From Planctomycetota bacterium (GTDB lineage: Bacteria > Planctomycetota > Phycisphaerae > Sedimentisphaerales > Anaerohalosphaeraceae), in NCBI GenBank assembly GCA_029552545.1, contig JAKPDO010000019.1, positions 62,001 to 126,000 on the forward strand: 64,000 nt of DNA, in the 5' to 3' direction. The position numbers and the translations under genes were made by a program. The notes below the pieces were generated by a model. The model was not told where the DNA came from and did no database searches. It was given only the letters and a program-made list of their open reading frames with translations. Each line of letters starts with the position of its first letter. The first letter of the stretch is position 1. This document shows, in pieces, positions 1 through 64,000 of this stretch.

Positions 1-1
1 G

Positions 2-1048
2 GATATTGTGATGAAGGTCAATCAGGAACTGGTGGACGGTCGGCCGGAAAGTTTCCGGGTTCCGGAGAAACTCGAGCAGGTGGCGGAATGTCTGATCCAG
101 TACCAGAACAGCCATCGTCCGCAGGATTTGTGGCATATGACGACGCAGGAAATGACCGAGGCGGTTATCTGGATGCAGCTGACCAGCGGCGACAACCGCG
201 ATATGGAGCGGGTCGTGCGGGCGGTGGAGGAATACTGGAAGAACAGTCCGCCGCCGATTGCCCTGGAGCATCAGTGGGCGGGGCTGACTTATATCAATAT
301 CATCTGGCAGAACAAGATGGTCTGGGGGATGCTCCAGTCGTTCCTCGGCAGCTTTCTGGTGGTTTTTATTATGATGGCGATTTTGTTCCGTTCGGTCCTG
401 TGGGGTCTGGTTTGCATGATTCCGCTGACCATCACGATTGTGATGATCTACGGTCTGATCGGCTGGCTGGGCAAGGATTATGATATGCCCGTGGCGGTGC
501 TCAGCGCCCTGACGCTCGGAATGGCGGTGGATTTTGCCATCCATTTCCTCGAACGGGCGCGGGAGCATTACAAAAAGGTCGGGTCGTGGGAGAAGGTATC
601 CGAGGAGATGTTCGGCGAACCGGCCCGGGCCATCACCCGCAATGTGCTGGTGATTGCCATCGGCTTTCTGCCGCTGCTGGCGGCGCCGCTGGTGCCGTAT
701 AAGACTGTGGGCATCTTTCTGTGCGCAATTATGGCCCTGTCGGGTGTGGTTACGCTGCTGGTGCTGCCGGCTTTGCTGAAAATCGGAGAAAAAGTCCTGT
801 TTCGCCCGCTTGCCCAGCCGGTCGGTGCGAGCTGCAACTGCGGATTCTGTCTGGTTATTTCGCTTTCAACCGTCGTCCTGATTGCACTGAATGTTCATCA
901 GTACTGGCACGTGGGTGTCGGGAAACTTACCTGGATTAGTCTGGGCTTGATTCCGCTGCTGGCTCTGACCTGCGGGCTGCTGTCCCGCCGGCAGGCCTGC
1001 CGGATAACCGAATCAGAAAAACCTGTTTCTTCCGAAGAAGGGAGGTAA
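2..1048 (+). CDS. RND/MMPL-family transporter, C-terminal part (5' end outside window)
   Basis: The reading frame is open from the window edge, so the N-terminal half lies upstream and the GTG near position 8 is unlikely to be the true start. The visible ~348 residues hold a short periplasmic piece, then about six hydrophobic segments (roughly residues 110-180, 213-258, 277-293 and 307-326). The stretch GMAVDFAIHF resembles the GxxxD membrane motif of RND proteins of the hydrophobe exporter (HAE3/MMPL) type. Such proteins use proton flow to move lipids or hydrophobic compounds. It heads a tight operon with a DUF2892 protein, a LolA-like protein and a beta-barrel, which points to lipid or lipoprotein traffic to the outer membrane. 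The substrate cannot be told from sequence. Confidence 0.85.
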   Translation, partial: DIVMKVNQELVDGRPESFRVPEKLEQVAECLIQYQNSHRPQDLWHMTTQEMTEAVIWMQLTSGDNRDMERVVRAVEEYWKNSPPPIALEHQWAGLTYINIIWQNKMVWGMLQSFLGSFLVVFIMMAILFRSVLWGLVCMIPLTITIVMIYGLIGWLGKDYDMPVAVLSALTLGMAVDFAIHFLERAREHYKKVGSWEKVSEEMFGEPARAITRNVLVIAIGFLPLLAAPLVPYKTVGIFLCAIMALSGVVTLLVLPALLKIGEKVLFRPLAQPVGASCNCGFCLVISLSTVVLIALNVHQYWHVGVGKLTWISLGLIPLLALTCGLLSRRQACRITESEKPVSSEEGR

Positions 1049-1051
1049 AAT

Positions 1052-1240
1052 ATGACGGTGGAACGAATGCTGCGCGGGATTGCAGGGTTTTTTGTCCTGC
1101 TCAGTGTCGGGCTGGCGGTTGTGCACAGTCTGTACTGGCTCTGGTTTACGGCCTTTGTGGGAGCCAATCTCCTGCAGTCGGCCTTTACCAATTGGTGTCC
1201 GATGATGACTTTCCTGCGAAAACTTGGAATTCGAGGATAG
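1052..1240 (+). CDS. Small DUF2892-type membrane protein
   Basis: A 62-residue protein with two hydrophobic segments and the pattern typical of DUF2892 (YgaP-like transmembrane) proteins: an N-terminal MTVERMLRGIAG, a central GLAVVHSLYWLWFTAFVGAN and a final CPMMTFLRKLGIR. A strong Shine-Dalgarno (GGGAGG, 1040-1045) lies inside the end of the transporter gene, and the start is three bases after that gene's stop, so the two are translated together. Function unknown. Its place between an RND pump and a LolA-like protein suggests a small accessory membrane subunit. Confidence 0.7.
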   Translation: MTVERMLRGIAGFFVLLSVGLAVVHSLYWLWFTAFVGANLLQSAFTNWCPMMTFLRKLGIRG

Positions 1241-1253
1241 AAAGGAGAATGCT

Positions 1254-2087
1254 ATGAAAGCACTCGTATGTTGGCTGACGGTTCTGCTGACGGCCGGTTT
1301 GGCGGCTTTGCCGGCGGCGGCTCAGGAGGCAGAAGCGGTCCCTTCTGTCGATGAAATTGTCCAGCGGGCCAATCATATGGCCTATTATCAGGGCCTGGAC
1401 GGCAAGAGCGCCGTATTGATGAAGATTACCGACAAAAACGGCAATGTCCGCACCCGGGAGTTTATCATCCTGCGCAAAAACGGTGACGGCGGCAACCAGA
1501 AATATTTCGTGTATTTCCTGCAGCCGCCGGATGTCCGGAGGATGGTCTTTATGGTACACAAGTTTGCTGCTCTCGACAAGGACGATGACCGCTGGCTGTA
1601 TCTGCCCTCGCTGGACCTGGTTAACCGCATCGCTGCCTCGGATAAGCGAACCAGCTTTGTCGGCTCCGATTTTCTCTATGAAGACGTTTCCGGACGAAGT
1701 CTGGAGGAAGATGTCCACGAGCTGACTCAGGTGACCGAGGAGCGTTTTCTGATTAAAAACACGCCGAAAAATCCGGCCTCTGTTGAGTTTTCCTATTTCA
1801 CGGTGGAAATCGACCGCAAGACCTATATGCCGATGAAGATGGAATATTTCGACAAAAGTGGCACCCTTTATCGAGTCATCGAGGCCAAAAAGGTTGAACC
1901 GATTTCCGCCAAAGAAGGCGACCGGCAGGTGGAGTATCTGACGGTGACCGAATCGGTCGTCAAAGATCTCAAAACCGGCAGCACGACGGAAATGAAGTTC
2001 AGCAATGTCCAGTACAATCTCGGGCTGAATGACGATTTGTTTACGGAACGCTATCTGCGGCGTCCGCCGCGGGAGGCGATGCGATGA
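1254..2087 (+). CDS. Outer-membrane lipoprotein-sorting (LolA-like) periplasmic protein
   Basis: A 277-residue protein with a signal peptide (MKALVCWLTVLLTAGLAALPAAAQ). The body matches the LolA-like 'outer membrane lipoprotein-sorting protein' family: a beta-rich fold with FIILRKNG, RRMVFMVHKF, DDRWLYLPSLDLVNRI and YMPMKMEYFDKSG. I chose ATG 1254 because AAAGGAG sits at 1241-1247 and the signal peptide begins there; the frame is open further up to 1224. Proteins of this kind accept hydrophobic cargo from an RND pump and carry it across the periplasm. The gene overlaps the following barrel gene by ATGA. Confidence 0.8.
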   Translation: MKALVCWLTVLLTAGLAALPAAAQEAEAVPSVDEIVQRANHMAYYQGLDGKSAVLMKITDKNGNVRTREFIILRKNGDGGNQKYFVYFLQPPDVRRMVFMVHKFAALDKDDDRWLYLPSLDLVNRIAASDKRTSFVGSDFLYEDVSGRSLEEDVHELTQVTEERFLIKNTPKNPASVEFSYFTVEIDRKTYMPMKMEYFDKSGTLYRVIEAKKVEPISAKEGDRQVEYLTVTESVVKDLKTGSTTEMKFSNVQYNLGLNDDLFTERYLRRPPREAMR

Positions 2088-3352
2088 GAACGATTCCGGG
2101 AGGATGTGCAGCGGCAGTCTTGCTTTGGACCATTGCGGCGGCAAGCGGCGAAGAGGTTCAGAAACAGTCGTTTTGGAGTCAATGGGCCCCGCCGGAGGTG
2201 CACGGCTTCTGGGAGGCCCGCGGGGGCTATCGCCTGCAGAATGACCGCTATCAGAAGGATATGTCTGTGATGGAAACCCGCTTCCAGCTCGATTTGTTCA
2301 CCTATACAGACTGGGCGGAGTTCAAATACAAAGGCGATGTCTTTGGGGATTGGGTTCAGGAAAAGGGCCGCTACCAGACGCGCGAGACGTGGATGTTTTT
2401 CCGTCCGAGCGATACGATGGATGTAAAACTGGGCCGACAGGTTCTCACCTGGGGCACGGGAGATTTGCTGTTTATCAATGACCTGTTTCCCAAAGACTGG
2501 CAGTCCTTCTTTATCGGCCGCGATTCGGAATACTTAAAAGCCCCCTCTGATGCGGTCAAGGTGAGTTTCTTTCATGATTTGGCGAATCTGGATATAGTCT
2601 ATACCCCCCAGTTTGACAGCGATCAGTTCATTCGGGGTGAGGGAATCTCCTACTGGAATTCGAATCTGGGAAGAACGGCGGGGGAGGATGTACACATCCA
2701 TACCGACAAGCCCGACCGCTGGTTCCGGGATGATGAAGTGGCCCTGCGGCTGTACAAAAACATCAACAATTACGAGTTTGCCCTGTACGGTTATCATGGG
2801 TTCTGGAAAAGTCCTGCCGGGCAGAATGCAGCCGGTCTGGCAACGTTTCCGGATTTGAATGTGTACGGCGCCAGCGTCCGCGGGCAGGTCGGCAAGGGCA
2901 TTGGGAATGCGGAAATCGGCTATTATCAGTCGCGCGATGATGAAAACGGGGATGACCCGATGACGGCTAATTCTGAGATGCGGTATCTGCTCGGCTATAC
3001 GCAGGAAATCGGCACGGATTTCACGGCCGGAATGCAGTATTATGTGGAGCAAATGCTCGATTATGACGCCTACAAGCAGTCGCCGGGAATGACGCGGGAT
3101 GAGTTTCGCCATGTTCTGACGCTGCGGCTGACCAAACTGCTGATGAACCAGAACCTGACGCTTTCTTTCTTTGGGTATTATTCGCCCTCCGACAAGGATG
3201 CCTATCTGCGGCCGAACGTGCACTACAAAGCCAGCGACCGCTGGTCGATGGAAATGGGGTCCAATATCTTTTTCGGCGACTATCGAAACACCTTCTTTGG
3301 GCAGTTTCGGGACAACACAAATCTTTATGCAGCAATACGTTATAGCTTTTAA
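2084..3352 (+). CDS. Outer-membrane beta-barrel protein (DUF1302-like)
   Basis: A 422-residue protein with a signal peptide (about residues 1-22). The mature part has alternating aromatic/polar strands (FKYKGDVFGDWVQEKGRY, VKLGRQVLTWGTGD) and ends in an aromatic residue (AAIRYSF), the usual signature of a barrel inserted by BamA. RQVLTWGTGD resembles the RQ.L.WG motif of DUF1302 barrels, which often accompany RND pumps and LolA-like proteins. It overlaps the LolA-like gene by four bases and closes the operon. Probably the outer-membrane end of the export route. The exact family is uncertain. Confidence 0.65.
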   Translation: MRTIPGGCAAAVLLWTIAAASGEEVQKQSFWSQWAPPEVHGFWEARGGYRLQNDRYQKDMSVMETRFQLDLFTYTDWAEFKYKGDVFGDWVQEKGRYQTRETWMFFRPSDTMDVKLGRQVLTWGTGDLLFINDLFPKDWQSFFIGRDSEYLKAPSDAVKVSFFHDLANLDIVYTPQFDSDQFIRGEGISYWNSNLGRTAGEDVHIHTDKPDRWFRDDEVALRLYKNINNYEFALYGYHGFWKSPAGQNAAGLATFPDLNVYGASVRGQVGKGIGNAEIGYYQSRDDENGDDPMTANSEMRYLLGYTQEIGTDFTAGMQYYVEQMLDYDAYKQSPGMTRDEFRHVLTLRLTKLLMNQNLTLSFFGYYSPSDKDAYLRPNVHYKASDRWSMEMGSNIFFGDYRNTFFGQFRDNTNLYAAIRYSF

Positions 3353-3397
3353 GGGCGCGAGTTGTTCCTGTGATTCCAACTGGCCGATTAGCGAACC

Positions 3398-3426
3398 TTT
3401 CTTTTCTATCAAAGAAATGTTATAAT
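3398..3426 (+). promoter_or_regulatory. Sigma-70-type promoter of hflX
   Basis: A -35 box TTTCTT (3398-3403), a 17-base spacer and a perfect -10 TATAAT (3421-3426). Transcription should begin near 3433, leaving a leader of about 40 bases before the TTG start of hflX with its GGAGGT ribosome-binding site (3453-3458). Confidence 0.6.
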
Positions 3427-3471
3427 AGACAAACAAGAAAGACTTTGTTTTTGGAGGTATTTTAACGGGAA

Positions 3472-4794
3472 TTGGAAAAAATCAGAGAGCATATTAAGGT
3501 CCAGCAGGAACGCGCCATTCTTGTCGGGGCCTATCCGAAGGATAAAAACGGTCAGAACAAAAATGATAATTTGGCGGAATTGACGGCCTTGGCGGAGAGT
3601 GCCGGGGCGATAGTCGTAGGCCGCCTCCAGCAGCGGCTCAGCCGCATCAATCCCTCTACTTATATCGGCAAAGGCAAGGCCGAATATCTTTCCCAAAAGG
3701 TTCAGGAAACCCAGGCCAATCTGGTTATCTTTGACAACGACCTGACGCCCGGACAGATTCGGGAGCTCGAAAAAATCGTCAAAGTGCGGGTTCTGGACCG
3801 CAGCGAACTGATTCTGGATATCTTTGCCACGCGGGCACAAACCAAACAGGCCAAACTTCAGGTGGAGCTGGCTCAGCTCGAATACACCTATCCTCGTCTG
3901 ACGCGGATGTGGAGCCATTTGGATAATGTGGCCGGTGCGGGGGGCGGTACGGCGGCCGGTGCGGTCGGCGGTATCGGCACACGCGGTACCGGTGAAAAGC
4001 AGCTCGAAATCGACCGCCGACTCGTCAGCAAACGCATTACAGACCTAAAACGCGAACTGGCCGAGATTGACCGGCGGATTCTGCGGGAAATCGCCGGTCG
4101 AAAAGACTTTTTCAAGATTTGTCTGGTGGGCTATACCAATGCGGGCAAAAGCACCCTTCTGAATGCCCTGACGGGGGCCGATGTGCTCGTGGAAGACCGT
4201 CTTTTTGCGACGCTGGATACCCGCACCCGCAAGTGGCGGATTGACGGCGGTCTGGAGGTGCTTTTGAGCGATACCGTCGGGTTTGTGAGCAAGCTGCCGC
4301 ATCATTTGGTTGCTTCGTTTAAGGCCACGCTCGAAGAGGCCGTCCACGCCGACCTGCTGCTTCACGTGGCGGATGCCTCCAGCCCTGAGGCCTTTGACCA
4401 GATTCAAAGTGTCCAGAAGGTTCTGGAGGAAATCGGCTGCGGCGGAAAACCTGTTCTGCTGCTGCTGAACAAGTGCGACCGTATCGCCGACGGAGGGCTG
4501 TTCGATTCTCTCCAGTCTGTCTATCCGGATGCCCTGTGCATTTCGGCCCGCTCCGGACTGAATCTGGATTTGCTGGCGCAGCGGGTTCTGGATTACGTCA
4601 AAGGACAGAATATCTATATCCGCCTTCGCTGTGCACCTTCGGAGGGCAGGATTATTACGTTTCTGCGAACGCATGCGGCGGGTCTGAAGGAATGCTACGA
4701 TGAGCAGGGGGTGCTTCTGGAAGGGTGGCTGGGCCGAAATCAGCTGCCGCATCTGCGTCATTTGGGAGCCCAGCCCGAAGAAGTCTGCCTCTAA
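3472..4794 (+). CDS. hflX: GTPase HflX
   Basis: A 440-residue ribosome-associated GTPase that splits stalled or hibernating 70S ribosomes. The N-terminal HflX domain covers residues 1-130, with the glycine-rich linker GAGGGTAAGAVGGIGTRGTG near 155-174. The G domain has GYTNAGKST (220-228), DTVG (267-270) and NKCD (333-336). The start is TTG, placed by GGAGGT 13 bases upstream and by the family N-terminus. Length and motifs are normal. It has its own promoter with a perfect TATAAT. Confidence 0.93.
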   Translation: MEKIREHIKVQQERAILVGAYPKDKNGQNKNDNLAELTALAESAGAIVVGRLQQRLSRINPSTYIGKGKAEYLSQKVQETQANLVIFDNDLTPGQIRELEKIVKVRVLDRSELILDIFATRAQTKQAKLQVELAQLEYTYPRLTRMWSHLDNVAGAGGGTAAGAVGGIGTRGTGEKQLEIDRRLVSKRITDLKRELAEIDRRILREIAGRKDFFKICLVGYTNAGKSTLLNALTGADVLVEDRLFATLDTRTRKWRIDGGLEVLLSDTVGFVSKLPHHLVASFKATLEEAVHADLLLHVADASSPEAFDQIQSVQKVLEEIGCGGKPVLLLLNKCDRIADGGLFDSLQSVYPDALCISARSGLNLDLLAQRVLDYVKGQNIYIRLRCAPSEGRIITFLRTHAAGLKECYDEQGVLLEGWLGRNQLPHLRHLGAQPEEVCL

Positions 4795-4821
4795 TCCGTC
4801 CGGCAAACCTGCGAACATTTC

Positions 4822-4850
4822 TTGCCAAACACCGCTTTGTATGCTTTACT
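4822..4850 (+). promoter_or_regulatory. Promoter of gpsA, predicted leaderless
   Basis: -35 TTGCCA (4822-4827), 17-base spacer, -10 TTTACT (4845-4850). Only six bases separate the -10 box from ATG 4857, so the A of the start codon falls at the expected transcription start. No Shine-Dalgarno is present. Confidence 0.45.
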
Positions 4851-4856
4851 GTCGGT

Positions 4857-5852
4857 ATGTTTCGACAGGTAACGATTATCGGTGATGGTGCGATGGGGAC
4901 CGTCTGCGGGATGCTGCTGTGCCGCAACGGGGTCCGGACAACGCTGTGGGGGTATGATGCCGCTCAGCTGGCTCAATTTGAGAAAGCGAGGGAAAACACC
5001 CGCTTTCTGCCCGGCTATCGGCTGCCGGAGGATTTGCGGCTGGAGCCGGATGACTCCAAAGCAATGGCAGGGGCCCAGCTGCTGGTCTCGGCGGTTCCCT
5101 GTCAGTATGTTCGCTCCGTTTGGAGCCGCCTGAAGCCGTTTGTGCCGCCGAAGGTGCCGATTGTCAGCGTAACCAAAGGGCTCGAAAACGGCACCCTGCT
5201 TCGTCCGTCGGAGATTCTGGCGGACGTCCTCGGAGCGGACCGAACGTTTGCCGCACTGTCAGGGCCGACGATTGCGGAGGAATTGATGCGGGGACTGCCG
5301 GCTACGGCGACGGCGGCCTGTGAAGATTTGCATCTGGCAGAGGCGCTTCAAAAGACCTTTTCGACTCCCTTTTTCCGAGTTTATACCAACAGCGATTTAA
5401 AAGGGGTGGAGCTGGCCGGTGCGATGAAAAATGTGATTGCCATTGCCGCCGGCGGAATTGACGGCATCGGGGCCGGAGACAATGCCAAGGCCGCTCTGAT
5501 TACGCGGGGACTGGCGGAAATCAAGCGGCTGGGCGTGGCGATGGGGGCGCAGGAGAGCACCTTTGCGGGCTTAAGCGGGCTGGGCGATTTGGTCACAACC
5601 TGCATCTCTCCAAAAGGACGCAACCGTACCTTCGGTGAGCGAATCGGACGGGGGATGACTGCTGCGGAGGCCCTGGCACAGACGGCGGGCGTTGTGGAAG
5701 GGGTGACGACCTGCCGTTCGGTGGTGGACCTAGCGGCCAAATGGGGGGTGGAGATGCCGATATCCGAGGCGGTGCTGGCTGTTGTGTCCGGCCGGATGAC
5801 GGCAAAGGAGGCCATCTCGGCTTTGATGAGCCGCTCTCTGAAGGCCGAGTGA
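4857..5852 (+). CDS. gpsA: Glycerol-3-phosphate dehydrogenase [NAD(P)+]
   Basis: A 331-residue cytoplasmic enzyme that reduces dihydroxyacetone phosphate to sn-glycerol 3-phosphate for phospholipid synthesis. It shows the Rossmann motif VTIIGDGAMGT (residues 5-15), the substrate-site region LKGVELAGAMKNVIAIAAG containing the catalytic lysine, and GDNAKAALITRGLAE. The frame is open upstream to 4725, but that part overlaps hflX and is not conserved in character. ATG 4857 begins the normal N-terminus. There is no ribosome-binding site in front, and a promoter lies directly against the ATG. Confidence 0.95.
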   Translation: MFRQVTIIGDGAMGTVCGMLLCRNGVRTTLWGYDAAQLAQFEKARENTRFLPGYRLPEDLRLEPDDSKAMAGAQLLVSAVPCQYVRSVWSRLKPFVPPKVPIVSVTKGLENGTLLRPSEILADVLGADRTFAALSGPTIAEELMRGLPATATAACEDLHLAEALQKTFSTPFFRVYTNSDLKGVELAGAMKNVIAIAAGGIDGIGAGDNAKAALITRGLAEIKRLGVAMGAQESTFAGLSGLGDLVTTCISPKGRNRTFGERIGRGMTAAEALAQTAGVVEGVTTCRSVVDLAAKWGVEMPISEAVLAVVSGRMTAKEAISALMSRSLKAE

Positions 5853-6278
5853 TTTTGTTCAAAGAAGACATTTCTCTCCCTCATTCTTTCTTTTTCTTCT
5901 TTTTTTATAGGACTAAACTCTTCCGCCCTTTCTCCTTCTCGGAATCTCTGTTCCTGATTTTGTTTTGAAAAACCGTGCATTGACATTGGGTGCAGATTCC
6001 GACGGCCGTTTTAAGAAAAGTTTCCGCGTTATTATCAGACGGAAAACCTGCCGGCACGACAATTTGCCGGAAAGAGACGGAAAAGGCGAACATTATGTAC
6101 ACTTTAAATACCCCGGCGGTATTGTCGGAACAAGCTCTCAGGAAGCGTGCTAATGTTGAAGGGGATTCCTGACGACGAAAGAGCAGAGACAAAATGTCTT
6201 TTGACGGTTTTATGTATGCGAAGGCACGGGTGGGGGAGCAGACAGGGAGTTTAGAGGCCATGTGCCAGGGAACTGAAT
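5853..6278. other. 426-base non-coding interval before the pilus operon
   Basis: The interval opens with a long pyrimidine-rich tract (about 5868-5948). A perfect TTGACA (5980-5985) has no clear -10 at 17 bases. CCGGCA/TGCCGG (6051-6056 and 6065-6070) form a small inverted repeat. AGACA-AAA-TGTCT followed by TTTT (about 6186-6202) could be a weak terminator or attenuator. Two short open frames here lack ribosome-binding sites and show no recognisable protein. It probably carries the pil promoter and leader, but I cannot point to the promoter. Confidence 0.4.
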
Positions 6279-7253
6279 ATGTTTGGTAAGAAGTACGGTC
6301 CAATCGGAGTGGATTTAGGCAGCGGTCATCTGCGGGCGGTTCAGCTCGGACAGAACGGTCAGGGTCTGTTTCTTCAGGCCGGGGGAATCAAAACCAAACC
6401 GGAGGAAATCAAGTTCGGCACGCCGGACTGGCAGAGGTGGGCGCTGGAAGCCCTGCGGGAAATTGTCCGCGAAAATTCCTTCAAAGGAGCCAAGGTGATA
6501 ACAGCCCTGCCGTCGGATGATTTGTTTATCGACCAGGTCCGGGTTCCTCGGGCCTCTTCGGCAGCGGCGATGGAACAGGCCGCCTTTGCCAAAGTCCAGT
6601 CCAAACTGCCGTTTAAGCCCGAAGAAGGACTGCTGAAGTACGTTTTGGCTGAACCTCCGGAAGCCAAAGGGCCGGAAGTGGAGGTTGTTGTGATGGGCGC
6701 AGGTCGGCTGGCGCTGGAGGTGCATTTGGCGATTTATGAACAGGCCGGCCTGGAGGTAGCGGGGATAATCCCGTGGCCGCTGGCAATGATCACGAGTTAT
6801 GCAAGGTTTTTCTGCCGGCGGAAACACGAGCAGGACCGCGTGTCGATACTAATGTCGGTCGGCACGCATCACTGCAATGTCGTCATTTGCCGGGGGATGG
6901 CCCTTCTGTTCGCGCGGGTGGTTCCCATCGGATTTGCTGAACTGAATAACGATGCCGGTCTGATGCATCGGCTGACTGCCGAGCTGGATGCCTGCGCCCG
7001 CTATTATCAAACGATGCCGTCTGCCGCCCCGATTGAGCGGCTGGTTTTCCTGGCCGGAAGCGGAGTCAGCCGTGCTGTCTGTGAAGGGGTTGCGGGGCTG
7101 GCCCAGCGGATGCAGATTGCCGCACAGGTCGGCGATGTGCTCTCGGCCATTCGCGTGGACCCGGTGGAGCAGAAGATGATGATTGATCGGCGCAATTCCA
7201 AGGTGGACTGGTCTCTGGCCTTTGGGCTCAGTTTACAGGGAGTGAAAGGGTAG
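6279..7253 (+). CDS. pilM: Type IV pilus assembly protein PilM
   Basis: A 324-residue actin-like cytoplasmic ATPase-fold protein that anchors the inner-membrane alignment complex of type IV pili. The N-terminus YGPIGVDLGSGHLRAVQL is the phosphate-1 type actin motif, and the sequence is collinear with PilM including LFARVVPIGF and LVFLAGSGVSRAVCEGV. It is first in an operon in the usual order M-N-O-P. The ribosome-binding site (CAGGGAA) is weak. It lies after a long leader region. Confidence 0.85.
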   Translation: MFGKKYGPIGVDLGSGHLRAVQLGQNGQGLFLQAGGIKTKPEEIKFGTPDWQRWALEALREIVRENSFKGAKVITALPSDDLFIDQVRVPRASSAAAMEQAAFAKVQSKLPFKPEEGLLKYVLAEPPEAKGPEVEVVVMGAGRLALEVHLAIYEQAGLEVAGIIPWPLAMITSYARFFCRRKHEQDRVSILMSVGTHHCNVVICRGMALLFARVVPIGFAELNNDAGLMHRLTAELDACARYYQTMPSAAPIERLVFLAGSGVSRAVCEGVAGLAQRMQIAAQVGDVLSAIRVDPVEQKMMIDRRNSKVDWSLAFGLSLQGVKG

Positions 7254-7289
7254 AAAACAGAACCGTTCTGATTGGCGGAGAATACGGAT

Positions 7290-8024
7290 ATGGCAACGAT
7301 TAATTTTGTACCGGATGATTATATTCAGCAGCGGCAGTCCAGCCGCGCCAATTCTCTTTATCTGATTCTGCTGGTGGCGGTTCTGTGCGGAATCGGGGCC
7401 ACCTTCTCGGTTTTGAAGATGCGCCAGCGTTCCGTTCAGGCCGAACTGAACCAGCTCAGTCAGCAGCTCAACCAGGCCAAAGAACAGATTGCCAAACTGG
7501 AAGAGTTAAAGAGCAAGAACAAGACCCGTATGAATGTAATGATGATGACGGCCAACCTGATTGAACCGGTGCCGCGCAGCATTCTCCTGGCCTGCCTGAC
7601 CAACAATCTGCCCAGCGGCGTTTCTTTGACCGCCCTCGAAATGAAGGAAAAGGAAAAACCCAAAACGGCGTCTCCGGCACCTTCCGCCGCCAAGCCGGGA
7701 GCCGCCAAAAAGCCGGCTGCTGCTGTGAAACCCGGTCCGGCATCCGCCAAGGCGGCCGCAGAGACGCCGGCGTCCCCTCCGGAATCGGAGGTGACGCTGA
7801 CCATTCAGGGGCTGGCGCCCAGCGATATCGAGGTGGCCAATTATATTGCCAATCTCAATGAAGCCGTTCTGTTTGACCAGGTGCAGCTGGTCCAGAGCGA
7901 GGAGCGAGAAGTGGAAGGACTGAAGTTTCGGGAGTTTCGTCTGACCGCCCGAATTCGCCCGGACCTGAAACTGACCCGAAAGGATATTGAGGAAATTCGC
8001 AAAAAACGCGACCAAACCATCTGA
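7290..8024 (+). CDS. pilN: PilN-like pilus alignment protein
   Basis: 244 residues: a short cytoplasmic tail INFVPDDYIQQR (a PilM-binding motif of the INLLP type), one membrane segment (about 20-40), a coiled coil (45-75), then a periplasmic domain split by an Ala/Pro/Lys-rich linker (about 125-160). ATG 7290 is preferred over the upstream TTG 7272 because GGCGGAG lies eight bases before it. It follows pilM after a short gap and precedes pilO. In the family, PilN and PilO form a heterodimer that bridges the inner membrane and the secretin. Confidence 0.8.
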   Translation: MATINFVPDDYIQQRQSSRANSLYLILLVAVLCGIGATFSVLKMRQRSVQAELNQLSQQLNQAKEQIAKLEELKSKNKTRMNVMMMTANLIEPVPRSILLACLTNNLPSGVSLTALEMKEKEKPKTASPAPSAAKPGAAKKPAAAVKPGPASAKAAAETPASPPESEVTLTIQGLAPSDIEVANYIANLNEAVLFDQVQLVQSEEREVEGLKFREFRLTARIRPDLKLTRKDIEEIRKKRDQTI

Positions 8025-8041
8025 CCGAAAGGGGATGTCCG

Positions 8042-8578
8042 ATGAACAGCGGAATTCGCCATATTATCTTTTTCATTATGATTATCGCCATGGTGTACGT
8101 TTCGTACGCCTATATGATTCGCCCGGCCAACGAGTATCTCACTCAGCAGCGTCTGCAGATGGAGGCCGGACGGGCCAAACTTGAGGAACTCCGCCGGGCC
8201 ACAGCGGCCTCAGAAGACCTCAGCGTGCAGCTGGAGCAGATGGAAAAGATTATTCGCGAGTTTGAGAGCAAACTGCCTCCCAGCAGCGAGATTCACACCG
8301 TGCTCGAAAACGTCACCCTGATTGCCCAGCGGCATGGGCTGGTGCCCAAGATGATTCGAACCCTCAAGACGACGACCAACGGCGGATATATTGAACAGCC
8401 CCTCGAGATGGAGCTTCACGGAGATTTTAACTCCTATTACGCCTTTCTGCTGGAGCTGGAACGGCTCGACCGGATTACGAAAATCCGCCAGCTCGAACTG
8501 AAAAAGAAATCCAAGTATGAAGGCCAGACGGAGGCCAAGTTTGTTATGAGTATTTTCTTCCAGAATTCCAAAGCGTAA
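8042..8578 (+). CDS. pilO: PilO-like pilus alignment protein
   Basis: 178 residues with one N-terminal membrane segment (HIIFFIMIIAMVYVSYAYM), a coiled coil (about 35-80) and a ferredoxin-like periplasmic domain containing ITKIRQLELKKKSK, as in PilO. Preceded by GAAAGGGG. It is the partner of the upstream PilN-like protein. Identification rests on architecture and gene order more than on strong sequence motifs. Confidence 0.78.
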   Translation: MNSGIRHIIFFIMIIAMVYVSYAYMIRPANEYLTQQRLQMEAGRAKLEELRRATAASEDLSVQLEQMEKIIREFESKLPPSSEIHTVLENVTLIAQRHGLVPKMIRTLKTTTNGGYIEQPLEMELHGDFNSYYAFLLELERLDRITKIRQLELKKKSKYEGQTEAKFVMSIFFQNSKA

Positions 8579-8628
8579 CGGACCGCTTTGATTTGTTCGG
8601 CAGCGGTCCCTTGTATGAGGAGAGTACT

Positions 8629-9276
8629 ATGCTGTCTTTTTTGCGTGATGGAAGTCAGACCCCGGCAGCCGCCCAGATGCAGACCGAAGGAGCTTCGGCT
8701 TCCTCGTCGCCGGCGGCGCAGGAGTTTCTGCGTCCGGCCGTTCGGAACCAGACGGTCAAGCAGGGAACTATTTTGCTGGCTGTGTTGTTCCTGGCCGGCG
8801 GTGCGGCCGTCTGGTGGATGATTAAAAAGTCCGGTCTGTCCCAGGCCCAGGGGGCCACAGCAGCGGAAACCTCCCACATTGACCAGATGCTTTCCGAGCT
8901 GAAAAGTTTCCAAAAAGATATGGATTCCCAGATGAATTCCGTTGCCGGCCGGTTTTCTCAGATTTCGCAGCTCGGTCAAATCACCGTTGAGGAACTGAAG
9001 AAAAATCCGTTCCGTCAGGAATGGACGCCGGTTTCTCCCGGCGAGGATTTGTCCTTCAGTCAGTCGCTCCTTCGCAAAGAGGAAATGCGCCGCAAAGCCG
9101 CCGGGCTGAAATTGTGGAGCATCACCGCACGCCCGGACCGGTCCTGCTGCATGATCGGCGACAAGGTCCTCTATGTCGGGGATGCCGTCAGCGGATTTGT
9201 GATCAAAGAGATTCATCCGGACCGGGTGGTTCTCGGCTGGGAAGACCTTACAGTGGAGCTGAAAATCGAGGAATGA
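8629..9276 (+). CDS. PilP-like inner-membrane pilus protein
   Basis: 215 residues. A proline/alanine-rich cytoplasmic head is followed by one membrane segment (AVLFLAGGAAVWWMI) and a periplasmic region ending in a small beta-rich domain (MIGDKVLYVGDAVSGFVIKEIHPDRVVLGW) like that of PilP/GspC proteins. ATG 8629 is supported by GAGGAGAG upstream; the frame is open to 8593. It overlaps pilB by ATGA. Unlike typical PilP it lacks a lipobox and has an N-terminal membrane anchor, so a GspC-type role is also possible. Confidence 0.6.
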   Translation: MLSFLRDGSQTPAAAQMQTEGASASSSPAAQEFLRPAVRNQTVKQGTILLAVLFLAGGAAVWWMIKKSGLSQAQGATAAETSHIDQMLSELKSFQKDMDSQMNSVAGRFSQISQLGQITVEELKKNPFRQEWTPVSPGEDLSFSQSLLRKEEMRRKAAGLKLWSITARPDRSCCMIGDKVLYVGDAVSGFVIKEIHPDRVVLGWEDLTVELKIEE

Positions 9277-11207
9277 AGCGATTATTCGGAAAACAGAAAC
9301 CGGCCTCGGAGCCGGTGGCCCTGGCCGACCTCGAAGAGCAGAACGGCCAAATCGAACTGGCCCCAGGTCTGAGGAATCTGTATTGTCCGGAGCCCAAGGC
9401 CGCTCTGCATGTCCGCGATTTGGCGGATGTGCTGGCGGAGATGGGGGTTTTGACCGCCGAACAGCTTCAGGAACTCCGAACGGAGAAAGTCCGGGGAGAG
9501 GAGCTGGAAAAACACCTCAAAAAGAAGGGCATTTCGCCGGAGGCGATTCTGGAGGCCAAGGCCCGGCTGTACGGCTATGAGTTTGTCCGGCTGGACCCCG
9601 AAAAGGTGGACCGGGAGATTTTCAAGAAGCTCGACAAGAACTACATCCGCACCAATCACCTGATGCCGGTGGCGGTGGAGAATGATACGCTCGTGCTGGC
9701 CGCCAGCGACCCGGCCAATGTCTTCGGGTTTGATGATGTCAAACGGCAGACGGGAATGAACATTCGGGTGGTTGTCTGTATGCCCGAAAACATCGAGGCC
9801 GTCTGCGACGCCTTTGATGAAAGCAAGTTCGATTGCAACGTCGATGAAATCATCAGCGATTTGGGCGAAATCGAACTGGTTCAGGAAACCGAAGAAAGCA
9901 TTGAAGACCTCGAAAAAAGCGCCGGTGAGTCGCCTGTCATTAAGTTCGTCAATTATATCCTCAGCAATGCCCTGCGGGAAGGGGCCAGCGATATTCATAT
10001 TGAACCGAAGGAAAAATACACGAAAATCCGCTATCGAATTGACGGCGTTTTGTTCGAAATCCAGCAGGCGCCGGCCAAAATGCATCCGGCTATTGTTTCT
10101 CGCCTGAAAATTATGGCCAATCTGGATATCTCCGAGCGGCGTGTTCCGCAGGACGGAAAAATTGCCGTGATTATGGGCGGGCGAGGTGTGGATTTGCGGG
10201 TGTCGGTGCTGCCGACCTGCCACGGGGAAAAAGTCGTCGTTCGTCTGCTGGACAGCAAAAGCATCATGCTCGGCCTGGACAAATCGGGTATGGAACCCCG
10301 AGTGCTCAAGGCCTTTCAGGAGCAGATTGAACTGCCGCACGGCATTCTGCTGGTGACAGGCCCCACAGGCAGCGGCAAAAGCACCACGCTCTATTCGGCC
10401 CTGGCCCAGATGGACAGCGAGCGGCTGAATGTATCGACGGTGGAGGACCCGGTAGAATATCAGCTGGAGTACTGCAACCAGGTTCAGGTGAACGAGAAAG
10501 CCGGAATGACGTTTGCCGCGGCCCTGCGAAGCCTGCTTCGTCAGGACCCGGACATCATCATGATCGGCGAAATTCGCGACCAGGAGACCGCCCGCATTGC
10601 CGTCCAGGCAGCTCTGACAGGCCATTTGGTGCTGTCTACACTGCACACCAACGATGCTCCCAGCAGCGTCTCTCGGCTGGTCAATATCGGTGTCGAACCG
10701 TATCTGATAGCCGCTTCTCTGAATGCTATTCTCGCCCAGCGTCTGGTGCGCCGAATCTGCGAGAACTGCAAAGAATCCGTTCCTGTTCCGGATTCGGTGC
10801 GCCGGTATTTCGAGCGGGCCCGGATTGAGATTGGCGAAATGATGCGGGGCAAAGGATGCGACAAGTGCCGCCAGAGCGGCTATTCCGGCCGGGCAGGCAT
10901 TTTTGAACTGCTGGTGGTGGATGAGAAGTTCCGCCAGCTGATTCACGAAGACCCCTCCGTCCACAGCATGCGGAAGGCCTTTGCCAAAAGCGGCTGGCCT
11001 ACGCTGTTTGAAGACGGTCTGCAGAAAGTCAAAAAAGGAATTACCACCATTGAAGAAGTCCTTCGGGTAACGGAAGAGGTCCGTCTCGAAGAAGAGGAAC
11101 CGCTGGCCAAGACAGCCGTTAAAGCTGTTTCAGAATCATCGGAGGTTTCCGAGAAGAATCCTTCGACGGAAAAGAAACGAACGGAACGAGTGAGGAAGAA
11201 AGTATGA
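9273..11207 (+). CDS. pilB: Pilus extension ATPase PilB / GspE
   Basis: A 644-residue hexameric motor ATPase of type IV pili and type II secretion. It has an N-terminal MshEN-type domain (about 45-190), then the GspE core with Walker A GPTGSGKST (363-371), an Asp box around DPVEYQ, Walker B and the His box (LVLSTLHTND). A zinc tetracysteine is made by CENCK and CDKCRQSGYSGR. A charged tail follows the normal C-terminus. The start overlaps the pilP-like gene by ATGA; the frame runs open much farther upstream in antiphase to that gene, which is not coding. Confidence 0.95.
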   Translation: MKRLFGKQKPASEPVALADLEEQNGQIELAPGLRNLYCPEPKAALHVRDLADVLAEMGVLTAEQLQELRTEKVRGEELEKHLKKKGISPEAILEAKARLYGYEFVRLDPEKVDREIFKKLDKNYIRTNHLMPVAVENDTLVLAASDPANVFGFDDVKRQTGMNIRVVVCMPENIEAVCDAFDESKFDCNVDEIISDLGEIELVQETEESIEDLEKSAGESPVIKFVNYILSNALREGASDIHIEPKEKYTKIRYRIDGVLFEIQQAPAKMHPAIVSRLKIMANLDISERRVPQDGKIAVIMGGRGVDLRVSVLPTCHGEKVVVRLLDSKSIMLGLDKSGMEPRVLKAFQEQIELPHGILLVTGPTGSGKSTTLYSALAQMDSERLNVSTVEDPVEYQLEYCNQVQVNEKAGMTFAAALRSLLRQDPDIIMIGEIRDQETARIAVQAALTGHLVLSTLHTNDAPSSVSRLVNIGVEPYLIAASLNAILAQRLVRRICENCKESVPVPDSVRRYFERARIEIGEMMRGKGCDKCRQSGYSGRAGIFELLVVDEKFRQLIHEDPSVHSMRKAFAKSGWPTLFEDGLQKVKKGITTIEEVLRVTEEVRLEEEEPLAKTAVKAVSESSEVSEKNPSTEKKRTERVRKKV

Positions 11208-12310
11208 TTTCAGTCAAAGATATCCTGGCGATTGCCATTCAATCCGGTGCATCGGACGTGCATATCAACACCAATCTGCCTCCGGTGATGCGCATCAACA
11301 CGGAGCTGATTCTGATGGATATGCCGGAGGTGTCCGCGGAGGATGCGGCCGCGATGGTGCTGGAGATGGTCGGACCGGAAAAATTCAAGAAGTTTGAGGA
11401 AAAGCGCGACCTGGACTTTTCGACCATGATTGACGACGGCAGCCGATTCCGCGTCAATGCCCATTACCAGAAGGAAAGCATCGCCATTTCTTTCCGTGCC
11501 ATTTCCAACAAAGTGCCGGATATCAACGACCTGCATCTGCCGGAAATCGTCAAGGAACTGACGGACCTGCCGCGCGGTCTGGTGATTGTCACCGGTCATA
11601 CCGGGTCGGGCAAAAGCACCACCCTGGCCTCGATGATCGGCGTCATCAACAAAAAATACAAAAAACGCATTATTACGCTCGAAGACCCCATCGAATATCT
11701 GCTCGAAAATCAGTCCTGTATGATTGAACAGCGGGAAATCGGCTCGGACTGTCCGACCTTTGCCTCCGGTCTGCGGCATGCCCTGCGACAGGACCCCGAC
11801 ATTATTCTGGTCGGCGAAATGCGCGACCTGGAAACGACCAGTGCAACCATTACCGCCGCCGAAACGGGCCATTTGGTTCTGTCCACCCTGCACACGGTAA
11901 ACGCTTCCCAAACGGTGGAGCGTATTATCGATATTTATCCGGCCAGCCAGCAGAACCAGATTCGGGCGATGCTGGCCAATACGCTGCAGGCTGTCATCTC
12001 CCAGACGCTCTTCCGCCGCATCGACCAGCCGGGGATGGTACCCTGCACGGAGATTCTGCTGTGCACCTCGGCGGTGCGCAACTGCATCCGTGAAAACCGG
12101 ATTTATGAGATTCCCAATATCATCGAAACGTCCCGCCGCCTGGGAATGCAGAGCATGGATTTCAGCATTCAGCAGATGTATGAAGCCGGTTATATCGACC
12201 GCGAAGAGGCGATTAACCGCTCCAGCAATCCGGCCAAGATGGAAAAACTGCTCTCGCCGGCCGCCGTCCGAAAAACCGCACCTTCTGCTAAAGCCAAAGT
12301 AACCGCCTGA
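11204..12310 (+). CDS. pilT: Pilus retraction ATPase PilT
   Basis: A 368-residue retraction motor with Walker A GHTGSGKST (131-139), LEDPIEYL, DPDIILVGEMRDLET and the His box TGHLVLSTLHT. The family C-terminal motif AIRNLIRE appears as AVRNCIREN. It overlaps pilB by ATGA. A retraction ATPase argues for dynamic type IV pili (twitching or DNA uptake) and against a pure secretion system. Confidence 0.95.
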   Translation: MISVKDILAIAIQSGASDVHINTNLPPVMRINTELILMDMPEVSAEDAAAMVLEMVGPEKFKKFEEKRDLDFSTMIDDGSRFRVNAHYQKESIAISFRAISNKVPDINDLHLPEIVKELTDLPRGLVIVTGHTGSGKSTTLASMIGVINKKYKKRIITLEDPIEYLLENQSCMIEQREIGSDCPTFASGLRHALRQDPDIILVGEMRDLETTSATITAAETGHLVLSTLHTVNASQTVERIIDIYPASQQNQIRAMLANTLQAVISQTLFRRIDQPGMVPCTEILLCTSAVRNCIRENRIYEIPNIIETSRRLGMQSMDFSIQQMYEAGYIDREEAINRSSNPAKMEKLLSPAAVRKTAPSAKAKVTA

Positions 12311-12324
12311 TGGAGGATGAACAG

Positions 12325-13485
12325 ATGAATATTTTGGAGAAACTCGGTACACAGACCTCCCGCTCGCAGCGGCTGGAAGAAGCTGCAGCCGTTTCTCATA
12401 CGGCTCCCAAACCCAAGTCCCATGGATTTCGAATCGAATTCGGACCCAGCCGAAAAGATATTCTGAACTTTACCAATCAGCTGGCGGTGATGCTGCGGGC
12501 GGGCATCAGTCTTCAGGATGCCCTCGAATCCATCGGAGCCCAAATCCAGAAACAGAAGTTTCGCCGGATTGTGCTCGACCTGAAACAGCAGATTGAAGCA
12601 GGCAAGAGCTTCTCGCAGGCCCTCAGCGCCCATCCGGAAGTCTTCAGCAACCTCTACATCAATATGGTGGCGGCCGCTGAAATTTCCGGCTCCATGAGCT
12701 CAATGCTTCAGCGTCTGGCCGAATATCTTGACCAGGAGGCGGAAACGCGAAGCCAGGTCATCAGCGCCATGATTTACCCGATTATTATCGGTGTGATGGC
12801 GGTCACCTGTGTGACGTTTCTGCTGACCTTTGTTCTGCCGCGGTTTCTGGTTGTTTTCGAAGGCAAAGAGCACCTCCTGCCGGCCCCGACCAAACTGATT
12901 ATGGCCCTCAGCACCGGCGTTCGATCCTATTGGTTCATAGTCTTTCCGGCAATCGGGATGATCTTGGTCGGCTTCTGGTATTTCACCCGCAAAACCCCCA
13001 TCGGGAAACGCTGGTGGGACCGCACCAAACTCCGCATCCCTCTCCTGAGAACGCTGTGTCGAAGTCTGTATATTACCCGCAGCATGCACACGATGGGGGT
13101 GCTGACCAATGCGGGTGTTCCCATCCTCGATACGATTTCGATTACCGCGCAAATCACCGGCAATACACTCTATGAGGGGATGTGGAAGGGGGTGTTTGAA
13201 GAAGTCCGGCAGGGCAAGAAGATTGCCTCCAGTCTGGCACAGTTTACCCTGATGCCTTCCAATGTGGTCCAGATGATTCAGTCCGGCGAGGAATCCGGAA
13301 CCCTCGGCGATGTCCTCAATGACATCTCCCAGTTTTATGCCCGAGAGCTGCGGACCGTCATCAAAACCGTAACCAGTATGATTGAACCGCTGATGATTGT
13401 CGTGATGGGTTTGCTGGTGGGCTTTATTGCGATGAGCATTATTCTGCCCATCTTCAAAATGTCCAGCGTTGTCACCAGCGGCTGA
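12325..13485 (+). CDS. pilC: Inner-membrane platform protein PilC / GspF
   Basis: 386 residues with two GspF cytoplasmic repeats (about 45-165 and 250-370), each followed by hydrophobic segments (IIIGVMAVTCVTFLLTFVLP, WFIVFPAIGMILVGFWYF and a C-terminal IVVMGLLVGFIAMSIILPIF). ATG 12325 is preferred to the overlapping ATG 12310 because GGAGG lies eight bases before it. This is the membrane platform on which PilB and PilT act. Confidence 0.93.
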   Translation: MNILEKLGTQTSRSQRLEEAAAVSHTAPKPKSHGFRIEFGPSRKDILNFTNQLAVMLRAGISLQDALESIGAQIQKQKFRRIVLDLKQQIEAGKSFSQALSAHPEVFSNLYINMVAAAEISGSMSSMLQRLAEYLDQEAETRSQVISAMIYPIIIGVMAVTCVTFLLTFVLPRFLVVFEGKEHLLPAPTKLIMALSTGVRSYWFIVFPAIGMILVGFWYFTRKTPIGKRWWDRTKLRIPLLRTLCRSLYITRSMHTMGVLTNAGVPILDTISITAQITGNTLYEGMWKGVFEEVRQGKKIASSLAQFTLMPSNVVQMIQSGEESGTLGDVLNDISQFYARELRTVIKTVTSMIEPLMIVVMGLLVGFIAMSIILPIFKMSSVVTSG

Positions 13486-13502
13486 TGCAGGAGGTTTATC
13501 CT

Positions 13503-13934
13503 ATGACCGATGCAAAAAACCGAAGGAGTATGGGCTTTACCCTGCTGGAGGCTCTCTTTGCCGCCGTTCTGATCGGCCTGGCGATTGCCGCGCTCTTGGG
13601 CACCAGCAGCGCCTTTACGATGAAGAACGCCGCCGGCGTAGACCTGTCTACGGCGGAGTTTCTCATTGAGGAAATTCGGGAAATGACGGCTTCAGAACCG
13701 TTTGATACTCTGCCGGCCTATGACGGCCAGTCCTACAGTCCGCCCATTGACCTGCAGAAAAATCCGCTGGAGGATTTTGCGGCGTTTACCCAGCAGATTC
13801 AGGTGGATTACGTGAATGCCTCGGATTTAACCCAAACCGTTACAGGTCCCACCGATTTTATCCGGATGACTGTCACGATTCTCAAAAACAGCCGGCCTGT
13901 CAGTTCGGCAAGCTGGATACGTGCTCGCCTGTAA
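13503..13934 (+). CDS. Prepilin-like protein (GspI/PilV type)
   Basis: 143 residues with a class III prepilin leader, the cleavage motif MGFTLLEALFAAVLIGLAIAAL: Gly before Phe, Glu at +5 of the mature protein, then a hydrophobic helix. ATG 13503 follows AGGAGG (13489-13494) at eight bases. Probably a minor pseudopilin that primes the pilus. The body is short and has no recognised domain. Confidence 0.8.
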   Translation: MTDAKNRRSMGFTLLEALFAAVLIGLAIAALLGTSSAFTMKNAAGVDLSTAEFLIEEIREMTASEPFDTLPAYDGQSYSPPIDLQKNPLEDFAAFTQQIQVDYVNASDLTQTVTGPTDFIRMTVTILKNSRPVSSASWIRARL

Positions 13935-13952
13935 GCGTACGGGAGACTGAGT

Positions 13953-14462
13953 ATGAAAACACTCCGTTCCGTTCCAAACGGCTTTACGATGATAGAGGTC
14001 CTGATTTCGATGACCATCCTGGCCGTTCTGATGGCGGCCGTTGCGGTGGCTTTCGATGCCTCGATGAAAAACTATAAGGACAACGAAGGGCTGGCCAAAC
14101 AGATGAATATCGCCCGTGCAGCCCTCCTGCGGATAACAAACGATATCCGCACCGCACGCGGAATTGTCGCTGACGCGGACAATACTCAGTGCAGCATCGA
14201 CAAAAACGGCGACGGCGAAGCGGATATCACCTATCGATTTGATGGAAACCAAAAGGTCTTGTATCTGGATGTTTACTCCGCCGGCTCGACGAGTTCCTAT
14301 GTCCTTTGCAAAAATATTGCAGGGATGACCTTTACACGGGCCATGGTTCCCGGCCAGCCCACCCTTGTCCGCAATGTCCGAATTACAATGACCATCACTG
14401 ATGACGCGGGCCAGATGGCCAAGAAACTGGTTGCCGCCGCAGTCGTCCGAAGGAACTTATAA
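13953..14462 (+). CDS. Prepilin-like protein (GspJ/PilW type)
   Basis: 169 residues with the prepilin motif NGFTMIEVLISMTILAVLMAAV, followed by a long helix and a beta-rich domain including YRFDGNQKVLYLDVYS. DKNGDGEADITYRF looks like an acidic loop that could bind Ca2+. It follows the previous pseudopilin after 18 bases and ends the pilus operon. The C-terminal part resembles PilW/GspJ minor pilins by size and layout only. Confidence 0.78.
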   Translation: MKTLRSVPNGFTMIEVLISMTILAVLMAAVAVAFDASMKNYKDNEGLAKQMNIARAALLRITNDIRTARGIVADADNTQCSIDKNGDGEADITYRFDGNQKVLYLDVYSAGSTSSYVLCKNIAGMTFTRAMVPGQPTLVRNVRITMTITDDAGQMAKKLVAAAVVRRNL

Positions 14463-14577
14463 AATCTGCCTCTGTTTTTTCAGTCGTCGGTTTGTTTCGG
14501 ATTGTCTTCTTCTTGCTCTGCCTTTAGCGGTTCGGCGGCTGGAGGCCGGCTCCTCTTTCTCCAATCCATAGTTTAAA

Positions 14578-14595
14578 AATCTGTGTAATCTGTGG
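14578..14595 (+). repeat. Tandem 9-base repeat AATCTGTGT/AATCTGTGG
   Basis: Two direct copies of AATCTGTG(T/G) lie in the spacer after the pilus operon, within the sequence AATCTGTGTAATCTGTGG. I know the motif as a recurrent intergenic sequence in unrelated bacterial genomes; no function is known to me. Confidence 0.4.
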
Positions 14596-14629
14596 TTAAA
14601 AGACCGCCTTTTTGCTTTTCGACTTTTTT

Positions 14630-14658
14630 TTGCACATTGTCCGACGAATTGGTACAGT
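14630..14658 (+). promoter_or_regulatory. Promoter of the UPF0210 gene
   Basis: -35 TTGCAC (14630-14635), 17-base spacer, -10 TACAGT (14653-14658). Expected start near 14665, giving a ~50-base leader to ATG 14716. Confidence 0.5.
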
Positions 14659-14715
14659 ACTTTCACGTCAAACACGGACCGCCTCGGGCGGAATCTTAAC
14701 CAAAGAGGACCGGCT

Positions 14716-16077
14716 ATGTCGATTACTGTGGAAGAAATCTTTGAAACCGTCAATATGACGCTTCGGCAGAACTTTGACATCCGCACACTCACGCTGGGCA
14801 TCAATCTCAAAGACTGCATGGATCGCGACCTGGACCATTTCTGCGGTCGTGCCGGCCAACGCATTGAACAGATGGGCAGGCGGCTCAATGTTGCTGCCGA
14901 CAAAATGCAGGCCAAATACGGCATCCCTATTATCAACCGCCGGATTGCCGTTACGCCTGTTTCAATTCTTCTGGAGCCGCTGCCCAAAACCAAAACCGTT
15001 GCCGTTGCCGTCGCTCGGATGCTCGACCGCTCCGCCGCCGCCGGCGATATCGACTTTATCGGCGGCTTCGGAGCCCACGTCCAAAAAGGCCTGACCGCCT
15101 CTGCCGAGAATCTGATGCAGGCCCTGCCTGTTGCTCTCTCGCAGACGCATCGGGTCTGCTCCTACTTCAACATGGGTTCCACCCGTGCCGGATTAAATAT
15201 GACTGCCGTCGAACGATTCGGCCATATCCTCAAAGAGCTGGCCTTCCGCAGCAAAAACGGCATCGGCTGCGCCAAGGTGGCCGTCTTTGCCAACGTGCCC
15301 GATGACAACCCCTTTATGGCCGGCGCCCATCACGGGGCGGGCGAGCCGGATTTTGCCCTCAATGTCGGCATCAGCGGTCCGGGCGTCGTCAAGGCCGTTG
15401 TCGAGCAGAATCCGGACTGTGATTTGACGGAGCTGTCCGAAGTCATCAAACGCACCGTTTTTAAGATTACCCGCGCCGGTGAACTCATCGGACGTGAAGT
15501 CGCCCAGATGCTCGGGGTTGAATTTGGGATTGTTGATATTTCGCTGGCCGCCACTCCGCGGGCCGGGGATTCCGTGGCGGAAATCATCGAGGCCATGGGC
15601 GTAAGCCGAATGGGTCGGCCGGGTACCACCGCCGCTCTGGCTTTGCTGATTGATGCCGTCAAGAAAGGCGGCTCGATGGCCTCCGGACATGTCGGCGGTC
15701 TTTCCGGCACTTTTATTCCCGTCAGCGAAGATGCCGGAATGATTCGGGCGGTGCGGCAGGGGGCCTTGACACTCGAAAAACTGGAGGCCCTCACCAGCGT
15801 CTGTTCCGTCGGGATGGATATGTTCGCCGTCCCCGGCAGCACGCCGCCCGATGTCCTCAGCGCCCTGATTGCCGACGAATTGTCCATCGGCATCATCAAC
15901 AACAAAACCACCAGCGTGCGGGTCATTCCTGTCCCGGGCAAAAAGCCGGGTCAGATGGTTCATTTCGGCGGGCTCCTCGGCTCCGCCCCTGTTATGCCCG
16001 TCAGCCGTCGTGCCTCGAGGGCCTTTGTCCTCCGCCGTGGACGGATGCCCGCCCCCATCCACTCGCTCCGCAATTAA
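14716..16077 (+). CDS. UPF0210 / PFL-family protein (DUF711)
   Basis: 453 residues collinear with the UPF0210 family: EIFETVNMTLRQNFDIRTLTLGI at the N-terminus, FSxxGxxG-like FIGGFGAHVQKG, FNMGSTRAGLNM, GAHHGAGEPDF and a conserved C-terminal VCSVGMDMFAVPG. The fold is related to glycyl-radical (PFL-like) barrels, but the catalytic role is unknown. In other bacteria the gene is usually next to a small ACT-domain protein; none is seen here. It stands alone between the pilus operon and a converging minus-strand cluster. Confidence 0.85.
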   Translation: MSITVEEIFETVNMTLRQNFDIRTLTLGINLKDCMDRDLDHFCGRAGQRIEQMGRRLNVAADKMQAKYGIPIINRRIAVTPVSILLEPLPKTKTVAVAVARMLDRSAAAGDIDFIGGFGAHVQKGLTASAENLMQALPVALSQTHRVCSYFNMGSTRAGLNMTAVERFGHILKELAFRSKNGIGCAKVAVFANVPDDNPFMAGAHHGAGEPDFALNVGISGPGVVKAVVEQNPDCDLTELSEVIKRTVFKITRAGELIGREVAQMLGVEFGIVDISLAATPRAGDSVAEIIEAMGVSRMGRPGTTAALALLIDAVKKGGSMASGHVGGLSGTFIPVSEDAGMIRAVRQGALTLEKLEALTSVCSVGMDMFAVPGSTPPDVLSALIADELSIGIINNKTTSVRVIPVPGKKPGQMVHFGGLLGSAPVMPVSRRASRAFVLRRGRMPAPIHSLRN

Positions 16078-16211
16078 TCCCCAGCCGTTTTTCAGGAAGG
16101 AGTAACGTCGCCTCTGGTTTTGTGAACAGCGAATTGTTATTTGACATGCCCGCTGTGTCGTTCCCGCATTTTGCCCTCCGAAACTTCGGGGGAGGAAAAA
16201 AGGAAGCCGTC

Positions 16212-16231
16212 ATTCCCGCGCAGGCGGGAAT
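16212..16231. repeat. REP-like palindrome ATTCCCGC-GCAG-GCGGGAAT
   Basis: A perfect 8-base inverted repeat with a 4-base loop in the spacer between two converging genes. Read in one frame the flank gives 'VIPAQAGIR', the false peptide commonly produced by this widespread bacterial repeat. It may also help end transcription. Confidence 0.65.
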
Positions 16232-16300
16232 CCGGCATTGTTCTCTACCCTTTTTCGAGGAAAAACAGCCGAGTTGCCGCAGCGAAATCAGCCGCACCTG

Positions 16301-16828
16301 TCAGCCGATAGGCCGGATGCCGAAGAAGCACGATAGATGCTGCAGGATTCGCTGCAGGGCCTGTTCGTGAGTCAGCCCCGTCAGCGGAATGGTCAGGTCG
16401 GCGTGTTTTTCATACAGAGGCGTCCGCTTTTCGTAGAGCGTCTGCAGCGTCTGGCCCGGTTCGATGACAACCCCCCGAGCCGACATATCCGCCAGCCGCT
16501 TCTGAAGCGTTTCCAGCGGTACCTGCAGGTATAGGGCATACCCGTTCTGCTTCAGATGCTTCATTGCCGATTCATAGTAAACCGCACTGCCGCCGGTGGC
16601 GATGACTGTATGATGAACATCCAGTTGGGTGAGGTATTCCTCCTCCAGTTTACAGAAACCCTCCAGACCCAGTTGGGCAATCAGTTCCCGAAGTGTCTGC
16701 CCCTGACGGCTCTGGAGGACTACATCTGTATCCAGAAAATCCCTTCGCAGGGCCTTGGCCAAAAGGACCCCCAGCGTACTCTTGCCTGCTGCGGGCATCC
16801 CAATCAGAATCAGATTCGATTTTTCCAT
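16301..16828 (-). CDS. aroK: Shikimate kinase
   Basis: 175 residues. Phosphorylates shikimate at the 3-OH in aromatic amino acid synthesis. Walker A GMPAAGKST (residues 10-18), shikimate-binding DTD (FLDTDVVLQ), and GGSAVYY in place of the usual GGG motif are visible, together with a lid region near RTPLYEKHADLTI. Its start lies inside the 3' end of the PHP gene (19-base overlap), so the two are translated together. Confidence 0.9.
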   Translation of the reverse strand: MEKSNLILIGMPAAGKSTLGVLLAKALRRDFLDTDVVLQSRQGQTLRELIAQLGLEGFCKLEEEYLTQLDVHHTVIATGGSAVYYESAMKHLKQNGYALYLQVPLETLQKRLADMSARGVVIEPGQTLQTLYEKRTPLYEKHADLTIPLTGLTHEQALQRILQHLSCFFGIRPIG

Positions 16829-17589
16829 CGCTTCGCTGCCGGAAGGTCTTCCGGTTTTGACAAAGAACCGTTCGGCAGATGCCGTAAAATCTCCTTGGCA
16901 AACGTACTGGACCCAATCGACTCCGGTTCGTGGGAGTCCGAGCCGAAGATCAGCCGAACCCCAGCTTCCAGGGCAATCTGGTAGAGCCGAATCCAGAATG
17001 AAAGACCATTCTGGGCCAGCCGGGAACCGGTCAGTTCGTTGATTTCCCAGGCAATTTCGTTCCGGGCAGACAAGGCTGCCGCTTTCTTAAAAACCTCCAG
17101 GGCTCGTTCCGCATAGATATCCAGATGCATACAGGAGGCCAGCAGCCGCCCCGGGTGTGCTAATGTATCAATCGCCGGGTTGGAGACAATGCCTAACAAT
17201 GTTTTTTCCCAGACCTTAAGAAACGTTTCTTCATCCAGTCCCCGCTGTTCAGGTTTCCAGGGGTAGTGGCCTTTGGTAGGAACATAATGAAAGCCGGCGA
17301 TTACATAATCCAGATCTGAGAAGTCCTGAACCATCAGTCGGCCGTCATCCCGCTGTCCATCGACGTCGATTTCGGCTCCGATGATGACTTTGCAGCGGGG
17401 GCGGAACTGTTCAACCAGACGGCGGATGTGTTCCACAGGGGCCTTTTTGTCCGGGTGAGTCGTATGGTCTGTAATGGCAATCATCCTCAGTCCCGCCTCA
17501 TCCGCCCGTCGGCAGATGGACTCAATCGTCATCGTCGGGGCGTGCCCGCAATATTCCGTATGAATGTGAAAATCGTAGTCAATTTTCAT
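16810..17589 (-). CDS. PHP-domain phosphoesterase (histidinol-phosphatase-like)
   Basis: 259 residues with the PHP metal motifs: DFHIHTEYCGHA at the N-terminus, ITDHTTHP, GAEIDVDG, IAGFHYVP, LAHPGR and a C-terminal GSDSHEP. All metal ligands seem present, so the enzyme should be an active hydrolase with a trinuclear metal site. Histidinol phosphatase or a related PHP hydrolase are both possible; no other his genes lie close. The frame is open to 17616; ATG 17589 begins the conserved part and is preceded by GGAAAAAA. Confidence 0.75.
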   Translation of the reverse strand: MKIDYDFHIHTEYCGHAPTMTIESICRRADEAGLRMIAITDHTTHPDKKAPVEHIRRLVEQFRPRCKVIIGAEIDVDGQRDDGRLMVQDFSDLDYVIAGFHYVPTKGHYPWKPEQRGLDEETFLKVWEKTLLGIVSNPAIDTLAHPGRLLASCMHLDIYAERALEVFKKAAALSARNEIAWEINELTGSRLAQNGLSFWIRLYQIALEAGVRLIFGSDSHEPESIGSSTFAKEILRHLPNGSLSKPEDLPAAKRWKNRI

Positions 17590-17708
17590 CGTTTTTTCCG
17601 TGGGTTCAACACTCATTTTCCGCGGGAATAGTTAACCATATTTTTTTGAAAAATGCGATAAGAAATTGCCGGAACGATTTGTTTTGGACAAGATGATATA
17701 AGAATAAA

Positions 17709-17740
17709 AAAACCGCCGGTTTTTCAGGCCGGCGGTTTTT
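17709..17740 (-). terminator. Rho-independent terminator after the GH51 gene
   Basis: Stem AACCGCCGG / CCGGCGGTT with a loop TTTTTCAGG, flanked by A-runs on one side and T-runs on the other, so it can work in both directions. On the minus strand it ends the arabinofuranosidase transcript about 20 bases past the stop. Confidence 0.85.
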
Positions 17741-17757
17741 CTTTGCTGTGCGGTTTC

Positions 17758-19326
17758 TTACTGGACGATTTTCAGCACGCTCACGGAGCGGGCGGGCAGG
17801 GTGAGGGAGATTTTGCCGTCTTTGACCTGAATGCCGTCCAGCGGGGCTGGTTTTACGGTATTCGGCTTTTCAAAGGTGTTGTGGGCCTGCATGGTCTCGG
17901 CCGTCAGGACCCGGCCGGTGGCCGAGCCGATTTTGAACCCTTCGACATTGCAGTTCAGCGGAGCCGGCTGATTCGGATTCAGGTTGCAGATGGAGACATA
18001 CACCGCCCCGTCCTTGCCTTTGGAGGCGGATACATGAAGAGCCGGAACCTTTTGATTATTGAAACCATAGTCCTCACAGGTCAGTTCCGTCGGCAAAAGC
18101 CGTCCGCCCTGATGGACCTTGTACATTTCAAAGACATGGTAGGTCGGCGTCAGGACCATCTTGTTGCCTTCCGTCAAAATCATCGCCTGCAGAACATTGA
18201 CGGTTTGGGCAATATTGGCCATTCGAACACGGTCACAATGGCGGTTGAAGATATTCAAAAAGATGCCCGCCGAGAGGGCGTCGCGCAAAGTATTCTGCTG
18301 ATAAAGAAAACCGGGATTGGTGCCGGGCTCGGCATCCCACCACGTGCCCCATTCATCTACAAACAGGGCCACGCGTTTCCGCGGGTCGTATTTGTCCATA
18401 ATCTCCTTGACTTTGCGAATCACTTCATCCACTTCGAGAGAGTTTTTCATCAGGGCAAACCACTCTTTTTCATCAAACTGCGTCGCGCTGCCTTTCTCGT
18501 TAGGTCCCCACGTTCCCGTGCCGCGAACGTAGTAATGCTGAGCCAAAGCATCCATATGACGGTGGCAGTTTTTCATCACCACCTCCGTCCAGTTGTAGTC
18601 GATGCCGCCCGGGCCGCAGGCGATTTTGACAATCTGATTGCCGGAATAATTTCGGACGTATGTTGCATACCGTTTAAAGAGGTCGCTGTAGTATTCCGGG
18701 GTCATATTGCCGCCGCAGCCCCAGTTTTCATTCCCGATGCCGAAGTATTTGACTTTCCAGGGCTTTTCGCGGCCGTTGGCCCGCCGCAGATTGGCCATCT
18801 CGCTGTCGCCGTCGAAGGTCATGTATTCCACCCAGTCCTGCATTTCCTCAACGGTGCCTGAGCCGACGTTGCCTGCTATGTAGGCCTGGCAGCCCAGCAG
18901 TTCGCACAAATCCAGAAATTCGTGGGTTCCGAAGGCGTTGGTTTCCGTGACCATGCCCCAGTGGGTATTGACCATTTTCGGGCGCCTGTCCCGCGGACCG
19001 ATGCCTTCTTTCCAGTGGTACTCGTCGGCAAAGCACCCGCCCGGCCAGCGCAGGACGGGGATGTTCAGCGCCTTCAGGGCCTCCAGCACATCCGTGCGAA
19101 TGCCGCGAATGTTGGGAATCGGCGAATCCTCTCCGACCCAGATGCCGTCGTAGATGCATCGGCCCAGATGTTCGGAGAAGTGCCCGTAGATTTCCGGAGC
19201 AATCGTGTCTTTGGGCTGGTCGGCTCGAATGGTCAGCTGGGCCGGCCAAGCCGCCGCCGACAGCAGCCCGACCATCAGAAGAATCCCCGGTTTTCCTATC
19301 CCGCCGCGTCTTTTGCTTTCCTTCAT
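17758..19326 (-). CDS. Alpha-L-arabinofuranosidase, GH51, secreted
   Basis: A 522-residue glycosidase that removes terminal arabinofuranosyl groups from arabinan or arabinoxylan. A signal peptide (about 1-30, ending AWPAQ) shows it is exported. The GH51 core starts at [20 protein letters not shown], with [11 protein letters not shown] (93-103), acid/base Glu200 in FGIGNENWG, and nucleophile Glu325 in [13 protein letters not shown]-terminal beta domain ends [12 protein letters not shown] strong terminator follows. No transporter or other carbohydrase is adjacent. Confidence 0.95.
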
Positions 19327-19375
19327 TTTTGTCCCTTTCCCAAATTGTTTCCAGTTGACGATGTCATTTTTTGAC

Positions 19376-19921
19376 TTATTTCATCACGCCCTCGACAAAC
19401 TTAAACTTTTGTCCCCCGACGGAGGCATCCACCATCAGGCCGCGGTCGGCCATAATGAAGACCGCCATTCCGTCTTTGTAGTCCGACTTGGCGGCCGCTC
19501 CGACCGTTACAGCCGTAGCGGTGGCCTGTGCCGAAAAGGCAAACTCACCTGAGCGGAAGCGGTCCAGGTCCTGTTTCTGGCGGAAGAAGACGATTTCGCG
19601 GAAGAATTCTCCTCCAAAGGAAAAGCCCAGCGTGGCCTGCGACAGACTGGCATAACCGATTTTGCGTCCGTGTTCAAAGACCTCGCCGCGCCCGTAGGCC
19701 CCGCCGACCCAGAACGCTCCTTTGGTTACACGTGGAAACACCGCATATCCGTAGGCGTTGTCAAAAAAAGACTGAATGCTCGGGTCTGCGGATTTGAACA
19801 AGGCAATCGCCTCCCGTATCTCCGCACTGAGGACATCCCGCGTTTCTTTCTTTTCCGGGACGGTAGTGCATCCTGCCGAAAGGGTCAGCAGGATGACAGT
19901 CGAGAAGAGATACCGTTTCAT
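19376..19921 (-). CDS. SYLF (Ysc84) domain lipoprotein
   Basis: 181 residues with a lipoprotein signal (LLTLSAGC, Cys18). The SYLF domain has [66 protein letters not shown] and [24 protein letters not shown]. The family binds lipids, with an unknown role in bacteria. ATG 19921 is preceded by AGGAGTCC; the frame is open to 20062, but that overlaps the next gene. Confidence 0.88.
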
Positions 19922-19947
19922 ACGAGGACTCCTTTCTTTTTCCTTTT

Positions 19948-20433
19948 TTAAGGAACGTTTAACCGTATCCGCAAAGCGTGCAGATTCACGACATCTTCCT
20001 GATTGTAGTCGAGCAGGGTCTGCAAGGCCTCCGGGTCGCCGTTGACTGTATAATCCCGCCACAGCTGTACCGCCATCCAGCCGTTGATGTCTTTGAGCCG
20101 GCGGCCGATATTCAGTTTTTGTTCGACCCGTTTCAGTCCGCCTTTGAGTTCCTGCTGCCAGCAGGAAAACATCAGGTCGCAGTGAACAAAGGATTTTTCC
20201 AGATGGATGCCCAGACGTTTGCGCAGAAACGGCAGGTCAAACCGGTGCCCGTTGTAGGTGTAAATGGTCTTCACGCCCTCCAGGGCGGCTCGTATGGACC
20301 GCTCCTCAATGCCCGGACTGACCAGCTGGATGACTTCGAGCATCGGCCCCCGTTCCAGCGCCAGCCCGACGACCGTAATTTCCGCATTTTTAGGGCTCAG
20401 CCCCGTTGTTTCAATATCCAGATAGCACCGCAT
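19948..20433 (-). CDS. RNase H-like 3'-5' exonuclease domain protein (YprB type)
   Basis: 161 residues. CYLDIETTGLSP is the Exo I motif (DxE), YTYNGHRFDLPFL the Exo II motif and YNQEDVVNLHAL the Exo III motif (D near the end), matching the RNase_H_2/YprB family. Acidic metal ligands seem complete. The substrate is unknown; some relatives are fused to TPR or helicase domains, but this one stands alone. Confidence 0.78.
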   Translation of the reverse strand: MRCYLDIETTGLSPKNAEITVVGLALERGPMLEVIQLVSPGIEERSIRAALEGVKTIYTYNGHRFDLPFLRKRLGIHLEKSFVHCDLMFSCWQQELKGGLKRVEQKLNIGRRLKDINGWMAVQLWRDYTVNGDPEALQTLLDYNQEDVVNLHALRIRLNVP

Positions 20434-20469
20434 AGGAAATCGCTTCTTTTCACCGAAAGACCGAAGGAT

Positions 20470-21846
20470 CTACGTTTTCCGCAAAAGAGCGGCATATCCG
20501 CCGTCATGTCCAAAATCCGTCTGTGAGCCGCAGGAAGGCAGGGTCAATTCTTCCTGCTCCAGCGTAAACAACGGATGACGCGCCAGAAAGTCCTGAACGA
20601 CCTGCTGATTTTCCTCCGGCAGGATGGAACAGGTTGAGTACACCAGCGTTCCGTGTTTGCGGACAAACCCGGCGGCCTGTTCGAGCAGGTCTTTCTGGGT
20701 TTGAACCATCTCGGGGATGGACTCGGGCTTGAGCCGCCATCGCACCTCCACACGCCGGGCCATCACCCCCGTATTGGAACAGGGCACATCCAGCAGGACG
20801 GCTGCCACCTTGTTTTTGGCTCCTAAGGCCTCCTTGATTTGTTCCGGCCGAACACACTGCACACAGCTGATTTCCAGCCGCCGGCAGTTCTCTTCGACCT
20901 TTTGGAGCCGCCGGCTGTCGGCATCCACCGCCAGAATCCGTCCCTGGTTTTTCATTTTCATTGCCAGCTGAACGGTTTTTCCCCCGGGGGCGGCGCAGAA
21001 ATCCAGCACAACCGAGCCCGGCTGAACCGGCAGCATCGAAGCCGCCCGGGCCGCCGTCGGGTCCTGGATGAAGAAATACCCTTTTTGAAACGTCCATAAG
21101 TCCGGCAGGTACCGATGCGTATGAATGCGCAGCATCGTCTGTTCGGCGTTCAGTTCGGCATGGACGGCCTCCGATTTGAGCAGTTCCGCCAAACGCGGGG
21201 CGGTGGTTTTCAGCAGATTCGGCTGCAGGATGATAGCGGGAATCCGGTTGGAAGCGGCACAAACGGCCGGCAGATTGTCCGCCCCATAGGCCGCCAGCCA
21301 TCGTTCCGCCAGCCATTTCGGAATCGAAAAAGCCATGCTGCAATACTCGAGCATTTGGCTGTCCGGGTCCGGCAGGAGCGGTTCTTTCAGCAGACATCCC
21401 GTGCCGGCCTTGGCGGGAATCCACCGGCGCAGGTCGCTGCCTTCCCGGGGACAGCGGCGGTTTTCAATCAGCCGCTGCACACGCCGCAGGACCGCATTGA
21501 TGAAGCCGCGCCGCCGGGCCTGTTTGCCCGCCAGCGAGGCCGTTTCATTCACAACGGCATATTCCGCTGTATCCGGGCAGAAAAGCAGCTCAAACGCCCC
21601 CAGCCGCAGAAGCGTCATCAGGTCTTTTTCCACAAAAGACGGCTTCAGCTCCGCCGCCGCCGTCAGGACCGTATCCAGCAGCGTTCGGTTCCTCAGGACC
21701 CCCAGCACCAAATCCGTCACCTGGCCCCGTGATTCGGCTTCGGGCAGAGTTTGTTCCAGCAGTTCAGAGGCGGTGTGCTGTCCCTCTTCCCAGCTGAGCA
21801 GAATCTCTGCCGCCAAACCGCGATTCGAGGACCCAAAAGATTTCAT
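20470..21846 (-). CDS. rsmB: 16S rRNA m5C967 methyltransferase RsmB
   Basis: 458 residues: an N-terminal NusB-like helical domain (about 1-140) followed by a SAM-dependent methyltransferase. Visible are QDPTAARAASML, the SAM motif VLDFCAAPGGKT, LLDVPCSNTGVM (first active-site Cys) and LVYSTCSILPEEN (second Cys). It methylates C967 of 16S rRNA. It shares a four-base overlap with fmt, the usual bacterial arrangement. Confidence 0.95.
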   Translation of the reverse strand: MKSFGSSNRGLAAEILLSWEEGQHTASELLEQTLPEAESRGQVTDLVLGVLRNRTLLDTVLTAAAELKPSFVEKDLMTLLRLGAFELLFCPDTAEYAVVNETASLAGKQARRRGFINAVLRRVQRLIENRRCPREGSDLRRWIPAKAGTGCLLKEPLLPDPDSQMLEYCSMAFSIPKWLAERWLAAYGADNLPAVCAASNRIPAIILQPNLLKTTAPRLAELLKSEAVHAELNAEQTMLRIHTHRYLPDLWTFQKGYFFIQDPTAARAASMLPVQPGSVVLDFCAAPGGKTVQLAMKMKNQGRILAVDADSRRLQKVEENCRRLEISCVQCVRPEQIKEALGAKNKVAAVLLDVPCSNTGVMARRVEVRWRLKPESIPEMVQTQKDLLEQAAGFVRKHGTLVYSTCSILPEENQQVVQDFLARHPLFTLEQEELTLPSCGSQTDFGHDGGYAALLRKT

Positions 21847-22817
21847 TCGAAGACTCCCTTCAGAACTTTCTCCAGCGGCAGGAATAAATCTCCCGGCTGG
21901 CAGGCCCGTCCGTTGACAAAAGCACTGAACGGCATTAGGTCTGACCCGGCCGGCTTAATCCACTCGATCCGCACGGCATCCTGTCCGCACCAGACATCCA
22001 GATTGTCATTGAGCATTCCGCAGGGCTGATAGGCGGAATTGCTGGCCGGAACCGCCCGGGCTTTCTGGATAATCACACGCCAGGAGCGGCCCGTCTTGCC
22101 GGAAACATAGACCGCCTGCGCACCCGGCCAGGGCCACAGGGCCCGGATTTGATTGACGACCGCTGTCGCCGGTCGGCTCCAGTCGATAAACCCATGCTCT
22201 TTCTTCAGTTTCGGGGCATACGTGACGGCGGATTCATCCTGCGGGATCAGCACAACCCGTCCGGCCTCGATGTTGTCCAGCGTTTGCATCAGGACCGGCA
22301 CCGCCAGGGCGGCCAGGCGGTCGTGAAGGGTCTGGGCATTGTCCTCCGGCTCAATCGCCAGAGAGGCCTGCGCCAGGATGTCGCCGGCATCCATCCGGTC
22401 GGCCAGCGTGATGATGCTGATGCCGGTTTCCGTTTCGCCGTTCATCAGGGCCCAGTGAATCGGGGCGGCCCCGCGGTATTTCGGAAGCAGCGAAGCGTGA
22501 ACGTTGATGGCTCCATACGGAAAGAGGTTGATGACCAGCCGGCTGATTTTCTGACCGAAGGCGATGACCAAAAGCAGCTCGCCTTTGCAGGCGGCGACCT
22601 TCTCGGCCCATTCCGGATGGTTGATGTTCTCGCTTTCCCGGCAGTCCAGTCCTTTCTGTTCACACCAGAGCCGGACCGGCGTCGGCCTGGGCTGGCGATG
22701 ACGTCCTGCCGGACGGGCCGGCTGCGTGAAAATCCCTGCCAGGGTATGCCGGCTTTGCAGGACGGCCTCCAGACACGGAAGCCCGAACTCCGATGAGCCG
22801 AAAAATACAATTCGCAT
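21843..22817 (-). CDS. fmt: Methionyl-tRNA formyltransferase
   Basis: 324 residues. Formylates initiator Met-tRNA using 10-formyl-tetrahydrofolate. The N-terminus MRIVFFGSSEFGLPCL, the catalytic motif NVHASLLPKYRGAAPI (Asn105, His107) and the DAGDILAQ region are intact. A perfect TATAAT promoter lies upstream on the minus strand. It is cotranscribed with rsmB. No peptide deformylase gene is close. Confidence 0.95.
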   Translation of the reverse strand: MRIVFFGSSEFGLPCLEAVLQSRHTLAGIFTQPARPAGRHRQPRPTPVRLWCEQKGLDCRESENINHPEWAEKVAACKGELLLVIAFGQKISRLVINLFPYGAINVHASLLPKYRGAAPIHWALMNGETETGISIITLADRMDAGDILAQASLAIEPEDNAQTLHDRLAALAVPVLMQTLDNIEAGRVVLIPQDESAVTYAPKLKKEHGFIDWSRPATAVVNQIRALWPWPGAQAVYVSGKTGRSWRVIIQKARAVPASNSAYQPCGMLNDNLDVWCGQDAVRIEWIKPAGSDLMPFSAFVNGRACQPGDLFLPLEKVLKGVFE

Positions 22818-22873
22818 TCAAACAGACCCTCAGTATGGCCGTTGCGGTTCGAGAAAACAGATTCTGACCGGCC

Positions 22874-22902
22874 ATTATAGAGCCCGCCGGTCGGATGCAC
22901 AA
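22874..22902 (-). promoter_or_regulatory. Promoter of fmt-rsmB
   Basis: On the minus strand: -35 TTGTGC (22902-22897), 17-base spacer, perfect -10 TATAAT (22879-22874). Start expected near 22867, about 50 bases before ATG of fmt. Confidence 0.65.
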
Positions 22903-22911
22903 GTGCCGCCT

Positions 22912-23250
22912 TTATTTCGTCCGGTTTTCGGCGGACGATTCGATATGAAAGACCTCCCGAAGTGGCCGCTGGACGGGGCTGTTGTCCGGATTCGACGGCA
23001 TAATCTCCTTCATATAGGCCCACCATTTCTGACAAATTTCCGTTTTGGCGACGGCATTCCACCGCTGTTCGTCTTCGATTTCCGCATAACCGAACAGCTG
23101 ATTCGTCTGCGGGTCCAGAAAGATGGAGTAGGTCTTTACGCCGTGTTCCAAAAGGGTCTGCTCCAGCTGAGGCCAGATGGGATTATGACGCTTTTCGTAT
23201 TCCGTTTCCTGTCCGGGATACACCTGCATCACAAATGCCTTGCGAATCAT
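22912..23250 (-). CDS. rhaM: L-rhamnose mutarotase
   Basis: 112 residues. RhaM interconverts the anomers of L-rhamnose. Family features include the N-terminal [29 protein letters not shown] (key His in KRHNP), [20 protein letters not shown] and WWAYMKEIM. It sits downstream of an alkaline phosphatase gene, apart from any other rhamnose gene. The few downstream bases carry the fmt promoter. Confidence 0.88.
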
Positions 23251-23262
23251 CCATACCCTCCT

Positions 23263-24519
23263 TTAGTTCAGCTGAGCTGTTTCCGAAGCGGCGTGTGCCG
23301 CAGCGGATTGTTTCTGGCGGGGTTTTGGAAAATCGGAAATGCCCAGAAGCCGGGCGATTCGCCGCGGGATGTCCGTGTTGTCCAGCACGCCGGTAAAGTG
23401 TTCCGCCCCGGGCCCAAAGGCCAGCAGAATCACCGGCCCATTGCTGTGATTTTTGGAGGACCATTCGGTTTTCATCCAATTGGGTTTCAGCCCGCCTCCA
23501 TAAAGGGTCAATCCGCCGGTTTCGTGGTCGGCAATCACCAGAACGAGTGTTTGTTTGTCGGCGGCGGCAAACTCGAGCGTCTCCCGCACCGCCGTATCAA
23601 ACAGCAGCGTCTGGCGGACGGCGGCCTTGGTATTATTCGAATGACAGCACCAGTCAATCTGGCTGCCTTCCATCAAAAGAAAGAACGGCTTTTGCGGGGA
23701 ACTGCCTGACAGAATCCGCAGTGCCGCCCGCGTCATCTCCGCCAGAGTTGGTTCCGGCGGCAGGGTGGTCATGGCATCTGAGGCAAAGAATCCCAGAACT
23801 CGTCCGGAGGGGGCTGTCGCCAGCTGTTCTCTCGTAGAAACAATGCGCCAGCCCGCCGATTCGGCTTCCGCCAGCAGATTTCGCCCGTCGGTTCGAACTC
23901 CTTGCGGCTGCGGCAGCCAGTATTTGCGTCCGCCGCCCAGCAGGACGTCCGCCCGGCTTTCGAGCAGCTGAACGGCGATTTGGGCCTCCAAATCGCGGTC
24001 GTGAATATGAGCAGCCAAACCCGCCGGTGTGGCATGGGTCATTGTGGAAGTGGCAACCGCCCCGATCCGGTATCCGTTCTGCTGCAGCCGTTCGGCTATC
24101 GACATCCAGGTTGCCCCTTTGGAATCCTGTCCGATTCGGTCGTTGCGGGTCTTGATGCCGTACATCAGGGCCGTAATGCCCGCCGCCGAATCCGTCACCT
24201 CTCCGCGGATATTGTGCGTGTACACCAAAGCCGTATAAGGCATACGTTCCATCCACAGCCGCCCGTCCGCCCCGACCGCCGCCTGACGGGCCAGCGCAAT
24301 CTGGTTGATGCCCATCCCGTCTCCGATGCACACAATGATATTTTTGGGACGCTCACCGACGGGATTGGAAAAAGTTTCTTTGTCTGTCGGCGGCTGATAG
24401 AAGGAGATGTCTGTTTCCGCCGGTGCGACATAGTGCCAGACGGTCGAACAGCCGGCAGCAGCAAGGCAAAGAACAGAAAGAGTCAAAGCAGAAAAGCGGG
24501 TTCGAGGGTTCATTGTCAT
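23263..24519 (-). CDS. Alkaline phosphatase, lipoprotein
   Basis: 418 residues of the PhoA superfamily. The signal ends in a lipobox LAAAGC (Cys24). Metal and catalytic motifs: IVCIGDGMG, TDSAAGITALMYG (nucleophile Ser111), the DVLLGGG region, EGSQIDW and VIADHETGGL. It should release phosphate from monoesters at the periplasmic side of a membrane. ATG 24519 is chosen over the longer frame to 24546 because AAGGA lies 10 bases before it. Confidence 0.9.
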   Translation of the reverse strand: MTMNPRTRFSALTLSVLCLAAAGCSTVWHYVAPAETDISFYQPPTDKETFSNPVGERPKNIIVCIGDGMGINQIALARQAAVGADGRLWMERMPYTALVYTHNIRGEVTDSAAGITALMYGIKTRNDRIGQDSKGATWMSIAERLQQNGYRIGAVATSTMTHATPAGLAAHIHDRDLEAQIAVQLLESRADVLLGGGRKYWLPQPQGVRTDGRNLLAEAESAGWRIVSTREQLATAPSGRVLGFFASDAMTTLPPEPTLAEMTRAALRILSGSSPQKPFFLLMEGSQIDWCCHSNNTKAAVRQTLLFDTAVRETLEFAAADKQTLVLVIADHETGGLTLYGGGLKPNWMKTEWSSKNHSNGPVILLAFGPGAEHFTGVLDNTDIPRRIARLLGISDFPKPRQKQSAAAHAASETAQLN

Positions 24520-24526
24520 CGCAGAA

Positions 24527-25417
24527 TTATCCTTTCGCACGGGCATACCAATCGGGGTCTTGAGCCAGTTTCGCGCGGGCTTCTTCGGTCATCAAGGCAA
24601 AGGCCGGATAGGTGGATTCCCACGCCCGCAGCGTAAAGGGCGTACTGCGCATCTTTTCCACCTCAATGCCCGCATCCTTCAGATAGGAGCCGTAAATATG
24701 GAGCGAATCGCTGATATCGACATAACGGCCGACGCGGACCGGTTTGCCAAGTTTGCCGGCCAGTCGCTCGGCGATTCTCCGCTGAAGGTCCGTCAGGGCA
24801 TAGGCATTCATAAACCAGGCCTTGTATAAATCCCGGCTCCGCCAGTGGGTGTTCATATTCAGCACAAAGCCGCCTCGTCCGTCTTCTGTCAGACGGCACC
24901 AGATGCGCTGCAGGCAGGGCGGGTCGGCTGTTTTCGGGTCCGCCGTGGGCATCCAGGTGATTGCCTGGGCCCGTCGGGTATAGTGACAGGCCGCCAGGGC
25001 CTCAATCATCGAGTCGATTTGGTTGACGGGGGCAAACGGTCTTGGACTGTTGGGATTTCGCAGGTCCTCCGTCGGACAGTAGGCAAACAGCCGCTGATGA
25101 TAAGTGTAGGTCCACTTGCCCGCCGCCGGGTCAATCCAGTGGTCGTGGATGCCGTCCACCACCTCCTGCCGATACGCCTCCAGTTCCTCCGGTCCGCCGG
25201 GGAAGTTTTTGTGAATCCGCGGTTCCCGGAAGGGGTCGCTTACGGTAATCATCACGGTGGCATCCTTGCTGGGCGGGTCGCCCGGGCGGTCATACTGGGT
25301 CGGAATCGTCAGCCCGTAATCCCACACCGCCAGCACCGCCTTCTCCCACGCCTCCGGCAGGCAATCCGCCGAAACCGTCAGGACCGGCAAATTCCCGTCT
25401 GAAGAACAAGATGACAT
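24527..25417 (-). CDS. Thymidylate-synthase-like protein
   Basis: 296 residues. The C-terminal half lines up with thymidylate synthase: PPC with Cys168 in the place of the catalytic cysteine, RSRD (193-196) for the phosphate-binding RSxD, FMNAYAL for the active-site Asn/Tyr region, and HIY (240-242) for the dUMP-binding HxY. The N-terminal half (TVMITVSDPFREPRIHKNFPGG, WTYTYHQRLFAYC) differs from ThyA but resembles more distant TS-like proteins. It may be a thymidylate synthase or a dCMP/dUMP-modifying relative. Start by CTAAGGAG. Confidence 0.6.
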   Translation of the reverse strand: MSSCSSDGNLPVLTVSADCLPEAWEKAVLAVWDYGLTIPTQYDRPGDPPSKDATVMITVSDPFREPRIHKNFPGGPEELEAYRQEVVDGIHDHWIDPAAGKWTYTYHQRLFAYCPTEDLRNPNSPRPFAPVNQIDSMIEALAACHYTRRAQAITWMPTADPKTADPPCLQRIWCRLTEDGRGGFVLNMNTHWRSRDLYKAWFMNAYALTDLQRRIAERLAGKLGKPVRVGRYVDISDSLHIYGSYLKDAGIEVEKMRSTPFTLRAWESTYPAFALMTEEARAKLAQDPDWYARAKG

Positions 25418-25433
25418 CGAAAATCTCCTTAGG

Positions 25434-27017
25434 TTAAAGGCCCAGTTCCTCTTTGGTCAGGCCGAGAGACTCTCGCTGGTCTTCCGGGATTTTGGTTCGC
25501 AGCAGTTCGCGGGCGGCTTCCGCATTTTTTGAGTTGGGGCAGTTGCGGATAATCTGCCGGCATAAATCAACGCCTTTTCGATAGGAAATGAATCGTTTTC
25601 CGGCGGCCTTAAGAAAAAAGTCTTGTGCGGCCGCCAGCTCGTTGGCTCCGCAAATATCATTGTACTCATCGTTTTCCGTCGGCCCTCGAACTGCTGCTGG
25701 AGAGGGTGCAGGAACCGTTCGCGAATTTGGGTCAGCGGGTAAAACCGGGTGGTTGGGGTCCGCGGGTTGGCCTGTCTCGGGTGTAAGTCCTTCTCCGGAA
25801 CCGACAGGGGCCTGCGGTGCCGGCTTTGTAAAGGCAATGCCGGTCAGGTTTCGCAGAAGCATCGGAAGCATAAATCCTTCTGCGGAACCGGCGAATCGGA
25901 ACTGACCGTTTTTGTCAACAACAACTGTAAAGGGAGTTTTCGCATCCAGAACCAAATCCGGCGTATTGGCGGCGGCATAGAGAATCGGCAGAGGATGCGG
26001 ATTTTCATCCAGATATCGCTGCACAGCAGGTTTTTGGTCGGGCTTATTGGTGATAACACTCAGGAAAAGGATGTCTTTTTTGCCGGCTTTGTCTGTCTGG
26101 GCTTTGAGGGCTTCCAGAACCTCCAGTTGTGCGGCAAGAGTCGAACCGGTTTGCCCTTCCGGCAAAACCGCTGTCTCTTCGGCAGCGGCTGTCGGCTGCG
26201 CTTGCCGAGCCGGGGTGTAAAGCAGCGGCTGGTTGGTTTCCTCCGGCTTTTTCTCTATCAAGTTTTCCGCCGGAACCTCCCAAACGAAAAGACATAAGAC
26301 GGCTTCGCTTGGCTGCTGATATTGGAAAGGTTTTCCATCCAGAAAGGACCCGTAAAACGGCTTAAGAGTTTTCCCAATCAGGTCATTTCTCAAAGATTCA
26401 GGGTTAAAGTCCAGCTTTCCCGTCGTTCCGTAGAGGGATTGGCCGGCTGCCGGCTCCGGCGTCATTTCGCCTCCGGGGGTTCCTGCGCCCATCGGATTTC
26501 GTTGCATGGTTGGTCGAGGCGGGCGCGGCTGAATTGGTCTCTTCGAGAGCAGCAGCGAGAAGAACTGCTGGGAAATCCAGGCATCCCGGTTGGCGGCATC
26601 CGTCCGGCAGGCCCGTGCGCTGGATGTAAGGGCTGATTCCACAGCCCCCGTGCAGTACTCTACCCAGCCCTGCAGGAGCATATAACGGGCCTTGGCAGGG
26701 TCCTCAAACATCATCATATGCCGGCGGCTGTCTTCGAGCAGGACGGAAGCCGATTTTACGTAAATTTCACCGGGATTTTGGTATTCGTTGATTTGGGTAA
26801 AAAAGTCATCCAATGCTTTTTCCAGCAGTCCGGAGGCCTCCTGGGCCTGCTGCAGAAGTGCCTGCCGACGAGGGTCTTCTGTTTGTACCGCTCCTCCCAT
26901 CTGTTCGGGGCTCCGAGGTCTGCGGGCCGCTGCGCCAAACACATCCGCCGTCGGCAGAAAAACCGGAAAGACAAAGAAGAGAATCAAGAATTGTCTATAA
27001 AACATTTCTTTTTTCAT
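25434..27017 (-). CDS. Large secreted protein with thioredoxin-like segment, unknown function
   Basis: 527 residues with a signal peptide (about 1-29). After a helical region (40-130) and proline-rich linkers comes a segment about residues 215-395 (GKTLKPFYGSFLDGKPFQY..., then ILFLSVITNKPDQKPAVQRYLDEN and TPFTVVVDKNGQFRFAG) with the layout of a redoxin fold. It has no CxxC, so thiol redox activity is doubtful. Then a Pro-rich linker and a C-terminal tail with TPR-like character (YRKGVDLCRQIIRNCPNSKNAEAARELL). Start supported by TAGGAG. I do not recognise the family. Confidence 0.55.
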   Translation of the reverse strand: MKKEMFYRQFLILFFVFPVFLPTADVFGAAARRPRSPEQMGGAVQTEDPRRQALLQQAQEASGLLEKALDDFFTQINEYQNPGEIYVKSASVLLEDSRRHMMMFEDPAKARYMLLQGWVEYCTGAVESALTSSARACRTDAANRDAWISQQFFSLLLSKRPIQPRPPRPTMQRNPMGAGTPGGEMTPEPAAGQSLYGTTGKLDFNPESLRNDLIGKTLKPFYGSFLDGKPFQYQQPSEAVLCLFVWEVPAENLIEKKPEETNQPLLYTPARQAQPTAAAEETAVLPEGQTGSTLAAQLEVLEALKAQTDKAGKKDILFLSVITNKPDQKPAVQRYLDENPHPLPILYAAANTPDLVLDAKTPFTVVVDKNGQFRFAGSAEGFMLPMLLRNLTGIAFTKPAPQAPVGSGEGLTPETGQPADPNHPVLPADPNSRTVPAPSPAAVRGPTENDEYNDICGANELAAAQDFFLKAAGKRFISYRKGVDLCRQIIRNCPNSKNAEAARELLRTKIPEDQRESLGLTKEELGL

Positions 27018-27143
27018 CGAAAACTCCTACCCGTATTGTGCGTTCTGGATTCCCACCCGTTTAGGATTATTTTATCGCAGCATTGCTGAAAAAGAAACCT
27101 TTTTTTGAAACCGTTCCGGGCGATCCACGCCCGCAGAAGGGAA

Positions 27144-27188
27144 ATGCCGTTTGCTTTTTGCATCTTCTAAAGGTAGGATAAACGGCAT
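27144..27188. promoter_or_regulatory. ribE promoter inside a perfect 9-base inverted repeat
   Basis: -35 TTGCTT (27151-27156), 17-base spacer, -10 TAGGAT (27174-27179). The arms ATGCCGTTT (27144-27152) and AAACGGCAT (27180-27188) enclose and partly overlap these boxes, so a dimeric regulator could cover the promoter. The leader to ATG 27215 is about 30 bases, too short for an FMN riboswitch. Confidence 0.5.
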
Positions 27189-27214
27189 CTTAGGACAGCT
27201 GGAATGTAAAGCGT

Positions 27215-27868
27215 ATGTTTACGGGCATTGTAGAACAGACAGGTCTTGTTCGAGGGACTCGTCCCCGCGGCGGCGGACTTCAGGTAGAAATTGACTTGGG
27301 AGCCCTTGCGGAAGGGACCCGAACCGGCGACAGCATTTCCGTCAACGGGGTGTGCCTGACCGTGACGGCTCTGCAGAATACGACGGCTGTCTTTGATGTG
27401 AGCCCGGAAACCCTGCGGCGCAGCACCTTAAAAACGCTCCGCAGCGGACAAAAGGTCAATCTCGAACGGGCGATGCGGGCCGATGGGCGTTTCGGAGGCC
27501 ATTTCGTGCAGGGTCATGTGGACGGCATCGGCAGGATTGCCGAAATCCGCCGGCGCGGGGACTTTGCCGAGTTTCGAATTGAAGCGCCGCCCGCTCTTCT
27601 GGAGCAAATGGTTGAAAAAGGGTCTGTCGCCGTGGACGGCATCAGTTTGACAATAGCTTCTTTAGATGAAAAGAGCTTTACGGTGGCCCTGATTCCCGCT
27701 ACGCTGGCCCAGACAACCTGGAAAGAATCCAAAACGGGGGATGAGGTGAATATTGAAACGGATATTCTGGTCAAGATTGTCCGAAACCTGCTGCACAAGA
27801 CCGCCGGATCATCCGCCGCACTGGACCCGGAGGTCCTGCGTTCGTGGGGGTATTCACCCAATGGCTGA
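27215..27868 (+). CDS. ribE: Riboflavin synthase, alpha subunit
   Basis: 217 residues made of two lumazine-binding barrels. The start MFTGIVEQTG, DSISVNGVCLTV and GGHFVQGHVDG in the first half and GSVAVDGISLTI in the second are diagnostic. It dismutates two 6,7-dimethyl-8-ribityllumazine molecules to riboflavin. The end overlaps pdxA by eight bases. No other rib gene is in the window. Confidence 0.95.
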   Translation: MFTGIVEQTGLVRGTRPRGGGLQVEIDLGALAEGTRTGDSISVNGVCLTVTALQNTTAVFDVSPETLRRSTLKTLRSGQKVNLERAMRADGRFGGHFVQGHVDGIGRIAEIRRRGDFAEFRIEAPPALLEQMVEKGSVAVDGISLTIASLDEKSFTVALIPATLAQTTWKESKTGDEVNIETDILVKIVRNLLHKTAGSSAALDPEVLRSWGYSPNG

Positions 27869-28931
27869 GCATACGCTGGACAATTCGGCTTCCAACCCGC
27901 TGACGATTGGGATTACGATGGGCGACCCGGGCGGCATCGGGCCGGAGATTATCGTGAAAGCCCTGGCGGACCCGCTCTTGCGCCGGCAGGCCAAATACAT
28001 TATTTTCGGTCTGGATGAGCAGCTGGAATATGCGGCGGATCTGGTGGAAGTGCCGCTGTTTTGGATACGCCATCCGCACGAAAAGATCAGCCGTGATTAT
28101 CCGCGTCAGGTGGTTGTAGCCGACTACGACGAATATTCTCTGCCTTCCTATATCCACCGGCCTACGCGCATCAGCGGGGAATGCTCTATTCGTTTTTGCC
28201 TGGATGCAGTTCAGGCCGCCCGGGATGGAATTATCGACGCGGTCGTGACCGCCCCCATCAGCAAGACCAGCTGGAAACTGGCGGATGCTCCCTGGCCCGG
28301 TCATACGGAAATGCTGGCGGATCAGTGCAAGAGCCCCCGCAAGGCGATGATGTTTGTCGCCGGTCCTCTGAAACTGGCTCTGGCGACGATTCACGAGGCC
28401 CTTTTTGAGATTCGCCATAAGTTTACAATCGGCTGTGTTTTTGAGCCTATTGACCTGCTGAACACGGCTTTGCAGGATTATTTCGGGATTAAAAATCCGC
28501 GGATTGCTGTAGCGGGACTCAATCCCCACGCGGGCGAAGACGGCCAGTTCGGCGACGAGGAGCAGCGGATTATTCGTCCGGCGATGCTGCTGGCGCAGGA
28601 GGTCGGCATCCGCTGTGAGGGGCCGTTTCCGGCGGATACGCTCTTTGTCAAAGCCGCGCGCGGCGAGTTTGACGGCGTCGTGGCGATGTATCACGACCAG
28701 GGTCTGATTCCCGTTAAGATGCTTGCCTTTGAGGAGGCGGTCAATGTAACCATCGGCATCCCCATTATCCGTACCTCGCCCTCCCACGGAACGGCGTTTG
28801 ATATAGCAGGCAAGGGGATTGCCAGCGAAGCCAGTATGAAGCAGGCCATTCGCACGGCGATTGAAATGGCGACGATTCGGAGAAATCGAAAGGCCCAAAA
28901 AAACGGCCATGCAGACCAAACAGGAAATTGA
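27861..28931 (+). CDS. pdxA: 4-hydroxythreonine-4-phosphate dehydrogenase
   Basis: 356 residues. Oxidises 4-phosphohydroxy-threonine in pyridoxal phosphate synthesis. Family features: ITMGDPGGIGPEI, VTAPISKTSWKLA, PGHTEMLA, GLNPHAGEDGQFGDEE (metal His), YHDQGLIPVKML and RTSPSHGTAFDIAGKG. ATG 27861 gives the normal N-terminus. It overlaps ribE and, at its end, rsmA (23 bases), so three unrelated metabolic genes form one translationally linked operon. The pdxA-rsmA pair is common in bacteria. Confidence 0.95.
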   Translation: MAEHTLDNSASNPLTIGITMGDPGGIGPEIIVKALADPLLRRQAKYIIFGLDEQLEYAADLVEVPLFWIRHPHEKISRDYPRQVVVADYDEYSLPSYIHRPTRISGECSIRFCLDAVQAARDGIIDAVVTAPISKTSWKLADAPWPGHTEMLADQCKSPRKAMMFVAGPLKLALATIHEALFEIRHKFTIGCVFEPIDLLNTALQDYFGIKNPRIAVAGLNPHAGEDGQFGDEEQRIIRPAMLLAQEVGIRCEGPFPADTLFVKAARGEFDGVVAMYHDQGLIPVKMLAFEEAVNVTIGIPIIRTSPSHGTAFDIAGKGIASEASMKQAIRTAIEMATIRRNRKAQKNGHADQTGN

Positions 28932-29793
28932 ACAATTGCTGGCGGCGGCAGGCACCCGTCCCAAGCATCGGCTGGGGCAGAACTTCCTGATTGACCTGAA
29001 TCTGATGCGGGTTCTTGTCCAGTCCGCCGGTATGCATTCCGGCGATGTAGTGCTGGAGGTCGGCTGCGGCACCGGTTCTCTGACGGAGGAACTGCTGCTG
29101 CACAGCGGCCGGGTGGTCGGTGTCGAGTATGACCCTGTTCTCTTCGGCATTGTTCAAAAACGCCTGGCACGCGAAGAAAGTCTTACGCTGTTGTGCGGCG
29201 ATGTTTTGGAAAGCAAAAATACTCTGAATCATACGGTTCTGGATGCGCTTCAAAAGGCCCTGGAGGAAACGGGGGGGCGGCTGCTGTTGGTCTCCAATCT
29301 GCCGTACAATGTGGCCTCCAGTGTGATGGTCAATCTGATTGCAGGGCCGCTCACGGCTGAATCGATGACGGTTACCGTCCAGAAAGAAGTTGCCGAACGG
29401 ATGGCCGCTGTTCCCGGACACAAAGAATACGGCCCGTTAAGCATTTTGATGACGGCTACGGGAGACCTGCATTATCTCAAGCATTTGCCCCCGACGGTCT
29501 TCTGGCCGCGCCCGCAGGTGGACTCCGCCATGGTTCGATTCGTCCGGAATCCTCAAAAAGCCGCCCAGATTCACAATATGGATGTTTTCCGGCAAGTCGT
29601 GCATTTATTTATGAGCCACCGACGCAAAATGCTCAAGGCCTGTGTCCATTTTGCGGAGGGAGAACTGGCTGCGGTACGGCACTGGGCAGAGGTTTTTGCA
29701 GAGGCCTTTGTGGATGGGCAGAGCCGCCCCGAAGAACTGTCCGCCGCCGACTACATCAATATCGCCAATCTCTGTTTTGAACAAATCCGGTAA
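28909..29793 (+). CDS. rsmA: 16S rRNA dimethyladenosine transferase (KsgA)
   Basis: 294 residues. Dimethylates A1518 and A1519 of 16S rRNA. LGQNFLIDLNLM at the N-terminus, SAM motif VLEVGCGTGSLT, and the catalytic NLPYNVAS are intact. ATG 28909 lies within the end of pdxA. Only ten bases separate its end from the end of the converging secA gene; no terminator is evident between them. Confidence 0.94.
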   Translation: MQTKQEIEQLLAAAGTRPKHRLGQNFLIDLNLMRVLVQSAGMHSGDVVLEVGCGTGSLTEELLLHSGRVVGVEYDPVLFGIVQKRLAREESLTLLCGDVLESKNTLNHTVLDALQKALEETGGRLLLVSNLPYNVASSVMVNLIAGPLTAESMTVTVQKEVAERMAAVPGHKEYGPLSILMTATGDLHYLKHLPPTVFWPRPQVDSAMVRFVRNPQKAAQIHNMDVFRQVVHLFMSHRRKMLKACVHFAEGELAAVRHWAEVFAEAFVDGQSRPEELSAADYINIANLCFEQIR

Positions 29794-29803
29794 ATTGCCT
29801 GCT

Positions 29804-32800
29804 TTACGCGTTTTGTCCGCAGCATTTTTTGTATTTTTTTCCGCTGCCGCACGGACAGGGGTCGTTGCGTCCGACTTTGGGCTGTTCGAGACGGATGGTT
29901 TTGACCTTGACTTCTCCCTGCGGGGCCTGGGCGGCGGCCTGCTGACGCTGGGCCATCTCGAACTGGCCGACCTGGTCATGCTGGGCCTGGCTGATGTTCC
30001 AGACGCTGCGCCGCTGCGCAGTCGGCTCGACCAGCCGCACCCGGAAAATGACATCCGTTACCTTGTCATCGATCGATTCGAGCATCTGCTCGAACATCTG
30101 ATACCCTTCGTGTTTGTATTCAATCTTGGGGTCTTTCTCCGCATAGGCCCGCAGCATAATGCTTTCTTTCAGCCGGTCCATCGCATACAGATGGTCTTTC
30201 CATGCCGCATCGTGAATCTGCAGGAGGACGTATTTTTCCAGGTCGGTCAATTCCCGGCGCAGGAAAGCCCGCGCAGCGGTCAGGAGGTCTGCTTCGGCCT
30301 GTTTTTTGTCGGACCATTGGTTCGGGTCAAAGGGGACTCCGAACCGTTCCGCGGCCTGCTGCGCCAGCTGTTCGAGAGAGGCGGCCTGTTCCGTCATCCG
30401 GGCGATGTCTTCCTCCAGACCGCCCCGATGATACCGTTCACTGCAGGCCAGCAGCTTCCGATAAAGGTCCTGCGGTTTGGTATTTTGTACCTCTTCGAGG
30501 GTCAGGCCGATTTGGTATCGGCGGTTGGCCCATTCGACGAGGGCTTCCATTCCGTACACATTCGGCCCCTGCGGTCCGAATGCCATATTCATAGCAAACT
30601 CCACCGGGTATTCGATTTGGCGGCGGATGTATTTTTCCCGCACCTTTTCAAGAAGCAGGGAGCGGACTTGTTCTTTTTTCTTCTCTTCAAGCCCCTCCGC
30701 CGGCAGGTCGATGTCAAACTTGTTTCGGGTCCAGGCGCGCAGGCTCTGCCGGGCAAAATCCTCCCGGAGGAAATCGGCTAAACGGGCGGCGTCTTTCTTT
30801 TGAACCAGCTGGCAGGCCGAGTCAATCAGCGTTTGTTCGATTTCTTCGGCGGACATCTGCCGCAGTTTGGAGCCCGACAGATTGACCTTAAAGGCACTCA
30901 TGGCCCAGCGAGTCAGCGCATCCAGTTTCCAGGTGGTCGGGTCGTTGTAATCTTCGAGATATTCGCCCAGAGCGATGGAGATTTCGCTGGACAGATTTTT
31001 GCAGGCGGTTTCTTTGATTCGCTCCTCGATTTCCTCCGCCTCCATCCCTTCGATTTGACGGGCGTCCAGCTCGACGGAGAATTCATTTTTGGCCCATTCC
31101 GCGATGCATCGGTACGGATACAGCGGGTCGAGCATAATCTGCAGCGCCTTGTCGATGACGGCTTCGAGCATTGACTCGATGATGCCCTGAAGGTCTTCAC
31201 CTTTGAGCAGACTGCGGCGCCGGGCATAAAAAATCTTTCGCTGATAATCCATCACCTCGTCGTATTCGAGCAGGTTTTTGCGGATTTCAAAGTTGCGCTC
31301 CTCGACCTTCTTTTGCGCCTTTTCAATGCCTTTGCTGATGCGCCGGTGCTGAATCGGCATTCCCTCCTCCCAGCCCATAATCGGCATCGAGAGGGCCTTG
31401 ATGACCCATTCCGGCGAAAAAATCCGCAGCAGGTCGTCATCAAAACTCAGGAAAAAGACGCTCGAGCCCGGGTCGCCCTGACGTCCGGCACGTCCCCGCA
31501 GCTGGTTGTCGATACGGCGGGCCTCGTGGCGTTCGGTGCCGATGATATGCAGTCCGCCGACCCAGCGGTCGCCGCGGCGCAGCTGGAAGACCTCCGCCAG
31601 CGGCTCGTTCGATTTGACGGTGAGTGTTTTTCCGGTTCCGTTCTGGCGAAGGGTATAAATCTGAACGCCTTTTTCTTCAGGACTCGGCTCGGAATGAAGG
31701 ACCTCCCAAAGGACTTCGGGAGCCAGTTTGATGTCGGTGCCGCGTCCGGCCATGTTGGTGGCGATGGTGATGTTGCCGCGTTTGGAGCCGTCCGGGGCGG
31801 TATGCTGCTGACCGGCCTTTTCGACGATGGCCGCCTCGCGGGCGTGCTGCTTGGCGTTCAGAACCTCGTGCTCCAGACCGTGGCGTCGGGACAAGGCCGC
31901 CGAAAGGGCTTCGCTTTTTTCAATGCTGACCGTGCCGACCAGAACCGGACGGCCTGCCGTGCTTGTGCGGTAAATCTCCTCTACGATGGCGTTGAATTTC
32001 TCGCGTTCGGTCTTGTAAATCAGGTCATCGCGGTCTTCGCGGATGCAGGGACGGTTGGTCGGGATAACCACCACCTCCAGTTTGTAAATCTTCAGGAATT
32101 CCTCCGCTTCCGTGGCGGCGGTACCGGTCATTCCGGCGATTTTTTCGTACAACTTGAAAAAGTTCTGCAGGGTGATGGTGGCCAGGGTTTGGGTTTCTTC
32201 CTTAATCTGGACGTTTTCTTTGGCCTCGACGGCCTGATGAAGCCCGTCCGACCACTGCCGGCCGTGCATCAGACGCCCGGTGAACCCATCGACGATGATG
32301 ACTTTGCCGTCCAGAACCACATAGTCCTTTTCCCGCTCGAAGACCACATGGGCCCGCAGGGCCTGCTCGAGCATATGAGGCCAGTCCATATTCGAGCCGG
32401 TAAAAAACGAGCCGACGCCGGCCAAATCCTGCGCCGTCCCGATGCCTTCGTGGGTCAGGTGAACGGATTTGGAATCCTTTTTGACGACAAACAGCTGCGG
32501 AATGCCCAGCAGTTCCGCTTCTTCTTCGTCGAGGTCAAACGGGTCATAGCGGAACTTGGCGAGCATTTCGGCCAGGTCTTTTTCGGATTTTCCGGCCGAC
32601 GCCGCCCGCTGCCGCAGATAGTCCTGGTCTCCGAGCCGGCTGAGCATCGAGGAATAAATCTGTTTTTGTTTGCTGACCAGCTGGCGGGCGACCGAGTCGG
32701 CTTTTTTATAACGCGATACATCGTCAAAGGCCGGGCCGGAAATAATCAAAGGGGTTCGGGCTTCGTCAATCAGAATGGAATCAACCTCGTCGATGACAGC

Positions 32801-33433
32801 GTATTCAAGCGGCCCCTGCACCATCTGCTCCAGCGACAGCTTCATATTATCGCGAAGGTAGTCAAAGCCGAATTCATTGTTGGTGCCGTAGGTAATATCG
32901 CAGGCATACTGGTTCCGCCGTTCGGGGCCGACGGTGTCCATATCCGCCTGAATGGCGCCGACCGTCAGACCCAGGGCCCGGTAAATCGGTCCCATCCATT
33001 CCGCATCCCGTTTGGCCAGATAATCGTTGGCCGTAACGATGTGAACGTGTTTTCCGGTCAGGTGAACCAGATAGGCCGCCAGCGTAGCCACCAGCGTTTT
33101 TCCTTCGCCGGTAGCCATTTCAGCGATTTTCCCTTCATAAAGGACATTTCCGCCGACCAGCTGGACATCAAAATGCCGCATCTTGACGGTCCGTCGGGCG
33201 GCCTCCCGCACCACAGCAAAGGCCTCCGGCAGAATTTCTTCCGGACGGGCCCCGTTTTGAAGCCGCTGCTTAAACTCGGCAGTTTTGTTTTTCAATTCTT
33301 CATCCGTCAGGGCTTGGAATGCCTGTTCATATTCCCCGGCGGCTTTGGCCGTTTGCATATAAGCCCGTACCAGACGTTCATTGCGGGAGCCGAATAATTT
33401 TAAAAGCCATCGATTCAGACTTGTAATTGCCAT
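29804..33433 (-). CDS. secA: Preprotein translocase ATPase SecA, with expanded helical region
   Basis: 1209 residues, against about 850-900 in typical SecA. Walker A MATGEGKT (106-113), [11 protein letters not shown] (215-225), the preprotein-crosslinking region, GRGTDI (563-568), [13 protein letters not shown] (642-654) and a C-terminal zinc SEC-C motif ([13 protein letters not shown], 1193-1205) are all intact. The extra length sits between ~770 and 1065, where a helical unit (LxxWAxxxFxVxL...) recurs five times (from about 777, 840, 898, 965 and 1022) just before the scaffold helix [12 protein letters not shown]. It powers Sec export from the cytoplasmic side of SecYEG. Confidence 0.96.
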
Positions 33434-33486
33434 GAGTTTATCCTGATATTGTCAATTCATTTTCTCAGCAATGTTTTATTTCCTTA

Positions 33487-33515
33487 TATATAATAGATTC
33501 CGGCGAATACAGCAA
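33487..33515 (-). promoter_or_regulatory. Promoter of secA
   Basis: On the minus strand: -35 TTGCTG (33515-33510), 17-base spacer, -10 TATATA (33492-33487). The leader to the secA ATG at 33433 would be about 45 bases. Confidence 0.5.
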
Positions 33516-33549
33516 CTTCAATCCGAATCCGTACCCCCCGGAATCTTGC

Positions 33550-33578
33550 TTGCATTGAAGAAAGGGACACGGTAAATT
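33550..33578 (+). promoter_or_regulatory. Promoter of the LysM-protein gene
   Basis: -35 TTGCAT (33550-33555), 17-base spacer, -10 TAAATT (33573-33578). It is divergent from and does not overlap the secA promoter. Confidence 0.45.
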
Positions 33579-33610
33579 AATCCAATCTTTTTTTGTAAGG
33601 GAAAAATCGT

Positions 33611-34225
33611 ATGCGTCAATTAACGATAATGGGTGTCTTGTTATTGGTGTCTGCGGCGGTCGGTTTTGGGATTGGTTTGTTGGCGGCTAAGCCTAAAATC
33701 AATGCGGCACGTTCAGAAACGGAAGCGATTAAGATTCAAATGCAGAATCTCGAGTCCCAGTCCCAGGCAAAACAGCGGGCGGCGGATGATGAAATCGCCA
33801 AACTGAGGGCCGAGTTAATGCGGACCCGCAATGACCTGGCGCGGGCTAATACGGATTTAATCAAGGCCAGAACAGATTTGGCTCAGATGAAGACAGCCCT
33901 CGAACAGACGACGGCTTCCGGATCGGCTCCCCAGCCTGCTCCGGAAAAGGACAAAACCATTGCCTCCGCCTCTTCTCCGACGGCAGCCCCGGCTTCTGCT
34001 CCTGCGGCAGGTTCTCCTGTCACGGCGGTACCAGGCTCATCCTCTTCTGCGGGACCGGCGGGTACCCGTGAATATGTGATTAAGGAGGGAGACAGCTTCT
34101 GGAAGATTGCAGCCACCCAGTTGGGCAGCGGGACCCGTTACAAAGAAATTCTCCAGTTAAACCCGCATCTTTCTCCCAATAAGCCCTTGGAGGTGGGGGC
34201 CAAAATCCGCATTCCCGCCAAGTAG
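33611..34225 (+). CDS. LysM-domain cell-envelope protein
   Basis: 204 residues: an N-terminal membrane segment (MGVLLLVSAAVGFGIGLLA), a long coiled coil (about 30-100), an Ala/Pro/Ser-rich linker (105-150) and a C-terminal LysM domain (YVIKEGDSFWKIAATQLGSG...LEVGAKIRIPAK), which binds peptidoglycan. It could link the inner membrane to the wall. The ribosome-binding site is GTAAGGG. A hairpin terminator follows. Confidence 0.8.
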   Translation: MRQLTIMGVLLLVSAAVGFGIGLLAAKPKINAARSETEAIKIQMQNLESQSQAKQRAADDEIAKLRAELMRTRNDLARANTDLIKARTDLAQMKTALEQTTASGSAPQPAPEKDKTIASASSPTAAPASAPAAGSPVTAVPGSSSSAGPAGTREYVIKEGDSFWKIAATQLGSGTRYKEILQLNPHLSPNKPLEVGAKIRIPAK

Positions 34226-34250
34226 CCGAAACGGTTCGTTTTGGAAAGAC

Positions 34251-34276
34251 GGGGATTCGCTGCGGCATCCCCTTTT
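34251..34276 (+). terminator. Terminator after the LysM gene
   Basis: GGGGAT (34251-34256) and ATCCCC (34267-34272) pair around a ten-base loop and are followed by TTTT. Short but well placed, 25 bases past the stop. Confidence 0.5.
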
Positions 34277-34346
34277 AAAAGGCGGTTTTCAATTTGTTGA
34301 TGTGCACTGCCGACGGTTGGTCAGTTAGAACAGGAATCGACGACCG

Positions 34347-35750
34347 ATGAGCAAATATCTTCTGCCGTGGACAGTACCCCTGATGCTGACAGCCGCCGGA
34401 GCAGGGCTTCTGGCCGGGTGGATTTATTCTTATTATCATCTGTCGGTTCCGATGCGGCTGCCCGGAGAGGACGGCCGGCCGAGTGCACTCTCCTTCGATG
34501 CATCTTCTGCCCGTTCCAAACAGGGGACTTTGGAGACGTTTGACGGAGCTCCTGCGAGAATCTCCGGTTCCTGGCCGACTTTTCGCGGTAGCAATTATGA
34601 TGCCGTCAGTACCGAATCGGTTCCTCTGATTCGCTCTTTTCCTTCCAGCGGTCCGAAGGAACTGTGGCGTGTTTCTTTGGGTGAAGGATACGCCGGGCCG
34701 GCTGTACGAAACGGACGCGTCTTTCTGATTGATTATGATATGGCCCGTCAGGCCGATGCGATTCGCTGTTTTTCTCTGGAGGATGGGCGGGAAATCTGGC
34801 GGTACAGTTATCCGGTTGCGGTGAAGCGCAATCATGGAATGAGCCGAACAATTCCGGCGGTCGATGACCGATACGTTGTGACGATTGGACCCCGCTGTGA
34901 TGTAACTTGCCTGGAAGCGGAAACAGGACAATTTCGGTGGGCGATAGACCTGGTTAAGGAATACGGGACCCAGGAGCCGCTCTGGTATGCCGGACAGTGC
35001 CCGCGGATTGAAGATGGAAAAGCCGTTCTGGCCCCGGCGGGAAAAGACGTCCTGATGATGGCGGTGGATTGTGAAAGCGGGCAGGTCGTCTGGAAAACCC
35101 CCAATCCGCGCCGCTGGCAGATGACGCATTCGTCCATTCTTCCGATTTTCTATGAGGGGCGGCGAATGTATGTCTATTGTGCCGTAGGGGGAGTTGCTGG
35201 AATTGCTGCAGATGATGGAACGCTCCTGTGGGAAACGGATGCATGGACGCTCCGCATCCATGTTCCGACGCCCGTTTGGCTCGGTGACGGCCGATTGTTC
35301 TTTTCCGCCGGCTACAATAAAGGCAGTATGATGATGCGTCTTGTCAAACAACAGGACACAATTTTGCCGGAGGTGTTGTTTGCTCTCCCGCCGGAGGTGT
35401 TTGGGGCTGACCAGCAGACCCCGATTTATTATCAGGGTTTTTTGTATGGAGTCAGGCCCAATAAAGAGCTGGTTTGTCTTGATTTGGACGGTAAAATTCG
35501 CTGGTCCAGCGGACCGCAGAACAAATTCGGCCTGGGCCCCTATATCATAGCAGACGGAATGATTATTGTCCTGAATGATGAAGGGGTTTTGTCCTTAATC
35601 GAGGCCCGTCCTGATGAGTTTGTTTTGCTGGCCAAGGCCAAAGTTCTTGACGGGCCTGAGAGCTGGGCACCGCCTGCTTTGGTCGAAGGACGTTTGCTTG
35701 TTCGGGATTTTACAACGATGAAATGTCTGGATTTGCGGAAGCGGGAATGA
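34347..35750 (+). CDS. Membrane-anchored PQQ-like beta-propeller protein
   Basis: 467 residues: an N-terminal membrane anchor (LPWTVPLMLTAAGAGLLAGWI) and a periplasmic propeller of BamB/PQQ-like repeats (EDGREIWRYSYP, ETGQFRWAIDL, ESGQVVWKTPNP, DDGTLLWETDA, LDGKIRWSSG). The entry motif SWPTFRGSNYDAVSTES is a version of the WPxxRGPxxDG signature that recurs in three neighbours. Nothing shows that it binds PQQ. It is the first gene of the redox cluster and may be a scaffold or electron-transfer partner on the periplasmic side. Confidence 0.75.
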   Translation: MSKYLLPWTVPLMLTAAGAGLLAGWIYSYYHLSVPMRLPGEDGRPSALSFDASSARSKQGTLETFDGAPARISGSWPTFRGSNYDAVSTESVPLIRSFPSSGPKELWRVSLGEGYAGPAVRNGRVFLIDYDMARQADAIRCFSLEDGREIWRYSYPVAVKRNHGMSRTIPAVDDRYVVTIGPRCDVTCLEAETGQFRWAIDLVKEYGTQEPLWYAGQCPRIEDGKAVLAPAGKDVLMMAVDCESGQVVWKTPNPRRWQMTHSSILPIFYEGRRMYVYCAVGGVAGIAADDGTLLWETDAWTLRIHVPTPVWLGDGRLFFSAGYNKGSMMMRLVKQQDTILPEVLFALPPEVFGADQQTPIYYQGFLYGVRPNKELVCLDLDGKIRWSSGPQNKFGLGPYIIADGMIIVLNDEGVLSLIEARPDEFVLLAKAKVLDGPESWAPPALVEGRLLVRDFTTMKCLDLRKRE

Positions 35751-35779
35751 TTGAGCCGATTTGTTCTTCGGGGTACAAT
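35751..35779 (+). promoter_or_regulatory. Internal promoter of the redox cluster
   Basis: -35 TTGAGC (35751-35756), 17-base spacer, -10 TACAAT (35774-35779), directly after the stop of the first propeller gene. It would drive the genes from 35807 onward, all of which overlap or nearly overlap. Confidence 0.55.
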
Positions 35780-35806
35780 AAGCTGCGAATAGACCAGCGA
35801 GGTTGA

Positions 35807-36844
35807 ATGAGACAGCGTTCATACAAACAGGCGGCAAAAGTGGAGGGGGGGCTGATCGCCGTGCTTTTGGCCTTGACGGCCTTTGGAGCAGGGTTTTTGG
35901 CTTATTGGTTTGTGGACCGCCGTTTTATCAGACAGGACGTTCCGCAGGCGTTTCGGTATTCGATGGAGGAATTAACGGCAATCGAGCCGTTTTTACTGAT
36001 TTATCGACAAATCAGACCGCCTATAGAAACGGGTCTTCAGACGGCTGTCGCTTTGGACGTGGATTCCGAAGGAGCTGTTTGGGCCGCAGGGGACCAGAAG
36101 ATACTTCGGTTTGCCGCGGACGGCCGAAAAGACACAGAGATTTCCCTGTCCTCCAAGCCAACCGCCGTAAAAGCGGCTGATGGGGTTTTGTATGTGGCTC
36201 TGACCGACCGGATTGAAATCTATTCTTCGTCCGGCCAGAGGGTATCCGCATGGGCACCGGTGCGAACGGCCTTGCTTACTTCCATTGCGGTTGGACCGGA
36301 GGATGTATTCGCAGCCGATGCCCTCAACAAGGTGATTCATCGTTTTGATAAGCAGGGCAATTCTCGCGGTCTGCTCGGAGCCAAAGACTCTCAGCGTGGG
36401 ATTGAAGGGTTTGTGGTCCCCAGTCCCTATTTCGATGTTTTAATCGGTCGAGACGGCCTTTTGCGGGCAACAAATCCCGGGCGTCAGCGTGTGGAGGCCT
36501 ATACCTTTGATGGACATCTCGAATGGCACTGGGGAATCCCTTCCGTAAAACTGGAGGGCTTCAGCGGCTGCTGCAATCCGATAGCCCTGGCGCAGCTGCC
36601 GGACGGAACCTTTGTGACCGGCGAAAAGGGGCTGGTTCGTGTGAAGGTTTATGATGATCAGGGCCGTCTGCTCGGGGTTGTGGCCGGGCCGCAGCAGCTG
36701 GGCTGGAAGGGGCCCATTCGGGTTTGCGAGACACCCGAGGAGTGCGGCAGTCGGGGACTGGATGTCGCCGCAGACGGGCAGGGGCGGATTTATGTGCTGG
36801 AACAGGTTCGAAATACCATCCTGATTTTCGAGAAAAACGAATGA
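35807..36844 (+). CDS. Membrane-anchored NHL-type propeller protein
   Basis: 345 residues with an N-terminal membrane segment (GGLIAVLLALTAFGAGFLAYWFV) and six-bladed-propeller repeats (ALDVDSEGAVWAAGDQKILRF, LYVALTDRIEIYSSSGQRV, VFAADALNKVIHRFDKQGN, LDVAADGQGRIYVLEQVRNTILIF). Such folds bind ligands or proteins; no catalytic residues can be named. One motif, CCNPIALAQLPDG, contains adjacent cysteines. It overlaps the small Tat gene by ATGA. Confidence 0.7.
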   Translation: MRQRSYKQAAKVEGGLIAVLLALTAFGAGFLAYWFVDRRFIRQDVPQAFRYSMEELTAIEPFLLIYRQIRPPIETGLQTAVALDVDSEGAVWAAGDQKILRFAADGRKDTEISLSSKPTAVKAADGVLYVALTDRIEIYSSSGQRVSAWAPVRTALLTSIAVGPEDVFAADALNKVIHRFDKQGNSRGLLGAKDSQRGIEGFVVPSPYFDVLIGRDGLLRATNPGRQRVEAYTFDGHLEWHWGIPSVKLEGFSGCCNPIALAQLPDGTFVTGEKGLVRVKVYDDQGRLLGVVAGPQQLGWKGPIRVCETPEECGSRGLDVAADGQGRIYVLEQVRNTILIFEKNE

Positions 36845-37104
36845 TCGATTTCCGATTGTCTAACGACGGTGCGGATGTTTCGCGGCGTCTTTTTTTGAAG
36901 CAGGCGGCTCGTGCAGGCGTGTGGGCGGCTTTGGGGGCGCTGTCCGCTTTCTGGGTTCGAAGCCGCCGGGCCGAGTGGGCCGGATGCATTCATCCGGCGA
37001 TTGCGGATTGTCGGCGGTGCTCTTCTTTCCAAACCTGTTCGCTTGGGCAAGCCGCGGAAAGAAAATCCTCTTCGGAGAAATCCTATGAATCATCCGCCCT
37101 CTGA
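36841..37104 (+). CDS. Small Tat-signal Cys-rich protein
   Basis: 87 residues. A twin-arginine signal (SRRLFLKQAARAG) and hydrophobic stretch are followed by RSRRAEWAGC and four cysteines (49, 57, 60 and 66; C-x2-C-x5-C). It looks like a shortened relative of the first part of the next gene's product, which has SRRRFLK..., RSRAKEW and CxxCxxC. It could hold one Fe-S centre or serve as a Tat escort. It overlaps both neighbours, and the overlap with the next gene is 20 bases. Confidence 0.6.
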   Translation: MIDFRLSNDGADVSRRLFLKQAARAGVWAALGALSAFWVRSRRAEWAGCIHPAIADCRRCSSFQTCSLGQAAERKSSSEKSYESSAL

Positions 37105-37651
37105 AACACTCAGCCGCCGCCGTTTTCTCAAAGACGGTCTCTGGACGGTTTCGCTGGCTGCGGCAGGGGCGGCCGCGGCGGCTTTGGCCTCGCGAAGCCG
37201 GGCGAAAGAATGGGTCTGGCAGATTGACCCCTACAAATGCATCGGCTGCGGCCGCTGTGCGACGCACTGTGTCTTGAGCGAATCCGCGGTCAAGTGTGTG
37301 CATGCGTTTGAAATGTGCGGCTATTGCGATTTGTGCACGGGCTATTTCCATCCGGACCCCAAAGCCCTTCAGACCGGCGCCGAACACCAGTTGTGTCCGA
37401 CCGGAGCCATTCGGCGGCGGTTCATCGAAGAGCCGTATTTTGAGTTTACGATTGATGAAAGCCGCTGCATCGGATGCGGCAAGTGTGTAGTCGGCTGTGC
37501 CGCCTTCGGCAACGGGTCGCTGTTTCTGCAGATTCGCCATGACCGCTGTCAGAACTGCAACGAGTGCGCCATCGGGCGGGTTTGTCCATCCGGTGCGATT
37601 GTTCGGGTTCCGGCTTCGGCTCCCTATTTATTGAAGGTTCGCAATCCATGA
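37085..37651 (+). CDS. Tat-exported polyferredoxin (NapG/MauM-like)
   Basis: 188 residues with a Tat signal (SRRRFLKDGLW and a hydrophobic helix to ~38). Cysteine motifs for up to four [4Fe-4S] clusters follow: CIGCGRCATHC (52-62), CGYCDLC (78-84) with CPTGA (104), CIGCGKCVVGC (128-138) and CQNCNECAIGRVCP (155-168). The layout matches NapG/MauM/DmsB-like periplasmic ferredoxins. It overlaps the NapH-like gene by ATGA. Expected to pass electrons between the membrane protein and periplasmic partners. ATG 37085 is preceded by GGAG. Confidence 0.8.
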   Translation: MNHPPSETLSRRRFLKDGLWTVSLAAAGAAAAALASRSRAKEWVWQIDPYKCIGCGRCATHCVLSESAVKCVHAFEMCGYCDLCTGYFHPDPKALQTGAEHQLCPTGAIRRRFIEEPYFEFTIDESRCIGCGKCVVGCAAFGNGSLFLQIRHDRCQNCNECAIGRVCPSGAIVRVPASAPYLLKVRNP

Positions 37652-38949
37652 GTCGTTTGGGACGGGCTGGAGTTTGGATGGGGCTGATTCTGTCGGCTGC
37701 GGCGGTGCAGGCGGCCGAGCGGTTTCCTCCGCCGCAGTTTGAGACCGATTATCAGATGCCGACGCTGACGACTCCGCCGCCGCGTGCCGCGGTGTGGGAG
37801 TTTGTCGATGTCGGCGTGCTCGCCGCGGCCCTCGGGCTGGCTTCCTGGCTGACTTTGCGAAAGCGAAGCCGGCGCGGGATTGCCGCCTTGTCTGTTTTCA
37901 GTCTGCTGTATTTCGGTTTTTGGCGGCAGGGATGCATTTGTTCGGTCGGTTCGCTGGGCAATGTTGTGCTGTCTTTGTTTGATTCTTCTTATGTGCTGCC
38001 GCTGACCGCCGCAGCCTTTTTCCTCCTGCCGATTTTCTTTACGCTGTTTTTCGGGCGGGTTTTCTGCGGGTCGGTTTGCCCGCTGGGGGCGATTCAGGAC
38101 TGGGTGGTGTTTCGTCCGCTGTCTGTTCCGGCCTGGCTGGAAACAACCCTTCGGCTCGGGGCCTGGCTGTATCTGGCGGCGGCGGTGCTGTTTGCGGCAG
38201 TCGGGGCCGGACTCCTGATATGCCGATACGATCCCTTTGTTGCGTTTTTCCGGCTGGGGTTCAATACCCCGCTGTGGCTTTTGGGGCTTTTGTTTTTGGG
38301 GGTCGGGGTGTTTATCGCCCGGCCGTACTGCCGCTTTGTCTGTCCGTACGGGCTGCTGCTGCGGCAGGCGGGCCGTTTGTCTTTTTGGCATGTGCGGATT
38401 ACGCCGGATGAGTGCATTCAGTGCCGCTTGTGTGAGGATGCCTGCCCCTTTGGGGCCATTCAGCCGCCGACGGCGCCCTGGCCGGAATCGATGCGGCCTG
38501 CGGAGCGGCGGCGCCTTGTGTTTCTGTTTGGGCTGCTGTTGGTGCTGATGTCACTGGGCGGCTGGCTGGGGTACCGCGTACACGCCGGACTGGCCGCCGC
38601 CCATCCGACGGCGGAATTGGCCCGGCAGGTCCGCCTTCGGCAGGCTGGACTGATTGCGGAACCGACCGATGCCCTGCGCGCCTTTGACGTGTCCGGCAGA
38701 ACCCTGCAGAGTCTCTGGACCCAGGAAGCCGATGTTTTTCGGAGGTTTGCCTGGGGGGGACTTTTGGCGGGTGTCTTTGTCGGATTTGTCGCCGGTGTCA
38801 AGCTGATTCAGATGAGCATCCATTTCAAACGGACGGATTATGAGGCCGACCGGGCGGGCTGTCTGGCCTGCGGACGCTGTTTTGCCTTCTGTCCGAGACA
38901 TCGGATTTGGGAAACCGGCAAGCCGACCGACAGCGGAGAGACATCATGA
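37648..38949 (+). CDS. Membrane polyferredoxin (NapH-like)
   Basis: 433 residues. A signal/anchor is followed by several membrane segments (about residues 50-110, 120-150, 175-200, 215-235 and near 300), the paired CxxxCP motifs CGSVCPLGAIQDW and CRFVCPYGLLL typical of NapH/RdxA proteins, two cytoplasmic-type ferredoxin motifs CIQCRLCEDACPFGAI and CLACGRCFAFCP, and a further membrane segment between them. NapH with NapG forms a quinol dehydrogenase in nitrate-reducing bacteria. The N-terminal CICSVGSLGN adds two cysteines. It overlaps both neighbours by four bases. Confidence 0.82.
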   Translation: MSRLGRAGVWMGLILSAAAVQAAERFPPPQFETDYQMPTLTTPPPRAAVWEFVDVGVLAAALGLASWLTLRKRSRRGIAALSVFSLLYFGFWRQGCICSVGSLGNVVLSLFDSSYVLPLTAAAFFLLPIFFTLFFGRVFCGSVCPLGAIQDWVVFRPLSVPAWLETTLRLGAWLYLAAAVLFAAVGAGLLICRYDPFVAFFRLGFNTPLWLLGLLFLGVGVFIARPYCRFVCPYGLLLRQAGRLSFWHVRITPDECIQCRLCEDACPFGAIQPPTAPWPESMRPAERRRLVFLFGLLLVLMSLGGWLGYRVHAGLAAAHPTAELARQVRLRQAGLIAEPTDALRAFDVSGRTLQSLWTQEADVFRRFAWGGLLAGVFVGFVAGVKLIQMSIHFKRTDYEADRAGCLACGRCFAFCPRHRIWETGKPTDSGETS

Positions 38950-40691
38950 ACAATCACGATGAGTCCAAATATCTTCTTCCGCAGAATCCGCGGTATCAGG
39001 CGGCGGTCAGTTCGCTGATTGTCTCGGCGGTCTTTTTGACGATAACAGGTCTTTTGCTGGCCGTTCAATTCTATCATTTGAAAGGAACAGATGAACGCCG
39101 CAGCCAAAAACTGGAGGCCCTTCGCCATGTGTATCAGGCCGGCGGGACGGATGAAGCCCTGGCGGAGGAGATTCGACAGCTCGATGTCCGCTATCGTCGC
39201 GACCATCTGGCACGCCTTCAGTTTCTGCATCGGGGCAGCGGGTTGTTTGTTTTGTTTGGTGCCGTTTTTGTCGGGACGATCCTCTGGGTGCGGTCGTTTC
39301 ATCAGAAGCCCCCGCATCCGGAGCCGCTCGAAGACCGAACGGCCGCACAGATTCAGGCCGCCCGCCGGGCACGCTGGGCGGTTTCCGCCGGAACGGCTGT
39401 TTTGGCCGCAGCGGCTCTTTTCTGGTCGTTTCAGGGGTCTCAACCTCCGCGGAAGTCTGCGGGTGGGGAAGAGTCCTCCGAGAGCCGGCCGGCGTTTGCC
39501 TCTTGGGAGCAGATGAACCAAAATTGGCCGGTCTTTCGCGGTCCGCAGGGAGCCGGCATTTGTCGGTTTGACAATATCCCGACGGAATGGGACGGGGCCT
39601 CGGGGAAAAATATTCGCTGGAAAGTGCCGGTGGAGCTGCCCGGACACAATTCGCCGATTGTCTGGGAAAATCGGATATTTCTGACCGGTGCGGATGCAAA
39701 CCGGCAGGAGGTGTACTGTTTCAATGCCGAGGACGGCGCGCTGCTGTGGACCGGGCAGGTGCCCCTGGCGCCGGCGGATCAGCGGGAGGAAATGACCATT
39801 ATGGAGGACACCGGCTATGCGGCCTCGACGGCGGCCGTAAATGGTGCATTTGTGGCGGCGATTTTTGCCGACGGCCAGGCCGCCTGTTTTGATTTCGACG
39901 GGCAAAGACAATGGGTTCGTTCGCTCGGTGTGCCTTCCAGCGCCTACGGATACGCCTCTTCTCTGACGGTGTATGAAAACCGCCTGATTATTCAGTTCGA
40001 TCAGGATTATGAGCCCGGACGGAGCAAGCTGATTGCACTGGATATGGCTACCGGCAAAACGCTCTGGGAACGGGAGCGGCCGGTGCCCAATTCCTGGACA
40101 TCCCCCACGGTGGTGGAATGGAATGGACAGATGCAGATTTTAACCAGCGGTTCTCCCTGGCTGATTGCCTATGACGCGGCGGACGGACGCGAATTGTGGC
40201 GGCTGGATTGTCTGGGCGGCGATGTGGCGCCTACGCAGATTGCTGCCGCCGGACGAATCTTTGCGGTTTACCCTTATACCCATCTGGCTGCCGTCCGTCC
40301 ACCGCAGGCCGCTTCGGAGCAGGCACAGCCCGAACTCCTTTGGAAAGCCGAAGGCAGCATTCCGGATATCTGCAGCCCCGTCAGCGACGGCCGTCTGGTC
40401 TGGACGCTTGATTCGGAAGGCGTGCTGGAATGTTTCGATGTTCAGGACGGCAGCCGGCTGTACAGTCAGGACCTTCAGGCCATGTTCCATGCCTCTCCTG
40501 TTCTGGTTGGTGATACCCTCTATCTGCTGAGCACCAAAGGGCGGATGATTCTGGTCAGGGCCGCCCGCACGTTTGAACAAATTGGACAAAATGAGCTGCC
40601 GGAATCCTTTACCGCCTCGCCCGCCTTTGCGCCCGGGCGCATCTACCTGCGGGGCAGCCGGCATCTGTACTGCATTGAGAATCCGCGATGA
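38946..40691 (+). CDS. Polytopic PQQ-like beta-propeller protein
   Basis: 581 residues: an N-terminal domain with three hydrophobic segments (about 20-42, 98-115 and 145-162) around a charged coiled segment, then a BamB/PQQ-like propeller starting at NWPVFRGPQGAGICRFDNIPTEW. Repeats include EDGALLWTGQVP, FDGQRQWVRSLG, ATGKTLWERERP, ADGRELWRLDCLGG and QDGSRLYSQDL. It overlaps the NapH-like gene and the NuoEF gene by ATGA at both ends, which argues strongly that it is part of one complex. Confidence 0.78.
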   Translation: MNNHDESKYLLPQNPRYQAAVSSLIVSAVFLTITGLLLAVQFYHLKGTDERRSQKLEALRHVYQAGGTDEALAEEIRQLDVRYRRDHLARLQFLHRGSGLFVLFGAVFVGTILWVRSFHQKPPHPEPLEDRTAAQIQAARRARWAVSAGTAVLAAAALFWSFQGSQPPRKSAGGEESSESRPAFASWEQMNQNWPVFRGPQGAGICRFDNIPTEWDGASGKNIRWKVPVELPGHNSPIVWENRIFLTGADANRQEVYCFNAEDGALLWTGQVPLAPADQREEMTIMEDTGYAASTAAVNGAFVAAIFADGQAACFDFDGQRQWVRSLGVPSSAYGYASSLTVYENRLIIQFDQDYEPGRSKLIALDMATGKTLWERERPVPNSWTSPTVVEWNGQMQILTSGSPWLIAYDAADGRELWRLDCLGGDVAPTQIAAAGRIFAVYPYTHLAAVRPPQAASEQAQPELLWKAEGSIPDICSPVSDGRLVWTLDSEGVLECFDVQDGSRLYSQDLQAMFHASPVLVGDTLYLLSTKGRMILVRAARTFEQIGQNELPESFTASPAFAPGRIYLRGSRHLYCIENPR

Positions 40692-43045
40692 ATGCTTTGA
40701 CGGAATCCTCTGTCCGGGAGTTTGTGGACCGGTGTGTCGAGCAAATCGGCAGCACCCCGGATAAGACGCTGCCGCTGCTTCAGGCCGTTCAGAAGCAGTA
40801 CGGCTATCTGCCCCCTGAAGCCCTGCAGCATCTCAGCGAACGGCTGGCCCGTTCGCCCGCTGAACTGTGGGGAGTTGCAACCTTTTATGACCAATTTCGA
40901 TTCAAACCCGCCGGTCGGCACCGCATTCGGGTCTGCGTCGGGACGGCCTGCCACGTCAAGGGAGCCGGAGAGGTGTTTGAGGCCTTTCGGCGGCATCTGC
41001 AGATACCCCGGGAGGAAGATACCGATTCCCAGCGGCTGTTTACCGTTGAACAGGTGGCTTGTCTGGGCTGCTGTATGCTGGCGCCGGCCGTGCAGATTGA
41101 TGATGTGATTTACGGCTATCTGTCGCCGGAGAAGGTGCCGTCTGTTTTGCGGGATTTTTTGAGCCAGACGCAGACAGCCGCAGGCGCGGCCGAACAGAAA
41201 AGACTTCCCGGCGGAACCGGAGAAGTGCGGATTTGTCTGGATACGAGCTGCCGGGCGGTGGGAAGTCATCGGGTTTATCAGGCGTTTGAGCAGGTGATTC
41301 GGCGGGACCGTCTGGGAGTGCGGCTGCGTGACGTGTCCTGTCATGGGGCCTCCTATCTGGCCCCGCTGGTGGAGGTGGAGGCCGGAAGGCGGGTTTATCG
41401 CTACGGATGTGTGAAGCCCTCGGATGCCGAAGCGATTCTGCATCGGCATTTTCGTCCGCAGACCCTCACAGCTCGGGTCGGCTCGGCGGTTCGCCGCTTT
41501 CTGGATACGCTGATTGAAGACCGGATCGGAGAACCGCCCGTTCGATTTGAAACGACGATTCGGGATGAGGACTTGAGCGGCTATGTAAAGCCGCAGGTGC
41601 CGATGGCAACTGATGGAGCCGGGCGGTCCGGTCCGCTGGATTGGGAGGATTTTCAAAAACAGGGCGGTCTGGAGGCCCTGCGAAAGTGTCTGTTCGAAAA
41701 GAGCCCGCAGGAGGTTTTAAACGAAATTGAGCAGAGCGGCCTGCGGGGACGAGGCGGAGGCGGCTATCCGGCCTTTCGCAAGTGGCAGGCCGTGCGGGCC
41801 AATCCCGAAACGCCCAAATACATCATCTGCAACGGCGACGAAGGCGACCCGGGCGCTTTCATGGACCGGATGCTGATGGAATCGTATCCGTTTCGGATTT
41901 TAGAGGGGATGGCGATTGCCGCCTGGACCGTCGGGGCCTCGCAGGGCTATCTGTATATCCGGGATGAATACCCGCTGGCGGTGGAGCGGATGAAAGAGGC
42001 CCTGAAGATTTTTTCACAGCACGGCTGGCTTGGCGAACGCATCGGCGGCACGGATTTTTCTCTGCATCTGGAGATTTGCACCGGCGCCGGGGCTTTCGTC
42101 TGCGGAGAAGAAACGGCGCTGATTGCCAGCATTGAAGGACGGCGGCCGATGCCGCGGCTTCGTCCGCCGTACCCGTCTGAAAAAGGCCTGTGGGGCAAGC
42201 CGACGCTGATTCATAATGCCGAGACCCTCTCGCTGGTGCCGGCGATTGTTCGGCAGGGAGCGGCCTCGATGGCCTCCATCGGAACAGCCGGCAGCCGCGG
42301 CACCAAGGTCTTTGCACTGGCTGGGAAGGTCAGACGAGGCGGACTGGTGGAAGTCCCGATGGGGGTTACCATTCGCCGGATTGTCGAGGAAATCGGCGGC
42401 GGGACGGCCTCCGGCAAGCCGTTCAAGGCCGTGCAAATCGGAGGCCCCTCCGGCGGCTGTATTCCGGCGTCGATGGCGGATATTCCCATCGACTATGATT
42501 CGCTCACGCAGGCCGGGGCAATGATGGGCTCCGGCGGGCTGGTGGTGCTCGATGAAAGCGACTGTATGGTGGAAATCGCCCGGTATTTTCTTGAGTTTAC
42601 GCAGCGGCAGTCCTGCGGCCGCTGTACATTTTGCCGGGTGGGAACCAAACGGATGCTCGAGATTCTCGAGCGGATTTGCCGCGGCGAGGGAACAGCGGCC
42701 GACTTGGGCAAGCTGGAAACGCTGGGGCATTTGATTCAGGCCGGCAGTCTGTGCGGACTGGGTTCAACCGCACCTAATCCGGTGCTCTCGACCCTTCGCT
42801 ATTTTCGGGATGAATACGAAGCGCATCTGCAGGGCCGCTGTCCGGCCGGGCGGTGTCGGGCGTTGATTCATTATACCATTACAGACCGCTGCATCGGCTG
42901 CACGCGCTGTGCCCAGCATTGTCCGGCAGGGGCCATCGACATGCAGCCCTATCAGCAGCATCAGATTAATCGCGACAGGTGTATCCGCTGCGGGACCTGC
43001 AAGGCCGTTTGTCCGGCGGATGCTGTTTGTGTGGAATCGGGATGA
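40688..43045 (+). CDS. Fused NuoE-NuoF type NADH dehydrogenase subunit
   Basis: 785 residues. Residues 1-160 are NuoE-like (2Fe-2S ligands Cys83, Cys88, Cys125 and Cys129). Residues 178-255 form a second thioredoxin-like 2Fe-2S domain in which the fourth ligand is Ser222. Residues 320-720 are NuoF-like: GLRGRGGGGYPAFRKW and NGDEGDPGAFMDR for FMN/NADH, then SCGRCTFCRVG for a [4Fe-4S]. The C-terminus has two ferredoxin motifs (CIGCTRCAQHCP and CIRCGTCKAVCP). The design matches HydB/HndC subunits of bifurcating enzymes, here joined with the NuoE partner. It should bind NAD(H) in the cytoplasm. Confidence 0.88.
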   Translation: MNALTESSVREFVDRCVEQIGSTPDKTLPLLQAVQKQYGYLPPEALQHLSERLARSPAELWGVATFYDQFRFKPAGRHRIRVCVGTACHVKGAGEVFEAFRRHLQIPREEDTDSQRLFTVEQVACLGCCMLAPAVQIDDVIYGYLSPEKVPSVLRDFLSQTQTAAGAAEQKRLPGGTGEVRICLDTSCRAVGSHRVYQAFEQVIRRDRLGVRLRDVSCHGASYLAPLVEVEAGRRVYRYGCVKPSDAEAILHRHFRPQTLTARVGSAVRRFLDTLIEDRIGEPPVRFETTIRDEDLSGYVKPQVPMATDGAGRSGPLDWEDFQKQGGLEALRKCLFEKSPQEVLNEIEQSGLRGRGGGGYPAFRKWQAVRANPETPKYIICNGDEGDPGAFMDRMLMESYPFRILEGMAIAAWTVGASQGYLYIRDEYPLAVERMKEALKIFSQHGWLGERIGGTDFSLHLEICTGAGAFVCGEETALIASIEGRRPMPRLRPPYPSEKGLWGKPTLIHNAETLSLVPAIVRQGAASMASIGTAGSRGTKVFALAGKVRRGGLVEVPMGVTIRRIVEEIGGGTASGKPFKAVQIGGPSGGCIPASMADIPIDYDSLTQAGAMMGSGGLVVLDESDCMVEIARYFLEFTQRQSCGRCTFCRVGTKRMLEILERICRGEGTAADLGKLETLGHLIQAGSLCGLGSTAPNPVLSTLRYFRDEYEAHLQGRCPAGRCRALIHYTITDRCIGCTRCAQHCPAGAIDMQPYQQHQINRDRCIRCGTCKAVCPADAVCVESG

Positions 43046-44607
43046 TGATTACGCTGGTGATTGACAATCGAACGGTGCAGGTGCCGCCGGGAACGACGGT
43101 TTTGCAGGCCGCCCAGTCCCTCGGCATTTCTATCCCTGCGCTCTGCTATCGCCAAGACTTTGAGCCGTCTTCCAGCTGTATGGTGTGTGTGGTGGAGGTG
43201 GAGGGCTTCAGCGGACTGATGCCTTCCTGTGCGCTGATGGCAGAAGAGGGGATGCGGGTGCGGACAAATACGCCGCAGGTTCTGGCGGCTCGCCGCGCTG
43301 CGCTCGAATTGCTTTTAAGCGACCACATCGGCGATTGCGAGGGGCCGTGCCGTTCGGGCTGTCCGGCGGGGATGGATATCCCGCGGATGATTCGATATCT
43401 GGCCGCCGGAGAATGGACAAAAGCGATAGAGATTGTCAAGAGAGACCTTGCTTTGCCTGCGGTGTTGGGCCGCATCTGTCCGGCTCCGTGCGAAAGGGTC
43501 TGCCGACGCGCCCGTCAGGACCAGGCCGTCTCAATCTGCCTGCTGAAGCGGTTTGCCGCCGACAGAGATTTGCAGTCCCCGACACCGTATCGACCCATTT
43601 GCAGGCCCTCCAGCGGAAAGAAAGTTGCCGTTGTCGGAGCCGGTCCCTGCGGGCTTTCCGCGGCGTATTATCTGGTCCGGCACGGGCATCCATGCGTGAT
43701 TTTTGAGCAGAAAGACAAAGCCGGCGGGATGTTGCGATGCAGGCAGCTGCAGGAAAAGCTCCCGGAAGAGATACTGGAGCGGGAAATTGGGCTGATTTTT
43801 GATTTGGGGGTTTCTTTCCGCCCAAACCAGAAATTAGGACGCGACATTTACCTGGAGAATCTGCGACGGGATTTTGATGCGGTTTTTCTGGCTGCTGGGC
43901 AAGGGGCGGCGGAGGAGCATTTGGCATCCCGGCTTCGAATCAAGGACGGACATATAGAAGTGGACCATTCAACCCTTCAAACCTCAATGGAGGGGGTCTT
44001 TGCTGGCGGGGGACTTATCGGCAGCCGCCGTCTCTGTGTGAGGGCTGCTGCGGACGGCAAGCTTGCTGCCCTCTCTATCCACCAGTATCTTACGGAAGGC
44101 AGGGCGGCGGGAGAACCGTGGGAGTTTCACAGTCGTTTAGGGACATTAACGGAGGAAGAATGGCGAAAATTTGTCTCTTCTGCTGATTTGATACCCCGTG
44201 TGGAACCGGCTGAGCCCGAAGCGGGTCTTTCGGAGGAGGAAGCGGTCAAAGAGGCCCGCCGATGCCTGCACTGTGACTGCCGGAAAAAGAAAAACTGCAA
44301 ATTACGTCAACTTTCTACTGAACTAAAGCTGGCTATCGGTACGTATAAGGGCCAACGGAGACAATATGCGCGTGCTGACTCCCACCCGGAGGTTGTGTTT
44401 GAATCCGGCAAGTGTATTCAATGCGGACTTTGTGTACAGGTTTTAAACAGAAACAAGGTTCCGGAAGGCCTGACCTTCCGCGGCCGGGGGTTTGGGATGC
44501 AGGTTTCCGCCGCTTTGGATGAGGCCCCTGATAAAGCGGCGGGGCAGGCGGCTCGTCTGTGTGTGCAGGTTTGTCCGACCGGTGCATGGGCCCTGAAAAA
44601 TCGGTAA
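43042..44607 (+). CDS. 2Fe-2S/GltD-like flavoprotein without NAD(P)-binding domain
   Basis: 521 residues. A plant-type 2Fe-2S domain (Cys35, 46, 49 and 63) is followed by the GltD-type helical Fe-S domain (CEGPCRSGCPAGMDIP and CPAPCERVC) and an FAD domain (VAVVGAGPCGLSAAY, 196-209; GVFAGGGLIG, 318-327). In GltD and NfnB an NAD(P)-binding Rossmann domain of over 100 residues lies between the two halves of the FAD domain; here they are only about 30 residues apart. The C-terminus has CLHCDC, CIQCGLC and CVQVCPTGA. Closest architecture: StnA/NfnB subunits of bifurcating transhydrogenases. Confidence 0.8.
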   Translation: MMITLVIDNRTVQVPPGTTVLQAAQSLGISIPALCYRQDFEPSSSCMVCVVEVEGFSGLMPSCALMAEEGMRVRTNTPQVLAARRAALELLLSDHIGDCEGPCRSGCPAGMDIPRMIRYLAAGEWTKAIEIVKRDLALPAVLGRICPAPCERVCRRARQDQAVSICLLKRFAADRDLQSPTPYRPICRPSSGKKVAVVGAGPCGLSAAYYLVRHGHPCVIFEQKDKAGGMLRCRQLQEKLPEEILEREIGLIFDLGVSFRPNQKLGRDIYLENLRRDFDAVFLAAGQGAAEEHLASRLRIKDGHIEVDHSTLQTSMEGVFAGGGLIGSRRLCVRAAADGKLAALSIHQYLTEGRAAGEPWEFHSRLGTLTEEEWRKFVSSADLIPRVEPAEPEAGLSEEEAVKEARRCLHCDCRKKKNCKLRQLSTELKLAIGTYKGQRRQYARADSHPEVVFESGKCIQCGLCVQVLNRNKVPEGLTFRGRGFGMQVSAALDEAPDKAAGQAARLCVQVCPTGAWALKNR

Positions 44608-44626
44608 AACAATGGAGTAACAATTT

Positions 44627-47098
44627 ATGATGCGAATGGAACGGAAAGGTTTTTCTGCAGCGGTTAGTTTTTTTCTTGGACTTATTTCAATAACACTTGC
44701 GGCGGACTGGCCGTGCTGGAGAGGGCCGAATCACGACGGCACCTCTTCGGAGACGGATTGGGACCCGATGGTTCTGTCGGATTCCACCAAGCCCCTTTGG
44801 ACAGCTTCTGTAGGCACAGGTTTTTCAGCGGTTTCTGTGGCGGAAGGCAAAGCTGTGACGATGGGGAACATAAATAAAAACACCGATGTCATTTGGTGTT
44901 TCGATGCCCAAACCGGCACACTTCTCTGGAAGCATACCTATGACGAACCCCTGACCCCCAACCTGTATGAGGGGGGACCGAATGCGACTCCGACCATTCA
45001 TCAGGGGAAGGTCTATACCATCAGCAAGACCGGCAAGGTTTTCTGTCTGGACCTCAACAGCGGGGCCGTGATTTGGCAGCAGAATGCAGACCTTAAGAAA
45101 CCGGAGTGGGGCTATGCGGGTTCTCCGCTGATTGCGGGCGATCGCATTTTTTTGAATGCGGGTTCAACGGGTGTAGCCCTGCACAAAGAGACCGGCGCCG
45201 TCCTTTGGCAAAGTGAGAAGGAACCCTGCGGGTATGCCACCGCCGTGATTTTTCCCCGACAGGACCGGTTTGAAGTCCTCTTGTTCAGCAAAGACCATTT
45301 ATACAGCGTTGCACCGGAGGACGGCCGCGTTTTGTGGGCGTATCCGTGGAAGACTGACTGGGACGTAAACGCCTCTGATCCGGTTGTCTGGGCTGATGAG
45401 ATTCTGATTACCTCCGGCTACAATCGGGGGGCTTCGGTTCTGAAGGTCACGCCGGAAGGGCCGAAAAAAATCTGGGAAAACAAAAACCTCCGCTCGCAGC
45501 TTTCCGGGCCGATTCTGCTGGACGGCTGTGTGTATGGGATTGATGAGAATCAGCTGGTGTGCCTGGACTGGAAAACCGGTCAGGTGCAGTGGACGGAAAA
45601 AAGCGTCGGCAAGGGCACGCTGATGGCAGCGGCGGGCAATCTGATTGTTTTGAGCGAAAACGGCCGCCTGATGATTGCTCCTGCTTCCCCGAAAGAGTTC
45701 TCCGTGATTGCCTCGGCCCCGATTCTCAAGGGCCGCTGCTGGACAATGCCGGTGTTGTCCAATGGCCTGATTTATGCCCGTAATGCCAAAGGCGATCTGG
45801 TCTGCATCGATGTCCGCCGCAAACCGGCTGCCTCCTTGTTGGATTCGCCGCCGATTCTGGCCGCCGCCGAGATGGCCGAACCGTCCGCAGGGTCGGATTG
45901 GGCCTGTTGGCGGGGGCCGAATCGGGACAATCGAAGCCCGGAGACCGGCTTGCTGAAGGAATGGCCCGCCGAAGGCCCGCAGCTGCTCTGGAAAGCTGAC
46001 GATTTGGGCGACGGTTACTCGTCGGTTTGTGTGGCGGAGCGGAAGATTTTTGTTACAGGGCTGAAAGATAAACGCGGCGTCCTGACTTGTCTGGATTGGG
46101 ACGGCAATCGGCTCTGGACTGCCGACTACGGTCCGGAGTGGACCGGTTCTTTCCCGGGTGTACGCGGAGCCCCTGTTGCGGCTGACGGCCTTCTTTATGT
46201 CCTTAGCGGTCAGGGTCGGCTTGTGTGTTTTTCTCCTGAGACCGGCCGGGAAAAGTGGGCGGCGGAACTGTACACCGAGTTTCAGGGGCCTTTGCCTCGC
46301 TGGGGGGTGTCGATGGCCCCGGTTGCAGCGGAAGGGAAAGTCTTTGTGACCATCGGCGGCCCGAAAACCACCATGGCGGCGGTCGATGCCCAAAAAGGAC
46401 ACGTGGTCTGGACAACGGAAAGTTTGAATGATACGGCTTCCTACTGCACCCCGGCGATTTTTCAATGGGCCGGACGAACCATCCTGGCCGGAATGACGGA
46501 AAATTATCTCTTTGCCGTCGAAGCCGCCACCGGACAGCTGTTCTGGAAGTATCCGATGAAAGACTATATCAAAGGCCGCAACTGGGGGGTGCATCCCAAT
46601 ACTCCGATTTTTTATGAAGGGGGGCTCCTGTTTGTCAGCGGTTATGATATGGGCTCTGTTAAATTTACCTTTACCCAGGACGGCTGGTCGCTCCAGCGCG
46701 AATGGACCAACCAGGAATTCGACTGCCATCACGGAGGCGTAGTCTTTCACGACAGTTATGTGTACGGCTCGACCTGGAAAAATAACGAAGACGGTCTTTG
46801 GGCCTGTGTTGATTGGAAGACCGGCGAGCTGATGTATGCCCAGCGGTGGCACAACAAGGGCTCGATTCTCTGGGCGGACGGGCTTTTTTATGCCTATGCG
46901 GAAAAACCCGGCGTCATCGGCCTGATTAAGGCCGATTCGAAAGAATTTGTGCCCGTCAGCGAAATGACCATTACGTTGGGCGACAAGCAGCACTGGGCGC
47001 ATCCGGTTATTAGTCACGGACGGCTTTTTGTGCGGCGGGGCAACACGCTGATGGTTTATTCCATTCGCCAAAATGCTGCAAAAAAGAATGTCAATTAA
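44627..47098 (+). CDS. Secreted double PQQ-like beta-propeller protein
   Basis: 823 residues: a signal peptide (about 1-26) and two propeller domains, each opened by the same motif (DWPCWRGPNHDGTSSETDW near 27 and DWACWRGPNRDNRSPETG near 422). Repeats such as QTGTLLWKHTYD, NSGAVIWQQNAD, ETGAVLWQSEKE and ATGQLFWKYPM are typical BamB/PQQ-like blades. No membrane anchor after signal cleavage. It follows the flavoprotein gene after 19 bases with GGAG, so it is likely the last gene of the redox operon. Cofactor binding is unproven. Confidence 0.8.
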   Translation: MMRMERKGFSAAVSFFLGLISITLAADWPCWRGPNHDGTSSETDWDPMVLSDSTKPLWTASVGTGFSAVSVAEGKAVTMGNINKNTDVIWCFDAQTGTLLWKHTYDEPLTPNLYEGGPNATPTIHQGKVYTISKTGKVFCLDLNSGAVIWQQNADLKKPEWGYAGSPLIAGDRIFLNAGSTGVALHKETGAVLWQSEKEPCGYATAVIFPRQDRFEVLLFSKDHLYSVAPEDGRVLWAYPWKTDWDVNASDPVVWADEILITSGYNRGASVLKVTPEGPKKIWENKNLRSQLSGPILLDGCVYGIDENQLVCLDWKTGQVQWTEKSVGKGTLMAAAGNLIVLSENGRLMIAPASPKEFSVIASAPILKGRCWTMPVLSNGLIYARNAKGDLVCIDVRRKPAASLLDSPPILAAAEMAEPSAGSDWACWRGPNRDNRSPETGLLKEWPAEGPQLLWKADDLGDGYSSVCVAERKIFVTGLKDKRGVLTCLDWDGNRLWTADYGPEWTGSFPGVRGAPVAADGLLYVLSGQGRLVCFSPETGREKWAAELYTEFQGPLPRWGVSMAPVAAEGKVFVTIGGPKTTMAAVDAQKGHVVWTTESLNDTASYCTPAIFQWAGRTILAGMTENYLFAVEAATGQLFWKYPMKDYIKGRNWGVHPNTPIFYEGGLLFVSGYDMGSVKFTFTQDGWSLQREWTNQEFDCHHGGVVFHDSYVYGSTWKNNEDGLWACVDWKTGELMYAQRWHNKGSILWADGLFYAYAEKPGVIGLIKADSKEFVPVSEMTITLGDKQHWAHPVISHGRLFVRRGNTLMVYSIRQNAAKKNVN

Positions 47099-47129
47099 GG
47101 ATTGATTCAGATTTAGGAGGTATGGTGAA

Positions 47130-47939
47130 ATGTCTTTGCTTCGTTGTCTGACAGGATTGGGGATTCTTGTTGTGCTGGCAGCTGCTGCCCAGGGGGCTTC
47201 TCTTTTTGTGGCCAATCATTCGTTTGAAATTCCGATAATTGATCCGGTGCAGAATCCTTTTTACGCGATTCCGATAGCTCCTTTTTGGACGGAACTGGAT
47301 TTGGACCCACTGTACAGCTCCAACACGGGAACCTTCCTTAATACCGAACCGAACAGTCCGGCCGGGGATCATATTTTTAATGCAGACGGGGCCCAGCTGG
47401 CCTTTCTGAACACGGCCTCTGGCAATGCGTTTCTTCAGACGCTTGCTTCAGTTTTTCAGGTCGGTCGGTCCTATCGGCTGCTGGTGGATGTCTGTCCTTC
47501 TACGCGGTTTCCGCCGCGGGCCGAAGAGCCGATGGATTATCTGAGCATCGGCTTCTATGCCGGTGCCGATGCCAATGATTTTCATACGGTATTGGTTCCC
47601 GGCTCTGCGATAGTCCGCAACCATCTGCGGACATTTACGCTGTATCTGCCGACGGTTCAGGAAAGCGACCCCTGGGCCGGCAAGGCTGTCGGCATTGCAC
47701 TGCGGGCCGTCGGCCAGGGAGGCGGATATTGGGATTTGGACAATGTGCGGGTCTATGAGTATCCTCACCAACCGGACCTGACCAACGATGGACTTGTGAA
47801 TCTGGAAGATTTTGCTGTTTTGTCGGCCGATTGGCTCAAACAAACCTGGTCGATGAGCGACTTGACCGGTGACGGAATTGTGGATGCAGATGACCTGATT
47901 CTTTTAGCGGACCTGTGGCTGCAGCAGGATTCTGAATGA
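47130..47939 (+). CDS. Secreted protein with C-terminal dockerin-like repeats
   Basis: 269 residues with a signal peptide (to ASL about 24), a beta-rich body starting FVANHSFEIP and two Ca2+-binding EF-loops at the C-terminus (DLTNDGLVNLEDF from 216 and DLTGDGIVDADDL from 244), each followed by a helix ending in WL. Such dockerin-like pairs are common in Phycisphaerae exoproteins and may attach proteins to cohesin-like partners. Strong AGGAGGT ribosome-binding site. It overlaps the next pseudopilin gene by ATGA. The body is not assigned to a family. Confidence 0.75.
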   Translation: MSLLRCLTGLGILVVLAAAAQGASLFVANHSFEIPIIDPVQNPFYAIPIAPFWTELDLDPLYSSNTGTFLNTEPNSPAGDHIFNADGAQLAFLNTASGNAFLQTLASVFQVGRSYRLLVDVCPSTRFPPRAEEPMDYLSIGFYAGADANDFHTVLVPGSAIVRNHLRTFTLYLPTVQESDPWAGKAVGIALRAVGQGGGYWDLDNVRVYEYPHQPDLTNDGLVNLEDFAVLSADWLKQTWSMSDLTGDGIVDADDLILLADLWLQQDSE

Positions 47940-48718
47940 AAAAAGAGCGGCTTCAACGAGGCAGGTATGGTTTTACGCTGCTGGAACTGCTGACCGTACT
48001 CGGGGTCGTGGTTCTGCTGGTCTCTATCTTGCTGCCTTCGCTTCGGGCTGCTCGTCAGAGAGCCAAAAAAACGGTGTGTCTGTCCAACCTGCGCCAGGTG
48101 GGGCTGGCGATACGGGCCTATGCCCACGATTACAATGACACGATTCCCTTCGGCCCGGAAGGGCTGCCGATTATGGGGCATAATTTTTATACGGCCACCG
48201 GCAATGTCACCAGTCTTCTGTCGCTGCTGGACGGCCGTCCCGTCGGGCTGGGGCTTTTGCTGAACGGGTATTTGTCCGAACAGCCCAAGGTGCTGTTCTG
48301 TCCGGGGGCTGACCAACCCTCCGAGGCTGACAGGCAGCTGGCCAATGTCGGACGCCGGCAGGCCCAGAGCGATTATTATTACCGCCACGCCTCAGTTGCG
48401 CTCCTGAGCGGCAAGCCGGATACGTTTCACATCCGGCTCAGCGATCTGGGAAAAAACCGAAACGGCCGCCGCATTCGTGCCCTGGTGATGGACGTGCAGT
48501 TTCTGGTGCATCCGTCGCTGGAGGCCTTTGGAGTGTTTACCCGGACCAGTCATCTGCGCAAAACGGTCAATCTGCTGTATGCGGATGGGGCCGTCCGCTC
48601 CGCCGACAACTCCGACGACCGCTTTACGGTTGATGTCGGCGCCCGGCCGTATGATGCCCTCGAGGAAATCCTCAAGCGGTTCGAGCTGGCCGACGAATTC
48701 GACCTGTCCGGCGACTGA
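47936..48718 (+). CDS. Prepilin-type protein (planctomycete pseudopilin)
   Basis: 260 residues with the prepilin motif YGFTLLELLTVLGVVVLLVSILLPSL, then CLSNLRQVGLAIRAYAHDYND, a feature of the large planctomycete pseudopilin families (DUF1559-like). The C-terminal part contains VNLLYADGAVRSADN, close to the H-x9-DG signature. It is not next to a secretion apparatus and shares an overlap with the dockerin-like gene. Many such lone pseudopilins occur in this phylum, with unknown roles. Confidence 0.8.
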   Translation: MKKERLQRGRYGFTLLELLTVLGVVVLLVSILLPSLRAARQRAKKTVCLSNLRQVGLAIRAYAHDYNDTIPFGPEGLPIMGHNFYTATGNVTSLLSLLDGRPVGLGLLLNGYLSEQPKVLFCPGADQPSEADRQLANVGRRQAQSDYYYRHASVALLSGKPDTFHIRLSDLGKNRNGRRIRALVMDVQFLVHPSLEAFGVFTRTSHLRKTVNLLYADGAVRSADNSDDRFTVDVGARPYDALEEILKRFELADEFDLSGD

Positions 48719-48728
48719 GATTCTCGGA

Positions 48729-48757
48729 TTGAATTGTCCGGCTGTCTCTGCTACAAT
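48729..48757 (+). promoter_or_regulatory. Promoter of hypE, predicted leaderless
   Basis: -35 TTGAAT (48729-48734), 17-base spacer, -10 TACAAT (48752-48757). Seven bases separate the -10 box from ATG 48765, so the start codon lies at or next to the transcription start. No Shine-Dalgarno fits in between. Confidence 0.55.
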
Positions 48758-48764
48758 CTCCGGA

Positions 48765-49781
48765 ATGGATGAAACTTCAACCATTCTGCTGGCGCACGGC
48801 GGCGGCGGTCGTCTGATGGAGGACCTTATCCGGCGGGTAATTGTGCCCCATTTCGGACAGCCGAACAAGCCGCTTCTGGATGCGGCTCGGGTGTCGGCCG
48901 GCACTCAGCCGCTCTGCTTTACGACCGACAGTTTTGTCGTGCGGCCTCTGTTTTTTCCGGGCGGCGACATCGGCAAACTGGCCGTCTGCGGCACCGTCAA
49001 TGATTTGGCCGTATCCGGGGCACGCCCGCTGGTTCTCAGTTTGGCTCTGATTATCGAAGAGGGGCTCCCTGTGGCCGATTTGCAGGCCGTTCTGGCCGGG
49101 GCGGCTCAGGCGGCGCAGCAGGCGGGCGTATCCATTGTGACCGGCGATACCAAAGTCGTCGAAAAAGGAGCGGCTGACGGCTTGTTCATCAATACCGCAG
49201 GCATCGGTCTGCCCTGGGAGAAGGCCCGGCTGGGGTTTGAGCGGATAGCCCGGGGCGATCGGATTCTGATTAACGGTACGCTCGGCGACCATGGAATGAC
49301 GATTCTGTCCAAACGCGGCGATATCCCGTTTGACGGAAGTCTTCAGAGTGATTGTGCCTGTCTGAACGGTCTGATTGAAGAACTGATTGAAGCCTGCGGG
49401 GACGGGATTAAGTTTCTGCGCGACCCGACGCGCGGCGGGCTGGCGGCTGTCCTGAATGAAATCGCCTCCGGCGCCGGGGTGTCGATAGAAATCGAGGAAG
49501 CGGCGCTGCCGGTCGAGCCGGCGGTCCGCGCCGCCGCGGAAATGCTCGGGCTGGATATCCTCCATATCGCCAATGAGGGCAAGGCGGCGGTTGTTGTTTC
49601 CGAAGAAGCGGCCGGCAAGGCCCTCGAGGTTTGCCGAAAGCATCCGCTGGGCAAACGGGCGGCCCTTATCGGCCGAGTCAGCAAATCCGACGATACTCCG
49701 CTGGTGGAGCTGTGTACCCGCATCGGCGGACGGAGGATTGTGCCGATGCCCTATGGACGCGATTTGCCGAGGATTTGCTGA
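48765..49781 (+). CDS. hypE: Hydrogenase maturation protein HypE
   Basis: 338 residues. With HypF it makes the cyanide ligands of [NiFe]-hydrogenase by dehydrating a thiocarbamate on its C-terminal cysteine. LLAHGGGGRLM at the N-terminus, VTGDTKVVEKG, GTLGDHGMTIL, RDPTRGGLA and the terminal PRIC (the modified Cys) are intact. MDETS at 48765 begins the normal protein; the frame is open upstream through the pseudopilin gene but is not coding. It overlaps hypA by one base. Confidence 0.95.
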   Translation: MDETSTILLAHGGGGRLMEDLIRRVIVPHFGQPNKPLLDAARVSAGTQPLCFTTDSFVVRPLFFPGGDIGKLAVCGTVNDLAVSGARPLVLSLALIIEEGLPVADLQAVLAGAAQAAQQAGVSIVTGDTKVVEKGAADGLFINTAGIGLPWEKARLGFERIARGDRILINGTLGDHGMTILSKRGDIPFDGSLQSDCACLNGLIEELIEACGDGIKFLRDPTRGGLAAVLNEIASGAGVSIEIEEAALPVEPAVRAAAEMLGLDILHIANEGKAAVVVSEEAAGKALEVCRKHPLGKRAALIGRVSKSDDTPLVELCTRIGGRRIVPMPYGRDLPRIC

Positions 49782-50128
49782 TGCACGAAACGGTCGTCGC
49801 CGAAAATGTCCTGCGCACCATCCTTGAGCATGCCGAAAAACTGAAGGCCAGACCGGTTCGGGCGGTGGTGTCCTGCGGGCAGTTTAACGCTCTCAATGAA
49901 GAGGCGATGAAGTTTGCGTTCGAAACAGCGGCGGCGGGCACAGTGTGCCAGGGAATGCTCCTGCAAATCCGTCAGATTCCGCTTCGGGCGTCCTGTCGGG
50001 CGTGTCGAACGCTCTTTGAGCTGAACCTGATGACTCCGCTTTGCCCGCAGTGCCGCAGCGAGGATTTTGACATTGAACCGGATGCCCCGCTTTTGCTGGA
50101 GGAAATCGAGTTTGAGGACAAACAATGA
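49781..50128 (+). CDS. hypA: Hydrogenase nickel-incorporation protein HypA
   Basis: 115 residues. MHE at the N-terminus provides the nickel ligand His2, and the zinc site is CRAC...CPQC in the C-terminal third. It hands nickel, together with HypB, to the large subunit of [NiFe]-hydrogenase. It is tightly linked with hypE and overlaps hypB by ATGA. Confidence 0.93.
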   Translation: MHETVVAENVLRTILEHAEKLKARPVRAVVSCGQFNALNEEAMKFAFETAAAGTVCQGMLLQIRQIPLRASCRACRTLFELNLMTPLCPQCRSEDFDIEPDAPLLLEEIEFEDKQ

Positions 50129-50781
50129 AGGTTTCATTGAATCAGAAAATCTTAAGCCGAAACGAGGAAGCGGCCGCCAAAAACAGACAGTTTTTTGCCG
50201 AACATAAGGTTTTTTGTCTGAATGTCATTTCTTCTCCGGGTGCCGGCAAGACCGCACTGCTCGAGAGAACCATCCGGGATTTGAAAGAGCGGTACGCCAT
50301 CGGCGTCATCGAAGGGGATATTGAGACGGATAAAGACGCCCGCCGGATTCAGGCCGCCGGTGCCCGGGCCTTTCAAATCGAGACCAAAGGGGCCTGTCAT
50401 TTGTCCGCCGAACAGGTCCATAATGCCCTCAAAATGATTGACGCCCAAACGCTGGACCTTGTCTTTATCGAAAATGTCGGCAATCTGGTCTGTCCGTCCG
50501 CTTTTGATTTGGGCGAAAGCGGCCGGGTTGTGATTTTGTCCGTCCCGGAGGGGGACGACAAGCCCGCCAAATACCCCGGAACATTTGCCGGTGCATCCGT
50601 AATTGTCCTGAACAAGATTGATTTGCTTCCCTATGTTCCCTTCGACCTTTCGCGTGTCCTGGCGGATATTCATACCGTCAATCCCCAGTCGCCGGTTCTG
50701 CAGCTGTCGGCTGCTACCGGCGAAGGGATAGACGCCTGGTACGACTGGCTCCGGCGGCATCTTGAAAAAAAGCAGCCGTAG
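50125..50781 (+). CDS. hypB: Hydrogenase/urease nickel-insertion GTPase HypB
   Basis: 218 residues. P-loop SPGAGKT (37-43), EGDIETDKDA, FIENVGNLVCP (the metal-binding Cys) and NKIDLL are all present. The N-terminal His-rich and CxxCGC metal-storage regions known from some HypB proteins are missing, so nickel supply would rest on HypA. hypC, hypD and hypF are not in this window. Confidence 0.93.
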   Translation: MKVSLNQKILSRNEEAAAKNRQFFAEHKVFCLNVISSPGAGKTALLERTIRDLKERYAIGVIEGDIETDKDARRIQAAGARAFQIETKGACHLSAEQVHNALKMIDAQTLDLVFIENVGNLVCPSAFDLGESGRVVILSVPEGDDKPAKYPGTFAGASVIVLNKIDLLPYVPFDLSRVLADIHTVNPQSPVLQLSAATGEGIDAWYDWLRRHLEKKQP

Positions 50782-50842
50782 GGCTATAGTACCTCGTCCG
50801 AAATTTCATTCAGACGAAAACAGAATTATTCGAAAGGCGGTT

Positions 50843-52156
50843 ATGGACAGTTTTCAATATAGAAAAGGTCGTTTATTCGCGGAAGAAGTGCCCGTAGAGG
50901 CCGTTGCGCAGGCCGTCGGCACGCCGGTTTATATCTACAGCAAAGCAACAATTCTGGACCATTTTACCAAGATTCAGAAGGCCTATGCGGGGCTGGAGAC
51001 CCTGATTTGCTACTCCATCAAGGCCTGCGGAAATATTCACATCCTCCGCCTGCTGGCTCAGGCCGGCAGCGGCTTTGATATTGTCTCCGGCGGGGAACTG
51101 TACCGCGCCCGGCAGGCCGGGGCCGACCCGTCCAAAATCGTTTTTGCCGGCGTCGGAAAGACCGACCGGGAGATTCTGGATGCCCTCGAGGCGGGCATTG
51201 CTTATTTTAATATCGAATCGGAAGCGGAACTGCAGAACCTGATTGACCTGTGCAAAAAACACGGCAAAAAGGCCAAAGGCGCCCTGCGGGTGAACCCCGA
51301 TATTCAGTATGATTCGCATAAGCATATTACGACCGGTGTCAAGGAAACCAAATTCGGTGTCGATATTGAACGGGCCAAAAAGGTCTTCGCCGAGTACGGA
51401 CGCAATGGGGTGGTGGAATTGTCGGCTATTCACGTTCATTTGGGTTCCGGCGGCAAGACCATCGACCCGTATGTGAATGCGGTCCAGAAAATACTGCCGC
51501 TGATTGAGCAGCTCCGCAGGGAGGGGTTTCGGATTGACACCCTCGATTTGGGCGGCGGCTACGGGGCCGATTATGAAAGCGATACGGTGCCTTCGGCGGC
51601 GGCTTATGCCGCCGGTCTGGTGCCCTTGCTGAAAAAAGCGGGCCTGAAACTGATTCTCGAACCGGGCAAGAGCATCATTGCCAATGCGGCCATCCTGCTG
51701 ACGAAGGTGCTGTACAAAAAGGTCGGCGGACAGAAAACCTTTGTGATTGTTGATGCGGGAATGAATGACCTGATTCGCCCCTGTCTTTATGAGGCGTTTC
51801 ATTTTATCTGGCCGACGTCGGTGCCGGAACGCCTGGTGCCGCCCGCCCGCGTCAAAGAGCCCGCTATGCCCGGAATGGAAAAGGTCGATGTCGTCGGCCC
51901 CATCTGCGAAAGCACGGATTATTTTGCCAAAGAACGGCTCCTGCCGCCGGTGGAGCGGGGGGACTGTCTGGCGATTTTTACCGCCGGGGCCTACGGCTTC
52001 ACGATGGCCGGCAATTACAACGCTCGTCCCCTCTGTGCCGAAGTGCTGGTGGACGGCAGCCGATTCGCCGTCATCCGCCGACGCCAGACCTATGAAGACC
52101 TCATTGCACCGGAGAAGATAGACTTGTCCTGGATGCCCGGTCAGCCCTCAAAATAG
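50843..52156 (+). CDS. lysA: Diaminopimelate decarboxylase
   Basis: 437 residues. A PLP enzyme that makes L-lysine from meso-diaminopimelate. ICYSIKACGN holds the PLP lysine (Lys60), with HVHLGSGGKTIDPY, DLGGGYG, EPGKSIIANA and GPICESTDYFAKE (Cys of the active site) visible. ATG 50843 follows AAAGGCGG; the frame is open to 50762, which overlaps hypB. Length is normal. Confidence 0.95.
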   Translation: MDSFQYRKGRLFAEEVPVEAVAQAVGTPVYIYSKATILDHFTKIQKAYAGLETLICYSIKACGNIHILRLLAQAGSGFDIVSGGELYRARQAGADPSKIVFAGVGKTDREILDALEAGIAYFNIESEAELQNLIDLCKKHGKKAKGALRVNPDIQYDSHKHITTGVKETKFGVDIERAKKVFAEYGRNGVVELSAIHVHLGSGGKTIDPYVNAVQKILPLIEQLRREGFRIDTLDLGGGYGADYESDTVPSAAAYAAGLVPLLKKAGLKLILEPGKSIIANAAILLTKVLYKKVGGQKTFVIVDAGMNDLIRPCLYEAFHFIWPTSVPERLVPPARVKEPAMPGMEKVDVVGPICESTDYFAKERLLPPVERGDCLAIFTAGAYGFTMAGNYNARPLCAEVLVDGSRFAVIRRRQTYEDLIAPEKIDLSWMPGQPSK

Positions 52157-52159
52157 TTT

Positions 52160-52188
52160 TTGCTTTCTTTTTTCCCCGCGGCTATACT
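52160..52188 (+). promoter_or_regulatory. Promoter of comM
   Basis: -35 TTGCTT (52160-52165), 17-base spacer, -10 TATACT (52183-52188). Leader of ~42 bases with a GGAGAGGAG ribosome-binding site before ATG 52237. Confidence 0.6.
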
Positions 52189-52236
52189 CGCTCTCGCGTC
52201 CCAGGGAAGAGTCGGGGCTTGGAGAGGAGTTTGCCT

Positions 52237-53763
52237 ATGTTATCACGTTTGTATTCGGTGACGGTCGAGGGAATTGAAGGGGTGCTCTGCGAGGTCGAGG
52301 TGGATGTCTCCCGCGGCGGTTTTGAGCGGCCGGTCATTGTGGGGCTTCCCGATACAGCCGTCAAGGAGAGCGTCGAACGGGTCCGCAGTGCCGTCATCAA
52401 TTCCGGTTTTCGCTATCCGGATACCCAGTCTCTGATTAATCTGGCGCCGGCGGATGTCAAAAAAGTCGGCCCGGCCTTCGATTTGCCGATTGCGCTGGGC
52501 ATCCTGGCCTGTAGCGGAGCCCTTTCGCCCGAAGCGCTGCGCGACTATGTTGTCATCGGAGAGCTGGCCCTCGATGGGCGGGTCCGTCCGGTGACCGGCG
52601 TGTTGAGTATGGCGATGACGGCGGCCGCCGGCGGCTTTTCCAAAATGATTGTGCCGCTGGATAATGCCCGCGAGGCCGCTGTCGTCAAGGATATCGAGGT
52701 CTTTCCGGTCGGTTCGCTGGCTCAGACGGCGGCCCTGCTGAGCGGTCAGCTTCCGATTGAGCCGACAACCGTTGATTTGGAGGCCCTGTTTGCAGAATGC
52801 GGCACCTATGAGACGGATTTTGCCGATGTCAAAGGGCAGGAGTCGGTCAAACGGGCCCTGACTATCGCCGCGGCGGGCGGACACAACCTGATGATGATTG
52901 GGCCGCCCGGAGCCGGCAAAACCATGCTGGCCCAGCGAATGGCCACTATTCTGCCGCCGATGACTCTGCCGGAGTCGCTGGAAACCACGCAGATTTATTC
53001 AGCGGTGGGCCTTCTGCCCAAAGACAAGGCGCTGATTGCCGCCCGACCTGTGCGGGCTCCTCATCATACCGCCTCCGGACCTTCTCTGGTGGGCGGCGGC
53101 ACCCATCCGCGGCCCGGCGAGCTGTCGCTGGCTCATCACGGCATTTTATTTCTCGATGAGTTTGCCGAATTTCCCCGTCACGTGCTTGAAATGATTCGCC
53201 AGCCCCTCGAAGAAGGGCAGGTAACCGTATCGCGTGCCAAGGGGACACTCCGATTTCCGGCCCGATTTATCCTGATTGCGGCGATGAATCCCTGTCCGTG
53301 CGGCTATTTCGGTACGTCGATGCGGCGGTGCCGCTGCACCCCAACCCAGATTGAACGGTATATGGCGAAAATTTCCGGCCCCCTGATGGACCGGATGGAT
53401 ATTCATATCGATGTGCCGCCGGTGGAGTTTCGAAAACTTCGCTCCCGCCGCAGCGGCGACGGCTCCGCCCAAATCCGCCTTCAGGTTCAGCAGGCCCGGC
53501 AGATTCAGCGGCAGCGGTTCGGTCATCCCTTTATGACCAATGCGGCGATGGGCCATAAGCAGGTCGAGCAGTTCTGCACGCTCGATTCGACCTCCGAGAT
53601 GATGCTTCGTCAGGCAATGACCGAGTTTGCTCTTTCGGCTCGAGCCCACGACAAAATCTGCAAGGTCGCCCGAACCATTGCGGATTTGGAGGGTGCCCAG
53701 AACATTCAGCCGGCCCATATTGCCGAAGCTGTCGGCTATCGGAAACTGGATCGAAAGTTATAG
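52237..53763 (+). CDS. comM: Mg-chelatase-like AAA+ protein ComM/YifB
   Basis: 508 residues: N-terminal ChlI-like domain (about 20-165; GLPDTAVKESVERVRSA), AAA+ core with Walker A IGPPGAGKT (221-229), RAPHHTASGPSLVGGG, HHGILFLDEFAEF as Walker B, and a C-terminal Mg-chelatase domain. AAMNPCPCGYFG carries a conserved Cys pair. ComM is a branch-migration helicase used in natural transformation. With the pilT-containing pilus operon in the same window, DNA uptake is plausible for this organism. That link is inference. Confidence 0.92.
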   Translation: MLSRLYSVTVEGIEGVLCEVEVDVSRGGFERPVIVGLPDTAVKESVERVRSAVINSGFRYPDTQSLINLAPADVKKVGPAFDLPIALGILACSGALSPEALRDYVVIGELALDGRVRPVTGVLSMAMTAAAGGFSKMIVPLDNAREAAVVKDIEVFPVGSLAQTAALLSGQLPIEPTTVDLEALFAECGTYETDFADVKGQESVKRALTIAAAGGHNLMMIGPPGAGKTMLAQRMATILPPMTLPESLETTQIYSAVGLLPKDKALIAARPVRAPHHTASGPSLVGGGTHPRPGELSLAHHGILFLDEFAEFPRHVLEMIRQPLEEGQVTVSRAKGTLRFPARFILIAAMNPCPCGYFGTSMRRCRCTPTQIERYMAKISGPLMDRMDIHIDVPPVEFRKLRSRRSGDGSAQIRLQVQQARQIQRQRFGHPFMTNAAMGHKQVEQFCTLDSTSEMMLRQAMTEFALSARAHDKICKVARTIADLEGAQNIQPAHIAEAVGYRKLDRKL

Positions 53764-53799
53764 TCAGAAATTTTGCTCCTGTCGGATGAATCGGATTTA

Positions 53800-55482
53800 A
53801 TGGAGGCACGGACAGACAATACGGTACAGCCCCGACATTCCGTTTCGCCGGTCTTTCTTTTGATGGTGGTTCTGCCGCCTCTGGCGACGATTTGGCTGGT
53901 GAATCGTTTTGTGCCGGAGCCGTCGGATGACACTGCACGGCTTTCCGCCGGGGTCCGAATGCGCAATTTGAAAGCCGTCCGGGCGGCTGCCGAATGCCTG
54001 CGCACCGAACATCCGGCGTCGCTGCCGTACCATATCCTTTATGCGGAGACGTTTTTTCAGGAGGATAGCAAGGCCGTTTCTGTTTCGGCTCTTTTCGAAG
54101 AATATGCCGGCTGGCTGAAGGATTCGGAGCCGAACCGCCGCGATATCGGACGGCTGGTTTCTGCACTGATTCATATCAAAACCGGTCAGTTCGTTCAGGC
54201 ATCCGCAGTTCTGCAGCAGATTGAAAATCCGCATTGGCCGTATGTGCAGCTTTTTTGGGGGCAGGCGCTGGCCGGACAGGGAGACTATTCGCAAGCCCGG
54301 GCGGCATTTGAAGCGGAAATTCAGAACAGAGGAAACACGGCGGCGGCCGTCAAGGAACTGGCTGACCTGTTTGAGAAAACTCAGGATGCACAGTCTTTGC
54401 GTCAGCTTTGCGAGAATCCGCATCTCCGGGCTTTTCTGCCTGCCTATACCGTCCGCCGTCTGGCTCTCCGGAGCGGACAGCCCCTTGTGTATGCCGCCGC
54501 TGTTTTTCGGCCGTTTCGGCAGGCGGCTCATCTGTCCGGTATCGCCGCGGCGTTTTTTATCCTGCTCCTCTGGGTTGCTTTTCTGCGTCGTCTGGATTTG
54601 TTCGAACCGGAAAAGCTCCGCTGGGTTTTTTTGACCGTTCTGATGGGGATGGCCGCCTCGCTGCTTGTATTTCCTCTGGGAGATTTGCTTGCCGTTTTCT
54701 TTTCGCTCCGTCTGAATGTCAGCGCCGGAAAAGATTTGCTGTATTGTATCGTGGCGATCGGCCTGGCGGAGGAGGCCGTGAAACTGCTGCCGGTGCTGGT
54801 CATCCTGCGCTTTACAAAAGAAATCAATGAATCGATTGATTATCTCATTTATGCCTCGCTGGCAGCCCTCGGGTTTGCCTTTCTGGAGAATATTCTTTAT
54901 TTTGACCGTTCCGGACTGACGGCCGTCAAGGCACGGGCGATGATTTGCTGTGTGGGGCATATGTTTTATACTTCTTTGGTGATGTATGGCGTCATTTTGG
55001 CCCGCTATGGGCGAACGGGCACCGTCCGGCGCAATGTTCTGTTCTGTTTTCTGCTGGCATCTTTCCTCCATGGAGTCTATGATTTCTTTCTGATGAGCCG
55101 GTTTGTCTGGAAAGAGGTCCGGCTGATTGTGGTCGGGCTGGCCTTTCTGGAAGTGCTTTTGTATGTGCGGATGCTGAATAATGCGCTCAATCAGTCCGAG
55201 TATTTTGATGAGGCGCAGGCGCATCGTCTTTTTCGTCTGCGCGAACGGCTCGGTGCCGGACTGGTTGGAGTGGTGATGTTGGAGTATCTGGTGGCGGCTC
55301 TTGCGGTCGGGCCGTCGCTGGCCTATGAACAGTTTCGCGGAACCATTTCATTTACGTGGGTGCTAGTTTTCTTCTTTGCCTCGGCGCTGGGAACCTACAA
55401 TCTGCGGCGGGGCTTCTGGCTTCCATGGCTGCGAAAAACGCAGCCGCCCACACAGAATCTTGTTTCAGGAGAACGGTCATGA
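53800..55482 (+). CDS. PrsW-family intramembrane protease with N-terminal TPR-like region
   Basis: 560 residues: a membrane segment near 17-37, a helical TPR-like region (about 50-215; QLFWGQALAGQGDYSQARAAFEAE), then about eight membrane segments. PrsW signatures are intact: GLAEEAVKL (Glu324/325), FLENILYF (Glu363), GHMFYTS (His387) and LHGVYDFF (His424). In Bacillus PrsW starts proteolysis of an anti-sigma factor. No anti-sigma partner is adjacent. The frame is open to TTG 53773; neither start has a clear ribosome-binding site. It overlaps hisF by ATGA. Confidence 0.82.
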   Translation: MEARTDNTVQPRHSVSPVFLLMVVLPPLATIWLVNRFVPEPSDDTARLSAGVRMRNLKAVRAAAECLRTEHPASLPYHILYAETFFQEDSKAVSVSALFEEYAGWLKDSEPNRRDIGRLVSALIHIKTGQFVQASAVLQQIENPHWPYVQLFWGQALAGQGDYSQARAAFEAEIQNRGNTAAAVKELADLFEKTQDAQSLRQLCENPHLRAFLPAYTVRRLALRSGQPLVYAAAVFRPFRQAAHLSGIAAAFFILLLWVAFLRRLDLFEPEKLRWVFLTVLMGMAASLLVFPLGDLLAVFFSLRLNVSAGKDLLYCIVAIGLAEEAVKLLPVLVILRFTKEINESIDYLIYASLAALGFAFLENILYFDRSGLTAVKARAMICCVGHMFYTSLVMYGVILARYGRTGTVRRNVLFCFLLASFLHGVYDFFLMSRFVWKEVRLIVVGLAFLEVLLYVRMLNNALNQSEYFDEAQAHRLFRLRERLGAGLVGVVMLEYLVAALAVGPSLAYEQFRGTISFTWVLVFFFASALGTYNLRRGFWLPWLRKTQPPTQNLVSGERS

Positions 55483-56252
55483 AAAAGCCGATTCGAATTA
55501 TGCCCTGTCTGGACATGCAGAACGGACGCGTCGTCAAAGGTGTGCATTTTGTCAATATTCGCGATGCCGGCGACCCGGTCGCCTGTGCACAGGCCTACTG
55601 TGAGGCCGGAGCCGATGAGCTGGCCATGCTCGATATTACCGCCACGGTGGAAAACCGCCCGACACTGCTGGAGGTTGTCCGCCGCACGGCACAGGCGGTG
55701 ACGGTTCCTTTTACGGTCGGCGGCGGCATTACGGATACGGCTTCCGCGGAGGCGGTTCTGGAGGCGGGGGCGGACAAAATCTCCGTCAGCAGTGCGGCCT
55801 TCCGAAAACCGTCTGTCATCGGGGAGATGGTCAAGGAGTTCGGCCCCGAGCGCATCACCGTAGCTATCGATGTGGACCGCAATCCGGCTCTGCCTTCCGG
55901 CTACGAGGTCTATATTGACGGCGGCCGCACCGCCACCGGAACCGATGCCCTCGAATGGGCCAAACGCGTGGACGGATTTGGTGTTTCCGTTATCCTGCCG
56001 ACCAGCAAGGCCGCCGACGGGGCCAAGACCGGATATGATTTGCCGCTTATCGAAGCGATTGCACGGAATTGTTCCGCCGAAGTCGTCGCCTCCGGCGGTG
56101 CGGGCACGATGGAGCATTTCTATCAGGCCGTTCAGGCCGGCGCCGCCATCCTTCTGGCGGCTTCCGTCTTCCATTTTCATATAATCGATATTCCCCAGTT
56201 AAAACAGTATTTAAAAAGCAAGGGTGTACCGGTCATTCTGCCGAAAAAATAG
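55479..56252 (+). CDS. hisF: Imidazole glycerol phosphate synthase subunit HisF
   Basis: 257 residues, a TIM barrel that uses ammonia from HisH to form imidazole glycerol phosphate and AICAR. IMPCLDMQNGRVVKG with Asp12, LDITATVENR, FTVGGGI, ADKISVSS, VAIDVDR, VVASGGAGTMEHF and LAASVFHF are typical. The second catalytic aspartate (Asp130 of Thermotoga HisF, in the D-x-D-G motif) is Ala178 here, in TSKAADGAKTGYD. hisH and the other his genes are absent from the window. AGGAGAA ribosome-binding site. Confidence 0.88.
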   Translation: MKKPIRIMPCLDMQNGRVVKGVHFVNIRDAGDPVACAQAYCEAGADELAMLDITATVENRPTLLEVVRRTAQAVTVPFTVGGGITDTASAEAVLEAGADKISVSSAAFRKPSVIGEMVKEFGPERITVAIDVDRNPALPSGYEVYIDGGRTATGTDALEWAKRVDGFGVSVILPTSKAADGAKTGYDLPLIEAIARNCSAEVVASGGAGTMEHFYQAVQAGAAILLAASVFHFHIIDIPQLKQYLKSKGVPVILPKK

Positions 56253-56260
56253 GATTCGAA

Positions 56261-56284
56261 CTCAAAGCCGCCGATAGCTTTGGG
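56261..56284. terminator. Possible terminator hairpin between converging genes
   Basis: CTCAAAGC (56261-56268) and GCTTTGGG (56277-56284) pair over eight positions (one G-U) around an eight-base loop, between the stops of hisF (+) and the pseudopilin (-). A T-run lies further on only in the minus direction, so activity is uncertain. Confidence 0.3.
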
Positions 56285-56285
56285 C

Positions 56286-57140
56286 CTAAAAACAGTAGAT
56301 TTTTTTGAAGAACACCCAGTCTCGGTTCAGGGAAGCATCTAAAATCGTAATTCCGGGCGTTTTGGTGTACCACAGGATTGCGGTGCCTCCCTCGCGGGCC
56401 TTCTGTTCATTCCATTTGAGCCATTTAATCGTGTCTATTTCTTTGAAGGAGTACGGTTCCGCGTGGCAGTCTGCAAAGCCGAGCACACAGCCGTTGGCAT
56501 GCCAATACGCAAGCGGGTCGCTGAAATTGGGTGTCGTAGCCCCGCCCGGCTGGCCCGAAGGTTTGGTTCCCAGAAGGACCCACGTGCCGATGTTAAATCC
56601 GCGAGGATCGGCCTCCTCTACCACCAGCAGCCGAAGGGACGGCTGACGCAGTTCACTGATTTTTTTGGCTGTCGGTCCGTACCAAAGCAGGTCGCTGCCG
56701 GAAGTGCTGCCGTTGACCATTTGACTGAATGAATAAGTTCGGAAGCCCCCTTGCAGAAAACTCTGTCGATTGTCCTTGGGGCAATGATAAACATCCTCAT
56801 TTTGAAGATAGGGCCACAACGTTCCGGCTCGGATTCCCCGGATGCGTCCCTCCAGAGTGTATGGAGAAGGTTCCGCCGTCAGGTCTTCATAGAGAGGATA
56901 ACAGACCCACGGGGAACTGCTGATGGGGCCGGTATAGCCGTGCGGCAGAATCTGGTCATGGTCGTTGGTGTAGTTGTTCGCGGCAATACTGATTTGGCGG
57001 GCGTTGTTCTGGCACACTTTCATAGCCGCGTTGTCCTGAATCTTTTTCAGAGAAGGCAGTAAAATCCCCAGCAGCAATGCGATGATGGCAATGACAACCA
57101 GCAGTTCAATCAGCGTGAAGGCCCGACCGGATGTCTTCAT
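56286..57140 (-). CDS. Prepilin-type protein with H-x9-DG-like region
   Basis: 284 residues. Prepilin motif RAFTLIELLVVIAIIALLLGILLPSL is followed by CQNNARQISIAANNYTNDHDQ, the usual pattern of planctomycete pseudopilins. Near the C-terminus HANGCVLGFADCHAEPY corresponds to the H-x9-DG signature. ATG 57140 is preferred to 57146 because AGGAG (57152-57148) is seven bases from it and only one base from the other. It is preceded by a clear promoter and a 12-base palindrome. Surface or secretion role unknown. Confidence 0.85.
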   Translation of the reverse strand: MKTSGRAFTLIELLVVIAIIALLLGILLPSLKKIQDNAAMKVCQNNARQISIAANNYTNDHDQILPHGYTGPISSSPWVCYPLYEDLTAEPSPYTLEGRIRGIRAGTLWPYLQNEDVYHCPKDNRQSFLQGGFRTYSFSQMVNGSTSGSDLLWYGPTAKKISELRQPSLRLLVVEEADPRGFNIGTWVLLGTKPSGQPGGATTPNFSDPLAYWHANGCVLGFADCHAEPYSFKEIDTIKWLKWNEQKAREGGTAILWYTKTPGITILDASLNRDWVFFKKIYCF

Positions 57141-57185
57141 CTTCATTCTCCTAAAAGAGAGCGATGAAAACCGCCCCTTTTTGCA

Positions 57186-57226
57186 TCTATACCATCATTT
57201 TTATAAAAAAACAAGCAAATATTTGC
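57186..57226 (-). promoter_or_regulatory. Pseudopilin promoter with upstream palindrome
   Basis: On the minus strand: -35 TTGTTT (57214-57209), 17-base spacer, -10 TATAGA (57191-57186). Directly upstream of the -35 box is the perfect palindrome GCAAATATTTGC (57215-57226), a possible operator. The rest of the spacer to 57465 holds nothing I can name. Confidence 0.5.
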
Positions 57227-57465
57227 GGTTTTTGAAAAAGGGTTTCTGTACAAATGAACTCTTTTTTCGCTCGGCCCGGCTTGCTTTTTCTTATTGCGTC
57301 TTTGGCTTTTTATAGGACATTTAGAAGTCACGTGTTTATAAGCACTTCCGCCGAGAGGAAAACAGGTTATCTGCACTTCTTTTTTGGCCGATGGATTCAG
57401 AAAGACCTCGATGCCGAAGACCTTATCGGAGCATCGCACAAACTGAGGATAGAGAAAATCCAGAT

Positions 57466-58509
57466 ATGGCTGCCGTAAGCCGCTCATCTCGAACAGGGCC
57501 GATTCTGATTCCGGAGCTGGAACTGGAACACTTTCAGCCGCCGGTTTCGGAGGCCGGTCCGGTCCGCCTTCCGGTCGGCTCCGTTCAATTTGGATGGGTA
57601 GGGGCCGGAGCGGCCGGCTGCCGTCTTGCCGAATGGTTTTATCGGCTCGGTTATCGTAAGACGATTGCCGTCAGTGCGGATGAAAAGCATCTCAGAACGC
57701 TCAATCTTCCGGACAGACAAAAATGTCTGTGGCCGGCTGCTCTTCCCAAACGCCTTCGCTTCAGCAGTCCGAAGGAATCTCCCCGCACCATCGGGCGGGA
57801 TTTATTCGGGAGAATGGAAGAGATCTTTGGGGAAGATGCAGATTTTCTGATGCTGTGCCTGTCAGAGGAGGAATCGGAAAAGGGCGGTTTGGTTTGTTCC
57901 CTGATGGATGTGGTAAACAGCTATGCCCGCCTGCTCGGTTTTCGACGTCCGGGTCGGACCGCGGGCGTTTTTTTGCTCGAATCGCAGCATCTTCGGAGCA
58001 ATTTTCACGGGAGTATCCGGCCTATGGTGGCGGCCGGTTCGCAGGTCGGCGGCGGACGCAGACAGGCGAATGAGGATTTCGTTCGCCGCCATGCGGAACT
58101 GTTTGCCCTGTTCAATCGGCTCAGCGCCCAGCCGACGCCTTATCTGACATTTGATTCGATGGATTATCTGGATGTCCTGACGGCGGGCGGCTGGACGGTG
58201 ATGGGAGAAAGCCGGCTGTCTGAACCGCCCGACCGAAGCAGCATTTCCCGAGCGGTCCGGCAGGCACTCGAACAATGCACGCTCGGCGGCCGATTCTCCC
58301 TGAAGCAGACACAGGCAGCGGCCTGCCTGATGGTTGGCGGACAGGAGATGATGGCCGATATTCCGGGTCTGCCGGATGTGCTGCTGTATGGCTTCGATGT
58401 CCTGACGGCCCTGCTCGGACGAGCCCGCGTGCATCGAGGCATTTACGAGGACCAGGACACCTCCCTTCGCATTTATGTCCTCCTGAGCGGTCTGCAGCCG
58501 CAGTCCTGA
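57466..58509 (+). CDS. Divergent FtsZ/tubulin-like protein
   Basis: 347 residues. FGWVGAGAAGCRLAEWFYRLGY (42-63) resembles the nucleotide-binding N-terminus of FtsZ/CetZ proteins, followed by a strand and a 'VSADEKHLRTL' segment in the place of the VNTDxxxL motif. LTAGGWTVMGES (238-249) resembles the C-terminal sheet (SGGxAxMGxG) and RVHRGIYEDQDTSLRIYVLLSGL a late strand pair. The tubulin T4 loop GGGTGSG is not kept; SEEESEKGGLVCS lies there. GTP binding or polymerisation is therefore doubtful. The frame is open to 57391; ATG 57466 is a guess. No partner gene identifies a process. Confidence 0.5.
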   Translation: MAAVSRSSRTGPILIPELELEHFQPPVSEAGPVRLPVGSVQFGWVGAGAAGCRLAEWFYRLGYRKTIAVSADEKHLRTLNLPDRQKCLWPAALPKRLRFSSPKESPRTIGRDLFGRMEEIFGEDADFLMLCLSEEESEKGGLVCSLMDVVNSYARLLGFRRPGRTAGVFLLESQHLRSNFHGSIRPMVAAGSQVGGGRRQANEDFVRRHAELFALFNRLSAQPTPYLTFDSMDYLDVLTAGGWTVMGESRLSEPPDRSSISRAVRQALEQCTLGGRFSLKQTQAAACLMVGGQEMMADIPGLPDVLLYGFDVLTALLGRARVHRGIYEDQDTSLRIYVLLSGLQPQS

Positions 58510-58580
58510 GCTGTTTTCTCCTCTTGTTTCTTTTCTTTCAAGCGGATAATCTGTCCGTTCGTTCTTTTCAGGAGAAGATA

Positions 58581-59030
58581 ATGCGTGCGGTTGTTCAGCG
58601 TGTTCAGCGGGCCGTCTGCCGGGTGGATGGGCAAATCACCGGACAGATTCAGCAGGGGCTTTTGGTCTTTGTCGGCATCGGGGCGGAGGATGCCGATGCA
58701 GATGCGGTTTATCTGGCCGACAAGATTGCACATCTTCGGGTGTTTGAAGACTCCGACGGACGGATGAATCTGGATGTGCAGCAGGTCAGCGGCGGCATCC
58801 TTCTGATCAGTCAGTTTACGCTATACGGCGACTGTCGCAAAGGCCGCCGGCCGGATTTTACCGCCGCCGCAGGCCCGGAGAAGGCCCGACAAATGTATGA
58901 ACAATTCATCGAACTGCTTCGGGTGAAAGGCCTGACGGTTCAGACCGGTATTTTTGCGGCCATGATGGAAATCGACTGTGTTCAGGATGGACCGGTGACG
59001 ATTCTGCTGGACAGCCGCCGACTCTTTTGA
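58581..59030 (+). CDS. dtd: D-aminoacyl-tRNA deacylase
   Basis: 149 residues. Removes D-amino acids from mischarged tRNA. MRAVVQRVQRAVCRVDG, LVFVGIG, LLISQFTLYGD (catalytic Thr) and the cross-subunit GPVTILLD motif are intact. AGGAGAAG ribosome-binding site fixes ATG 58581; the overlapping longer frame upstream belongs to the shadow of the tubulin-like gene. Confidence 0.95.
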   Translation: MRAVVQRVQRAVCRVDGQITGQIQQGLLVFVGIGAEDADADAVYLADKIAHLRVFEDSDGRMNLDVQQVSGGILLISQFTLYGDCRKGRRPDFTAAAGPEKARQMYEQFIELLRVKGLTVQTGIFAAMMEIDCVQDGPVTILLDSRRLF

Positions 59031-59032
59031 TT

Positions 59033-59308
59033 TCAGTATGTGATGCGAAAATCTTTCCAGTTCGGGTTATAGACCATCGGGCTGATTTGCTTGTCCCGCA
59101 GATATCCCCTGAAATGCTCGCTGATTTCATCCAGGCAGCCCTGAACGGCTTCGGGGCTTCCCTGGAAGACCGCTTCCACCGTCCCGTCGGGCAGATTTCT
59201 CACCCAGCCGGTCAGGTTGTACCGCTCGGCAATCCGACGGGTCGTATAGCGGAACCCGACTCCCTGCACCCGTCCCGAAAAAATGACATGTTCGGCAATC
59301 GGTTCCAT
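59033..59308 (-). CDS. Acylphosphatase
   Basis: 91 residues. FSGRVQGVGFRYTTRRIAE carries the catalytic Arg20 and GWVRNLPDGTVEAVFQG the catalytic Asn38. It hydrolyses carboxyl-phosphate bonds. It lies one base downstream of the AAA ATPase stop, so the two are cotranscribed; its end faces the end of dtd two bases away. Confidence 0.93.
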   Translation of the reverse strand: MEPIAEHVIFSGRVQGVGFRYTTRRIAERYNLTGWVRNLPDGTVEAVFQGSPEAVQGCLDEISEHFRGYLRDKQISPMVYNPNWKDFRITY

Positions 59309-59309
59309 C

Positions 59310-60818
59310 TCAATCCGCCCAAATCACACGCCCCTGGGCCCATTGATAAAGGGCTTCCACCCGCTCCCGCATCGTGACCGACAGCGGGACCGTCTTGCGC
59401 ACCGATTCGAGGAGAAGGTCTGTATCCACATCTTTTTTCTGGTGAAAGGCCTTGTACAGAGCCGAGAGAACGGCCTGCTCAATCTCCGAGCCGCTGAATC
59501 CTTCGGCCGCGTCCGCCAGGGCTTCCAGGTCAAACTCTTCCGGCTTCCGCTTGCGTTTTTTCAGATGAATCGCAAAAATCTCCCGCCGTACCTCTTTGTC
59601 GGGCAGGCCGACAAAGAAGATTTCATCAAAGCGGCCCTTGCGCAGCAGTTCCGGCGGCAGGGCCTCAATATCATTGGCCGTAGCCACCAGAAACACCGGC
59701 TGCTTGTGTTCCTGCATCCAGGTCAGCAGCGTTGCAAACATCCGTTTGCTCAGGCCGCCGTCCGTGCTTTGGCTGGCGGCGGAGGCAAACGCCTTTTCAA
59801 TCTCATCAATCCAAAGAATCGCCGGCGACATCGCCTCAATCTGACGCAGCGCCTTTCGCAGGTTGTTTTCCGATTCGCCGATGTACTTGTTGTAAAGGGT
59901 TCCGCAGTCGAGCCGAAAGAGCGGCTGACGCCAGGCCGCCGCGATGGCCTTGGCACACAAACTCTTCCCCGCTCCCTGCACGCCGAGGATGAGAATCCCT
60001 CGCGGCGGAGTCAATCCGAATTCGGCTGCCTGGGGGCTGAAGGCCTTTTCACGGGTTGTCAGCCATTGTTTTAAGTTTTTCATCCCGCCGATTTCGTCCA
60101 GCGTCAGGGGGGCCTCGACGGATTCAAGCAGGGCGTCGGCTTCCAGCAGACGGCGTTTGCCTGCAATAATCCGATTGACATCCTCATCATCCAGCCGGTG
60201 ATCTCCCGCTACGGCCTCCTCCACCACACGGCGGGCCTGGCGAATCGAAAGCCCCCGCAGATTCCGAATGATGGCTTTTAGCCCTTCTTTGCTTAGACCG
60301 ATTTCCAGCGGAGTTTTGTTGTGGATTTGACGCAGGGTGTTCCGAAAAATATTCTCCAACTCTTCCTCACTCGGCAGCGACAGTTCAAACCGCCGGCTGT
60401 AGCTGCGGATGCATTCCGGCAGACAATCCTCCCCGTCAATCAGAATCAGAACGCTCTGATTGAGTTCAACCCGATGAATGGTGTCCCGCAGCATCCGCAG
60501 GATCAGATGAGACTGGAGATATCTGCCCAAATCCAGTGCAACGCAGAACGTGCGGGAAGGCAGGTTGCAGAACTCCTTGAGCCCTTCTTCCGGAGACGGG
60601 TTTTCCGTTTTGCCCCCCAGCACCGGATGCAGGCCGTCTCGGCTGCCGCGTCCGGCGGACCAAATCCGCATCTTCCAGTCCAGTTTTTGAGCGGCCTTGC
60701 GAATGAGCTCAAGGGCCTGATGCTCCTCATACGTGACAATCGAAAGGCAGCTGACTCCGCCTTCCACCAGCCGGAGCAGTTCCTGAAGATCATTCATCGC
60801 TGTTTCTGACCTGGCCAT
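59310..60818 (-). CDS. AAA ATPase of the Ycf46 type
   Basis: 502 residues. The N-terminal part (residues 10-225) resembles a degenerate ATPase-like domain, with SCLSIVTYEEHQALELI and SVLILIDGEDCL in Walker-B-like position. The C-terminal AAA domain has GVQGAGKS (279-286), ILWIDEIEKAF (Walker B, 334-344), LVATANDIEALPPELLRKGRFDEIF (sensor and Arg finger) and a lid. This order matches Ycf46-type proteins of cyanobacteria and chloroplasts, whose role is poorly known. A TTGAAT...TACCAT promoter may lie just upstream, about ten bases before the ATG. Confidence 0.82.
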   Translation of the reverse strand: MARSETAMNDLQELLRLVEGGVSCLSIVTYEEHQALELIRKAAQKLDWKMRIWSAGRGSRDGLHPVLGGKTENPSPEEGLKEFCNLPSRTFCVALDLGRYLQSHLILRMLRDTIHRVELNQSVLILIDGEDCLPECIRSYSRRFELSLPSEEELENIFRNTLRQIHNKTPLEIGLSKEGLKAIIRNLRGLSIRQARRVVEEAVAGDHRLDDEDVNRIIAGKRRLLEADALLESVEAPLTLDEIGGMKNLKQWLTTREKAFSPQAAEFGLTPPRGILILGVQGAGKSLCAKAIAAAWRQPLFRLDCGTLYNKYIGESENNLRKALRQIEAMSPAILWIDEIEKAFASAASQSTDGGLSKRMFATLLTWMQEHKQPVFLVATANDIEALPPELLRKGRFDEIFFVGLPDKEVRREIFAIHLKKRKRKPEEFDLEALADAAEGFSGSEIEQAVLSALYKAFHQKKDVDTDLLLESVRKTVPLSVTMRERVEALYQWAQGRVIWAD

Positions 60819-60926
60819 CTTAATTTTTATGGTACCGGCAAACCGGAAAAATTCAAGTTCTTTCAGCGGCTGCTTCGGACGGCTTTTTTAAGAGAACTGC
60901 GGCCGGACAGAAACCGTAAAAATACT

Positions 60927-61640
60927 ATGAAAAACGGAAAAACAAAGCGATGGTTTCTATGGTTAGGTTGTGTTTTGCCGACGGCTGCGGCGGCACACAC
61001 CCGCAGGGAGGCCGCAATGATTCCTTATTCGCTGACGAAGTACGCACAAACAGTCTTGAAAATCAAAGACCCCAATCAGCTTCTTTCGCTGCCGGCGGCA
61101 GTCTTCGGGGCCGGCTGCTACTGGGGAGTTGAACAGGCCTTCCGTGAGGTTCCCGGCGTGGCGGCCACAGCCGTTGGGTTTATGGGCGGACGAATCGAAA
61201 ATCCGACGTATGAGCGGGTCTGCCGCGGTGATACCGGCCATGCGGAAGTTGTCCAGCTGTGCTATGATCCCAACAGGGTTTCTTATGCACAGCTGCTGAC
61301 GGTCTTTTTTGAAATTCACAATCCCACCCTCAAAAATCGGCAGGGCAACGACATCGGCACGCAGTATCGCTCGGTCATTTTTACCCATAATCCGGAACAG
61401 GAAAAAGCCGCCCGGACGGCCATAGCCGACTTAAACAAAAGCGGCCGGTATCGTCGGCCGATTGTCACAGAAATCGTTCCGGCCGGCACATTCTGGCCCG
61501 GTCCTGAATCACACCAGCGCTATCTGGAAAAAAATCCGGCGGGCTATTGCCATATTCACTTTCCCGTCCCTGTCATCGAAGAGCTGAAGAAGTCTGTGAC
61601 CGCAGAGCCCAATCAGGTTCCGCCGAAAAAGGAAGATTGA
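60927..61640 (+). CDS. msrA: Peptide methionine (S)-S-oxide reductase MsrA
   Basis: 237 residues. GAGCYWGVEQAF has the catalytic Cys64, with GHAEVVQLCYDP, FFEIHNPT and GTQYRSVIF as usual. Two starts are possible. ATG 60927 gives a 25-residue Sec-type signal (KRWFLWLGCVLPTAAAAHT) and an exported enzyme, but has no ribosome-binding site. ATG 61017 has AGGGAGG five bases before it and would give a 207-residue cytoplasmic enzyme. The good signal peptide made me keep the longer form. The stop codon overlaps the -35 box of gph. Confidence 0.9.
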   Translation: MKNGKTKRWFLWLGCVLPTAAAAHTRREAAMIPYSLTKYAQTVLKIKDPNQLLSLPAAVFGAGCYWGVEQAFREVPGVAATAVGFMGGRIENPTYERVCRGDTGHAEVVQLCYDPNRVSYAQLLTVFFEIHNPTLKNRQGNDIGTQYRSVIFTHNPEQEKAARTAIADLNKSGRYRRPIVTEIVPAGTFWPGPESHQRYLEKNPAGYCHIHFPVPVIEELKKSVTAEPNQVPPKKED

Positions 61641-61665
61641 CTTTTCGGCGGCAGTGCCGTTCAAT
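61637..61665 (+). promoter_or_regulatory. Promoter of gph, predicted leaderless
   Basis: -35 TTGACT (61637-61642) overlaps the stop of msrA, 17-base spacer, -10 TTCAAT (61660-61665). Eight bases separate the -10 box from ATG 61674, so at most one or two bases of leader are expected. No Shine-Dalgarno is visible. Confidence 0.5.
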
Positions 61666-61673
61666 TTGCGGCC

Positions 61674-62318
61674 ATGAAATACAAAGGAATCCTGTTTGAT
61701 TTGGACGGTACGCTGGTCGATACGCTCGAGGATTTGACTGCTGCAATGAATTGGGCGCTTCAGCAGCTCGGTCTTCCGACGCATACGCCGCAGGCCTGCC
61801 GAGAGATGATCGGTTACGGTACCCGCGAATTTGCGCGCAGGGCCTTGCCGGCCGGGCAGGAACATTTGACCGAACGGCTCCAGTCCTTGATGCTGGAGTA
61901 TTATCACCTTCATTGTCTGGAGAAGACCCGCCCCTATGACGGTCTGCAGGAGGTTTTGCCTCGGTTGAAACAGCAGGGGGTTCGGTTGGCGGTCATCTCC
62001 AACAAAAACCATCCGCAAACGGTCAAGATTGTCGAGTATTATTTCGGCCCGAATGCCTTTGATTTTATCTGCGGGATGTCGGAGGGCTTCCGTCCCAAAC
62101 CCGCCCCGGATATGGCTCTGGCGGCCTTGAAGGCCCTCTCGCTAATTTCGCCGCAGACCCTTCTTGTCGGGGACAGTGATATGGACATCCTGACGGCCCA
62201 GGCCGCCGGCATCGAGCCGGTCGGCGTCAGCTGGGGATTTCGTTCTGTCGAACGGCTCAAGGAAGCCGGGGCTGCGAGGATTTTAAATCATCCTCAGGAA
62301 ATTCTTACCCTATTATGA
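61674..62318 (+). CDS. gph: Phosphoglycolate phosphatase-like HAD hydrolase
   Basis: 214 residues. HAD motif I FDLDGTLVDT (8-17), motif II VISNKN, motif III lysine in GFRPKPAPD and motif IV VGDSDMDILTAQAAG. Helical cap between residues 15 and 85. It resembles Gph/PpaX enzymes that clear 2-phosphoglycolate or pyrophosphate, and the substrate cannot be fixed from sequence. Its promoter lies directly against the ATG. Confidence 0.88.
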   Translation: MKYKGILFDLDGTLVDTLEDLTAAMNWALQQLGLPTHTPQACREMIGYGTREFARRALPAGQEHLTERLQSLMLEYYHLHCLEKTRPYDGLQEVLPRLKQQGVRLAVISNKNHPQTVKIVEYYFGPNAFDFICGMSEGFRPKPAPDMALAALKALSLISPQTLLVGDSDMDILTAQAAGIEPVGVSWGFRSVERLKEAGAARILNHPQEILTLL

Positions 62319-62324
62319 TTGGGC

Positions 62325-62353
62325 TTGACGTTTTTGGGTTGGTTTTTTGCAAT
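62325..62353 (+). promoter_or_regulatory. Promoter upstream of the PAS-LuxR gene
   Basis: -35 TTGACG (62325-62330), 17-base spacer, -10 TGCAAT (62348-62353). Start near 62360, giving a long leader of about 175 bases that includes a 34-codon open frame. Confidence 0.45.
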
Positions 62354-62443
62354 ACTAAAAGAAGGATGCTCCTGCGAGAAATTCACCTCTTAAGGGTTCT
62401 TTTGTGCAGAAGATAAAACCGAAGGGGTCGGGAGGGAGAAACT

Positions 62444-62548
62444 ATGCGCGACCCATGTCAATTTTGTCATTTGCGGGTCTGGAAGGAGAAGTTTCTGCAG
62501 CAAAAAAGTTCCTCACTCAGGAGAAAACCCGCATTTGAATCCGCTTGA
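62444..62548 (+). CDS. Possible 34-residue leader peptide
   Basis: ATG 62444 is preceded by GGGAGGGAGAAACT, a better ribosome-binding site than most genes here have. The peptide begins MRDPCQFCHLRVWK (a CxxC) and is rich in Lys, Arg and Ser. Its stop (62546-62548) lies just inside the TTG-started regulator gene, in another frame, so translation of the two could be coupled. It could also be chance. Confidence 0.3.
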   Translation: MRDPCQFCHLRVWKEKFLQQKSSSLRRKPAFESA

Positions 62549-63488
62549 GGAAGAGGAGTTGCAAAAGCAGTTTCCCATTCTTTTGGGGTGGATGGAAGTC
62601 ATAGAGAGCCACTCGGATGCTTTGTTTCTTTTTGATGAACACTTTTCCTGCATTTATGCCAATCGGGCTGCTGTCTCTTTTTTGCGAGAGGTTGGAGAGT
62701 GTCGAAGATCCTGGAATCTCTGCGATAGTGCTCAGAACCAGCCGGAGCCGTTTTCTTTCTGGCTTCAGAAAACACAGCAGGTTTTCCGCAGGGGCAGACG
62801 AGCACAGTACATTTGTGAATGGCAGCATGGAGGTGAGAGAAAAGCTCTGAAAACAGAGTGGATTCCTGTTCGAAATTCTGAAAAGAATGTTCTTGCAGTG
62901 ATTCTCTTGTGCAGAGACATTACAGAATTTCGAAAATTGCAGGAACAGCTGGCGGAGCAGGAAAACAAATACAAAGAACTGTACAATCAATCCCCAATTG
63001 GCCTGTATCGAACACGGGTCAGCGACGGCAAACTGCTTGAATGCAACAAAGCCCTGGCGGATTTACTGGGCTATGGCAGTGTAGAAGACTGCAAAGAGAG
63101 GCACTATTCTGTTCAATATTATGTCCAGCCGCAGCAAAGACAAATTTTATTAGAACGTCTGCAGAAAGAGAAAAAAATCACGGATTTTGAAATTCAGGTC
63201 CGCCGGGAGGATGGAAAAATTATTTGGGTGGAAATAACAGCAGATCTGCATCCCGACGAGGGATATATTGAAGGAGTTATGAGGGAAATTACTGCAGCCA
63301 AGATTCTTACAGAGACAGAGAAGAAGATTCTTGAACTTGTGATGAAGGGCAAAAGCAGCCGACAGATTGCCAAAGAGATGTTCCGCTCCGTAAGAACGAT
63401 TGAAGACCATCGTGCGCATATTATGCACAAACTGAATGCTCATAATCTGGTGGAATTGGCGGCCATAGCCCGGTCACTAAAAAAATGA
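62535..63488 (+). CDS. PAS-domain LuxR-type transcription regulator
   Basis: 317 residues: PAS domain 1 (about 20-130; DALFLFDEHFSCIYANRAAVSFL), a short coiled coil, PAS domain 2 (about 148-255; YNQSPIGLYRTRVSDGKLLECNKALADLLGYG) and a C-terminal LuxR helix-turn-helix (LTETEKKILELVMKGKSSRQIAKEMFRSVRTIEDHRAHI, positions about 258-300). No receiver domain, so it senses directly, perhaps redox or a small ligand. TTG start with AGGAG (62519-62523); the frame is open upstream without ATG or GTG. The gene is richer in A+T than its neighbours. Confidence 0.85.
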   Translation: MNPLEEEELQKQFPILLGWMEVIESHSDALFLFDEHFSCIYANRAAVSFLREVGECRRSWNLCDSAQNQPEPFSFWLQKTQQVFRRGRRAQYICEWQHGGERKALKTEWIPVRNSEKNVLAVILLCRDITEFRKLQEQLAEQENKYKELYNQSPIGLYRTRVSDGKLLECNKALADLLGYGSVEDCKERHYSVQYYVQPQQRQILLERLQKEKKITDFEIQVRREDGKIIWVEITADLHPDEGYIEGVMREITAAKILTETEKKILELVMKGKSSRQIAKEMFRSVRTIEDHRAHIMHKLNAHNLVELAAIARSLKK

Positions 63489-63677
63489 AAAACGACAAAA
63501 AAGGGGCTTAATGACTTTTATGGAAAATCCCGTAGTTTCCACGATTGTATGGTCAGTAGAGATTGGTTAGTCTTGTTTCTAATACATTTGTAAAGAGGAG
63601 AGGGTGAGGAAAAATCTTCCCCAATCATCTCCTCGTGAATATCCAGAGAGTTTTCGTTTTTGGAAAGGAGTGAGGAA
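63489..63677. other. Short intergenic region before the last gene
   Basis: AT-rich, without a clear hairpin or convincing promoter pair. AATACATTTG near 63581 could contain a -10 box. It ends with GGAAAGGAGTGAGGAA, the ribosome-binding site of the next gene. Confidence 0.3.
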
Positions 63678-64000
63678 ATGAAGAATGGGATTGTATGTCT
63701 GTCAGCGGCTCTAATTCTTTTAGGGTCGCTGGGGGCGGAAGGGGCACTGTATTTTAGTCCTGATCTGTCCACAATCGCGGGGATGACCAAAACATGGGAT
63801 GCGGCAAACACAACTTCATCGGGCCTGACCGCACAAAATGTCGGCACGGCAATCCGTTTTTCCTGTCTGCTTCAATATGGGAACGGAGTAGGAGATGGAT
63901 GGGCCTCGATGGGAGTCGGTTACGGTTGGCCGCCGCCGGCAGGGCTGCAGGATTTGAGCGGATATGATGGATATGCGATGAATTTCCTGAATACCAACAA
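63678..64000 (+). CDS. Secreted protein, N-terminal part (3' end outside window)
   Basis: 107 residues are visible before the window ends. ATG 63678 follows AAAGGAGTGAGG. The signal peptide MKNGIVCLSAALILLGSLGAEGA is clear, followed by a beta-rich, Gly/Ser-rich part (LYFSPDLSTIAGMTKTWD, GVGYGWPPPAGLQDLSGYDGYAM) like planctomycete exoproteins with sorting or dockerin tails. It may be controlled by the PAS-LuxR regulator in front. The family cannot be named from this part. Confidence 0.6.
   Translation, partial: MKNGIVCLSAALILLGSLGAEGALYFSPDLSTIAGMTKTWDAANTTSSGLTAQNVGTAIRFSCLLQYGNGVGDGWASMGVGYGWPPPAGLQDLSGYDGYAMNFLNTN

Follow-up and report, generated by a model that had tools for sequence, protein, structure and literature searches.

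Among the described members of the tubulin/FtsZ superfamily, the FtsZ of S. aureus (SaFtsZ) displays a composite active site, in which residues D210 and D213 of the T7 loop of the top subunit act on the nucleotide of the bottom subunit (PMC8936486). Planctomycetes are described as lacking FtsZ (PMC5147048; PMC11929135), and FtsZl1 proteins are known from planctomycetes (PMC2875224). In the open-access literature, covered through titles and the beginnings of abstracts, we found no description of the tubulin family presented here, or of a partner with a dead nucleotide pocket.

The window (the whole stretch of DNA analysed, 64,000 nucleotides, from a planctomycete genome) carries at 57466..58509 (+ strand) an open reading frame of 347 aa, with an ATG start at 57466, a stop codon at 58507-58509 and an alternative in-frame ATG upstream at 57391, which the list of open reading frames takes as the start. 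The first-pass annotation had placed a degenerate FtsZ/CetZ-like protein here, and both the frame and the N- and C-terminal peptides that it quoted were found in place. Hereafter, B designates this protein and its orthologs, A the intact paralog, and G000 the genome of the window. B is a degenerate tubulin-superfamily protein of TubZ/FtsZ fold, paralogous to the intact TubZ-like protein A of the same genome, and by sequence a putative pseudo-GTPase. The two G000 proteins match in two stretches (E 1.4e-34 with 45% identity, and E 6.8e-18 with 29%). A, the sole paralog of B in G000, is a protein of 441 aa encoded on another contig (C41); it passes the Pfam Tubulin cut-off (PF00091, 37.8 vs 33 bits), has an intact T4 loop (GAGGGTGGGS) and a Lys-rich N-terminal tail, and lies outside any evident prophage, surrounded by cell genes that we take to encode signal peptidases and an HU-like protein. 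As a single-sequence query, B gave zero matches in Pfam, NCBIfam, PHROGs and PADLOC. A profile restricted to the five degenerate orthologs aligned by hhalign with one of ten intact viral relatives at a probability of 100% (E 2.9e-61, 336 columns), and the same profile searched against PDB sequences returned no tubulin and two matches up to E 1 (an aminotransferase at 0.17, and one at 0.24). Since B alone has no domain match and the degenerate-only profile finds no PDB tubulin, the link from B to the tubulins runs via an intermediate family. Homology to A and the alignment to viral members place B in the tubulin/FtsZ superfamily by descent, and the resemblance is, as judged from these alignments, homology rather than chance.

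The AF2 model of B (mean pLDDT 79.5, pTM 0.80) is predicted to adopt the two-domain tubulin/FtsZ fold, from an alignment holding 24 non-degenerate rows beyond the five degenerate orthologs; part of the fold is therefore lent by those rows, and the hhalign comparison of the degenerate-only profile constitutes an independent sequence test of it. The model matched TubZ (2xkb; Z 26.9, 298 aligned, 3.8 Å), CetZ2 (4b45; Z 25.5) and FtsZ (Z about 22), the matches spanning from about residue 23-40 through the end, and the model of A matched TubZ 4ei7 with Z 37.3 (335 aligned, 2.6 Å). By predicted fold, B is nearer to TubZ/CetZ than to FtsZ; the likeness first claimed was thus retained as regards a planctomycete protein of tubulin/FtsZ fold whose nucleotide pocket is broken, and was shifted away from FtsZ. 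Membership in another Rossmann family, which together with a missing tubulin C-terminal domain would have refuted the first-pass annotation, was considered and rejected: PDB sequences gave no significant match, neither with the single protein (a de novo protein at E 1.6) nor with the degenerate-only profile (the above at 0.17 and 0.24), all 50 fold matches listed in each search were TubZ, CetZ or FtsZ chains, and the C-terminal domain was among the best-predicted regions of the B model.

The T4 position of B (57859..57891, + strand) reads LSEEESEKGGL in the motif alignment, as against FGAGGGTGGGS in A; the GGGTG[SG]G signature of functional tubulin/FtsZ GTPases is absent from the window protein, as had been noticed from the sequence, and was lost in all five degenerate orthologs. 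This initial description understated the decay, as T2, T3, T5, T6 and the C-terminal helix were lost too: the five orthologs lack the T2 Asn-Thr, T3 Gly-Ala-Gly, T4 GGGT, T5 Thr/Glu, T6 Asn and H7 Asn, and B shows deletions around T5-T6 and is devoid of the C-terminal helix found after IIGGLDFP in A. Conversely, all five keep three glycines of T1, the two aspartates of T7 and, towards the C-terminus, the HRGxYED residues. By motif alignment, T1 of the window protein (57601..57621, +) remains as GAGAAGC, with three of the four glycines of GSGQCGG in A. Its T7 region, FDSMDYLDVLTAGG (58150..58191, +), holds D230 and D233 at the positions of the FtsZ catalytic aspartates, as taken from the family profile aligned to M. 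jannaschii FtsZ; via the NxDxxD pattern they can be equated with D210 and D213 of SaFtsZ, and where SaFtsZ has its T7 Asn, N208, both A and B carry Ser or Thr. The C-terminal domain signature HRGIYED (58432..58452, +) is invariant across the motif-table rows that have letters there, save for one substitution each in G001_B and G007_B. When 116 columns conserved at ≥95% in 32 intact rows (28 A, 4 B) were considered, the window protein kept 26 of 70 in its N-terminal half vs 34 of 46 in its C-terminal half (Fisher p 1.3e-4), and the direction was the same in all five degenerate orthologs (p 5.4e-5 to 0.023), in tests whose columns and relatives are not independent. G007_B and the lid-fused B copies described below showed no significant bias (p 0.11 to 0.64).

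Six species of the window genus carry B with its frame open, the other five copies being 41-92% identical to the window protein, and T4 was lost outright in five of the six. Among G000, G001, G003 and G004, the NG86 dN/dS of B was 0.18-0.24 (four pairs), strongly below 1, vs 0.02-0.06 for A, and YN00 gave 0.15-0.33 for B. The nonsynonymous share of changes in B was 0.38-0.54 vs 0.75 expected (p ≤8.2e-10 in the six pairs of the four species), in counts which, like those of the N-terminal motif, use stop-to-stop frames and may include a few pre-start codons. By these measures, B is constrained, and less so than A; because it evolves faster than A, the constraint could concern the fold alone. A remnant decaying to a pseudogene, one of the options in the first-pass annotation, would agree with this faster evolution, with the deletions around T5-T6 and with a decay that advances through the genus, GGRTGGAG still being present in G002_B and nothing of it in G000_B; yet the frame stands open in six species and purifying selection indicates that B is not a recent wreck, which makes this reading very improbable.

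A family-profile search of 161 genomes of the order (66 of them ≥90% complete and ≤5% contaminated) gave matches in 28; contigs of the wider genome set were scanned with B only, and the A2 query covered 391 phylum genomes. Distant relatives were observed in other planctomycete families at L115 (G252:C45:180302-181057) and L062 (G479), with E 6e-20 and 4e-4; these sit in open frames of 820 and 702 aa and possibly represent other FtsZ-like groups. No FtsZ was found in the 161 genomes of the order by a Pfam Tubulin search: the 27 matches over the cut-off corresponded to A and B genes by comparison of positions, one further match (G507) fell below it, and 13 of 14 control genomes gave a match.

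The motif table comprises 29 A rows and 15 B rows, without the split A of G527 (two contigs, T4 intact) and a truncated B piece of G087 (L165). T4 is intact in all 28 A rows with letters there (the G009 row has none), whereas among the 14 B rows with letters it is intact in four (G012, G013, G014, G022) and altered in ten; at T7, none of the 14 B copies with letters there lacks either aspartate. In the trees, from which the short G009 and G099_B were left out (and from the rooted tree also G022_A and G013_A), B sequences fell into three groups. The first is one clade (100/100) uniting the window gene with the four intact-T4 copies, along which T4 was lost stepwise, from intact through the G002 form to nothing; the second is a clade (100/99) from another family (G095, G501, G508), with the T4 Thr changed to Ala; and the third is G007_B, whose placement differs between the two trees, so that a third loss of T4 rests on a long branch.

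A and B are arranged in tandem in seven genomes (G007, G014, G022, G095, G099, G501, G508), on the same strand, A first and within about 300 bp, B being readable only at its start in G099; in the window genus they lie on separate contigs. These tandems would suit an obligate heterodimer or an alternating filament of A and B, comparable to alpha/beta-tubulin with one silent site, and the milder pocket changes of some B copies (T4 Thr to Ala) might still permit nucleotide binding. However, the window protein has lost most nucleotide-loop residues together with its C-terminal helix, and its top face seems ill suited to carrying a regular lattice, which renders such an assembly improbable.

Our preferred reading, to which we assign a probability of about 45%, is that B may be the pseudo-GTPase subunit of a two-component, phage-related TubZ-like system, docking with its T7 loop at the GTP end of A so as to cap or tune A filaments. 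A, as its intact loops suggest, would bind GTP and form head-to-tail filaments. On its 'top' face, B has lost the pocket by sequence; on its 'bottom' face, it has retained the C-terminal domain and a T7 loop in which both aspartates stand. An A subunit would accordingly be able to receive B only from above: the T7 loop of B would complete the GTPase site of A, and B would present no pocket to a next subunit. The result might be capped A filaments, filaments made shorter because B triggers hydrolysis, or A held in a dimer; the polymerisation of A, the binding of B to A and the capping or tuning of filaments by B are what we infer from these features. The capping model is supported by the retention of the T7 aspartates in all 14 B copies read, by the change of T4 in ten of the 14 B copies and in none of the 28 A copies, by the tandem genes in seven genomes, and by the lopsided loss, the purifying selection on B and the composite active site of FtsZ. 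It is weakened by the location of A and B on different contigs in the window genus, by the Ser/Thr at the T7 Asn, by the faster evolution of B, by the lack of a significant N/C bias in G007_B and the lid-fused copies, by the non-degenerate rows behind the B model and by the long branch on which a third T4 loss depends. From the three roles initially considered for this protein, namely regulator, remnant or new filament type, that of a regulator, as partner of intact A, fits B best; purifying selection among four species argues against a remnant, and B is unlikely to be a new filament type in its own right, since a pocketless subunit presumably could not form the usual head-to-tail GTP interface with itself.

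Features outside the GTPase core bear on a different explanation, in which B, still folded as a tubulin, would no longer take part in the filament and would serve as a scaffold or adaptor to bind another partner shared with A (for example a linked AAA+ ATPase, a membrane factor or a DNA factor) through its C-terminal domain and the IPxLxLE motif. In the window protein, this N-terminal motif reads IPELELEHF (residues 15-23; 57508..57534, +), and its pattern occurs in all six B rows of the window genus, in 11 of the 15 B rows overall and in 26 of the 29 A rows; a looser pattern was found in 78 of 80 viral proteins. IPELELE is kept in all five degenerate orthologs, and its region has low confidence in the B model, as expected of a docking peptide; in the capping model, too, the motif may tether A and B to a common partner. 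The wide conservation of the motif in A, B and viral proteins, the loss from B of the C-terminal helix of A, and the presence of AAA+ ATPase orthologs near A or B in eight genomes thus speak for an adaptor. Nevertheless, the pattern was missed in four of 15 B rows (G013_B, G014_B, G022_B and G508_B), three of these with intact T4, and an adaptor has no obvious need for both T7 aspartates, which are nonetheless retained in every B copy with letters there. We consider the adaptor unlikely, though it deserves consideration.

The ATPase in question, a possible partner of 502 aa encoded at 59310..60818 (− strand), was singled out by its conserved proximity to A or B: orthologs lie within about 3 kb of B in G000, G001, G003 and G004, or of A in G002, G087, G095 and G501. 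Among the 25 largest neighbour clusters, it was the sole nameable full-length neighbour common to both taxonomic families, the others being tubulin-gene frames, antisense frames and genes of close relatives, plus a four-genome cluster (G074, G083, G099, G527) and a three-genome cluster. The ATPase occurs in 82 of 161 genomes at E ≤1e-90, including a group of 35-41% identity, with many carriers lacking A; full-length orthologs of about 51-97% identity are present in many genomes of the order. In 15 genomes, A coexists with a full-length ortholog (≥53% identity), within about 3 kb of A or B in eight; in the remaining seven, the ATPase and A or B are on separate contigs, two of them under 6 kb. 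As the eight linked genomes belong to two genera, they represent at most about three independent linkages, and since the ATPase is commoner than A and unlinked elsewhere, and co-occurrence alone proves nothing, we treat it as a lead only; an unfoldase or severing factor of the filament is imaginable. Between B and the ATPase lies a gene (58582..59030, +) that we take to be dtd, for D-aminoacyl-tRNA deacylase, adjoining B in four of the five other genus genomes and about 4 kb from B in G002. Upstream of B, the frame at 56286-57146 (−) presumably encodes a type IV pilin-like protein, given its prepilin-like N-terminus, and no RNA feature was detected in window positions 56000-60000 at the gathering threshold.

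Most A rows carry a long N-terminal tail, whose last 60 residues are 23-40% Lys+Arg with few acidic residues; the exceptions without such a long tail are the A of G099, the C379 copy in G087 and, in G095 and G501, the tandem copies. Lys/Arg/Thr-rich repeat tails of up to about 280 aa were also observed before A tubulin domains at L111:2-1360, L107:811-2748 and L106. The B proteins of G095, G501 and G508 have a C-terminal AAA_lid_14 domain (57-63 bits), that of G501 also bearing a Fis-type HTH_8 domain above the cut-off, an end that we take to resemble the C-terminal end of NtrC-type activators. Such lid-fused tubulin-superfamily proteins, with the T4 Thr changed to Ala and, in one, HTH_8 above the cut-off, were noted at L101:7726-9519, L108:6708-8285 and L109:8824-10578. 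In G095 and G501, a tail-less A is therefore paired with a B having its own likely DNA-binding end, G508 being the exception with a basic-tailed A and a lid-fused B. Taken together, the lid/HTH fusions and the basic tails are suggestive of a DNA-linked role.

With respect to origin, the closest intact relatives outside the order, among the matches listed, are viral: at least 232 stretches in IMG/VR encode a relative, with 47-54% identity to A among the best 80 of these. Within 3 kb of the tubulin gene, 49 of these 80 loci carry a family of proteins of about 523 aa, of which the two members tested were terminase large subunits (phrog_2, E 1.1e-50 and 1.1e-52). The viral tubulin-like genes (L167-L246) often lie a few genes upstream of the terminase large subunit. 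Isolated phages yielded gp138 of phage G only, at 21-22% identity, and an origin from a plasmid or an isolated phage was set aside, the matches being weak (one plasmid record and two records of phage G). The tree was built with 10 viral representatives, drawn from 79 proteins by grouping at 80% identity; L204 was excluded for its interrupted frame. The planctomycete proteins formed one clade (98/99) beside an unresolved viral base, and a rooted tree, whose two outgroups sit on very long branches, nested them among the viral proteins; in view of the long outgroup branches and unresolved base, we make no claim on the direction of transfer between virus and planctomycete. A single uptake from a phage would be the simplest reading. 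A broader scenario, which we regard as decidedly improbable, is that in Phycisphaerae without FtsZ one phage-tubulin uptake gave rise to a chromosomal, DNA-associated cytoskeleton, by way of the basic tail or HTH, with a repeatedly evolved dead-pocket sister as its cap. In that scenario, given the persisting match of the family to viral proteins, the dead sister could act against infecting phages as well, by poisoning their tubulin filaments. An anti-phage system was not favoured by PADLOC, which was null for A and B and gave for the neighbouring ATPase AAA+ matches only (IetA, TRIP13).

Our results indicate that tubulin-fold proteins with an intact pocket, akin to viral tubulins, occur in genomes where no FtsZ was found, and that in several lineages B has altered or lost its own pocket and kept the half of the active site that would act in trans. 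The two halves of the tubulin active site would thus have been separated by natural evolution, and the capping model is directly testable.

Compared with the known systems, FtsZ shares with B the superfamily fold and the T7 DxxD, but the TIGR00065 equivalog cut-off is 295.2 bits, against 50.3 for A and no match for B. Likewise, FtsZl1/Tubulin_2 (PF13809, cut-off 27 bits) scored 20.6 with A and did not match B, and CetZ resembles B in fold only (Z 25.5) and differs by the T4 that B lacks. TubZ, the partition tubulin of plasmids and phages, is the best fold match of both A and B; nonetheless, A reached 20.9 bits against the 26-bit cut-off of TubZ-like_C (PF22453), which B did not match, and four viral relatives tested against it gave 30.3 and 26.6, both passing, 23.6, which fails, and one no match. 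In contrast to TubZ, B is without a nucleotide pocket as judged by sequence, and A is encoded on the chromosome and often bears a Lys/Arg-rich N-terminal tail. As for a TubR partner, clustering of neighbours found no TubR-like gene conserved across A/B loci. The viral tubulin family of IMG/VR, which provides the closest intact relatives found outside the order, shares the identity to A given above, an IPxLxLE-like motif and HRGIYED; it differs in a T4 of GGGSG or SGGSG, seen in seven of ten representatives with the pattern read, and in the acidic N-termini of those read, those of A being basic. ARC3 is a plastid FtsZ-like division regulator. B may be likened to this plant protein by function alone, ARC3 being a regulator of FtsZ-ring assembly (PMC13335998).
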